From Acidobacteriota bacterium (GTDB taxonomy: Bacteria > Acidobacteriota > Terriglobia > Bryobacterales > Bryobacteraceae): a DNA stretch of 43,793 nucleotides. The translations under genes and the position numbers were made by a program. Of the stretch, positions 1 through 43,793 are shown piece after piece (within the stretch, counting starts at the first letter, position 1; each line of letters begins with the position of its first letter). Below the pieces are notes generated by a model. That model saw nothing but the letters and a program-made list of their open reading frames with translations, did not search any database and was not told where the DNA came from. The stretch lies in assembly GCA_016213755.1 (NCBI GenBank), contig JACQZT010000200.1, positions 66,710 through 110,502 of the forward strand, written 5' to 3'.

Positions 1-340
1 TTCGGACCAGCGCCTGGGTGTCCAGGTTCAGCACGTTCAGCGCGTTGGCGTCGTAACAGGTGACGTAGAGAAAGCGCCCGCTGCGCGACATCGCCGCCGC
101 GATCGGAAAAGTGCTGGTCCGAATGCTGGCCAGAAAGCGCCGCTGGGCGATCGAATAGATCTCGACGCGCTGCTGGGAGCTATTGACCAGGTACAGACGG
201 CTCCGCCCCTCGTCCAGGACGATGTCCGAGATGCCGCCGACCAGGTATCCGCCCGTTGGCGCCACGACGGAGCCAAACGTCGCCCCGAAGACCGCCGGAG
301 CCAAGCACAAAAATAGAGCCCACCACCGCGTATAACGCAT
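1..340 (-). CDS. YVTN/beta-propeller-like secreted protein, N-terminal part only (gene runs off the left edge)
   Basis: Reading the minus strand from ATG at 340: MRYTRWWALFLCLAPAVFGATFGSVVAPTGGYLVGGISDIVLDEGRSRLYLVNSSQQRVEIYSIAQRRFLASIRTSTFPIAAAMSRSGRFLYVTCYDANALNVLNLDTQALVR, open to the window edge. Signal peptide plus propeller-type repeats. Not in the ORF track because it is truncated. Confidence 0.75.
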   Translation of the reverse strand, partial: MRYTRWWALFLCLAPAVFGATFGSVVAPTGGYLVGGISDIVLDEGRSRLYLVNSSQQRVEIYSIAQRRFLASIRTSTFPIAAAMSRSGRFLYVTCYDANALNVLNLDTQALVR

Positions 341-363
341 GCGACAACCCAGTATAACCCCCG

Positions 364-1272
364 CTAACGGGGAAAGTTCCGCTCGCCGGCTTCGGGAGCG
401 GGCCGGATCGCCCCGCAAGCCGCCCGGGCCACGATGGCCGCCTTCTCCCAGGCCGGCAAGCGAACGCGCTGGTGGAAAACGTCGAACCCGGATCTCTCGA
501 TCCGCTCCAGCAGCCGCCGGTAGATCTCCCGCAGCGCCCACAGCGAAGCCCGGCTCCCGGAATCGATCAGCCCCAGAAGGGCTTCCGACTCGCGGTAGTA
601 CTCCCGCGCCCGCGCGGTCTCGAAGCGCAACAGTTCGACTACGCCCTCCGTACGGCGCCCTTCCCGCAGCGCGGACTCGTCCACGCCGAAGCGGCGCAGG
701 TCCTCGGCCGGCAGGTAGAGCCGGTCCCGCTCCAGGTCTTCCCGGACGTCGCGCAGGATGTTGGTCAACTGGAACGCCACACCGCATTTCTCGGCCAGCG
801 GCAGCGCCTCCGGGGAAGTAAACCCAAAGATGTGGATCACCGTCAGCCCGACCACGGAAGCCACCTGGTAGCAGTAGCGGTACAACTCGTCGAAAGTCCC
901 TATCCGCCGGGCCTCGATGTCGCTCGACACGCCGTCGATCATAACGCGCAGATACTCGGGCGGAATGCCGAAGCGGCGCACGGCGTCGTGGAGCGCGGGC
1001 CAGCAGGCGTGCGGGCCGAAATCGCCCGCCAGCGCCCGGTCCAGGTCGCGCCGCCAGGCGCCGAGCGAGGCGCGCAACGCCGCCGGGTCGGGGTTCGCCG
1101 GGTCGTCGCTCAGGTCGTCGCACTGGCGCATGAAGGCGTAAACGGCGCACATCGCCCCGCGCTGGGCCGGCGACAGAAGCACAAAGGAGTAGTAGAAGTT
1201 TTTCGCGCGGGAGCGCGCCACCCCCCGGCACCAGGCATAAGACTGCTCCACCGAGAGCGGCATGGTCGTCAC
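364..1272 (-). CDS. hpnD: Squalene/phytoene synthase family, HpnD-like (presqualene diphosphate synthase)
   Basis: 302 aa; YAFMRQCDDLSDDP and AFQLTNILRDVREDLERDRLYLP motifs; 4-bp overlap with the upstream hpnC ORF; hopanoid operon context. Confidence 0.9.
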   Translation of the reverse strand: MTTMPLSVEQSYAWCRGVARSRAKNFYYSFVLLSPAQRGAMCAVYAFMRQCDDLSDDPANPDPAALRASLGAWRRDLDRALAGDFGPHACWPALHDAVRRFGIPPEYLRVMIDGVSSDIEARRIGTFDELYRYCYQVASVVGLTVIHIFGFTSPEALPLAEKCGVAFQLTNILRDVREDLERDRLYLPAEDLRRFGVDESALREGRRTEGVVELLRFETARAREYYRESEALLGLIDSGSRASLWALREIYRRLLERIERSGFDVFHQRVRLPAWEKAAIVARAACGAIRPAPEAGERNFPR

Positions 1273-2183
1273 GCGGCGCGGGAGAATGCCTGCCGGGCCA
1301 GCGCCGCCAGCAGCAGCATGGCCCGCTCGGTTTTACCGATGGAGGGACGCGCGCTCAGTACGTCGTAATCGCGGGCCCGAATCTTGTCGAGGATCTTCAT
1401 GCCCCCCAAGCTGAACAGTTCCAGATCGATCGACAGCCGCCGGTCTACCCTGCGCGCCAGCGGCAGTCCTTCCTCGAACCGCTCTTGCGCCACGCGCACG
1501 GCTTCCTTCATGGCTCCGCGAAACGCCGGCGTCGCGCGGCGCGCCTGAATGTCCTCCAGCGCGCAGTTGTGCCTGGCCAGCAGGTCCAAAGGCAGATAGA
1601 GGCGGCCTTTTTCGAGATCCACCGTCACGTCCTGCCAGAAATTGGCAAGCTGCAGCGCCGTGCAGGTCGCATCCGACAGTCTCTGCCGCTCGGCGTCGCG
1701 ATATCCGCACAGGCACAGCACCAGGCGCCCCACCGGGTTGGCCGAATAGCGGCAGTAGTCGAACAGATCCTGCCAGGAGTGGTAGCGCGTCACCGTTTGA
1801 TCCTGCTCGAAGGCACGGATCAGGTCGTCCAATGGCTCTCTGGGCAGATCGTGCCGGCGAATGGTTTCGGCCAGCGCCACGAAGACCGGGTGGCGCGCCG
1901 GCCCGCCGTACAGCGCGGCCAGTTCCTCGCGCCACCAGGCCAGCAGGCGCAGGCTTTCCCGCGGGTCGCCGATCTCGTCGCCCAAATCGTCCGCCCACCG
2001 GCAGAAGGAATACACATTGTAAAAATCCTGATGCAGCCGCTTGGGCAACAGAAAACTGACCACGTGGAAATTCTCGTAGTGACGGGTAGCCAGCCAGCGA
2101 GTGTAGGCCAGCGCTTCCTCTTGGCTCCAGGTTCGTTCCATCGCTTCCGGCGACAAAACGAAATCCTTGGGAGCGAGCGGCAC
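1269..2183 (-). CDS. hpnC: Squalene/phytoene synthase family, HpnC-like (hydroxysqualene synthase)
   Basis: 304 aa; YSFCRWADDLGDE and ALQLANFWQDVTVDLEKGRLYLP motifs; operon context. Confidence 0.9.
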   Translation of the reverse strand: MPLAPKDFVLSPEAMERTWSQEEALAYTRWLATRHYENFHVVSFLLPKRLHQDFYNVYSFCRWADDLGDEIGDPRESLRLLAWWREELAALYGGPARHPVFVALAETIRRHDLPREPLDDLIRAFEQDQTVTRYHSWQDLFDYCRYSANPVGRLVLCLCGYRDAERQRLSDATCTALQLANFWQDVTVDLEKGRLYLPLDLLARHNCALEDIQARRATPAFRGAMKEAVRVAQERFEEGLPLARRVDRRLSIDLELFSLGGMKILDKIRARDYDVLSARPSIGKTERAMLLLAALARQAFSRAA

Positions 2184-2198
2184 GGCGTTCGAATCCGT

Positions 2199-3248
2199 TT
2201 ACGGGATGATGGCGGTCTTCATGTGCCCGTTGTGGCTCATGAGGTGGCGCATCACGTCCAGCAGGTTGGCCAGCGGCTCCTGCCGGTTCACGAAATCGCC
2301 GGCCGTGATGTGGCCCGCGCTGACCGCGTCGAGCGCCTTCTGGATGTGAGCCGGCGTGTGGTGAAAACTCGCCTTGCAGGTGATCTCGGAATAGTGCAGC
2401 AGCGAAGTGTCCAGCGACACGTGCGTGTCGTTGGGACAGCCGCCGAAGAAATTGACCGTGCCGCCGCGGCGCACCATGCGCACCGCCTGCTGCCAGGTCT
2501 CGGGCTTGCCGACCGCCTCGATGGCCACGTCCACGCCCCGGCCCCTGGTGCTGTCCCGCACGGAGCTGACCACGTCGTGGTGCGCATGCGTGGAGATCAC
2601 CACGTCGGCGCCCATCTTGCCCGCGCGCTCCAGTTGCGTTTTGCGCCTGCCGATGGCAATCACGCGCGCCCCGGCCACCTTGGCCAGCCGGACGAACATC
2701 AGCCCGATGGGGCCCAGGCCGATGACCACCAGGTCGTCGCCCGGACGCACGCCGGTCTCTTCCAGCCCGCGGATCACGCAAGCCAGCGGCTCGATGAGAG
2801 CCGCATCCTGGTAACTGAGGTGATCCGGAATCAGGTACGTGTTGCGCTCGACGATGCGGCCGGGAATGCGGATGAACTCGGCATAGGCGCCGTTGTTGAA
2901 CAGCAGGTCCTCGCAGAGATTCTCCGCGTCGCGGGTGCAATAGAAACACTCCCGGCAGGGCGCCGAATTAGCGGCCACGATGCGCTGGCCGGCGCGGAAC
3001 TTCCCCACGTCTTCGCCCGCGGCCACAATGTCGCCCGCCAATTCGTGTCCGAACAAGGCCGGCGGCACGATCATGCGGGCATGATAGCCGCGCCGAAAAA
3101 CCTTTACGTCGGTACCGCAAGTAAGCGCGGCGCGGACCCTGACCAACAGGTCCCCGCCACTGATCGTCGGTACGGCTACCGGCTCCACGCGCAACTGTTC
3201 CTTGCCGTAGAGCACGGCGGCCATCATCTGCGTGCTCACTGTGTCCAC
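2199..3248 (-). CDS. Zinc-dependent MDR alcohol/polyol dehydrogenase (copy 1 in the hopanoid operon)
   Basis: CGTDVK and GHELAGD catalytic-zinc motifs; CRECFYCTRDAENLC structural zinc (CX2CX2CX7C); Rossmann VVIGLGPIGLMFVRLAKVAGARVIAIGRR. The ORF-track start is GTG; ATGs at 3227/3224 (MMAAVLYG) are plausible alternatives. Confidence 0.9.
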   Translation of the reverse strand: MDTVSTQMMAAVLYGKEQLRVEPVAVPTISGGDLLVRVRAALTCGTDVKVFRRGYHARMIVPPALFGHELAGDIVAAGEDVGKFRAGQRIVAANSAPCRECFYCTRDAENLCEDLLFNNGAYAEFIRIPGRIVERNTYLIPDHLSYQDAALIEPLACVIRGLEETGVRPGDDLVVIGLGPIGLMFVRLAKVAGARVIAIGRRKTQLERAGKMGADVVISTHAHHDVVSSVRDSTRGRGVDVAIEAVGKPETWQQAVRMVRRGGTVNFFGGCPNDTHVSLDTSLLHYSEITCKASFHHTPAHIQKALDAVSAGHITAGDFVNRQEPLANLLDVMRHLMSHNGHMKTAIIP

Positions 3249-4294
3249 CTCTGTGGCAGAACCACTATTTTCAACGATTCGCCGTCCGGATGCAACGCCA
3301 ATTGGAAGCCTCGTTCAATCTCGTCCAGGGGCAGCCGGTGCGAAATCAGGTCGTCCACCGGCAGTTCGCCCGAAAAGACCAGCCGCGCCGACTCGGCCTG
3401 CAAGTCCACCGAAGCACTATAGCACCCAAATAGAGTCCGTTCGTCCTTGCAGACTGCCGCCCCCGAAACCTCCACCCGTTCCTGGTCCGAGGTTTGGGCA
3501 AACAGGAGGATCCGGCTGCCGGGGCGCGAGCAGGCCATGGCCTGATCGACGGCGGCCTGTGCCGAGGCGGCCACGATCACCAGGTCCGCCCCGCGTCCGC
3601 CGCTCCGGCGCTTGACTTCCCTGGCCAGATCCACTGCCCGCGGATCCCAGGCCGCCTCCGCGCCGAAGCGCAGCGCCAGTTCCCGCCGCTGGCGAATCAT
3701 GTCCGTGGCCAGCAGCCGCGCTCCGCTGCGCCGCGCCAGCATGGTGAACATCAGCCCGATCGGTCCCTGCCCCAGGATCACCACCGTCTCGCCGGGCTGA
3801 GGCGAGGCCAGCTCGACCGCCTTGTGACAGGTATTGATCGGCTCCACGAAGCAGGCGCGTTCAAACGACACCCCGGGCGGGATCTTTTCCACACCCCGCG
3901 GCACAATCCAGTCCATGATTCGGATGAATTGCGCAAACCCTCCACCGGCAGGCTCAAATCCCGCTGTAATCCCGACCCTCTTGTAAGTTTCGCACTGCGC
4001 GTAAAGTTTGCGCTGGCAATAGAAGCAGTCCAGACAGGGCACATGATGGAAGGCGGCCACGCGGTCTCCGGTCGCGAAGCCGTTTACGCCGCTTCCCACC
4101 GCCACCACTTCGCCCGCCGACTCGTGCCCGTAAATGCGCGGCGGGGGCAGCAAATCGTGCTCGATCTTCTTCAGATCCGTGTGGCAGATGCCGCAACTCT
4201 CCACCCGCACCAGCAGTTCGCCGGGGCCGATCCGGGGAGTAGGGACCTCCTCCACCACCACCGAGTTTTTACCTCTGTAAACCGCGCCCCGCAT
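3236..4294 (-). CDS. Zinc-dependent MDR alcohol/polyol dehydrogenase (copy 2 in the hopanoid operon)
   Basis: CGICHTDLKK, GHESAGEV, CLDCFYCQRKLYAQC (CX2CX2CX7C), VVILGQGPIGLMFTMLARRSGARLLATD. The ORF track gives a TTG start at 4345; the ATG at 4294 (MRGAVYRGKNS) better fits family N-termini and avoids overlapping hpnG. Confidence 0.9.
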   Translation of the reverse strand: MRGAVYRGKNSVVVEEVPTPRIGPGELLVRVESCGICHTDLKKIEHDLLPPPRIYGHESAGEVVAVGSGVNGFATGDRVAAFHHVPCLDCFYCQRKLYAQCETYKRVGITAGFEPAGGGFAQFIRIMDWIVPRGVEKIPPGVSFERACFVEPINTCHKAVELASPQPGETVVILGQGPIGLMFTMLARRSGARLLATDMIRQRRELALRFGAEAAWDPRAVDLAREVKRRSGGRGADLVIVAASAQAAVDQAMACSRPGSRILLFAQTSDQERVEVSGAAVCKDERTLFGCYSASVDLQAESARLVFSGELPVDDLISHRLPLDEIERGFQLALHPDGESLKIVVLPQRWTQ

Positions 4295-4307
4295 CCGCGC
4301 GGGGGGA

Positions 4308-5021
4308 TCAAAATTGGTATTCAATGTTGGCAAGAAATTCTCCAAGCGCCTCCGAGGCCCGGCGACTCCGCCGATACAGCCCGATCAATTCCGGAAGACC
4401 GCGCCAGGGCCGATGCAGGGCAAGCGAGACAACCTTAGCGTACCGGAACCGTCCCTCCCCGTCCCGGGCGGCATTGAAGTCGATATGGAAGCCTTCCTGC
4501 GATCCGTCAGTCACGACTCGCACGCACGCAAAGGAAAGGCCGAGTCCCCGTGCTTCCCGCGCCACTCCGGCGGCCTCCATCTCGACCGCGACAGCGCCGG
4601 AGGCGCGCAGACGGCGCTTTTCACCGGCCGTCCGCACAAACCGGTCAAGGGAAATGATACACCCTTCCGCTGAGTACCGGTGGGCGAGCGGGCTGCACGT
4701 CTCGAACCTCTCCCCCGAATCGGATGCTTCCACCCCGCGAGCGGTCACAATGTCGCCCACCTTGAGCGCCGGGTCGAGGGCCCCGCAGTAGCCCACACTC
4801 ACAACTCCATCCAGTTTCTCGCGCTCCGCCGCGATTCTTCCCACCGCCGCCGCCAGGCACGGCCCGGGGCCGTTGGCCGCCATCACCAGCCGCTGCCCGC
4901 CTCCGTGCGCGGCGCGTGCAAAGCGCACCGGCCAGTCCAGGGGCTCCGCGTCCAGCCGGCGCGCCAGGCCCGCCAGTTCCATCGCCTCGGCCGCCACCAG
5001 CAACACCGTCGTCATCGGCAA
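4308..5021 (-). CDS. hpnG: Hopanoid-associated phosphorylase/nucleosidase (adenosylhopane nucleosidase)
   Basis: 237 aa MTA/SAH nucleosidase-like fold: GVVSVGYCGALDPALKVGDIV, VEMEAAGVAREARGLGLSFACVRVVTDGS; between hpnA and the MDR dehydrogenases. Confidence 0.88.
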   Translation of the reverse strand: MPMTTVLLVAAEAMELAGLARRLDAEPLDWPVRFARAAHGGGQRLVMAANGPGPCLAAAVGRIAAEREKLDGVVSVGYCGALDPALKVGDIVTARGVEASDSGERFETCSPLAHRYSAEGCIISLDRFVRTAGEKRRLRASGAVAVEMEAAGVAREARGLGLSFACVRVVTDGSQEGFHIDFNAARDGEGRFRYAKVVSLALHRPWRGLPELIGLYRRSRRASEALGEFLANIEYQF

Positions 5022-5992
5022 TACCCGCTGGCCCGAAACCAGTCCATGGCCCGCACCAGCGCGCCCTCCACCGGTTGCGGGTCGAAGCCCAATTCCCGCC
5101 GCGCCTTTTCGTGCGTGGCGAACATTTTCTTGCGCGCCATTCTCACCGCGTCGAGCGGGGCGCGCGGCTCACCGCCCGTCCACCTGGCCCAGGCGGTGCC
5201 GCACAGGCTGAAGCCGTAGGCCACCGCATAGGGGATCCGCATCGCCGGCGCCCGGCGTCCGGCCAGCCGCGCCAGGCGGCCGAGAATCTCCTCCAGAGTC
5301 AGATTCTCGCATCCCAGAATGTACCGTTCGCCGGCCCGGCCCCGCTCGGCGGCCTGGACGTGTCCGATCGCAGTATCCCGCACATCCACCAGGTTCAACC
5401 CCGTATCGACGAATGCCGGCATCGCGCCGCGCAGGAAGTCCAGGATGATCTTGCCCGTGGGCGTAGGTTTGACATCGTGGTCGCCCACCGGCGCGGTGGG
5501 GTTCACGATCACCACCGGCAGGCCGCGCGCGGCGAACTCCAGCGCCACGCGCTCGGCCAGAAACTTCGAGCGCTTGTAGGGGCCGGTCATCTCCGCCAGG
5601 GAAACCGGCTGGTCTTCGTCCCCCGCGCCCTGTTTGGGGATGCCGATGCAGCCCACCGTGCTGGTATAGACGATGCGCTCGGCGCCCGCGCGTTCGGCCG
5701 CCGCCAGCAGGTTGCGCGTCCCTTCCACGTTGGACTGGTACATTTCCTCCGGCCGCGGCGCCCACAGGCGGTAGTCCGCCGCCACGTGGAAGACGAGGCC
5801 GCATCCCTCCGCGGCGCGCTCGAGCGAGGCGGCGTCGCGCAGATCGCCGGAAACGGTTTCCACCCCTTCCAGCTCGCGCACGCGGCTGGCCGGCCGCACC
5901 AGCGCGCGCACGCGATGCCCGCGCGCCAGCAACTCGCGAGCCACATGCCAGCCCACGAACCCGCTGGCCCCGGTAACAAGCGTTGGCTTCAC
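5012..5992 (-). CDS. hpnA: Hopanoid-associated NAD-dependent epimerase/dehydratase
   Basis: 326 aa extended SDR: TGASGFVGWHVA, YTSTVGCIG, YKRSKFLAE, VNPTAPVGDHDVKPTPTGKIILDFLRG (typical of HpnA). Confidence 0.92.
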   Translation of the reverse strand: MKPTLVTGASGFVGWHVARELLARGHRVRALVRPASRVRELEGVETVSGDLRDAASLERAAEGCGLVFHVAADYRLWAPRPEEMYQSNVEGTRNLLAAAERAGAERIVYTSTVGCIGIPKQGAGDEDQPVSLAEMTGPYKRSKFLAERVALEFAARGLPVVIVNPTAPVGDHDVKPTPTGKIILDFLRGAMPAFVDTGLNLVDVRDTAIGHVQAAERGRAGERYILGCENLTLEEILGRLARLAGRRAPAMRIPYAVAYGFSLCGTAWARWTGGEPRAPLDAVRMARKKMFATHEKARRELGFDPQPVEGALVRAMDWFRASGYCR

Positions 5993-5996
5993 CGGG

Positions 5997-7112
5997 TTAT
6001 CGCAGCGCCCACGTCAGCAGCTTGATGCTGTCGCTGAATTTGGAGTTGATGCCCAGCGCCGCCGAAGGTTCGAAGCCGCAGTGCATCATGCAATGTTCGC
6101 AGCGCGGATCGCCGCCGCCGGGCCCGTAATCCTCCCACGGCGTCCGGGTCATGAACTCCTCGAAGGTTCGGTGATGGGCGTCGGTGATCATGTAGCAGGG
6201 GCCCTTCCAGCCCTTCACGTTGTAAGTCGGATTGCCCCACGCCGTGCAGGGCAATTCGCGCCGGCCCTGGAGAAAGTCGAAGAAGACCGGCGAGTTGTTC
6301 AGCGGAAAGTCCCGCTGCAAGGCGTCGATGTCCTTGAACTTCTCGCGCACGTCGTCGCGGGTCATGAAGATCTCGCGGTCGTCCACCGCCGAATAGCCGT
6401 AGGCCGGCGAGAGCATGTGGCCATCCACGCCCAGGCCGCGCAGGAACGTAAACAGTTCGCGGATCTCGCGCATGTCGGTCTCTTTGTAGACCGTGGTATT
6501 GGTGCACACCTTGAATCCCGCCCGCTTGGCCGCTCGGATGGCCTCCACCGCCTCGCGAAAGACGCCCTCGCGCTCGACGGCGATGTCGTGCGACTTCTCC
6601 ATTCCGTCGAGGTGCACATTCAAAAACAGGCGCGAGTCCGGGGTGAACTCGCCCAGCCGCTTGCGCAGCATCATCCCGTTGGTGCACAGGTAAATATGCT
6701 TGTTGCGATCGAGCAGCCGCGCCACCAGCGGGCCGATGCCGGGATACAGCAGCGGCTCGCCGCCGCAAATGGAGACGATCGGCGCGCCGCACTCGTCGGC
6801 CGCGCGCAGGCACTGCTCCGGGCTCAACCGCTCGCCGATGGTCGATTCGTACTCGCGAATGCGGCCGCAGCCGGTGCAGGTCAGGTTGCAGGTGTGCAGC
6901 GGCTCGAGCATCAGCACCAGCGGAAAGCGCTTGCGGATCATGGGGTGCGGCGGCCGCGCGTCGCTCCGCCCGGGGTGCGAATGCAGGATGCGAAACGGAT
7001 TCGCCGGAACGGCTTTAGCCGAAGCGTTCACCTGCCAGGCCGGCCGCGGCATCCACCGGTTCCGGGCAATATAACCGGCCATGCCGGCGGTCAGCGAAAA
7101 TGGAAATCTCAT
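5997..7112 (-). CDS. hpnH: Hopanoid radical SAM protein (adenosylhopane synthase)
   Basis: FPLVLMLEPLHTCNLTCTGCGRI radical SAM motif; SICGGEPLLYPGI; NVHLDGMEKSHD; C-terminal CEHCMMHCGFEPSAA. ATG at 7112 overlaps the shc stop by 4 bp. Embedded in the longer 5997..8075 ORF frame. Confidence 0.93.
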   Translation of the reverse strand: MRFPFSLTAGMAGYIARNRWMPRPAWQVNASAKAVPANPFRILHSHPGRSDARPPHPMIRKRFPLVLMLEPLHTCNLTCTGCGRIREYESTIGERLSPEQCLRAADECGAPIVSICGGEPLLYPGIGPLVARLLDRNKHIYLCTNGMMLRKRLGEFTPDSRLFLNVHLDGMEKSHDIAVEREGVFREAVEAIRAAKRAGFKVCTNTTVYKETDMREIRELFTFLRGLGVDGHMLSPAYGYSAVDDREIFMTRDDVREKFKDIDALQRDFPLNNSPVFFDFLQGRRELPCTAWGNPTYNVKGWKGPCYMITDAHHRTFEEFMTRTPWEDYGPGGGDPRCEHCMMHCGFEPSAALGINSKFSDSIKLLTWALR

Positions 7113-9037
7113 CCCCTCTCTCCTCCCGATCGCGTCTTCTGGAAATTCGCCAGCGCCAGCAGCGGGAACGAGTTCCGATAGGAGTGGTAGGTGAGGTAGA
7201 AAACTCCCGGGAAGCCGGTCCCGGTGGCAAGTTCCTCGCGCCAGGTTCCGCCGGCGCGCTGTGTCCCGACCAAGTACTCGACACCCTGGACCACGCTGCT
7301 GCTGGATACATCGCCCGAGGCCAGCAGTCCCAGGATGGCCCAGGCCGTCTGCGAGGCCGTGCTTTCGGCCGCCACGAACGTGCCGCTTTCGTAGCCGGCG
7401 CAACTCTCTCCCCATCCGCCATCGGCGTTCTGAATCGAACGCAGCCATTCGCCGGCGCGCAGGATGTGGGCTTCCCGGTCGTCGTGTCCGGCCGCGCGCA
7501 ACCCGCGCAAAGCCAGGAATGTCCCGTAGATGTAATTCACGCCCCAACGGCCGTACCAGCTCCCGTCCTGCTCCTGCGTTCGCACCAGGTACGCGGCGCC
7601 GCGCCGGATGGCCGCGTGGCCGGCCGGGACGCCCAGGGTGCACAGCGCCTCCATCACCCGGCCTGTAATGTCTGGGCAGGTTGGATCGAGCATGGCGTTG
7701 TGATCGGCAAATGGAACGCAGCTCAGCGGCTCGCAGTTGTTGTCCGCGTCGAAGGCGGCCCAGCCGCCGTCGCGCGACTGCATGTTCAGCAGCCACTCGA
7801 CGGCGCGCTGCTGGCAGGCCTGCTGCCGGGCGGAATCCGAGGCCTGGCCGTGGCGCAGCCCCAGCAGCACCTGGGCCGTGTCGTCGATATCGGGATAGAA
7901 CTCGTTGGCGAACTCGAAATACCAGCCGGAAGGCGCCAGGCGGGGGCGCTTCACGCTCCAGTCGCCCCGGTGGCGCACTTCCTTCGCCAGCAGCCAGTCG
8001 CCGGCCCGGCGCAGCGCCTCGCGCGGCGCGGCGCCCGCTTCGCCCAGCGCGTGCATCGCGATTCCGGTATCCCACACCGGCGAGAAGCAGGGCTGGAAAT
8101 GGAAATCGTCACCCTGGCCGGCGATAAGTCCGGCAAACTGCCGCTCGGCTTCGACCCGCACCGGATGGTCCGGCGCGTAGCCCAGCAGGTCCAGCGCCAT
8201 GATCGCGTACATCATGGGCGGGTAGATGGCGCCTAATCCGTCGCTTTGCCGGAAGCGCTCCAGCATCCACGCTTCGGCCGCGCGGATGGCCTTGCGGCGC
8301 AACCCCTTCCACCCGCGGCGCTCCCAGGACTTCAAGAAACGGTCGGCGGCCACGAAGGCGTTGCGCCAGGTGAACATTCCCGCGTCGCGCGCAAACGCAA
8401 GGCTCTGGCCGGGGAGGAAGATCTCCTGAAGTGTGAAGCCGTCCGGCACGGGGCGGCCGGGATTGAGCGCCTGAACAATGGCCAGCGGAATCACGATGGC
8501 GCGCGTCCACGACGACATCTCGTAAATGAAGTTGCCCGCCAGCATCATCTCCGGCGGCACGGAAGGGACGTGTTCGCGCGGGAACAGGTTGAACAGGCTG
8601 AGATTGATTTTGGTGTAGCTGTTGGCCGCCTGAATTCCGCCCAGGGAAAGGATCCGCTCCCGCAGGCGAGTCATGCGCGCATCGTCCGCGGCCACGCCGG
8701 CCACCTTCAGCGCGAAGTAGGCCTTCACCGAGGCGCTGATTTCGGCCGGCCCCCGGGGATAGATATTGAATCCGCCGTCCGGCAACTGGCGCGCCAGAAT
8801 CGAGCGCGCGGCGGAGCCGACGCGCTCGCGAGTGGGCGGGTTCCACTCCCCGCCCTGGGGCGGATGCAGCCACAACTCCAGCAGGATGCAGTCGGATTCC
8901 AGGGTCGTGTCGGCCGTCAGTTCCGCCCGCCAGTAGCCCTCCGGGAGCTGTCGCGACAGCAGCGCCTCGGAAGCCCGCCGCACGGCCCCCGAAACCGCGC
9001 TCAACAGCGCATCCTGAAGCTGGAGGCCTGGACTCAT
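7109..9037 (-). CDS. shc: Squalene-hopene cyclase
   Basis: 642 aa; [12 protein letters not shown] (DXDD); repeated QW-type motifs ([48 protein letters not shown]). Confidence 0.97.
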
Positions 9038-10029
9038 AACGGGGCGGCGATGTTCGTCAGCGCGGGTTCGCGCCGCGCCAACTCGGGCGGGAGCGAGAAC
9101 CGCACGTCCTCATCCTTGACCTGCACTTCCTCGAGTTCCGCAAAACCCTGCTCCTGAAGCGCCTCGATCAGTTCCTGCACCAAGTTTTCCGGCGCCGATG
9201 CGCCGGCTGTCACGGCCACGGTCGAGACTCCCTCCAGCCATTCGGGGCGCACTTCGCCGCAGTCGTCCAGCAGGTAGGCCGGCACGCCGATGCCCGCGCA
9301 AACTTCCACCAGGCGGCGCGAATTCGAACTGTTCCGCGAACCCACCACCAACAGGACGTCGGCCCTCGGCGCCACCGCTTTCACCGCTACCTGCCGGTTC
9401 TCGGTCGCGTAGCAGATGTCCTGGGCGGGCGGCGCCTGGATGGCCGGGAATCTCTCTTTCAGACGAGCCACGATGTCCCTGGTTTCATCCAGGCTCAGGG
9501 TGGTCTGAGTCAAATACACAACGCGGCTGGGGTCGGGAACCGTCAACTGATCCACCTCGCCCAGGTTGGACACCAGCACGGTGCTGTCCGGCGCTTCGCC
9601 CAGAGTGCCCACCACCTCGTCGTGGTCCTTGTGGCCGATCAGCACAATGCTGAAACCCAGGCGTGCAAAGCGCACGGCCTCCAGATGCACTTTGGTCACC
9701 AGCGGGCAGGTGGCGTCGATGACGTGCAGGCCCCTTTGCCGGGCCTCGACCCGCACCGCCGGCGAGACTCCGTGAGCGCTGAAAATGACGCGGGCGCCCT
9801 CGGGCGCCTCGCTCAGTTCCTCCACGAAGATCGCGCCCCGGGCGCGCAGGTCGTCCACCACGTGACGGTTGTGGACGATTTCCCTGCGCACATAGATCGG
9901 CGCGCCGTACAACTCCAGCGCAATCTGCACCACGTCGATGGCGCGCACCACGCCGGCGCAGAAACCGCGCGGAGTCAAGAGCAAGACCTTCTTCGTCCCA
10001 GCCGGAACACCGGCCCCGTTACGAGACAT
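9034..10029 (-). CDS. ispH: 4-hydroxy-3-methylbut-2-enyl diphosphate reductase
   Basis: 331 aa; [74 protein letters not shown]; 4-bp overlap with shc. Confidence 0.97.
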
Positions 10030-10128
10030 AAGCGTACTTCATTATACCAACAACATTCGCGACGCCCCCTTCGCGGCGCACTCCTGTGATACGCTCGCTG
10101 GAAGAACGAACCGAGGAACGAACACACT

Positions 10129-10428
10129 ATGCACAGGAACCTGCTCACCGTGGTGGCCGAGATGGTGGCCCAGCCGGGCAAGGAAGACGAACTGCGGCAA
10201 GCGCTGCTTGGGTTGGTGGAGCCGACCCGCCAGGAAGAGGGTTTCGTGCAGTACGACCTGCACCAAGCCACGGGCGAGCCGGGCCGCTTCCTCTTTTACG
10301 AGAACTGGACCTCGGCGGCGGCGCTGGAGCATCACCTCCAATCGCCCCACCTGGTGGCCTTTCTCGACGTGTCGGGCGGCCTGCTGGCCGAGCCTCCCCG
10401 CATCCTCACTTACGCCCGGATTGCCTGA
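10129..10428 (+). CDS. Antibiotic biosynthesis monooxygenase (ABM) domain protein / putative quinol monooxygenase
   Basis: 99 aa; VVAEMVAQPGKEDELRQALLGLVEPTRQEEGFVQYDLHQ..FLFYENWTSAAALEHHLQSPHL is the ABM dimeric ferredoxin-like pattern. Confidence 0.88.
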   Translation: MHRNLLTVVAEMVAQPGKEDELRQALLGLVEPTRQEEGFVQYDLHQATGEPGRFLFYENWTSAAALEHHLQSPHLVAFLDVSGGLLAEPPRILTYARIA

Positions 10429-10464
10429 GGGCCGGCGCGGTTCGAAGGGGCCTGAAAACGCGAC

Positions 10465-10497
10465 GGCGTTCGGGCGGGAGTCTCCGGCCCGAACGCC
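10465..10497. terminator. Perfect 11-bp stem inverted repeat between convergent genes, probable bidirectional terminator
   Basis: GGCGTTCGGGC(10465-10475) - 11-nt loop - GCCCGAACGCC(10487-10497), between the ABM stop (10428) and the pilin stop (10522). Confidence 0.7.
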
Positions 10498-10521
10498 TGT
10501 CGGAAAATCGAATGGTTGCGC

Positions 10522-10719
10522 TTAGCCGTTGCTGGCGGCGCTGGTCATCAGGTTCGAAACCTTCCGGAACACCGTGCTGATGCTGCTGGCGACGTTCGGC
10601 ATCACCGCGCCCGCGGCCACGGCCACGAAACCGGCCATCAACGCGTACTCGATGAGGTCCTGTCCCCGGGTGTCCTTCCAGATTCTCAATTTCAATGCCA
10701 GATTGGTCAAACGATTCAT
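10522..10719 (-). CDS. Flp/Fap class III pilin
   Basis: 65 aa from ATG at 10719 with GGAGAGAGAAGCTA upstream; MNRLTNLALKLRIWKDTRGQDLIEYALMAGFVAVAAGAVMPNVASSISTVF; GQDLIEYAL is the Flp prepilin signature. Confidence 0.92.
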   Translation of the reverse strand: MNRLTNLALKLRIWKDTRGQDLIEYALMAGFVAVAAGAVMPNVASSISTVFRKVSNLMTSAASNG

Positions 10720-10855
10720 TAGCTTCTCTCCTCTCCCTGTCCTTGCAGCTTTACCGCTGTCAACGCTTCGGGTCTGTACTTCATCCATCGGCTTTCCTGT
10801 CCAAAACATTAGGCCGCAGTTCGAGGACGTCGCGCAGCGGTTATCCTGGAGTCAT

Positions 10856-11206
10856 ATGACTGGGAAAGAGCAACTGGCCAACAGACAGTGCGTACCCTGC
10901 CGCGGCGGCGTGCCGCCCCTGGAGGGAGAGGAGTTGCGGCGCCTCCAGGAGCAACTGCCGGGATGGGAAACCGTGGCGGACCATCACTTGGCGAAAACCT
11001 TTTCGTTCCCGGATTTTAGCTCCGCGCTGGAGTTCGTGAATCGAATCGGAGCGGAAGCCGAGGCCCAGGGCCACCACCCCGACCTGCTGCTTTCCTGGGG
11101 CAAGGTCGGGGTGCGGATCTTCACTCACAAGATCGACGGCCTCACCGAGAGCGACTTCATTCTAGCGGCGCCTATCGACCGGCTCAGCGCGCCGCCGCGG
11201 CCGTGA
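10856..11206 (+). CDS. 4a-hydroxytetrahydrobiopterin (pterin-4a-carbinolamine) dehydratase
   Basis: 116 aa; LEGEELRRLQEQLPGWE, KTFSFPDFSSALEFVNRIGAEAEAQGHHPDLLLSWGKVGVRIFTHKIDGLTESDF. Confidence 0.93.
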   Translation: MTGKEQLANRQCVPCRGGVPPLEGEELRRLQEQLPGWETVADHHLAKTFSFPDFSSALEFVNRIGAEAEAQGHHPDLLLSWGKVGVRIFTHKIDGLTESDFILAAPIDRLSAPPRP

Positions 11207-11600
11207 GCCGGACCTGGACGGGGGCGTTCCGGACCATTTCTTCCTTCTCGGCGCGGGATTTTGGCAGCCGGGCGCCCACCGCGTTTTCGCCGGCCAGGAC
11301 TTCTCTCAAGAAGTACCGGTCGCCGTAGCGGTCGAAGACCAGCGCGCTGGCGAAGCCGGTGCGATTGTAGCTTCCCGCGTTAAACACGATGGACAAAGTC
11401 ACCTTGGCGTCCGTGGAACCGATCTGCAACTGGCGCCTGAACCAGTCCTGAGCGAACACATACTCGCCGGCCGGAACGCGCTGGTTCCCGGCCATGAAAT
11501 CGAAGGGAACGCTGGCCCGGATTGCGACCGCGTCCCCGGCCCACGCACTGGCGCTCATGAGCGCCGCCAGGGCCAGCCCAACCCACCACTTGTTGTGCAT
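11184..11600 (-). CDS. Small secreted protein of unknown function (VPFDFMAGNQ...PAGEY type)
   Basis: 138 aa with a signal peptide (MHNKWWVGLALAALMSASAWA); VPFDFMAGNQRVPAGEYVF. Resembles a family seen often in Acidobacteria. 3' end overlaps the convergent pterin dehydratase by 23 bp. Confidence 0.7.
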   Translation of the reverse strand: MHNKWWVGLALAALMSASAWAGDAVAIRASVPFDFMAGNQRVPAGEYVFAQDWFRRQLQIGSTDAKVTLSIVFNAGSYNRTGFASALVFDRYGDRYFLREVLAGENAVGARLPKSRAEKEEMVRNAPVQVRLTAAAAR

Positions 11601-11722
11601 AATTTGATTCTCTCCTTCCGGCGCTTGGCGCCTTCACCCCCTTCATACGCGAAAAATCAGCCGCCGGACGGCGTTAAGGGCCGCCAGGGACGTTTTGGCG
11701 CGCTTTGGCGCAGGTTGGCCAG

Positions 11723-11740
11723 CCGCTCCCTGAGGAGCGG
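11723..11740. terminator. Short hairpin downstream of the PIG-L gene
   Basis: CCGCTCC(11723-11729) CTGA GGAGCGG(11734-11740), between the PIG-L stop (11767) and the next co-oriented gene (starts 11600). Confidence 0.45.
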
Positions 11741-11766
11741 TCGGAGTAGCTATTTCGGAACGGGAG

Positions 11767-12456
11767 CTAGGGTTCCAGCAGATCGAGGACCACGGGCTTG
11801 GGCGCCCAGCGCACGAACGCTTCGGCGTACGGGCGGCCGATCTCGATGCCGCGCCAGCGGTTGCAGGTGGTGTAGTCGGGCACCAGCCGCGGCTGCGCCG
11901 CGAGCTTCCGCAAGGCTTCCAGCTTGCGCTCGAAGACGTCGCTGATGTCCACGTAATGGTCGGGCACGAAACCGACGCGGGCGGCGGTGCCGATGTTGGG
12001 CTCGAAGAAACGGATGTCCCAGCTTCCGTTGGCGAGCTGCGCGGCCAGGATGGCGGCCTGCGCGGTCTGCCAGTGCGAGGCGTAAGTGAGCTCATCCTTC
12101 CAGTGGGTGAGGATGATGTCCGGCTTGAAGTCGGCGATCTCCCCGGCCAGCATCTCCACGCGCTCGGCGGTCATGCGCAGCGGATTGTCGCCGAAGCCGA
12201 ACATGCGCCCCTCGGCGCCGACCGCCTCCGCCGCGGCGAAGGCCTCCCTTTCGCGGATGCGGCGCACCTCGCCGAGCGAAATGTCCGGTTTCTGCTGGAA
12301 CAGGAGCTGGCTCTCGTTGGTCTCGCCGTGCGAGAGCCACACCACCCGGACTTTCGAGCCGGCGCGCACGTGCTTGATGAGCGTGCCGCCGGCGCGCGAG
12401 CAGAAATCGGCCGGGTGCGCGCTGACGGCCATGACCTTCAGGTTGCGGGCTTCCAT
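11767..12456 (-). CDS. PIG-L family metal-dependent hydrolase, resembling 4-oxalomesaconate hydratase (GalB-like)
   Basis: 229 aa: VMAVSAHPADFCSRAGGTLIKH, WLSHGETNES, EVRRIREREAFAAAEAVGAEGRMFGFGDNPLRM; resembles remembered GalB layout (SAHSADF..RAGG, LSFGERGES, ..FDIGDYPMR). Confidence 0.75.
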   Translation of the reverse strand: MEARNLKVMAVSAHPADFCSRAGGTLIKHVRAGSKVRVVWLSHGETNESQLLFQQKPDISLGEVRRIREREAFAAAEAVGAEGRMFGFGDNPLRMTAERVEMLAGEIADFKPDIILTHWKDELTYASHWQTAQAAILAAQLANGSWDIRFFEPNIGTAARVGFVPDHYVDISDVFERKLEALRKLAAQPRLVPDYTTCNRWRGIEIGRPYAEAFVRWAPKPVVLDLLEP

Positions 12457-12467
12457 CTCCGTGCTCC

Positions 12468-13709
12468 CTATCCCCACCAGACTTCGCCCGGCGCCAGGTG
12501 AGCCTTCACGACGTCGGGGTTGAGCTCGAGCGCCAGGCCGGGTTTGTTCGGCAGTTCGATGAAGCCGCCGCGAATGGGCGGCCCCGGCAAAACCAGGACC
12601 TGGTCCATCCAGCCGCCGCGCCCGAGCACGGTCTCGCAGGCGATGTAGTCTCGTACCGCGGCCGCCCACTGGATGGTGATCATGGTGCAGACCAGGCTGC
12701 CGGTGTTGTGGTTGGCCATCGGCACTCCGAATACTTCGGCCAGGTCGGCGATGCGCTTGGTTTCCAGCAGGCCGCCGGTGTTGCGCAGGTCCGGGTGCGC
12801 GATGTCCAGCGCCTGGTTCAGGAGAAAGTCCTTGAAGCCCTGGCGGCGGGCCAGATTCTCGCCGGTGCAGATGGGCACGCGGGAGCTGGCCACCAGGCGT
12901 TTCCAGCTTTCCGAGTAGTCGGGGATCATGGGATCTTCGAGCCACAGCGGGCGGATAGGCTCGACCGCCTCGGCCAACTGGATGGCGGTGCGCACGTCGT
13001 ACTCCCAGTGGCAGTGCACCATGATGTCGTGGTCGAAGCCGATGGCCGCGCGGCAGTTCTCGTAGCCGCGGCGGATGCGGTTCAACTCGGTGGTGGTGAG
13101 CACGCGGTTGGAGCGGTCGCGGGCTTTATCACTTGCCGGATCGGTGTGCGCAAAGCCGAACTTGTGGGCCGTGAAACCGCTGGGATCGGCCTTCACTTTC
13201 CGCGCCCATTCGCGGCAGGAGGCCGGATCCAGCATGTCGCGCGGCGCGGCGTGGTTGTAAACCCGCACGCGGTCGCGGAACTTGCCGCCCAGCAGCGTGG
13301 TGGCGGGGACCCCCAGGATCTTGCCGGCCAGATCCCAGAGCGCCATCTCGACGCCGCTCACCGCGCGCATCAGGTTGTGCGCCGAGCCGTCGGTGCGCGC
13401 GGCCAGCACGCTGGTGTAAAGGGCGTCGATCTCCAGCGGGTCGCGGCCCACCAGCAGCGGCTTGAGCGCCAGCACCTGCTCCTTGACGCCCACGCCCGGG
13501 CTTCCGTAGCCCTCGCCGATGCCGAAAACGCCGGCGTCGGTGTCGATCCGGACCAGGGTGTAGTTGCGGTCCGGGCCTTGCAGGATCATGACCCGCACAT
13601 CGCGGATCTTGGTGCGGCCTTTCTCGGCCGCCGCCAGCGCGTGGTAAGGCAGCAGCGCGGCCAAACTCGCCACAAAGCGCCGCCGGTTGAAATGTTGTGT
13701 TCCCGTCAT
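12468..13709 (-). CDS. Enolase superfamily (mandelate racemase/muconate lactonizing) protein with twin-arginine-type leader
   Basis: 413 aa; N-terminal NRRRFVASLAALLPYHALA; RAVSGVEMALWDLAGKILG, WLEDPMIPD, CTGENLARRQGFKDFL, DIAHPDLRNTGGLLETKRIADLAEVFGVPMANHNTGS. Confidence 0.88.
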   Translation of the reverse strand: MTGTQHFNRRRFVASLAALLPYHALAAAEKGRTKIRDVRVMILQGPDRNYTLVRIDTDAGVFGIGEGYGSPGVGVKEQVLALKPLLVGRDPLEIDALYTSVLAARTDGSAHNLMRAVSGVEMALWDLAGKILGVPATTLLGGKFRDRVRVYNHAAPRDMLDPASCREWARKVKADPSGFTAHKFGFAHTDPASDKARDRSNRVLTTTELNRIRRGYENCRAAIGFDHDIMVHCHWEYDVRTAIQLAEAVEPIRPLWLEDPMIPDYSESWKRLVASSRVPICTGENLARRQGFKDFLLNQALDIAHPDLRNTGGLLETKRIADLAEVFGVPMANHNTGSLVCTMITIQWAAAVRDYIACETVLGRGGWMDQVLVLPGPPIRGGFIELPNKPGLALELNPDVVKAHLAPGEVWWG

Positions 13710-13852
13710 AGGCTCTCCGATTGCGGGGCAGGCCCCGGCCTATGGATTGTATCGCGTCGCGGCATCTGGGCGGAGGGGCCAATTTCCCGCATCCCGGCGC
13801 GGGCCGGTCTCATCCAAGTAGTTGATAGCAAGAACCCAAAGGAGACACGAGA

Positions 13853-14467
13853 ATGGCTTTCACTTTGCCCGCCCTGCCCTACGCGCACGATGCCCTGGAA
13901 CCCTGGATCGACAAGCTGACCATGGAAACCCATCACGGCAAGCACCACCAGGCCTATGTGAATAACCTGAACAAGGCGCTGGAATCGGCGCCCGAACTGG
14001 CTTCCAAGAGTCTGGACGAACTGCTGGCCAGCCAGCTTGCCGCGGTTCCCGAGAGCATCCGCACGGCGGTTCGCAACAACGGCGGCGGAGTGGCCAACCA
14101 CAACATCTTCTGGGAGATCATGGGACCGAATGCGGGCGGCGCGCCCGCCGGCAAGGTGGCCGGGGCGATCGCCTCCGCGTTCAACTCGTTCGACAGCTTC
14201 AAAGAGAAGTTCAACGCCGCCGCCATCGGCCGCTTCGGTTCCGGCTGGGCGTGGCTGGTGAAAAATCCCGCGGGCAAGCTGGAAATTCTCTCCACTCCCA
14301 ACCAGGACTCGCCCGTTTCCGACGGCAGCCAGGTGATTCTTACCTTGGACGTTTGGGAGCACGCCTACTACCTGAAGTATCAGAACCGCCGGCCCGAGTA
14401 CGTGGGCGCCTGGTGGAACGTGGTGAACTGGGCGGCGGTCGAAAAGCGCTTCAACGCCCTAAAGTAA
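13853..14467 (+). CDS. Superoxide dismutase, Fe/Mn family
   Basis: 204 aa; [90 protein letters not shown]. Confidence 0.96.
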
Positions 14468-14480
14468 TACGATTGGAGGG

Positions 14481-15407
14481 ATGCTTCGTCGTGCCGCGCT
14501 GAGCTTCCTTCTTTTCTCTCTGGCATCCCGGGCGGAACGCACAGTCGCCGTCACTATTGACGATTTGCCGGTGGCCCAATCCGGCGCTGGCGGATGTGAG
14601 TTCCCCCGGCTTCAGTCCCTCACCGAACGTCTTCTCGAACCGTTCCGCGTGGCCCGCGTTCCGCTCACCGGCTTCGTCGTCGCAGGCAACTGCCCCGGCC
14701 TCACCACGGAGGAAAAGAAGCGCATCCTGGGCGCCTGGCAGGCGGCGGGCGCCGAACTGGGCAACCACACCTACTCCCATCCCGGCCTCAACACCACGCC
14801 CATCGAAGAGTACGAACGGAACATCCTGCGCGCCGATGCCGAGTTGAAGCGACTGCTGGGTGTGGAGCGCATCCGCTTCTTCCGCTCCCCCATGCTGCAC
14901 ACCGGCGCGGACCGGGAAACCAAAGAGCGCCTGGAGCGATTTCTAGCCGAGCACGGTTATCGGCAGGCGCCGGTCACCTTCGACAACTCCGACTGGATGT
15001 TCGCCTTCGTGTATTCTCGGGCCCGCGACCGCGGCGACAGCCAGCTGGCGGAACGCGTTCGCGACGCTTACGTTCCGTACATGGAGTCGATCGTCGGCTT
15101 CTTCGAAAAACGCGCGGTCGAGGTGGTGGGGCGGGAGATTCCGCAGGTCCTGCTGCTGCACGCCAACCGTCTCAACTCGGAGATGGCGCCGCAACTGCTC
15201 TCCATGCTGAAGCGCCGCGGCTATCGTTTCGTCTCCCTCGAAGAAGCGCTCGCGGATGACGCCTACCGTCTGCCCAACCATTACGCCGGCAAGGGCGGCT
15301 TCTCCTGGATCCACCGCTGGTCGATGACCCAGGGGATGCCTAACAAAGGGGAACCGGACGAGCCGGCCTGGTTGCGGGAGGAATACGAGAGGATGACCCG
15401 GCCGTAG
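14481..15407 (+). CDS. Secreted polysaccharide deacetylase (NodB homology)
   Basis: 308 aa; signal peptide; VAVTIDDLPVA, GAELGNHTYSHPGLN, FFRSPMLHTG. Confidence 0.85.
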   Translation: MLRRAALSFLLFSLASRAERTVAVTIDDLPVAQSGAGGCEFPRLQSLTERLLEPFRVARVPLTGFVVAGNCPGLTTEEKKRILGAWQAAGAELGNHTYSHPGLNTTPIEEYERNILRADAELKRLLGVERIRFFRSPMLHTGADRETKERLERFLAEHGYRQAPVTFDNSDWMFAFVYSRARDRGDSQLAERVRDAYVPYMESIVGFFEKRAVEVVGREIPQVLLLHANRLNSEMAPQLLSMLKRRGYRFVSLEEALADDAYRLPNHYAGKGGFSWIHRWSMTQGMPNKGEPDEPAWLREEYERMTRP

Positions 15408-15439
15408 CGCTCACCCCGGATGTATACTGAGTCCGATAC

Positions 15440-15486
15440 GGGGAGCTTCACCAGGGTGAGTTCCCGGTACGCGACAAGGGGGTCGC
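15440..15486 (+). promoter_or_regulatory. Leader with two consecutive hairpins before a TonB-receptor start codon; second hairpin shows the SD in its loop
   Basis: GGGGAGCTTCACC-AGG-GTGAGTTCCC followed by GCGAC-AAGGGG-GTCGC (15471-15486), then AACT and ATG at 15491. Confidence 0.4.
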
Positions 15487-15490
15487 AACT

Positions 15491-18400
15491 ATGAGCAGTC
15501 GGTTTCTGCGTTTGATTTCGCTGCTGGTGTGCGCGGGCGCGCTGTTCGCGCAGTCCACGACGCAGCAAATCTCGGGCTTTGTCAGAGACGCCACGGGCGC
15601 CGTTGTGCAATCCGCGAAAGTGGCGGTGCGGAGTGTAGCCACCGGCCAGGTGCGCGGCGCGCCGGTCAATGAAAACGGATTCTACGTGGTCAGCAATTTG
15701 CCCATCGGCGAGTACGAAATCTCGGCCGAGGCGGCGGGGTTCAAGAAGTTCGTCCAGACCAACGTCATCGTGGTCGTGAACTCGAAACCCGCCGTGGACA
15801 TTGTGCTCGAAGTGGGCTCGGTCTCCGATTCGGTCACCATCACGGCCGACGCCGCGCAGATCGAGACTTCCAGCGGCGAGGTGGGCCGCCTGGTCACCGG
15901 CCAGCAGGCCACCCAGATGCAGTTGAACGGCCGCAACTTCACGCAGTTGCTGGCACTGATTCCGGGCGTTTCCACCACCAACCGTTCGGCCATGGACCTG
16001 TTCGGCGGATATGGCTCGAACATGAGTTCGCAGTCGGCCAACGGCGGCCGCACTGACACCTTTTCCTGGAACATCGACGGCGTCGACAACAAGGACAACG
16101 GCGGCGGCGGCAACAACTTCGTTAACGTCAACCCGGACGCCATCGCCGAGTTCAAGGTGCTCACCACTAACTACAGCGCCGAGTACGGCCAGAACGCCGG
16201 CGCCATCATCAACCTGGCGCTCAAGAGCGGCGGCAAGGAGTTCCACGGCGCCGCCTACGAATACGTGCGCAACGACGCCTTCGACGCCCGCGCCTTTAAC
16301 GCCATCACCAAGCAGAAGCTGCGCTTCAACAATTTCGGGTGGAACCTGGGCGGGCCGGTCTACATCCCCGGCAAATTCAATACCGACAAGAACAAGCTGT
16401 TCGTCTTCGGCGGCATGGAGTTCAAACGCATGCGCTCGGGCGCCATCAACACCTGGACGGTGCCGGTGATGGCCATCCGCAACGGCGATTTGTCCAGCCT
16501 CCCCACCGCGCAATGGCCCAAGGACCCGCTCACCGGGCAGGTCTTCCCCGGAGGCGTGATTCCCCAGGCGCGCATCAACAAGGACACCAAGCGGCTGATC
16601 GACAACTACCCGGCGCCGAACTTCGCCGGATCGGGCGGCAACCTGGTCTTTCCCACCACCGCCCCCCTCAGCGCCAACCAGTACATCGTCCGGGGCGACT
16701 ACATCGTCAACGACAAGCACCAGGTGACGCTCCATTACCTGCGCGACTACTACACTTCGCTGCAAAACCTGACCTCGCTGGTGACTTACGATCGCAACAT
16801 CCCGGGCACCAACACCAAGGCGCAGTGGACTTTCGTCGCCAGCCCCACCACGGTCAACACGTTTCAATTCTCCTTCAGCGGCAACGTGATCTTCCAGGGC
16901 AACTTCCTGGCCAATCCGCTGTTCGTCACCGACTACACCCGCAAGGGCCAGGGCATCACCTACCCCATGATTTACGGCCGCAACGACACCATTCCGAGCC
17001 TCAACATCTCGGGCTACAACGGCCTGGGCGCGTCCAGCGTCAACTGGAACAATTTCAACCGCCTGTTCAACTGGAAGGACGACTTCTCGAAACTCATCGG
17101 GAACCACAACCTGAAGGCCGGCCTGCTGATCCTGCGCAGCCGCAAGAACCAGGACAACTGGCCCTCAGTGAATGGCACCATCGGTTTCGCGACCGGCCAC
17201 TCCAACTCCACTGGCAACGCCTTTGCCGACGCGCTCATCGGCCACTTCAACACCTACACGGAAGCCGACACCAACCGTGAGGGCTGGTATCGCTTCACCC
17301 AGGTGGAGCCTTACATTCAGGACGACTGGAAGGTGTCCAGCCGCCTGACGCTCAACCTGGGCTTCCGTTACCAGTACATGCAGCCGCAGTACAGCGCGCT
17401 GCAAAACACCGTCCTTTGGCTGCCGCAGTACTTCGATCCAGCGAAGGCGCCGGCCATCAACCGTTCCAACGGCGCCATCCTGCCCGGCAGCTACGATCCG
17501 TACAACGGTCTGGCCCTGGGCGGGACGGACTTCCCCGAGTCGGCCAAGAAGCGCATCGCCAAGACCGCCGACCCGGCCGTAAAGGCGCTCTTCCGAGGCT
17601 TGCCCAAGGAGACCGCTGACAACTACTGGGGAACCTGGGGGCCGCGCATCGGCCTGGCCTACGACCTGACCGGCAAGCAGAAGACCGTGCTGCGCGGCGG
17701 CTACGGCGTGTTTTATGAACGCATCGAAGGCAACTTCGTCTTCAGCGCCATCAACAACCCGCCGTTTATCTCCCAGTCGGACATCTCCGACGGCACCATG
17801 GCCAACCCCCGGGGCGGCACCACACAGGTATTCCCCGGCGGCTTCTCGAACTCGCACCCGCTGGACATGAAGGTGCCCCGCATCATGAACTGGAGCCTGG
17901 GCATCCAGCACAAGCTCACTGCCGACACCACGGTGGACGTGGCCTACGTGGGTTCGAGCGCCGCCAACCTGTCGCGCACCTACAACCCCAACCAACTGCC
18001 GGCGGGCACCCTGCAAAGGAACCCTGGCGTGAACGCCAACGCGCTGCGGCCGTATCCGGGCTGGGCCAACATCAACATGTACGTGACGGGATCCAACTCC
18101 ATCTACAATTCGCTGCAAACGCAGGTGAAGCGGCAGATGAAGGACGGGGGCCTGCTGAACATGTCCTATACCTGGTCCCGGGTCATCACCGACGCCAGCG
18201 GTTACAGCGAGGGACCGATGGACAGCTACAACTTCAAGCGCGAGCGCGGCCTGGCCACCTTCCACCGGGCGCACGTCTTTGTCTTCAGCTACATCTACCC
18301 GCTTCCGTTCTGGAGAAAAGGCGACGAATGGTATAAGAAGGCCTTCGGCAACTGGCAGCTTTCCGGCGTGACCACCATGCAGACCGGCCAGCCGCTCAAC

Positions 18401-18790
18401 ATCGGCGTGAATGGCGACCCGGCCGGCATCGGCCCCTCCGGCGTCGGCGGGCAGCGCCCCAACGTGGTCGGCGAGTGGAACCAGGGAGGCAAGCAGCGCC
18501 TGCAATGGTTCAACACGGCGGCTTTCGCGGTCGCCAGCGCCGGCAGTTTTGGCAACCTGGGCCGCAACGTCGTCATCGGACCCGGCCAGAACAACTGGGA
18601 CGCCTCGTTGCAGAAGCACTTCGTGGCTGGCGAACGGCTGCGCGCGCAGTTCCGCGCCGAGTTCTACGACGCCCCCAACCACCTTTCCTGGTGGGGCGTG
18701 GGGAACACGGTGGGCAATTCCAACTTCGGCCAGATCACCAGCGGCACCGACCCGCGCACCTTGCAGTTCGGCCTGCGCCTGGAGTTCTAA
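15491..18790 (+). CDS. TonB-dependent receptor, Oar-like with N-terminal carboxypeptidase-regulatory-like domain
   Basis: 1099 aa; SGFVRDATGAVVQSAKVAVRSVATGQVRGAPVNENGFYVVSNLPIGEYEISAEAAGFKKF; plug region; ends in LQFGLRLEF. Confidence 0.95.
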   Translation: MSSRFLRLISLLVCAGALFAQSTTQQISGFVRDATGAVVQSAKVAVRSVATGQVRGAPVNENGFYVVSNLPIGEYEISAEAAGFKKFVQTNVIVVVNSKPAVDIVLEVGSVSDSVTITADAAQIETSSGEVGRLVTGQQATQMQLNGRNFTQLLALIPGVSTTNRSAMDLFGGYGSNMSSQSANGGRTDTFSWNIDGVDNKDNGGGGNNFVNVNPDAIAEFKVLTTNYSAEYGQNAGAIINLALKSGGKEFHGAAYEYVRNDAFDARAFNAITKQKLRFNNFGWNLGGPVYIPGKFNTDKNKLFVFGGMEFKRMRSGAINTWTVPVMAIRNGDLSSLPTAQWPKDPLTGQVFPGGVIPQARINKDTKRLIDNYPAPNFAGSGGNLVFPTTAPLSANQYIVRGDYIVNDKHQVTLHYLRDYYTSLQNLTSLVTYDRNIPGTNTKAQWTFVASPTTVNTFQFSFSGNVIFQGNFLANPLFVTDYTRKGQGITYPMIYGRNDTIPSLNISGYNGLGASSVNWNNFNRLFNWKDDFSKLIGNHNLKAGLLILRSRKNQDNWPSVNGTIGFATGHSNSTGNAFADALIGHFNTYTEADTNREGWYRFTQVEPYIQDDWKVSSRLTLNLGFRYQYMQPQYSALQNTVLWLPQYFDPAKAPAINRSNGAILPGSYDPYNGLALGGTDFPESAKKRIAKTADPAVKALFRGLPKETADNYWGTWGPRIGLAYDLTGKQKTVLRGGYGVFYERIEGNFVFSAINNPPFISQSDISDGTMANPRGGTTQVFPGGFSNSHPLDMKVPRIMNWSLGIQHKLTADTTVDVAYVGSSAANLSRTYNPNQLPAGTLQRNPGVNANALRPYPGWANINMYVTGSNSIYNSLQTQVKRQMKDGGLLNMSYTWSRVITDASGYSEGPMDSYNFKRERGLATFHRAHVFVFSYIYPLPFWRKGDEWYKKAFGNWQLSGVTTMQTGQPLNIGVNGDPAGIGPSGVGGQRPNVVGEWNQGGKQRLQWFNTAAFAVASAGSFGNLGRNVVIGPGQNNWDASLQKHFVAGERLRAQFRAEFYDAPNHLSWWGVGNTVGNSNFGQITSGTDPRTLQFGLRLEF

Positions 18791-18807
18791 GTATCCGGGG
18801 ATGACCC

Positions 18808-18860
18808 CTCCCTTGCGGTCGCGGCTCGGTATCCGATTCCGAGCCGCGACCGTGAGGGAG
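18808..18860. repeat. Large inverted repeat (REP-like palindrome / possible terminator)
   Basis: CTCCCTTGCGGTCGCGGCTCGG(18808-18829) - TATCCGATT - CCGAGCCGCGACCGTGAGGGAG(18839-18860); the two DNA mismatches become G-U pairs in RNA. 18 bp after the TonB-receptor stop. Confidence 0.75.
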
Positions 18861-18940
18861 CGGTCGCCACGGGTTTCTGCACGGGGAACGTTCCGTCTCT
18901 CCCGGAAATCCTCCGTGGGGCCGCTCTCCGGCCGCCCGCC

Positions 18941-19224
18941 TCACGGTCGCGTGTCCGGCGGGACCCGGCCAACCACCGCCTCCACGACTTCGCGTGCCAA
19001 GGCCAGCGCGGTTTCACTCTCTTCCACGCCCGGCTCGCAGGAAGCTCCAGGGTAGCGGAATCTAAGCCCTTGATTGCTTTTTCGGCCGCCTGCTGGCAGT
19101 GAAAAAGTGTGCCTTCGGCGTCCGGTGGCACGGCCGCAAGCAGAATTGCGGCGCGGCGCAGGTCCTGGATCGCTTTCGTGAGCCAGGCCTTCGTGTCCGC
19201 GATTCGCGCCGGCTCAGGCTGCAT
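18941..19224 (-). pseudogene. HEPN-domain toxin remnant (internal deletion plus frameshift)
   Basis: Frame 1: MQPEPARIADTKAWLTKAIQDLRRAAILLAAVPPDAEGTLFHCQQAAEKAIKGL. The typical HEPN C-terminus continues in another frame: RFRYPGASCEPGVEESETALALAREVVEAVVGRVPPDTRP* (TGA at 18943-18941). The middle segment is absent. Confidence 0.75.
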
Positions 19225-19567
19225 ACAACAGTTTGCCCTCTCGCAGGATGAGGGAGGGAAGAGAGGCTCTCAAATGGAGCCGCTTCTCGAACTCGGTCCG
19301 CCTCCACACCAGGATGTCTTTCGCAATTCCCAGCCCGCGCAGCGCCCGATAGGCTAGGTCGCAGTCCTGCATTTCTCCCGCTGCCTCGTCCGGCACCACA
19401 ACCATGATGTCGTAGTCGCTGTCCGGACCCGCGTCTCCCCGCGCCGCCGAGCCAAACAAGAAGATCCGGTCCGGACGGTAGACTTCCGCCAGCCGCCGTA
19501 CCACCTCCGCCAGCACCGCATCGTCCGCCGAAGGAACCGTCCCAGTTGGCGATTGCATTTTCCGCAT
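19214..19567 (-). CDS. MNT-type minimal nucleotidyltransferase (antitoxin of a HEPN/MNT pair)
   Basis: 117 aa from ATG at 19567; IFLFGSAARGDAGPDSDYDIMVVV = GSX10DXD; 11-bp overlap with the HEPN remnant. Confidence 0.88.
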   Translation of the reverse strand: MRKMQSPTGTVPSADDAVLAEVVRRLAEVYRPDRIFLFGSAARGDAGPDSDYDIMVVVPDEAAGEMQDCDLAYRALRGLGIAKDILVWRRTEFEKRLHLRASLPSLILREGKLLYAA

Positions 19568-19670
19568 GTCCGCCACCCCTACCAGTCTGCCACACTCCCG
19601 CGCCCACCCCTGGGGGACGGACCCGGGTTTTGGAAACTCGGACTCGGGTTTCAGCGTCTTGTAGGGTGCG

Positions 19671-20294
19671 ATGATGCGCACGTTGATTCTCTTTTCGCTC
19701 TGCGCGGCGAGCGTCGCCGCGCAGAGCCGTTATACCCGGCACAATTTCACCGCCGGCATGGGCGCCGGCCTGCCGCGCGGCGACTTGAGCGGGTACTTCG
19801 GCAGCAGTTTCGGCATGAAGGTGGGCTACGGCGACCGGTTCCACCAGTTCTTCCAGGCCGATGCCGGTTTCGACACCTTGTTCGGCGCCGCCGGCGTGCG
19901 GGACTACCTGAACAGCGACTGGGGCGCCCTGCGTATCAAGGACTACCAGTTCTTCGTGCCCCTGGGGGGACGCGCCATCCTGCCCCTGGCCCGCGAGCGG
20001 CTGCTCTTCTACGGCGGTGGGGGCGCCGCCTACCTGCGCTATCAGGAGCGTGTCCGCCAGCCTTCCAATTACTACCGGATCGATTGCCCGGTGTGCCGCT
20101 CGCGGGATGGGTGGGGATACTACGGCCTTCTGGGCGCCAGTGTGGCACTGGACCGCCACGGGACGTTCCGCCTGGGCTTTGCCACTCGCGTTTACCGCGG
20201 GCACACGGCCGGCGAACAACTGGGGCAACTGGGCGCCCTCCGCACGCGCGACCTCTGGGTGCAGACCTTCGGCGAATTCGGCGTCGGCTTCTGA
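19671..20294 (+). CDS. Secreted/outer-membrane beta-barrel-like protein of unknown function
   Basis: 207 aa; signal peptide MMRTLILFSLCAASVAAQS; alternating aromatic/Gly-rich strands; terminal FGEFGVGF. Confidence 0.6.
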   Translation: MMRTLILFSLCAASVAAQSRYTRHNFTAGMGAGLPRGDLSGYFGSSFGMKVGYGDRFHQFFQADAGFDTLFGAAGVRDYLNSDWGALRIKDYQFFVPLGGRAILPLARERLLFYGGGGAAYLRYQERVRQPSNYYRIDCPVCRSRDGWGYYGLLGASVALDRHGTFRLGFATRVYRGHTAGEQLGQLGALRTRDLWVQTFGEFGVGF

Positions 20295-20313
20295 GTGCTA
20301 CACTGCTAGTCGT

Positions 20314-20853
20314 ATGATCCGCAATGCATTGATAATGACCGTGGTTTTCGGCGCGGCCGTGGCGGCGCAGGAGGCCAAGGACACCGAGAAGCTGGCCCCC
20401 TACTACCCTACGCCAGAGACCATCGTCGAGAAGATGCTCAAGCTGGGCGAGCTGAAACCCGGCGAAAAGATGTTCGACCTGGGAAGCGGCGACGGGCGCA
20501 TCGCCATTATGGCCGCGCAGAAGTTCCAGGCCGTGGCCACCGGCGTCGAGTTCGACGCCGACCTGTGGAAACAGAGTTCCGGGCGCATCAAGAGCCTGGG
20601 CCTGGAAAAGCGCGCGCGCATCATTCACGGCGATATCCTCAAGCAGGATTACTCCTCGGCGGATCTGATCACCGTCTACCTGTTGCCGGCCTCTAACGAC
20701 AAGGTGCGGCCGATTCTCGAAAAGCAGCTCAAGAAGGGCGCGCGCGTCGTGGCGCACGACTTCGAAATCGGCGGCTGGACCGCGGACAAAGTGGAGAACA
20801 TCGACGACGACGGAGAAGGACGCAGCCACACACTCTACCTGTACCGGCGCTAG
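20314..20853 (+). CDS. Class I SAM-dependent methyltransferase-like protein with N-terminal signal sequence
   Basis: 179 aa; MIRNALIMTVVFGAAVAAQEAKD leader; GEKMFDLGSGDGRIAIMAAQ motif I; DLITVYLLP. Confidence 0.82.
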   Translation: MIRNALIMTVVFGAAVAAQEAKDTEKLAPYYPTPETIVEKMLKLGELKPGEKMFDLGSGDGRIAIMAAQKFQAVATGVEFDADLWKQSSGRIKSLGLEKRARIIHGDILKQDYSSADLITVYLLPASNDKVRPILEKQLKKGARVVAHDFEIGGWTADKVENIDDDGEGRSHTLYLYRR

Positions 20854-21993
20854 GTGCCCACCGACCCCATCTTCGTTCCCTTTGCCTGGCGGCGGGGGTT
20901 CGGCCTCGCCCGCCTGGGGGTGACGGTCTGTTCGCTGGCCGGCACATGGCTGTCCCAGGCGCCCCTGGCCTGGTGGGTTTGGGCGCTCGCCGCGATCTAC
21001 GTTGTTTTCGGCGCCCTAGTCCTGATCGGACGCCCCAACCTGCACGCGGCCCGGTTCCTGCCCGACCTGACGTTCTTCGCCTTGCTGTCGGCGGCCGGCG
21101 CGGGCACGAGCGGGTGGCCGGCCGCTCTGGCCGTTGTGTACGCGATCGTGAACGCGGCGGTCTTGATGGGCTGGCAGGAAGCGGCGCTGGTCTTCTGCTG
21201 CGCGGCGCTGTCGCTGGTCCTCTTCCCCGCCCGTCCGCCGGCGCTCGTCGCGGCGCTTCTGTCCGGCGGTGTCGTGGCGGTGCTGCTGGCCCTGCGCTGC
21301 GAGTTTTACCAGCGCCGGGGGACCCGGCTGGCGGCGCAATCGGTGCATGCCCGCGCCGAGGCGGAAACCGCCCGCGCCAGCGAGCGCCAGCGCATCGCAG
21401 CCGATTTCCACGACGGCCCCCTGCAAAGCTTCATCAGTTACCAGATGCGCCTGGAGGTCCTGCGACGGCTGCTGGAGCGCAGCCCCGCCGCGGCGCGTGA
21501 GGAACTGGAACAGATGCGGGAGTTGTGCCGCACACAGGTCGCGGAATTGCGCGCCTTCGTGCGCGCCATGCGGCAGGCCGAAGCCCCCAGCGCGGGACTG
21601 GCCGCCTCCATCCGGCGGCTGGTCGAGGATTTTCAGAAAGACAGCGGCACGCCCGCCACCTTTGCCGGCGGAGACGTCGCCGGCCCCGAGGATCCCGAAG
21701 TCCCGCTGGAGGTGCTTCAGATCGTCCGCGAGGCGCTGCACAACGTCCAGAAACACTCCAAGGCTTCGCGAGTGGCGGTGGCGGTGTCCAAGACCCCGAG
21801 TGGACTTGAGATCTCGATTGACGACGACGGCTGCGGCTTCCCCTTTGGCGGGACCTTCACGCTGGAGGAACTCGACCGGCTGCGCCTGGGTCCGCTGAGC
21901 ATCCGGCGCCGCGTGCGCGAACTGGGCGGCCACCTCACGCTCGACTCCCGCCCGGGTCTCGGATCGACTCTCCGGGTGCGTATCCCGCTATGA
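20854..21993 (+). CDS. NarL-type sensor histidine kinase (HisKA_3 + HATPase)
   Basis: GTG start abutting the upstream TAG; N-terminal TM helices; ERQRIAADFHDGPLQSFISYQMRLEVLRRLLE; EALHNVQKHSKASRVAVAV..EISIDDDGCGF; no response regulator alongside. Confidence 0.88.
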   Translation: MPTDPIFVPFAWRRGFGLARLGVTVCSLAGTWLSQAPLAWWVWALAAIYVVFGALVLIGRPNLHAARFLPDLTFFALLSAAGAGTSGWPAALAVVYAIVNAAVLMGWQEAALVFCCAALSLVLFPARPPALVAALLSGGVVAVLLALRCEFYQRRGTRLAAQSVHARAEAETARASERQRIAADFHDGPLQSFISYQMRLEVLRRLLERSPAAAREELEQMRELCRTQVAELRAFVRAMRQAEAPSAGLAASIRRLVEDFQKDSGTPATFAGGDVAGPEDPEVPLEVLQIVREALHNVQKHSKASRVAVAVSKTPSGLEISIDDDGCGFPFGGTFTLEELDRLRLGPLSIRRRVRELGGHLTLDSRPGLGSTLRVRIPL

Positions 21994-22994
21994 AGCGCCT
22001 GGCCGCCGCTCTCTGCGTGCTGGCCGCCAGCGGATGCGGCCATTACCGCGATTTCACTCTGCCCGCCCCCGCGGGCTCGCCCCAGAACGTGGCATTCCGC
22101 TGGGAACCCGCGCCGCAACCCGTGCTGGCGCGCGGCGCGGCCGGCGAGTGGGACGCGGTGGATGCCCTCAACCCCGCCGTCGCGCGCGGCGGCGCGCAGT
22201 ACTTCAACCTCTATTCCGGCTTCGACGGCCGGACCTGGCACACCGGGCTGGCCGTATCCGGCGACGGCCTGACCTGGAGCAAGCAGGGCCGCGTCCTGTC
22301 GCCCGGGCCGGCCGCCTGGGAAGGAGACTACATTGCCGCCAACGGCGCCTTGCTCTACAGCGGCGGGGAGTTCCTGTACTGGTATCAGGCGGGGCGGCCG
22401 GCGCGCATCGGCCTGGCCCGCTCGCGCGACGGCCGCCGGTGGGCGAAGCTGCCGGCCCCCGTGCTGCCGCCGGGTCCGCGCGGAAGCTGGGACGAGCGCG
22501 CGGTTGCCGACCCGTATGTCGTCCAGGCCGGCGGCGCCTTCTACCTTTTCTACCTGGGCCTGGACCGCGCGCGCCGCCAGCGGCTGGGGGTGGCCGTCTC
22601 GGCCGACGGCGTCACCTGGCACAAGTCGCGCGCCAACCCGATCCTGGAACTCGGCGCACCCGGAGCCTTCGACGAGACCGGCCTGGGCGAGCCCGCCGTG
22701 TGGAGCTCGCAGGGCTGGTACTGGATGCTGTACACCGGCCGGGACCGGCGCGAGAATCGCCGCATCGGCCTGGCCCGCTCGCGCGACGGCGTGCGCTGGG
22801 CGCGCGTTTCGGAATCCGCTCTCATCGCCGGCGGTGAGGCCTGGAATGCGCGCGTGGTGTGCGACCCGGAGGTCGAGGTGACACCGGAGGGAGTGCGGGT
22901 GTGGTTCGGCGGCGGCGACCGCGCCGAACCAGCCGAGAATCTCAATGGTCAAATCGGTGCCGGTTGGCTGAAATCGGTCCCGGCCGCGAAGTGA
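21990..22994 (+). CDS. Lipoprotein with GH43/GH32-like beta-propeller (glycosidase-related)
   Basis: 334 aa; lipobox LAASGC; repeated IGLARSRDGRRWAK, LGVAVSADGVTWHKSRANPILE, IGLARSRDGVRWARV; ATGA overlap with the kinase. Confidence 0.75.
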   Translation: MKRLAAALCVLAASGCGHYRDFTLPAPAGSPQNVAFRWEPAPQPVLARGAAGEWDAVDALNPAVARGGAQYFNLYSGFDGRTWHTGLAVSGDGLTWSKQGRVLSPGPAAWEGDYIAANGALLYSGGEFLYWYQAGRPARIGLARSRDGRRWAKLPAPVLPPGPRGSWDERAVADPYVVQAGGAFYLFYLGLDRARRQRLGVAVSADGVTWHKSRANPILELGAPGAFDETGLGEPAVWSSQGWYWMLYTGRDRRENRRIGLARSRDGVRWARVSESALIAGGEAWNARVVCDPEVEVTPEGVRVWFGGGDRAEPAENLNGQIGAGWLKSVPAAK

Positions 22995-23009
22995 TGCTAC
23001 GCTGGCTTT

Positions 23010-24131
23010 GTGAGGATCGGAATCACTTGTTACCCCACGTATGGCGGCAGCGGAATCGTGGCCACCGAATTGGGTCTGGAACTGGCCAACCGCGGTCACA
23101 GCGTCCACTTCATCACCTACGCCAACCCGATCCGGCTCGACCCCGGTATTAAGCACATCCATTATCACGAGGTGGAAGTCTCCAACTATCCGCTGTTCCA
23201 GTACCCGCCCTACTCGCTGGCCCTGGCCTCGCGCATGGCCGAGGTGGCGGAACGCTACGATCTCGACCTGCTGCACGTGCACTACGCCATCCCGCATTCG
23301 ATCTCGGCGCTGCTGGCGCGCGACATGATGGCCAAGCGGCGGCGGCTGCCTTTCGTCACTACGCTGCACGGCACCGACATCACGCTGGTGGGCGCCGACC
23401 GCAGCTATTTTCCGATTACCAAGTTCTCCATCGAGCAGTCCAACGGCGTGACCGCGGTCAGCGACTACCTGCGCCGCCAGACCATGGAGGTCTTCGGCAT
23501 CGAGAATTCGATCCGGGTGATCCTGAACTTCGTCAACTGCGACATGTACCAGCCGGACCCCCAGCGGCGCCACGAGCAGACGTTCGCGCCCGGCGAGAAG
23601 CTCCTGGTTCATCTTTCCAACTTCCGCCCGGTAAAGCGGGTGACCGACTGCGTGCGAATTCTGGCCCAGGTGCGCAAGCACGTGGCGGCGCACCTGCTGA
23701 TGGTGGGCGACGGCCCGGAGCGCGGCCCGGCCGAACGGCTGGCCTGGGAACTGGGCGTAGCGCGCCACGTCAGTTTCTTGGGCAAGCAGGATCACGTCGA
23801 GCGGCTGATTCCGCTGGCGCACGTGCTGCTGCTGCCGAGCGAACTGGAGTCCTTCGGCCTGGCGGCTCTGGAAGCCATGGCCTGCGGCGTCCCGCCGGTG
23901 GCCACCCGCACGGGCGGCCTGGGAGAACTGGTGACGCACGGCGTGGACGGATTCCTGGAGCCGGTGGGCGACATCGAGGCGCACTCGGCGCAAGTGATCC
24001 AGTTGCTTTCCGAACCCGCTCTGTACCGGCAGGTGTCCGGCCGCGCCCGGGAGACGGCCCTGACCCGATTCTGCACCTCGCTGATCATTCCGCAGTACGA
24101 AAACTACTACCGCGAGATCTGCGCCGGCTGA
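23010..24131 (+). CDS. bshA: N-acetyl-alpha-D-glucosaminyl L-malate synthase (bacillithiol biosynthesis), GT4
   Basis: GTG start; MRIGITCYPTYGGSGIVATELGLELANRGHSVHFITYANPIRL, HVHYAIPHSISALLARDMM, LHGTDITLVGADRSYFPITKFSIEQSNGVTAVSDYL. Confidence 0.93.
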   Translation: MRIGITCYPTYGGSGIVATELGLELANRGHSVHFITYANPIRLDPGIKHIHYHEVEVSNYPLFQYPPYSLALASRMAEVAERYDLDLLHVHYAIPHSISALLARDMMAKRRRLPFVTTLHGTDITLVGADRSYFPITKFSIEQSNGVTAVSDYLRRQTMEVFGIENSIRVILNFVNCDMYQPDPQRRHEQTFAPGEKLLVHLSNFRPVKRVTDCVRILAQVRKHVAAHLLMVGDGPERGPAERLAWELGVARHVSFLGKQDHVERLIPLAHVLLLPSELESFGLAALEAMACGVPPVATRTGGLGELVTHGVDGFLEPVGDIEAHSAQVIQLLSEPALYRQVSGRARETALTRFCTSLIIPQYENYYREICAG

Positions 24132-24177
24132 GTTGAGTTTCGGGCTACGAAACCTCGAAACTCGTATAATCGCCAGC

Positions 24178-25014
24178 ATGGCGATCAATATCAGTCTCAA
24201 CATGGAGTTCATTCGCTGCGAGGACAAATCCTTCCGGGAGGGGGTGGAGCGCGCCGCGCAACTCGGGTACAGGCTGGTCGAGCCCCTGGTCCACAACGGC
24301 CGGGAACTGCTCAGCGAGGCGGGCTACTTCCACTCCGTGTCGATGGACGACGACCCCCTCGAGATCAAGGAACTGCTGGCGAAAAACGGCCTCAAGGCGT
24401 CGAGTTTGAGCGCACACACGCCCTTGATGCGCCCTGAGATCGCGGTCCCCTATCTGACCCGTGCCATCCGCTTCGCGCGCACCCTGGGCGCCGGCATCAT
24501 CAACACCGACGAGGGCGTGCGGCCCGAGTGGGTTTCCCTGGACGACGCCTTCCACGTCATGAAGTACACCCTCTCCACCGTCCTGCGCTGGGCCGAGCGC
24601 TATGGCGTCTCGATCGCCATCGAACCGCACCAGAGCATCACCAAGACCACCGCGGGCCTGCTGCGCGTGGCCACTCTGGTTTCCTCGCCCATGCTCAAGA
24701 TCAACTACGACACGGGCAACGCCTGGCTGGGCGGCGAGGATCCGTACGAAGGACTGAAGGCCTGCCTGCCGCTCGTGGTGCACGTGCACGCCAAGGACAT
24801 CTCCATTCAGCAATCCGACACCGAACGCGGCAAGGTCACCGGCACGCCTGTGGGCTGCGCCTGCGGCGACGGCGTGGTGGACTGGAGCAAAGTGGTCGGC
24901 ATCCTCAAGGACGCCGGCTACAACGGAGTGCTGTCGGTGGAGTGCGGCACGCCGGCGCAGGCCGCCCGCAGTCTCGAGCACTTAACCCAGGTTATCGCCG
25001 CCGCGGGTTCTTAG
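24178..25014 (+). CDS. Sugar phosphate isomerase/epimerase family TIM barrel
   Basis: 278 aa; GYRLVEPLVHNGRELLSEAGYFHS, SIAIEPHQSITKTTAGLLRVATLVSSPMLKINYDTGNAWLGG, VHVHAKDI. Confidence 0.87.
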   Translation: MAINISLNMEFIRCEDKSFREGVERAAQLGYRLVEPLVHNGRELLSEAGYFHSVSMDDDPLEIKELLAKNGLKASSLSAHTPLMRPEIAVPYLTRAIRFARTLGAGIINTDEGVRPEWVSLDDAFHVMKYTLSTVLRWAERYGVSIAIEPHQSITKTTAGLLRVATLVSSPMLKINYDTGNAWLGGEDPYEGLKACLPLVVHVHAKDISIQQSDTERGKVTGTPVGCACGDGVVDWSKVVGILKDAGYNGVLSVECGTPAQAARSLEHLTQVIAAAGS

Positions 25015-27476
25015 TCCCGGAAATGGAAGCTGCGCCGCGGCAGCGGCATGGCGCTACCAGCCCCGCGCACGCTCTTCCAGACGATCTCGTTCAGCTCGAA
25101 CTCGGGCGTGCGGTCGTAGTCCGAGAAGTCCATGGCCAGCGATTGCCGGGCGCCCCAAGCCAGCACGGTGTTCTTGGCGTTCACGTCCACCTGCGTCGGC
25201 ACGTGCGAAAACGGCGTCAGGTCGGGCTTGGCGGTGAAAGAGGCGTACATGGGCATGGCCGCCGCGTCGTACTGCGTCATGGGCGGCAGGCCCAGCAGCA
25301 GTTCGATGGTCCGCACCATGGACGAGGTCGTGTAGAGCGTGGAATCCACCGCGCGGCGGCGGGTGTAGGGGCTGACGACCAGGCCCGCGGTCCGGCGCGA
25401 GTCCACGTGGTCGGGGCCGTTCTGGGCGTCGTCTTCGATGATGAAAATGGCCGTTTCGGGCCAGTAGCGTGAGTGCGTGACGCGGTCCACGAGCTGCCCC
25501 ACGGCCCAGTCGTTGTTGGCCACCGCCGCCACCGGCGTGTGAGCGCCCGGAGTGGTTCCGCGCGTGTGGTTCTCGCCCAGGCTCATGACCACGTAATTGG
25601 GCAGACGCCTGGCGGGGTCGGGCGAATCGTAGTTCTTCTCGTACTGGCCGAACTCCTCGATGAACACCCGCACGTTGTCGGTGTCGCGCATGTCGGGCAG
25701 GCGGAACTTGGGACTGACGTGCCCGAACAGCGCCGCTATCCCAGGGCGCCCGTCCATCTGCGAACCGTCGCTGACGCGCTGCGCGTACTCGCCGTAAGAG
25801 CGGTAGGTAAGCCCCTTGCGCGCGGCCAGGTCCCACAAGTGTCCGGAAGAGGGCGTGTCTTCCGGCCCATTCACGGGCGCGCTGATGCGCCCGTACTGCG
25901 GCGGCCAGCGCTTCTCGTTGAAATCGGTGGCGTAGGCCGAGTTCGACCAGGAGTGGCCGTCCACCGACACTTCGCCGTCGCAGTAAAGGTTATCCAGCAG
26001 CACGAACTCCTCGGCGATCTTGTGCTGGTTGGGGGTCACCTTGCGGCCGAAAATGCAGAGCCGCGCATCGCCGTTGCCTTGCGGCAGATCGCCGAAAACC
26101 TGGTCGTAGGTGCGATTCTCCTTGATGATGTAAATGACGTGCCGAATGGGCGAACCCGGACCCACCTCGCGTGGCACAACCGACGGCCCCGACGCCGCCG
26201 GCCGTGCCCGGGCCAGCATGTCGTCGTTGTACGGGCAGTTGGCCATGGCCTGCTTGGTGTACCCGGCCAGCGCGGACTTCAGATCGCCCAGCGGCACCAC
26301 ACCCACGCTGCCGCGCTGGAGTGCGCCGATGTGCCTGCTGGGGCCTCCCTTTTCGGCCAGCGGGCTGGTCGGTCCCATGATGTTCGCGTAACCTCCCAGG
26401 CCTTTGGACGACCCCACCCACAGCGACTTGCCGTCGGGCGAAGGAGCCAGCGACGACGGATACCAGGGCGTGGGAATGAACCCGAGCACGTTCGACGCTT
26501 CGCGCTCGGAGACGTCGATGACCGCCACGTTATTGTTGTCGGCATTGGCCGCGAAGAGCGTCCGGCCGGCGGCGTCCAGCGCCAGGGCGTTGGGCGTGGA
26601 GCCCACCGGCGCCATCTTGTACATGGCCGTGGAAATCACCTCCACCGGCCGCAGCGCCTTGGTGTCCAGCACATACACCGAGTTCTCGTTCGAGCAGGCC
26701 ACGTAGAGCCGCCCGTCTTTTCCGAGCACCATGTCGTTGGGGTTGTTGCCCACCGGGAGCACCGCGCGCGTTTTGAGCGTGTTCGTGTCGATCGCGGTCA
26801 CCGACCGGCTGCCCCAATTGGAAACGTACAGGGTGTCGCCCGCGGGGTCGAGCACCAGGTCGTAGGGATGGATGTCGGTGGCGACCTCGCTCACGCGCGC
26901 GCCCGTGCGCGTGTCGAACACCACCACGTGCCCCGGCGCGGCTTGCGTGCCGCGGTTGGCCGCGTACAGCAGCGGCTTGCTGGGATGGTGCGCCAGCCCC
27001 GACCAGTAGATCCGGTTGGCCGGCAAACGGTGTTTGAACTCGCGCGACGGTTGGTCCGCCAGGCGGCCACCATCGAAGGCGAACTCATAGACCGGCGCGG
27101 CGGTCGGATTGACCCGGCTCTCGGCATTGCCGCCCGAGACATCCAGACGCTTCCCATCCGGCGACCAGACCAGCCCCAGCCAGGCCGACTTCAGCGGCGT
27201 CTTCTGCCGGATCTCCAGCGATGCCGGATCCACCACCATCAGGCTGTGCGGGTTGTATCCGCAGTTGAGGGCCACGATGTTCTTCCCGTCCGGAGTGGCG
27301 GTCAGGTTCAAAACGTAGTCGTCCGTCGCGGCGTGGCGCCCGGCGGGTTTGAGCCGCCATCCGTTGGGCAGAAAGGATCCGCCCTCGACCGGCCCCGGTG
27401 TTTGTGCCGCCAGGAGCGCGGCGCCCAACAGAGTTGCCAGCCCTAGCCTGGCCGGCGTTCTTGTGGTAGTAATCAT
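25011..27476 (-). CDS. YVTN/YncE-like beta-propeller fused to an alkaline-phosphatase-superfamily phosphoesterase
   Basis: 821 aa; N-terminal propeller (LYVSNWGSRSVTAIDTNTLKTRAVLPVGNNPNDMV); C-terminal HVIYIIKENRTYDQVFGDLPQGNGD, ETAIFIIEDDAQNGPDHVDSRRTAGLVVSPYTRR. Confidence 0.92.
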   Translation of the reverse strand: MITTTRTPARLGLATLLGAALLAAQTPGPVEGGSFLPNGWRLKPAGRHAATDDYVLNLTATPDGKNIVALNCGYNPHSLMVVDPASLEIRQKTPLKSAWLGLVWSPDGKRLDVSGGNAESRVNPTAAPVYEFAFDGGRLADQPSREFKHRLPANRIYWSGLAHHPSKPLLYAANRGTQAAPGHVVVFDTRTGARVSEVATDIHPYDLVLDPAGDTLYVSNWGSRSVTAIDTNTLKTRAVLPVGNNPNDMVLGKDGRLYVACSNENSVYVLDTKALRPVEVISTAMYKMAPVGSTPNALALDAAGRTLFAANADNNNVAVIDVSEREASNVLGFIPTPWYPSSLAPSPDGKSLWVGSSKGLGGYANIMGPTSPLAEKGGPSRHIGALQRGSVGVVPLGDLKSALAGYTKQAMANCPYNDDMLARARPAASGPSVVPREVGPGSPIRHVIYIIKENRTYDQVFGDLPQGNGDARLCIFGRKVTPNQHKIAEEFVLLDNLYCDGEVSVDGHSWSNSAYATDFNEKRWPPQYGRISAPVNGPEDTPSSGHLWDLAARKGLTYRSYGEYAQRVSDGSQMDGRPGIAALFGHVSPKFRLPDMRDTDNVRVFIEEFGQYEKNYDSPDPARRLPNYVVMSLGENHTRGTTPGAHTPVAAVANNDWAVGQLVDRVTHSRYWPETAIFIIEDDAQNGPDHVDSRRTAGLVVSPYTRRRAVDSTLYTTSSMVRTIELLLGLPPMTQYDAAAMPMYASFTAKPDLTPFSHVPTQVDVNAKNTVLAWGARQSLAMDFSDYDRTPEFELNEIVWKSVRGAGSAMPLPRRSFHFRD

Positions 27477-27551
27477 GGTTTACCTGGTTGCACCCTTAGA
27501 AATGGTGACACATCCGGACTCGGAAGTGTCGGACTTGGAGGCCGCCGCAAG

Positions 27552-28640
27552 ATGATATTTCTCCGTCACTTCCTGTTCGCCCTGTGCCTGCCGGCGCTGG
27601 CAGCATCGGATATCACGCAGGTGGAGGTGTTCCGCTCCGGCGAGGACGGCTATCACACCTACCGCATCCCGGCACTGGTCATGACCAAGAAGGGAACGCT
27701 GCTGGCCTTCTGCGAAGGGCGCCGCTCGGGCGGCGGCGATAGCGGCGATATCGACCTGCTGGTCAAGCGCAGCTTCGACAATGGCCGCACCTGGTCCCGG
27801 AGCGAGACTATCGCCGACCTGGGCGACAATACCGTCGGCAATCCGGCGCCGGTGGTCGAACGCAAGAGCGGGGCTATTCTGCTGCTTCTGACCCGCAACC
27901 CCGGGAAGGTGACTGAACGGCAGATCGTGGACGGCACGGCCGCCGGGACCCGCACCGTCTGGATCACGCGCAGCGCCGACGACGGCGCCACCTGGAGCGC
28001 GCCCGAGGAGATCACAGCGGCGGTGAAGCGCCCGGACTGGACCTGGTACGCCACCGGACCGGGCAACGGCATCCAGCTTCGCGACGGGCGGTTGGTCATC
28101 CCGTGCGACCACATCACGGCCGGCGGCAAGGTCATGCACTCGCACGTCATCTTCAGCGACGACCGCGGCCGGACCTGGAAGATCGGCGGCGTGGCCGGCG
28201 AGAAGACCAACGAAAGCGCCGTAGTCGAACTCGGCGACCGCTCGCTGATGCTCAACATGCGCAGCTATCACGGCCAGAACCGCCGCGCCGTGGCCTGGAG
28301 CAAGGACCGCGGCCTGAGCTGGTCCGAATCGCAACTCGACCCGGCCCTGATCGAATCCGTCTGCCAGGCCAGCCTCATCCGCTATGGCAAGAACGTCTTG
28401 CTGTTCTCCAATCCCGCCGACACCAAGCGCGTCAAGATGACCGTGAAACTCAGCCGGGACGAAGGCCGCACCTGGCCCGTGTCGCGGCTGATTCACGAAG
28501 GGCCGGCGGCCTATTCGTCGCTGGCGCGACTGAAAGACGGCTCGGTGGGATTGCTCTACGAGCGAGGCGAACAGCGGCCTTACGAGCGAATCACGTTTGC
28601 CCGCTTCAGCCTCGCCTGGCTGGCCGGAGGAAACAACTGA
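27552..28640 (+). CDS. Secreted exo-alpha-sialidase (GH33-like)
   Basis: 362 aa; signal peptide; YRIPALVMTKKGTLLAFCEGRRS; Asp-box repeats SFDNGRTWS, SADDGATWS, SDDRGRTWK, SRDEGRTWP. Confidence 0.9.
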   Translation: MIFLRHFLFALCLPALAASDITQVEVFRSGEDGYHTYRIPALVMTKKGTLLAFCEGRRSGGGDSGDIDLLVKRSFDNGRTWSRSETIADLGDNTVGNPAPVVERKSGAILLLLTRNPGKVTERQIVDGTAAGTRTVWITRSADDGATWSAPEEITAAVKRPDWTWYATGPGNGIQLRDGRLVIPCDHITAGGKVMHSHVIFSDDRGRTWKIGGVAGEKTNESAVVELGDRSLMLNMRSYHGQNRRAVAWSKDRGLSWSESQLDPALIESVCQASLIRYGKNVLLFSNPADTKRVKMTVKLSRDEGRTWPVSRLIHEGPAAYSSLARLKDGSVGLLYERGEQRPYERITFARFSLAWLAGGNN

Positions 28641-28641
28641 C

Positions 28642-29502
28642 ATGCGGACGAAACCATTTCCGGCCCAGGTTGGAGGCCGGTTCCTGGCGGCGTGCGGCGC
28701 GGCGTATCGGAACAATTGCCTGGGCATCGCCAAGGGCGCGGCGTACTCGTCGCTGCTGGCGATCTTCCCGGTACTGAGTTCGATCGCCGCCATCCTGGTG
28801 CAGGCCAATGCCGAGGCGGTCTCCCGCACCCTGGCGGACCTGTTGTTCAATGCCCTGCCGCCGGGAACGGAAAACCTGCTGGTGCACAACTTCGACGTTC
28901 GGGCGCCGCGCCCCATCACGCTGCTGATCGGCGCCGCTCTGTTCGCCGCCTGGGCGGGCTCGGGCGTGATGATAAGCCTGATGGAGGGCTTTCGCGGCGC
29001 CTACGGCATCCGAGAGGGGCGCCCGGTGGTGGCGCAGCGCGCCATGGCGGTGTTCTTGGTGCTGTTGTGCGCCGTTCCCGCCGTGGCCGCCTCGGCGGCC
29101 ATCCTGTTCGGCCGGCAGACCGAGCGAACCCTGCTCTTGTGGCTGGGCCTGCTGCCGGCCGGAGAACAACTGCGGGGCGGACTGCAACTGGCCGGCAGCG
29201 TCCTGCGCTACGCGACGACCCTGGGGTCCATCGTGGTGGTGACCGCGGCTCTGTACCGTTTCGGACCCAACCGGCCAGGCAAGAACTGGCGCGAAGTCTG
29301 GCCCGGGGCCTTGGTCGCCACCATCCTGTGGTTTGCCGCCACCAGCGCCTTTGGCTGGTACGTCCGCAATGTGGCCACCTACAACGTGCTGTACGGCAGC
29401 ATCGGCGCGGTGATCACGTTTCTGGTGTGGACGTACGTGCTGGCCGTCGTCGCCCTGGTGGGCTGCGAGTTTAACGCCTGGAGCGTCCGGCGCGACGCTT
29501 GA
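28642..29502 (+). CDS. YihY/BrkB family inner-membrane protein
   Basis: 286 aa; AKGAAYSSLLAIFPVLSSIAAIL; WPGALVATILWFAATSAFGWYVRNVATYNVLYGSIGAVITFLVWTYVLAVVALVGCEFN. Confidence 0.9.
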   Translation: MRTKPFPAQVGGRFLAACGAAYRNNCLGIAKGAAYSSLLAIFPVLSSIAAILVQANAEAVSRTLADLLFNALPPGTENLLVHNFDVRAPRPITLLIGAALFAAWAGSGVMISLMEGFRGAYGIREGRPVVAQRAMAVFLVLLCAVPAVAASAAILFGRQTERTLLLWLGLLPAGEQLRGGLQLAGSVLRYATTLGSIVVVTAALYRFGPNRPGKNWREVWPGALVATILWFAATSAFGWYVRNVATYNVLYGSIGAVITFLVWTYVLAVVALVGCEFNAWSVRRDA

Positions 29503-30232
29503 TAACGCCCAGACCGATGAGCCCGGCGCCGATCAGCGCCAGCGTGCCGGGTTCGGGGACGTTGGCGGCCCCGGGTATCCACTGCTCCGCGAAGCCGGTT
29601 CCATACTGGAAGCGCACATTGCCGATGGCCGCCGACGGGTCGAAGTTGGCCGGAACCGAGAAGGCGAACACCGCCCCATAGCGGATGTAAGGATTGTTGT
29701 GCTCCAGTCCGCCGTTTCCGGTGGTCGGGTTGTCGCCCTTCGGCGCCAGGGAGAAGTCGCCTCCCCCAATCGCGATCTGACCCGCGATGGAGAGATCCTG
29801 GCTCGTGTCAAACCGATCTGCCCTGCCGAAGAATCCGAGGCCGACCGCGCCGATGCCATACTGCTGGCCGACGGGGCTGCCCGAGGTGAACTGGTGGTAG
29901 GCCCATTCGCCTCCGATGTTGGGATCGGCCGGAGAACTGCAACCCGCGTCCGTCGGGTAGAGCAGACAACTGCCGGCGTCCACTTTCGCCCACTCCGGCG
30001 TCAGCGTGGGGTTGTTCGCCACGTCGAAGAACACCCCGCCGATCATGTCGGTGGGAACCAGGGCGTCGGCCAGGGAGGTGTTCCGGAGCGTGATCCACAA
30101 CTCGCTGCCCACCATTTTGAATTGGATGGCCGCCTGCCGGTCTCCCGCCCCCCCAGTAAACACGATGTCGGTTGCGGAAAGGCTGCCTACGGTAAGGGTC
30201 AGCCACAGGATGATCATCACGATTCGTCGCAT
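29471..30232 (-). CDS. PEP-CTERM sorting-domain protein
   Basis: 253 aa; signal peptide; C-terminus NVPEPGTLALIGAGLIGLGVIKRRAGRSRR is a PEP-CTERM motif; 32-bp convergent overlap with the YihY gene. Confidence 0.88.
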   Translation of the reverse strand: MRRIVMIILWLTLTVGSLSATDIVFTGGAGDRQAAIQFKMVGSELWITLRNTSLADALVPTDMIGGVFFDVANNPTLTPEWAKVDAGSCLLYPTDAGCSSPADPNIGGEWAYHQFTSGSPVGQQYGIGAVGLGFFGRADRFDTSQDLSIAGQIAIGGGDFSLAPKGDNPTTGNGGLEHNNPYIRYGAVFAFSVPANFDPSAAIGNVRFQYGTGFAEQWIPGAANVPEPGTLALIGAGLIGLGVIKRRAGRSRR

Positions 30233-30250
30233 AGTCTGGAATAATCGTAC

Positions 30251-30328
30251 TTCCCCTAAGGGGAAACACCGATAGACCGGCGGTACTCAAAAGAATCGAC
30301 TTAGGTTTAGTACCCTAAATTGGGTAGT
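30251..30328 (-). promoter_or_regulatory. Upstream region of the PEP-CTERM gene with two inverted repeats
   Basis: TTCCCC-TAA-GGGGAA (30251-30265) and AGTACCC-TAAATT-GGGTAGT (30309-30328). Confidence 0.4.
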
Positions 30329-30458
30329 CCGTGCGGCAAAGTGGTACCAAAGTCCCAAAAGAAACCCGGGTAGATCAGGCTGACGGGGTTTGACGAGGTT
30401 TTGCGGGATCGCGCCGCGGCGGGAAGGACGCCTGGGCCAGGAACGCTATAATGCCCTC

Positions 30459-30947
30459 ATGAGCGAGCTCGCAGAATTGCTGGAGCGGTTCCGCCGCGGA
30501 GCGGAGTTGGTGGCGGTGGCCGCCACCGGCGCCGCGGGGAGCGAACTGGATTGGACGCCCGGCCCCGGCAGATGGAGCGTGCGGCAGATTCTGTGCCACT
30601 TGGCCGACTCAGAGATGGTGGGGGCAGACCGCTTGCGGCGCATCATCGCCGAGGAGAACCCCACCCTCGTGGCCTACGACCAGGACGCCTGGGCGCGCAA
30701 CCTGGACTACACCCGGCGCAAAGTTTCGCAGGCGCTGGAGATGTTTCGCCGGATTCGGAGTGAGAATTACGAACTGCTGAAGGACGTGCCCGAGCCGGCC
30801 TGCGAACGCATCGGCACGCACAGCGAACGCGGCCGCGTGACCCTCAGGGACATGTTAGAAACCTACGCCAAGCACGCCGAGGGCCACGCCGCGCAAATCC
30901 GCGCCGTGCGCGAGCAGTATAAAGCGGAGCGTGCGGGGAAGGCCTGA
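30459..30947 (+). CDS. DinB family protein (putative metal-dependent hydrolase fold)
   Basis: 162 aa; GRWSVRQILCHLADSEMVGADRLRRII; DMLETYAKHAEGHAAQIRAVREQY. Confidence 0.85.
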   Translation: MSELAELLERFRRGAELVAVAATGAAGSELDWTPGPGRWSVRQILCHLADSEMVGADRLRRIIAEENPTLVAYDQDAWARNLDYTRRKVSQALEMFRRIRSENYELLKDVPEPACERIGTHSERGRVTLRDMLETYAKHAEGHAAQIRAVREQYKAERAGKA

Positions 30948-30990
30948 AGGATGCGGGGGCAGGGTTGGAGGCCTGCCCCGCGGGGCAGAG

Positions 30991-31203
30991 CTACTTCTTT
31001 TCCGTATAGCCCTCGAAAGACTTCTTCGTGCCGTAGTATTTGCCGGCGGCATTCAGGTCCTTGGAACCCATCTTGACGTGGCAAAAGGTGCAGGCCTTCT
31101 TCTCTTTCTTCGAGTATTCGACCTTGCCGAAGCTGACTGTGGTGGTGAACACCAGACCCACAACAAACACGGCAGCCGGAACGATGTATTTCAAAAATCG
31201 CAT
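30991..31203 (-). CDS. Very small exported monoheme c-type cytochrome-like protein
   Basis: 70 aa; MRFLKYIVPAAVFVVGLVFTTTVSFGKVEYSKKEKKACTFCHVKMGSKDLNAAGKYYGTKKSFEGYTEKK; single CXXCH. Confidence 0.75.
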   Translation of the reverse strand: MRFLKYIVPAAVFVVGLVFTTTVSFGKVEYSKKEKKACTFCHVKMGSKDLNAAGKYYGTKKSFEGYTEKK

Positions 31204-31269
31204 ATTTTCTCCTCGGATAGTGGAAACCGGCAACCCAGAACAGCCGGCCTATTTATCATTATCTCACTA

Positions 31270-32136
31270 CTATGGGAGACGTTGCAGGCGGCGCAAGGTT
31301 TCGTGTACCACTTGGCCCACCACGGTGAAGCTGGCGGCGTCCAGCTTGTCCAGGGTGTCCCCGGCGGTGTGCCAGGGCGGGTAGTCGAAGTCGATGAGGT
31401 TGAGCGCCGGCGCCCCCTGGCGCAGGAAGGGCATGTGGTCGTCCTCCACCGCCGAGAGCGAATTCAGGAAGTGGCGCGCGTAGCCCAGGTCGGCGGCCGC
31501 CTGCCACACCAGCTTGCGCAGCGCCGCGGTCGAGTTCCATTCCTCCAGGATCCCCAGGTTTTTGTCGCCGATCATATCCACGTTGATCAGCGCCTTCACG
31601 CGCGGCAGCGTGCCGTCGCCCGCCCACCGCGCGGCCAGGTGGCGGCTGCCGTAGATCCCGTCGGTGGCCGACCAGTCGCCAAACGCCTCTTCGCCGTCGA
31701 ACCAGACCAGCCACACCTGGCCGGCGAGATTGCGCCCGGCCAGCGTGCGCGCCATCTCAAGCAGAAAACCGGTCGAGGCTCCGCCGTCGTTGGCGCCGAC
31801 GAAGCGGATCTTCAGCATGTGCTTGGTGTCGTAGTGGCCGGTGAGAACCACCACCCGGCCCGAACCGCCGCCGAAGCGGGCGATGATGTTCTTCATCGCC
31901 ACCGGCCCGATGGGAGTCTGCGCGGTGAAGTTGTCCTCCTCCACGCGCGCACCCTGGGCGCGCGCCTCGCCGGCGATCAGGGTCTGCAATTTGCGGATGG
32001 CGGCCGAGCCTGGCGGGCGCGGCCCCAAAGCCACCGCGCGGCGCGTGTATTCGAGCGCCGAAGCGCCGCTGAAATCGGCTCCCAGAGCCGCCGCGCCGGC
32101 GAGCAGGAACATCAGAATGGTTTTCGGGCCGTGCAT
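31270..32136 (-). CDS. M28 family peptidase / glutaminyl-peptide cyclotransferase-like
   Basis: 288 aa from ATG at 32136; LTGHYDTK, GANDGGASTGFLLEMAR, VWFDGEEAFGDWSATDGIYGSRHLA, AVEDDHMPFLRQGAPALNLIDFDYPPWHTAGDTLD. Confidence 0.87.
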   Translation of the reverse strand: MHGPKTILMFLLAGAAALGADFSGASALEYTRRAVALGPRPPGSAAIRKLQTLIAGEARAQGARVEEDNFTAQTPIGPVAMKNIIARFGGGSGRVVVLTGHYDTKHMLKIRFVGANDGGASTGFLLEMARTLAGRNLAGQVWLVWFDGEEAFGDWSATDGIYGSRHLAARWAGDGTLPRVKALINVDMIGDKNLGILEEWNSTAALRKLVWQAAADLGYARHFLNSLSAVEDDHMPFLRQGAPALNLIDFDYPPWHTAGDTLDKLDAASFTVVGQVVHETLRRLQRLP

Positions 32137-32804
32137 AAGTATCCCAAGGTAAAATTGCGTTCCCGGTCCAGCCGGTCGAACCAGGGCAAAACCAGTGCGG
32201 GCGGCACGAGCAGCAGTGCCGCGACGGCGAACAGCGGTCCCGGAAAGAACTGCAGCGCGTTGAACAGGCGCCGCGAAAGCAGCCGGAAGATCCCGCCCGC
32301 GGCCTCGATGCGCACCACCTCCAGCCCGGCCTGGGCCACGAGCAACGCCAGCCCGTGGCGGGTGACGCGAAAGTAGTCGTGCGGCGCCTGGTGCACTTCC
32401 CAGTCCTGCGGAACCACCACAAGGGCTGTGCCGCCGGGCTTGAGGCAGGCGCCCAGCTCGGCGACCGCGCGCGCCGGGCCGGTCACGTGTTCGAGAGTGA
32501 CCACGCTGAGGAACGCGTCGAAGGTCCCGGGCCGGAACGGGAGCCTCGCCAGGTCGGCGACGGCGTCCAGCCGGCCGTAGTCCCAGTGCGTGTCGCCGAT
32601 CGCCAGGTCCACGCCGCAGTAGCGCTGCCGGGCGAAGAAGGGCGCATGGCGGCACTCCCCCGCCCCGGCGTCCAGCACTCGCGCGCCGGCGGGCAGGGCC
32701 GCCGCAAAGTTGCGCACGGCGTCCTCGATGCGGGCCTCGAAGTCGAACACGTAGCGCCGAAGAAATCCGGGCAGGCGGCGGGCGGCTCCGCGGTACAACA
32801 TCAT
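32112..32804 (-). CDS. Class I SAM-dependent methyltransferase
   Basis: 230 aa; ARVLDAGAGECRHAPFF, DAFLSVVTLEHVTGPARAVAELGACLKPGGTALVVVPQDWEVHQAPHDYFRVT. Confidence 0.88.
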   Translation of the reverse strand: MMLYRGAARRLPGFLRRYVFDFEARIEDAVRNFAAALPAGARVLDAGAGECRHAPFFARQRYCGVDLAIGDTHWDYGRLDAVADLARLPFRPGTFDAFLSVVTLEHVTGPARAVAELGACLKPGGTALVVVPQDWEVHQAPHDYFRVTRHGLALLVAQAGLEVVRIEAAGGIFRLLSRRLFNALQFFPGPLFAVAALLLVPPALVLPWFDRLDRERNFTLGYLCTARKPF

Positions 32805-33781
32805 GACGGTTTCTTGCGCGCCTCCACCATCACCGTCGAGCCGGCGTGGCAGGCCGCCTCCATCAGTGCGAACGGCAGGCAGGCCGCCACCAGCGCCAGG
32901 TAGGCCAGGTTCTTGATCAAGGCCACCCGCGGCGTCTCCCGGATGCGCCGGATGCGCCGCACCATGGGGTCCAGCCCGGGCGCGAGGCTGGTGGCAAACC
33001 CGGCCGGGTTATCCCGCAGCGAGAAGTGCTTCATGCGGACCACCTCGAAGCCGCTGGCATCCAACAGCGGCTCCAGGTCGCGCGCTCGGAAGTCGAACAG
33101 GTGGCGCGGAACATCCAGCCCCGTCCAGTTTTCGCCCAGGAGGAAAAACTGCCAGCAGGCTGCGTTCGGCACCTGCACCACCAGCCGGCCATCGGGCTGG
33201 AGCAGGCGATGCGCGGCCTCCAGGTAGGCGCCCGGCTCGTACAGATGCTCCAGGACGTGGAACATGGTGACCATCGAGCAAGAGCCCGGCGCAAAGGGCG
33301 CGCGGGACAAACTGGCGCAGACCACCGGCACGTTCTTTTCCCGCCAGGCGACCGCGGCGGCGTCACAGGAGAAATCCAGCCCCGCCACCCTCAGTTCGGG
33401 CTTCCGCAGCAGGCTCAGGAACAGCCCGCCGCCGCAGCCGACATCCAGCACCAGGCCCTCTCCCGCGGTGGCCGCCAGCGCGCGCCGGACGAACCGGACA
33501 TGGTCGCGCAGCACGAGCCGGCGGTAGGATTCCGCCAGCCGCCAGGCCGTGTCGTGACCGGGTGCAAACCAGTAGTTGTCCGGATAGTAGCGCCCCAGTT
33601 CCGCCGGCGGCGGGCACGGATCCAGCCGCAACAAGCGGCACTCGCCGCATTCGACCACCCGGAAGAGCTTGTTGGTGGTCCGGTAGAGGCGGTCCGCCGA
33701 CTCGCACAGGACCTGGGCAACGGTCGATTCGCAGGCCGGACACGGGCCGAATTCCAGGGGCTCCTGAGCTTTCTTCTGCAT
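32801..33781 (-). CDS. Class I SAM-dependent methyltransferase with N-terminal zinc-ribbon-like cysteines
   Basis: 326 aa from ATG at 33781; CPACES..VVECGECRLLRLDPCPPPAELGRYYPDNY; LVLDVGCGGGLFLSLL; FHVLEHLYEPGAYLEAAHRLLQPDGRLVVQVPN. Confidence 0.88.
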   Translation of the reverse strand: MQKKAQEPLEFGPCPACESTVAQVLCESADRLYRTTNKLFRVVECGECRLLRLDPCPPPAELGRYYPDNYWFAPGHDTAWRLAESYRRLVLRDHVRFVRRALAATAGEGLVLDVGCGGGLFLSLLRKPELRVAGLDFSCDAAAVAWREKNVPVVCASLSRAPFAPGSCSMVTMFHVLEHLYEPGAYLEAAHRLLQPDGRLVVQVPNAACWQFFLLGENWTGLDVPRHLFDFRARDLEPLLDASGFEVVRMKHFSLRDNPAGFATSLAPGLDPMVRRIRRIRETPRVALIKNLAYLALVAACLPFALMEAACHAGSTVMVEARKKPS

Positions 33782-34827
33782 CAGACGGATTGCTCCATCA
33801 GGGCCCGCAGCGAGATGCGGTGATCGAGGATCAGACGCCGCAGTTCGGCCGGCGTGAGTTTGCGGATGCGCCGGATGTGCCTGCGTTTCGCGAGCATTTT
33901 CGGGACCAGCGGCAGCGCCGCCAGGCCGCCCCACAGCAGGCCCGCCGCCATCCGCAACTTGCCTTCCGGGCCGGCGAAATGGCGCGTTTCGCCGCGACCG
34001 TGCAACGCCGCCCAGACGCCGGCCATCACGCGCGCGGCGCTGTAGAAGGGGTTGAGCAGCAGCAGGCTCCAGGGAAACAGCTTGGCCGCCAGCAGCACGC
34101 GGTTGCGCTCGATCAGCATCAGCCGCCGCAGGCTCCCGACCCCCAGCGAGGCGCCCCGATGGTGGCGCACCACCGCCGAAGGGACATACACACACCGCCA
34201 GCCGGCCGCGCGGGCCCGCAACCCCAGTTCGGCGTCGTCCGCATAGGCGAAGAAGTCCTCGTCGAAACCGCCGATCCGCTCCAGCATGGCGCGCAGGTAC
34301 ATGGCCGCGCACCCGTCGGGCCACAAGACCTCCTCGACCTGGTCGTATTGCCCGCGGTCGGCCTCGCCCGAGCCCCGCCCGCGATTCTGGCCGTCGGGGT
34401 AGATCAGGTGCCCGGCCTTGTCGATGCGCCGGGGATCCTCGTACACCAGGATCTTCGAGGCTGCCATACCCACGTCGCGCGCCTGGAAGGCCGCTGCCAG
34501 AGAGGCCAGCCAGTCCGGGTCCGCCTCGGCGTCGTTGTTCAGCAGGGCGACATAGGCGCCCGCGGCGGCCGCGATGCCCTGGTTGTTGGCGGCGCAGAAG
34601 CCGCGATTTTCCCGGTTGCGAATCACCCGCAGCCGCAGCCGCCCGGTGCCGGCGAATTCGCGCTCGGCCATCTCCGCCGATCCGTCGGCCGAACCGTTGT
34701 CAACCAGGATCGCTTCGCACACCACACCTCTTTGCCGGGCCAGGGACTCCAGACAGGGACGAAGCAGCTCGCGCCGGTTCCAGTTGACCACCACCACCGA
34801 CACCACGCTGGCTGAGTTCTGTTCCAC
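33781..34827 (-). CDS. Glycosyltransferase family 2 (rhamnosyltransferase-like)
   Basis: 348 aa; VSVVVVNWNRRELLRPCLESLARQ, VDNGSADGSAEM, NRGFCAANNQGIAAAAGAYVALLNNDAEADPDWL, FFAYADDAELGLRARAAGWRCVYVPSAVVRH. Confidence 0.92.
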   Translation of the reverse strand: MEQNSASVVSVVVVNWNRRELLRPCLESLARQRGVVCEAILVDNGSADGSAEMAEREFAGTGRLRLRVIRNRENRGFCAANNQGIAAAAGAYVALLNNDAEADPDWLASLAAAFQARDVGMAASKILVYEDPRRIDKAGHLIYPDGQNRGRGSGEADRGQYDQVEEVLWPDGCAAMYLRAMLERIGGFDEDFFAYADDAELGLRARAAGWRCVYVPSAVVRHHRGASLGVGSLRRLMLIERNRVLLAAKLFPWSLLLLNPFYSAARVMAGVWAALHGRGETRHFAGPEGKLRMAAGLLWGGLAALPLVPKMLAKRRHIRRIRKLTPAELRRLILDHRISLRALMEQSV

Positions 34828-34871
34828 GGACTGTAGTATTATAGCGTCTGCGAGGTCTTCAACTCCGTTCT

Positions 34872-35768
34872 ATGCATCCCATCGGTGAGTTGCTGCGTGG
34901 CGAGCGCCTGCGTCAGGGACTCAGTCTGGCGCAGATCGCCGAAAAAACACGCATCAATCTCTCCTACCTCGAGGCCATTGAAGCCGGAGAGACCAAAGAC
35001 CTGCCGGGCGCGTTTTTCCAGAGGTCCTTTGTCCGGCAGTACGCCCGCGCGCTGGGAATGCCGGAACGGGACCTGGAGCCCGCGCTGAGCGAACTGCGGG
35101 AGCGGGCCGAGGCGGAACAGCCGTCTCCCCCTCTTCAGGCGCCCAAGCCCCTGGACCTCCCGCCCCTGCCGACGCCCGCCTCCCGGCGGCGTTTTTCCGG
35201 CCCCCGGCTTTCGTCGATCATCCTGCTGGTGGCGGTGATCGTGGGTTGCAGCGGAATCTATGCTCTATGGCAGCGCGCGCGCCGCATCGAGCCCGCGCCC
35301 CCCGTCGCGCGGCAGGCGGTGGAGAGCCCGCCGGCGCCAAAGCGCCAGGAGCCGCCGCCACCGCCGGTGGCGGAACAGCCCGCGGAAGCCGCCGCACCGC
35401 AACCCGCCGCCGCGACGCCTCCTTCTCCGGCCGTGGAGGTTCCCAAGCCGGTGGAAGCGCCGCCCGCCGCGCCGGCCGAGGGGAAGCTGAACATCGAGCT
35501 GTCCGCCTCCGAGCAGGTCTGGTATTCCGCCACCACGGACGGGAAAAAGATCACCAGCGTTCTCAACCCGGGCCAGACGAGGCGGTTTGCCGCCAACGAG
35601 CGCGCCTCGTTCTTCTTCGGCAACGCCGGCGGCGTGGAGATCCGGGTCAACGGAAAGAGCCTGGGACCCATCGGCCCGCGCGGCCAGTTGCGCACCGTCG
35701 TGGTGACGCCGGAAGGGTTTTCCATCGCCAATCCGCGAGAGAAGCAGGAAGAGCCTAGTCCGCCGTAG
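34872..35768 (+). CDS. rodZ: RodZ-like protein (cytoplasmic HTH, single TM, DUF4115 domain)
   Basis: 298 aa; GELLRGERLRQGLSLAQIAEKTRINLSYLEAIEAGETKDLPGAFFQRSFVRQYARALGM; TM SSIILLVAVIVGCSGIYALW; Pro/Ala linker; C-terminal beta domain. Confidence 0.88.
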   Translation: MHPIGELLRGERLRQGLSLAQIAEKTRINLSYLEAIEAGETKDLPGAFFQRSFVRQYARALGMPERDLEPALSELRERAEAEQPSPPLQAPKPLDLPPLPTPASRRRFSGPRLSSIILLVAVIVGCSGIYALWQRARRIEPAPPVARQAVESPPAPKRQEPPPPPVAEQPAEAAAPQPAAATPPSPAVEVPKPVEAPPAAPAEGKLNIELSASEQVWYSATTDGKKITSVLNPGQTRRFAANERASFFFGNAGGVEIRVNGKSLGPIGPRGQLRTVVVTPEGFSIANPREKQEEPSPP

Positions 35769-36411
35769 TGCGGCTGGAGCGCGCCAGCAGCGCGGCCTCG
35801 CGCTTGCGGCGGCGGTCGAGCCGCAGCAGCTCGCGGCGGCGGCGCAGCTTGACCTTCTCGTCGATGCCGCGCCAGAACTTGCGGGCGTAGTCCACCGCCG
35901 AGGCCAGCGAGAACAGCACCGCGCCCCACAGGAATACCAGCGCGATGGGGGTCAGGTGTTTCCAGTGCATGCTCAGCAGCAGCAGCGAAACCGCCGCCAC
36001 CTGCATGATCATCTTGCTCTTGCCCAGTTCGCTGGCGCGGATGGTGTAGCCTTCCGAGGCCGCAATGGCCCGCAGGCCGGAAACCGCGAATTCGCGCCCG
36101 ATCAGCAGGATCGCCATCCATGCGTCCATCACGTGCACCTGCACCAGCGCGATCAGGGCGGCGGAGATGAGCAGCTTGTCGGCGATCGGATCCAGCAGCG
36201 TCCCCACCGTGGTCACCTGCTTCCAGCGCCGGGCCAAGTAGCCGTCCAGCAGATCGGTCGCCGCCGCGGCCAGGAAAATCGCCAGTGCCAGGATCTCGTT
36301 GGTCAGCGTGAACCCGTACAGGGCGAACCGGAGGTCCTCCTGCACCAGCGCCGCCACCAGCAGCGGCACGAAGAAGATGCGCAGAAGCGTCAGCAAGTTC
36401 GGCAGGTTCAT
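35755..36411 (-). CDS. pgsA: CDP-diacylglycerol--glycerol-3-phosphate 3-phosphatidyltransferase
   Basis: 218 aa; MNLPNLLTLLRIFFVPLLVAAL; ATDLLDGYLARRWKQVTTVGTLLDPIADKLL (CDP-alcohol phosphatidyltransferase motif). Confidence 0.92.
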   Translation of the reverse strand: MNLPNLLTLLRIFFVPLLVAALVQEDLRFALYGFTLTNEILALAIFLAAAATDLLDGYLARRWKQVTTVGTLLDPIADKLLISAALIALVQVHVMDAWMAILLIGREFAVSGLRAIAASEGYTIRASELGKSKMIMQVAAVSLLLLSMHWKHLTPIALVFLWGAVLFSLASAVDYARKFWRGIDEKVKLRRRRELLRLDRRRKREAALLARSSRTTAD

Positions 36412-36445
36412 GCCAAGACCAAATATAGCAGAGCGCGGCGGGTCT

Positions 36446-37768
36446 TCACCGCCGCTGAATAAAGCGCCGCAGGCGGCGGCGCAGCGACTCGGGCGCCTCG
36501 GTTTCCATCTCGCAGTAGCGATCCGAATAGGCCACGCTCAGGACCCGCGCGCCCTCGTGAACCAGGTGCATTTCGGCGCCGGCGCGCAGGGGAAACCGGA
36601 ACCGCGTGTGCGCCACCGGGTCGGCCGGAATCGACTCGTCGATCGCTTTCAGCAGGCCGTCCAGACCCGCGCCGGTGCGCGCCGAGACCGTCACCGCGGC
36701 CGGGTTTGTTTCGCTCTCCACCGCACCCACGATTCGGCGCACCAGGGCTTCCGACTGGCCGCCGGCATCCGACAGCAGGTCCGTCTTGTTCAGCACCATC
36801 AAGTGCGGGATCGAGGTCGCGCCGATCTCGTGCAGCACTTTGAACACGTGCGCCGTCCGCTCCGCCGCCGCGGGAGAAGAGGCATCCACGACGTGCAGCA
36901 GCAGGGCCGCTTCGGTGACCTCTTCGAGCGTCGCCCGGAAGGCCTTGACCAGCGTCGTGGGCAAATTGCGGATGAAGCCCACCGTGTCGCTCAGCAGGGC
37001 CTTGCGGCGCGAGGGCAGCGTCACGGCGCGCACGGTCGGGTCGAGAGTGGCGAACAGGCGGTCGTCGGCCAGCACCCCGGCGCCCGTCAGGCGGTTAAAC
37101 AGGGTGGATTTACCCGCGTTGGTGTACCCCACCAGCGCGATGGTCGCCAGGGGAACGGTTTCGCGCTTGCGCCGGTGCACCGAGCGGCCGGCGCGCACGC
37201 GTTCCAGGTCCTTTTCGATCTTTCGCAGACGGCGAAAAATGCGCCGCCGGTCGGTTTCCAGTTGCGTCTCGCCCGGCCCGCGCGTGCCGATGCCGCCGCC
37301 CAGGCGGGACATCTCGATGCCCCGTCCCGACAGCCGCGGCAGCAGGTAGTTCAATTGCGCGTACTCGACCTGCAACTGGCCCTCGCGCGTGCGGGCGCGC
37401 CGCGCGAATATGTCCAGAATAAGCTGGGTGCGGTCCAGCACCTTGGTCGCCAGGGCGCGCTCCAGGTTGCGCAACTGGGTGGGAGACAGTTCCCGGTCGA
37501 AGACCGCCATGTCCGCTCGCGTCGCTTGGACGCGGGCCGACAACTCCTCGACTTTCCCGGAGCCAATCAGGGTGGCCGCCTCGGCCGAGTCGCGCGACTG
37601 CAAAACCCGGTCGACAACCCGCGCCCCCGCGCCGGCGGCCAGCGCCGCCAACTCGTCCAGAGACTCCTCAGCCGTGGTAAGGGCCGTCGCGGACCTGCCC
37701 CGCGCCGAAGTCAGGTGCAGGCCTACGACAATGGCACGCTCACCGCCAGTATCGCCGGTTCCTCGAAT
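36446..37768 (-). CDS. hflX: Ribosome-associated GTPase HflX; proposed full-length ORF from ATT at 37768 (the ORF track starts at TTG 37651)
   Basis: GTPase motifs ATIALVGYTNAGKSTLFNRLTG, DTVGFIRNLP, LNKTDLL; GGGIGTRGPGETQLETDRR. N-terminal GERAIVVGLHLTSARG..., typical of HflX, lies upstream of the TTG and is in-frame only back to ATT next to the hfq TAG. Confidence 0.9.
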   Translation of the reverse strand: MRGTGDTGGERAIVVGLHLTSARGRSATALTTAEESLDELAALAAGAGARVVDRVLQSRDSAEAATLIGSGKVEELSARVQATRADMAVFDRELSPTQLRNLERALATKVLDRTQLILDIFARRARTREGQLQVEYAQLNYLLPRLSGRGIEMSRLGGGIGTRGPGETQLETDRRRIFRRLRKIEKDLERVRAGRSVHRRKRETVPLATIALVGYTNAGKSTLFNRLTGAGVLADDRLFATLDPTVRAVTLPSRRKALLSDTVGFIRNLPTTLVKAFRATLEEVTEAALLLHVVDASSPAAAERTAHVFKVLHEIGATSIPHLMVLNKTDLLSDAGGQSEALVRRIVGAVESETNPAAVTVSARTGAGLDGLLKAIDESIPADPVAHTRFRFPLRAGAEMHLVHEGARVLSVAYSDRYCEMETEAPESLRRRLRRFIQRR

Positions 37769-38074
37769 CTAGCCCTCCGACCCTTCCGCGGGCGTCGCGC
37801 CGGCACTCGGATGCACCGGGGCCGCCGCCGCTCCGGGAGACGGGTGTCCTGCGCCCGATGAGTGCATCGGCCGTGAAACCACAACCGTGGAGATCGCGTG
37901 CTTGAAGATCAGTTGCTCCTGATTGTTGGACTCCAGGACCACGGAGTACTTGTCAAAGCTCTTGATCCTTCCGGACAGCTTCACCCCGCTCATCAGGTAG
38001 ATGGTGAGGAAGATTTTGTCCTTCCGCGCCGTGTTTAGAAAAGCCTCTTGTATGTTTTGTGTTAGCTTTTCCAT
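37769..38074 (-). CDS. hfq: RNA chaperone Hfq with Pro/Ala/Gly-rich C-terminal tail
   Basis: 101 aa from ATG at 38074; [65 protein letters not shown]. Confidence 0.95.
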
Positions 38075-38216
38075 CTCATTCCTTTCGGCCTCGGTGCTTC
38101 GGCCCCCAGGCCGCGCCGGCCGGTCCCCCAAAAAGAGTCAACCCCAGCCCAAAACCGCGAACCCGTACTGGCAGTTTAACCATTCTGAGCGCAATTGTCA
38201 CGCCCCCTCGTCACGA

Positions 38217-38245
38217 AACCGGGGACAGTACACTCAAACACCAAT
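38217..38245 (+). repeat. Half-copy of the dispersed AACCGGGGACAGTACACTCAAACACCAAT element
   Basis: Differs by one base from the left arm of the palindrome at 42436-42464. Confidence 0.8.
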
Positions 38246-38285
38246 GTCCGGTATCACCAAAGAGCGGTCGCCGCGGCTGGACGAA

Positions 38286-39254
38286 CTACGGCCGGGCTTG
38301 GGCGGCGTAGTAGCCTTTGCGGGCGCGGACCTTGAGGTCCTTGTTGCGCGTGCGGATCTCGAGGCGGCGGAACGAGCCGTCCTTGGCGCTGTTGGCGGGG
38401 GTATAACCGATGGCGTACTGGCTGCGCATCTCGGTCTGAATTTCGCTGAAGATCTCCTCCAGCGGGCGCCGGCGGTCGACTTTCATCAGGCGCCCGCCGG
38501 TTTCCTCCGACATCCGGCGCAGGTCGGAGTCGCTCATCCCGAAGCCGAACCCTCCGGAGCGGCCCCGATAGAAACCCGGGTCGTAGTAGTAGATGCCGTA
38601 GACGATGGCGTCGCCGCGGTGCGCCGCCTCGATCGCCTGCGTCAGTTTCATCCGGCTGCCCTGGTCGACGCCGTCGGTGATCAGAATGATGGCCTTGCGG
38701 CCCACTTCGCCACGCAGCTTTTCGTCCGCGGCCAGGTACACGGCATCGAACAGAATGGTGCCGCGCGGCTGCGAGGCGGTGGGCACCGGCCCCGGATGCA
38801 AGCCCGAGTGGCTGGCGCTGAGGCGCAGTTGATCCAGGCCCGCGCGCAGCAGTTTGAGCGAGTTCGTGTAATCCTGGAGCAGCTCGGCCTCGGCGCCGAA
38901 ACTGATCAGGAAGGCCATGTCCTTCTTGCCCAGCACCTGCGAGAAGAACTGGGATGCCGCGCGGCGCTCGGCCTCGATCAGCCCCTCCTGGCTGACGCTG
39001 ACATCCACCAGCAGCCCGATGGTCAGCGGCAGGTCGGTCTCGCGCGCAAAGTAGCGGATCTCCTGCTTCTTGCCGTCCTCGAAAACCTCGAAGTCGTCCT
39101 TGCTCAGGTTGGGGATCAGGGCGCCGCGCTTGTCCTGCACCGAACACAGCACGCTGACCACATCGACGTCGACATTGATGGTGGGAAGCTGCTGCTGCTG
39201 GGCGGAAACCGCGGCCAGAGCCAGCGGCAACAAAGCGGACAGGCGCAAAGTCAT
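38286..39254 (-). CDS. Secreted VWFA-domain protein (acidobacterial VWFA-related family)
   Basis: 322 aa; signal peptide; INVDVDVVSVLCSVQDKRGALIPNLSKDDFEVFEDGKKQEIRYFARETDLPLTIGLLVDVSVS; GRKAIILITDGVDQGS; QYAIGYTPANSAKDGSFRRLEIRTRNKDLKVRARKGYYA. Confidence 0.92.
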   Translation of the reverse strand: MTLRLSALLPLALAAVSAQQQQLPTINVDVDVVSVLCSVQDKRGALIPNLSKDDFEVFEDGKKQEIRYFARETDLPLTIGLLVDVSVSQEGLIEAERRAASQFFSQVLGKKDMAFLISFGAEAELLQDYTNSLKLLRAGLDQLRLSASHSGLHPGPVPTASQPRGTILFDAVYLAADEKLRGEVGRKAIILITDGVDQGSRMKLTQAIEAAHRGDAIVYGIYYYDPGFYRGRSGGFGFGMSDSDLRRMSEETGGRLMKVDRRRPLEEIFSEIQTEMRSQYAIGYTPANSAKDGSFRRLEIRTRNKDLKVRARKGYYAAQARP

Positions 39255-39293
39255 TGCATACTGATAGATGCGTCCGCGCATCCGAACGTTCCC

Positions 39294-39896
39294 ATGAGAA
39301 AAGCGATTTTGCATTTGAAGCGCGCCGACCCCCTGCTGAAGGCCCTCGTCGAGCGCATCGGCCCGTACGCGCAACAGATGGCCCCGGCCGATTTCCCCGC
39401 CCTGGCCCGCTCCATCGTGTACCAGCAATTGAACGGCAAGGCCGCCTCAACCATCTACGGCCGGCTGGAGGCGGCCGTGCGCGGGCGCGTCACGCCGCGC
39501 ACCGTGCTCAAGCTCACCGAGGACCGGATGCGGGAGCTGGGACTGTCCAAACAGAAAACCTCCTACATCCGCGATCTGGCCCAAACGACGATCTCGCGCG
39601 AAGTCGATTTCCGCACCTTGCCCGCGATGCCGGACGAGGTGGTGATCGCCAGCCTCACCGCCGTCAGGGGCATCGGGGTGTGGACCGCGCAGATGTTTCT
39701 GATCTTCGCCCTGGGCCGGCCCGACGTGCTGCCCACGGCCGACCTGGGCATCCGCGCCGCCATGAAAAACCTGTACGGCCTGGCCGAGCTGCCCAAACCC
39801 GCCGAGATGGAGCGCATTGCCGCTCCCTGGCGGCCCTACTGTTCGGTGGCCTGCTGGTACCTGTGGCGCAGCCTGGACAACCAGGGCGCGCTGTAA
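39294..39896 (+). CDS. DNA-3-methyladenine glycosylase II-like (HhH-GPD)
   Basis: 200 aa; FPALARSIVYQQLNGKAASTIYGRL; LTAVRGIGVWTAQMFLIFALGRPDVLPTADLGIRAAM (HhH-GPD with catalytic Asp); WRPYCSVACWYLWR. Confidence 0.93.
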   Translation: MRKAILHLKRADPLLKALVERIGPYAQQMAPADFPALARSIVYQQLNGKAASTIYGRLEAAVRGRVTPRTVLKLTEDRMRELGLSKQKTSYIRDLAQTTISREVDFRTLPAMPDEVVIASLTAVRGIGVWTAQMFLIFALGRPDVLPTADLGIRAAMKNLYGLAELPKPAEMERIAAPWRPYCSVACWYLWRSLDNQGAL

Positions 39897-39934
39897 TTCG
39901 CGAACCTTTCCCTCGCTCGTTCGTATAGAGCAGT

Positions 39935-42436
39935 ATGCGCGAGGTGTGGACCGACCTTCGACATGCCGTGCGATCCCTGGGGAAGTCACCCCTGTTTGCG
40001 TCCGTCGCCATCCTCTCCCTGGCGCTGGGCATCGGCGCCAACACCGCCATCTTCACTCTGCTCGACCAGGTGAGCCTGCGCCTGCTGCCGGTCCGGAATC
40101 CGGAACAACTGGTGCTGCTGAGCTGGCGCGGGTCGCACTACGGCAGCAACACCGGTTCGAACGCCATCTCCTATCCCATGTACACGGACATCCGCGACCG
40201 CAACCAGGTGTTCAGCGACGCGATTTGCCGCTTTGGCATTCCGCTCAGCGTGGGCATCGCGGGCCGCAACGAACGGGTTCCCGGAGAACTGGTGTCCGGC
40301 AACTACTTCCAGGTGCTGGGGGTGAGAGCGGCCCTGGGCCGCACGATCGCACCGGAGGACGACCGGCGTTCCGGCGCCCAGCCCGTGGCGGTGCTGAGTT
40401 ACGACTATTGGCTCGATCGCTTCGCCGGCGACCCGGGCGTGGTGGGGAAAGAACTGCTGGTCAACGGGCACAAGCTGACCGTCGCCGGCGTGAGCGAAAA
40501 GGGCTTTGACGGCACCGAGGTGGGCAGCGCGCCGAAGATGCGCATCCCGGTGGCAATGGTCCGGGAGATGATGCCGAACTCGCACGCCTACAACCTGGAC
40601 AACCGCCGCGGGAAGTGGGTGAACATCTTCGCGCGGCTGAAACCGGGCCTCAGCCTGGAACAGGCCAAAGCGAGCTTGCAGCCGCTGTTCCACTCGATCC
40701 TCGAAATGGAGGTGCGCGAGAAAGAGTTCGCCCGCGCCTCGCCTTACACCAAAGAGCAGTTTCTGCGCGCCTGGCTCGACGTGCTGCCGGCCGCGCGCGG
40801 GCGCTCCTATCTGCGCCGCCAATTCGCCACCCCGCTGTGGGTGCTGATGGGGATTGTGGGCTTCGTGCTGCTGATCGCCTGCGCCAACGTGGCCAACCTC
40901 TTGATGGCGCGGGCCAGCGGGCGGCGCAAGGAGATCGCGGTGCGGCTGGCAGTGGGCGCCGGGCGCCTGCGCCTGGTGCGCCAGTTAATGGTCGAGAGCC
41001 TTCTGCTGGCGCTGGCGGGCGGCGCGCTGGGCCTGCTGCTGGCGATGTGGGCGGACCGGTTGCTGCTGAGCCTGTTGCCCAGCGACGTGCCGCTGGCGAT
41101 CTCCGCCGATCCGGACCTGCGCGTCTTCGCCTTCGCCTTCGCGGTTTCCCTGCTGACGGGCACCCTGTTCGGACTGGCGCCCGGTCTCCAGGCCACGCGC
41201 GTGGACCTGCACACGGCGCTCAAGCAGGAAGGCGCGGCCGTGGCCGGCGGCGGGCACACCGGCCTGCGCAAACTGCTGGTGGTGGCGCAGGTAGCGCTCT
41301 CGCTGGTGCTGCTGATCGGCGCCGGCCTGTTCATCCGCTCGCTGCGCAATCTGCGCGATCTCGATCCGGGATTCCGCACGGAAAACGTGGTCGCCTTCTC
41401 GGTGGACCCGCTGTTGAGCGGCTACACGGTGGAGCGAAGCAAGCTGTTTTATCCGCGGCTCGCCGAGAGACTGCGCGGGATTCCCGGCGCCGAATCCGCC
41501 GCGCTGGGCCTGGTGCGCTTACTGGCCGGCAACGAGTGGGACAACACGGTCAACGTCGAGGGTTACGAGGCCAAGCCCGGCGAAGACATGAATCCCTTCT
41601 ACAACGCCGTCTCGCCGGGCTACTTCGCCACGCTGGGAATTCCGCTGGTGGCCGACCGCGATTTCAACTCCGCCGACGCAGCCAGCCCGAATAGGGTTGG
41701 CATCGTCAACCAGAAGTTCGCCCGGCGCTACTTCGGCGACCGGCCGGCCGTGGGCCGCCATTTCGGATTCGGCGGCGATCCGGGATCCAAGGCCGACATC
41801 GAAATTGTGGGCGTGATCCGGGACGCCGTGTACATGAACATGCGGGACGAGGTGCCCCGGCAGGTCTTCGTTAGCAGCGAACAGCAGCCTCGCGTCTATT
41901 CCATGACCGCCTACGTCCGCACACGCCTGGACTCGCGCCAGATGCAGGCCGCCATCCGCCGCGCGGTGCACGAACTGGATGCCAACCTGCCCATTTATGA
42001 GATGCGCACGCTGGACGCGCAGCTCGACCTGTCGCTGGCGGTCGAGCGCCTGGTGGCCTTCCTGGCCACGCTGTTCGGCCTGCTGGCGACCTTGCTGGCC
42101 GCCATCGGGCTGTATGGCGTGATGGTCTGCACCGTGGCGCACCGCACGCGCGAGATCGGCGTGCGCATGGCGCTGGGAGCGTCCCAGCGCAAGGTGGTCT
42201 GGATGGTAATGCGGGAGGTGCTGCTGCTGGTGGGGGCCGGCGCGGCCATCGCCCTGCCCGCCGCCTGGGGCCTCACCCGGCTGGTGGAGACGCAACTGTA
42301 CGGCGTCAAGCCCAGCGACCCGGCCAGCATGACGCTGGCGACGCTGTCGCTGGCCGCCGTGGCCGCCCTGTCCGGCTACCTCCCGGCGCGCCGCGCCGCC
42401 CGCATCGACCCCATCCGCGCCCTCCGCTACGAATAA
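39935..42436 (+). CDS. ADOP-type (acidobacterial duplicated orphan permease) MacB/FtsX-like permease
   Basis: 833 aa; LRHAVRSLGKSPLFASVAILSLALGIGANTAIFTLLDQV; two FtsX-like domains; terminus RRAARIDPIRALRYE. Confidence 0.95.
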   Translation: MREVWTDLRHAVRSLGKSPLFASVAILSLALGIGANTAIFTLLDQVSLRLLPVRNPEQLVLLSWRGSHYGSNTGSNAISYPMYTDIRDRNQVFSDAICRFGIPLSVGIAGRNERVPGELVSGNYFQVLGVRAALGRTIAPEDDRRSGAQPVAVLSYDYWLDRFAGDPGVVGKELLVNGHKLTVAGVSEKGFDGTEVGSAPKMRIPVAMVREMMPNSHAYNLDNRRGKWVNIFARLKPGLSLEQAKASLQPLFHSILEMEVREKEFARASPYTKEQFLRAWLDVLPAARGRSYLRRQFATPLWVLMGIVGFVLLIACANVANLLMARASGRRKEIAVRLAVGAGRLRLVRQLMVESLLLALAGGALGLLLAMWADRLLLSLLPSDVPLAISADPDLRVFAFAFAVSLLTGTLFGLAPGLQATRVDLHTALKQEGAAVAGGGHTGLRKLLVVAQVALSLVLLIGAGLFIRSLRNLRDLDPGFRTENVVAFSVDPLLSGYTVERSKLFYPRLAERLRGIPGAESAALGLVRLLAGNEWDNTVNVEGYEAKPGEDMNPFYNAVSPGYFATLGIPLVADRDFNSADAASPNRVGIVNQKFARRYFGDRPAVGRHFGFGGDPGSKADIEIVGVIRDAVYMNMRDEVPRQVFVSSEQQPRVYSMTAYVRTRLDSRQMQAAIRRAVHELDANLPIYEMRTLDAQLDLSLAVERLVAFLATLFGLLATLLAAIGLYGVMVCTVAHRTREIGVRMALGASQRKVVWMVMREVLLLVGAGAAIALPAAWGLTRLVETQLYGVKPSDPASMTLATLSLAAVAALSGYLPARRAARIDPIRALRYE

Positions 42437-42500
42437 ACCGGGGACCGTACACTCAAACACCAATTTCGAAAATGGTGTATTGAGTGTACTGTCCCCGGTT
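42436..42500. repeat. 65-bp near-perfect palindromic element filling the entire inter-ADOP gap
   Basis: AACCGGGGACCGTACACTCAAACACCAATTT-CGA-AAATGGTGTATTGAGTGTACTGTCCCCGGTT. It begins with the last A of the upstream TAA and ends directly before the next ATG. Confidence 0.9.
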
Positions 42501-43793
42501 ATGTGGCAGGATTTTTGCATTGCCGTTCGGATGTTGCGTCGCGCGCCGTCGGTGACCGTCCCGGCCGTCCTGGTTCTGGCCCTGGGCATTGGCGCCGCGA
42601 CCGCTCTCTATGCAGTGGTGTACGCGTTGTGGCTGCGGCCGCTGCCGTATCCGGACGCCGGCCGTCTGGTCTCGGTCACGGCGTACTTCGCGGGCTACAA
42701 GATGGATGCGCTGGCCAGCCCCGACTACGGAACGTGGCAGGGCACGCAATCGCTGGGGTCGCTGGCCGCCTACAGCATCGGAAGCGCCACGGTGATTGCC
42801 CCCGGCGAGACGGCCGAGGTGGGACGCGCGCGGATCAGCGGCAGCCTTTTCGGCGTGCTGCGCGTTCGCGCCCGCCTTGGTCGCGGCATCCAGCCGGCCG
42901 ACGACAGCCCGCGGGCGCCACAAGTCGTGGTGCTGTCCGAGGGACTCTGGCGCGACCGGTTCGGGGCCGACCCGCGTCTGATCGGCCGGCCGATCCGAAT
43001 CGACGGCGCGCCCTGCACGGTGGTCGGAGTGCTGCCGGGCAGCTTCCGCATGCCGGACGAACGCCGCGTGGATCTGCTCACCCCGCTGGCGCTGGGCGAG
43101 GACTCGCTGCGGCACGGCCCCGGCTCAATAAAGATTCTGCGCGGCGTCGCACGGCTGCAGCCGGGCATCACGCTGGCGCAAGCGCAAGCGGAGCTTTCGA
43201 CGCGCCTGGCCGCCAGCCGCGCCCAGGAACCGAAGCTCTATGGCGAGGATGTGTCGCTCCGCATCGTGCCGCTGCACGAGTATGCGGTCCGCGACGTTCG
43301 CTCCGTGGCCATCGTGCTGACCGGGGCGATGTCGAGCATTCTGCTCATCGCCTGCGCCAACGTGGCCAGTCTGCTGGTGGCCCGCGCGGCCGGACGCGGC
43401 CGCGAGATGGCGGTCCGCGCGGCTTTGGGCGCGAGCGCGTGGCGCATCGCCAGGCTTCTGCTGGCCGAAGGACTGATGCTGGCCCTGATCGGCGCGGCCG
43501 GCGGCCTGGCGCTGGCACGCGCTCTTACGGCCCTTATCGGGTGGCTGCGTCCGGCCGCGCTGGTGCGTGTGGAGGCCGTGGTCCTCAGCGGCGAGGTGCT
43601 CGCGGTGGCACTCACGGTCGCGATGCTCTGCTCGCTGGGCTTCAGTCTTGCGCCCGCTTTGCCTTTGCCGAAGCTGCGGTTGCGGCGCGCCCTGGTGGTG
43701 GGAGAACTGGCTTTGTCGCTGGTGCTGCTGGCCGGCGCGGCGCTGTTGCTCGAAAACCTGGCCGCGCTCCGCTCGGTGGACCCCGGGTTCCGC
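42501..43793 (+). CDS. ADOP-type permease, second copy, truncated by the window end
   Basis: Open frame from ATG 42501: MWQDFCIAVRMLRRAPSVTVPAVLVLALGIGAATALYAVVYALWLRPLPYPDAGRLVSV..., open for 431 codons to the last base. Absent from the ORF track because no stop is reached. Confidence 0.93.
   Translation, partial: MWQDFCIAVRMLRRAPSVTVPAVLVLALGIGAATALYAVVYALWLRPLPYPDAGRLVSVTAYFAGYKMDALASPDYGTWQGTQSLGSLAAYSIGSATVIAPGETAEVGRARISGSLFGVLRVRARLGRGIQPADDSPRAPQVVVLSEGLWRDRFGADPRLIGRPIRIDGAPCTVVGVLPGSFRMPDERRVDLLTPLALGEDSLRHGPGSIKILRGVARLQPGITLAQAQAELSTRLAASRAQEPKLYGEDVSLRIVPLHEYAVRDVRSVAIVLTGAMSSILLIACANVASLLVARAAGRGREMAVRAALGASAWRIARLLLAEGLMLALIGAAGGLALARALTALIGWLRPAALVRVEAVVLSGEVLAVALTVAMLCSLGFSLAPALPLPKLRLRRALVVGELALSLVLLAGAALLLENLAALRSVDPGFR

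Follow-up and report, generated by a model that had tools for sequence, protein, structure and literature searches.

In hopanoid biosynthesis HpnH makes adenosylhopane, from which HpnG then removes adenine to give ribosylhopane, and the open-chain aldehyde of ribosylhopane needs to be reduced to give bacteriohopanetetrol (BHT), a central biomarker lipid. Zinc MDR enzymes oxidise or reduce groups of the alcohol/aldehyde type via hydride transfer to or from NAD(P)H. A 2025 study of Alphaproteobacteria reported that the enzyme converting ribosylhopane into BHT has yet to be established, with no obvious new candidates near the hpn clusters of that group (PMC12583986), so that the lack of a firm assignment noted in the preliminary description of this DNA still held in 2025.

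The closest described systems are acidobacterial gene clusters (Sinninghe Damste et al. 2017, PMC5462960), i.e. cluster A (ug2-hpnC-hpnD-hpnE), in which ug2 encodes a Zn-binding alcohol dehydrogenase of ca. 350 amino acids, and cluster C (hpnA-hpnG-ug1). The text of that paper does not describe what ug1 encodes, and no function was given for either ug1 or ug2; HpnA was suggested for the step from ribosylhopane to BHT and is still a further candidate for it. The same study reported that cultured SD1 and SD3 Acidobacteria make tetrafunctionalised hopanoids (PMC5462960).

Gene order of the locus and the two MDR proteins

The window, i.e. the whole stretch of 43 793 nucleotides analysed here, derives from an acidobacterial assembly of 5.78 Mb whose host is a soil-type Acidobacterium, with Bryobacteraceae/Solibacteraceae records as its closest named relatives among the matches listed. 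Its minus strand carries the run ispH-shc-hpnH-hpnA-hpnG-MDR1-MDR2-hpnC-hpnD. Five of the encoded proteins scored above their NCBIfam cut-offs, namely IspH (9034–10029; NF002189, 476 bits), the squalene-hopene cyclase Shc (7109–9037; TIGR01507, 619 bits), the radical-SAM adenosylhopane synthase HpnH, of an N-terminally short type (5997–6941; TIGR03470, 406 bits, profile 23–316), HpnA, an SDR annotated as hopanoid-associated sugar epimerase (5012–5992; TIGR03466, 470 bits), and HpnC (1269–2183; TIGR03464, 352 bits). HpnD (364–1272; TIGR03465, 275.5 bits) fell slightly under its cut-off of 278.6 and the HpnG-like nucleosidase/phosphorylase (4308–5021; TIGR03468, 129 bits) far under its cut-off of 187, yet in both cases this family was the best match. 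The genes for two zinc MDR dehydrogenases, MDR1 (3236–4294) and MDR2 (2199–3248), lie between hpnG and hpnC, an identification that draws on Pfam domains, zinc ligands, structural models and synteny.

As first described, the two MDR genes sit within this run with gaps or overlaps of only a few bases. On the minus strand shc/ispH and hpnC/hpnD overlap by 4 nt each and hpnA/hpnG by 10 nt, while gaps of 4, 13 and 15 nt separate hpnH from hpnA, hpnG from MDR1 and MDR2 from hpnC respectively; the sole larger gap, of about 170 nt assuming an HpnH start at 6941, is that between shc and hpnH. MDR1 starts with an ATG at 4294, a TTG at 4345 opening the longest reading frame. For MDR2 either a GTG (2199–3248) or an ATG (2199–3227) is available, of which the ATG at 3227 is the probable start; it leaves a gap of 8 nt to MDR1, the GTG an overlap of 13 nt. 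At the other end of the run, hpnD is followed by a 1275-aa open reading frame, beta-propeller-like by eye, that is not hpnE (L009 11670–15497; window 1–340), and the hpnE of this genome sits on a separate contig (G000:C40).

Both MDRs are full-length with intact catalytic and structural zinc motifs. The ADH_N and ADH_zinc_N domains were above gathering score in each protein. MDR1 retains C37/H57/E58/E151 at the catalytic site and C87-C90-C93-C101 in the four-Cys structural lobe, and MDR2 retains C37/H61/E62/E146 and C91-C94-C97-C105; these ligands were unchanged throughout 97 MDR1 and 91 MDR2 sequences, except for one MDR2 row gapped at N-terminal positions. AlphaFold models displayed complete MDR folds (GroES-like plus Rossmann; pLDDT 92.6 for MDR1 and 87.8 for MDR2). 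Neither protein reached any NCBIfam equivalog cut-off: the best-scoring characterised families, L-threonine 3-dehydrogenase (TIGR00692) and scyllo-inosose 3-dehydrogenase IolM (NF041097), belong to the same zinc MDR superfamily, but the scores of ~155–172 bits compare with equivalog cut-offs of 380–458. The same fold is found in 4ej6, 4cpd (Thermus TADH), 1e3j (ketose reductase) and 2dfv (threonine dehydrogenase), PDB matches having a TM of about 0.84–0.90 at ~25–31% identity. None of these solved structures is hopanoid-acting by its entry title, and at such a distance a substrate cannot be transferred; the search with the modelled folds only confirms membership of the MDR family, not a substrate.

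Conservation of the pair and its limits

The order hpnA-hpnG-MDR1-MDR2-hpnC-hpnD is kept, contig ends aside, in the best 80 named relatives of MDR1, of which 78 have hpnG immediately before MDR1 and 74 have MDR2 immediately behind it; all exceptions to hpnG-MDR1-MDR2 among them are contig edges. Dozens of genomes share this gene order at 48–79% protein identity, so the arrangement is more than chance, and it spans five families of the phylum sample described below, which bears out the placement of both MDRs as conserved members of acidobacterial hopanoid operons. No hpnH lies between shc and hpnA in about 24 of these 80 loci, and hpnH was found elsewhere in 19 of the 24 Bryobacterales-type genomes concerned. 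The in-operon HpnH of the window (5997–6941) is more divergent as well as N-terminally short (profile 23–316, ~408 bits), and many Bryobacterales-type genomes without an in-operon hpnH have a full-length HpnH elsewhere (~508–557 bits; L235–L254). Acidobacterial hopanoid operons were also seen in records titled 'Bordetella parapertussis' (L233, CALQCC020000014.1) and 'Acidimicrobiia' (L168, VFZE01000054.1), titles that look wrong.

In a sample of 199 genomes of the phylum (match cut-off E ≤ 1e-70 for MDR1 and MDR2), MDR1 was detected in 29, MDR2 in 36 and HpnH in 50. HpnH was present in 28 of the 29 MDR1 genomes; the exception (G113, 93% complete) has shc, hpnA, hpnD and ispH beside the MDR pair and probably represents a gapped hopanoid genome. 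MDR1 hence occurs in 28 of 50 HpnH-positive versus one of 149 HpnH-negative genomes, a comparison by Fisher test that is uncorrected for shared ancestry. It is accompanied by MDR2 in every case (29/29), in tandem in 17, the other 12, from the window's class, being split, with MDR1 behind hpnG and MDR2 elsewhere: directly before hpnC in all three split loci read, and, for eight of the remaining nine, no more than a few kb from hpnE (G103 has no hpnE match). MDR1 comes after hpnG in 21 genomes and after hpnA in the seven of family f28, and only in G066 is the pair apart from all hpn genes. The adjacency of hpnG and MDR1 is kept in G130 though hpnA and hpnH are ~50 kb off, and hpnA-hpnG-MDR1-MDR2 is intact in G084 with hpnH relocated. 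Orthologues of MDR1 thus do not lie mostly outside hopanoid loci, the outcome that the preliminary description had held to speak against its proposal: each of the 29 sits in a genome that has hopanoid genes, and 28 are beside hpnG or hpnA.

Several loci of the sample have further neighbours. In G179 the gene after MDR1 encodes a YegS-type lipid kinase (L114 10158–11078), and in G130 a gene for a LacI/RbsR-type regulator stands ahead of hpnG-MDR1 (L117 7116–8228). Beside shc-hpnH-hpnG, G059 (L127, 1425–7586) carries genes for HMG-CoA reductase, mevalonate kinase, a type 2 IPP isomerase, an archaeal-type isopentenyl phosphate kinase (NF040647, above cut-off) and a squalene-synthase-like protein, suggesting a mevalonate route beside hopanoid genes.

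Other Acidobacteriota possess two adjacent MDR genes, pairA and pairB, that resemble MDR1-MDR2 in arrangement but are not beside hpn genes and share only ~31–35% (A) and ~41–43% (B) identity. In a tree with several long branches and unsure deeper nodes, MDR2 rows and pairB formed one 20-row clade (100/100) with pairB sister to MDR2, and one pairA row joined MDR1 (98/97). MDR2 relatives also occur in genomes without HpnH and HpnG (G132 and G078). That of G132, a genome which lacks HpnA too, shows 51% identity and is divergent from acireductone dioxygenase and HAD hydrolase-like genes of methionine-salvage type (L119 9418–11409), with a class-II-aldolase-like stretch ahead of these; a link of MDR2 to methionine salvage through such mtn-type genes was dropped, as this arrangement is not conserved in the related loci L273–L275. 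The best non-acidobacterial (plasmid) relative of MDR2 was from Rhodococcus opacus (46%), in a polyol-type operon with a DeoR regulator, an FGGY kinase and a class II aldolase, and weaker relatives sit in sugar operons.

The distribution of the pair has clear limits. Twenty-two of the 50 HpnH-positive genomes lack MDR1, 17 of them also lacking an MDR2-family match at E ≤ 1e-70, and most have HpnG and HpnA. G096, G123 and G165, which, judged by their two-replicon genomes, would be Chloracidobacterium, were without MDR1 and had just a pairB relative (in G123 40.9% identical to MDR2); Chloracidobacterium thermophilum is a BHT maker (PMC5462960). Conversely, hpnA-MDR1-MDR2 is retained in the seven f28 genomes although they have no canonical HpnG, their nearest HpnG-profile matches scoring equally well or better as futalosine/MTA nucleosidases. 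G007 lacks hpnA, hpnG, hpnE and both MDRs, a pattern in which loss and assembly gap are not separable. A plasmid search with MDR1 gave no match at 1e-50, and no MDR homologue (E < 1e-4) was detected in six non-acidobacterial hopanoid loci (two of Streptomyces and one each of Roseomonas, Burkholderia, Cupriavidus and Azospirillum), covered, as far as the records reached, for ~9–14 kb in both directions from hpnH. With MDR genes missing from these six loci and MDR1 from Chloracidobacterium, the pair does not hold up as a general BHT enzyme. Because many hopanoid producers lack both MDR genes, another enzyme does the reduction elsewhere, and could do so here; a reductase role is plausible as a lineage-restricted one, as far as tested in part of one phylum.

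Cofactor signatures and candidate roles

An acidic residue closing the second Rossmann strand usually marks NAD(H) use, and a small residue with Arg/Lys and then Arg behind it NADP(H) use. When this site was compared across 97 MDR1 and 91 MDR2 sequences, position 198 of MDR1 was acidic in all 97 (D in 93, E in 4; Asp198 in the window). The MDR2 rows had G193 in 79/91, R/K194 in 87/91 and R195 in 87/91, with Asp at 193 in one, and the window MDR2 reads Gly-Arg-Arg after the Rossmann motif. We predict from these residues that MDR1 is NAD(H)-type and MDR2 NADP(H)-type, a split which points to one enzyme poised for oxidation and one poised for reduction. The cell-free activity of M. organophilum (Bodlenner, 2015) was reportedly NADPH-dependent.

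We tentatively propose that the pair acts on the hopanoid side chain, MDR2 with NADPH reducing ribosylhopane and MDR1 with NAD carrying out another step. The two would form a dedicated, soluble pair of zinc alcohol/polyol dehydrogenases for the sugar-derived side chain, working downstream of HpnH and, in genomes that have it, of HpnG. MDR2, using NADP(H), would reduce the open-chain aldehyde of ribosylhopane to BHT, and MDR1, using NAD(H), would catalyse a further reaction of that side chain, probably an oxidation. Substrate, direction and step order are what we infer for the two enzymes from their observed operon membership, co-conservation, intact zinc sites, opposite cofactor signatures and MDR fold. 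The preliminary description had put forward an MDR directly behind hpnG as the reductase; its argument that polyol/sugar-type chemistry suits the step stands, but the predicted NAD-type site of MDR1 and NADP-type site of MDR2 speak against that choice of gene. MDR2 appears a slightly better candidate for ribosylhopane reduction than the hpnG-adjacent MDR1 because an NADP-type site suits a biosynthetic reduction, an assignment that is weak because position favours MDR1 and cofactor MDR2.

The reduction itself must occur in the cultured SD1/SD3 Acidobacteria, because these make tetrafunctionalised hopanoids and most MDR genomes, that of the window included, lack an HpnO-type aminotransferase at the cut-off used. 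Complementarity between HpnO and the MDRs was uninformative, HpnO-like matches being rare in both groups. A role in forming the cyclitol ether (HpnI/K/J) was rejected since HpnJ does not track the pair: f28, G066 and the window genome have the pair but no HpnJ (for the window genome, no true member of the family), and f32 has HpnJ without MDR1.

It is also possible, if doubtful, that the pair introduces a lineage-specific change of the side chain, finished or nascent, the BHT reductase being encoded elsewhere; MDR1 might, for example, oxidise one hydroxyl with NAD+ and MDR2 re-reduce it with NADPH to leave a stereoisomer or keto derivative. Such a change would be in keeping with the contrasting cofactor signatures of two co-conserved tandem genes, with MDR1 never being found without MDR2, with the absence of the pair from other hopanoid loci and with the BHT stereoisomers known in other bacteria (PMC12583986), but the literature consulted has no record of unusual BHT stereochemistry in Acidobacteria.

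We consider it unlikely that MDR1 is instead an NADH-using ribosylhopane reductase, with MDR2 serving a different step related to its hpnC/hpnD surroundings. The adjacency of hpnG and MDR1 (21/29 phylum genomes and 78 of the best 80 named loci, including G130 with its dispersed hpn genes), the 12 split genomes that keep MDR1 with hpnG and MDR2 apart (next to hpnC in all three loci read) and the stricter hopanoid association of MDR1 all argue for this, whereas D/E198 in 97/97 MDR1 sequences is an NAD-type feature less typical of biosynthetic reduction, and Chloracidobacterium makes BHT (PMC5462960) without an MDR1 orthologue. Somewhat less likely again is a redox relay, in which oxidation by MDR1 with NAD+ would be followed by reduction by MDR2 with NADPH to give BHT, an epimer or a keto form; this would be a two-enzyme BHT route unlike that of Proteobacteria and Streptomyces.

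That general sugar/polyol dehydrogenases were captured beside hopanoid genes without a pathway role seems improbable: MDR2 relatives, single or paired, do occur in non-hopanoid genomes and the nearest outside relatives sit in sugar operons, but the tight synteny across five families and through rearrangements and the co-occurrence with HpnH argue against it. Service in squalene formation with HpnC/D/E rather than on the side chain, which had been suggested for the second MDR, is very improbable even though hpnC or hpnD comes right after MDR2 in most genomes and ug2 is linked to hpnCDE (PMC5462960), since f28/g40 keep MDR1-MDR2 without HpnE and, in most f28 genomes, without detected HpnC, f2 and f1 have HpnE together with MDR2 and hence no replacement pattern, and MDR1 tracks hpnA/hpnG.

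Comparison with the described acidobacterial clusters

Should one of the MDRs be the reductase, as we tentatively propose for MDR2, a gap in the pathway would be closed, and the patchy distribution would imply more than one evolutionary origin of BHT formation. A conserved, operon-linked pair with predicted cofactors also provides two named genes for direct testing.

This is not the first sighting of these genes, which were catalogued without function as ug2 and, if our match is correct, ug1 (PMC5462960). MDR2, a Zn-alcohol dehydrogenase of ~350 amino acids encoded before hpnC, fits ug2, and MDR1, matched by its position after hpnA-hpnG alone, would be ug1. The published statements on ug2 are mixed, the gene being given as absent from the SD3 environmental cluster A yet present in all SD1 and SD3 Acidobacteria (PMC5462960); the window and its relatives carry it directly before hpnC. 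The description of ug1 and ug2 reported no cofactor split (PMC5462960), whereas the MDR1 and MDR2 sequences analysed here carry opposite signatures, and the cofactor split of this ug1/ug2-type pair is new here.
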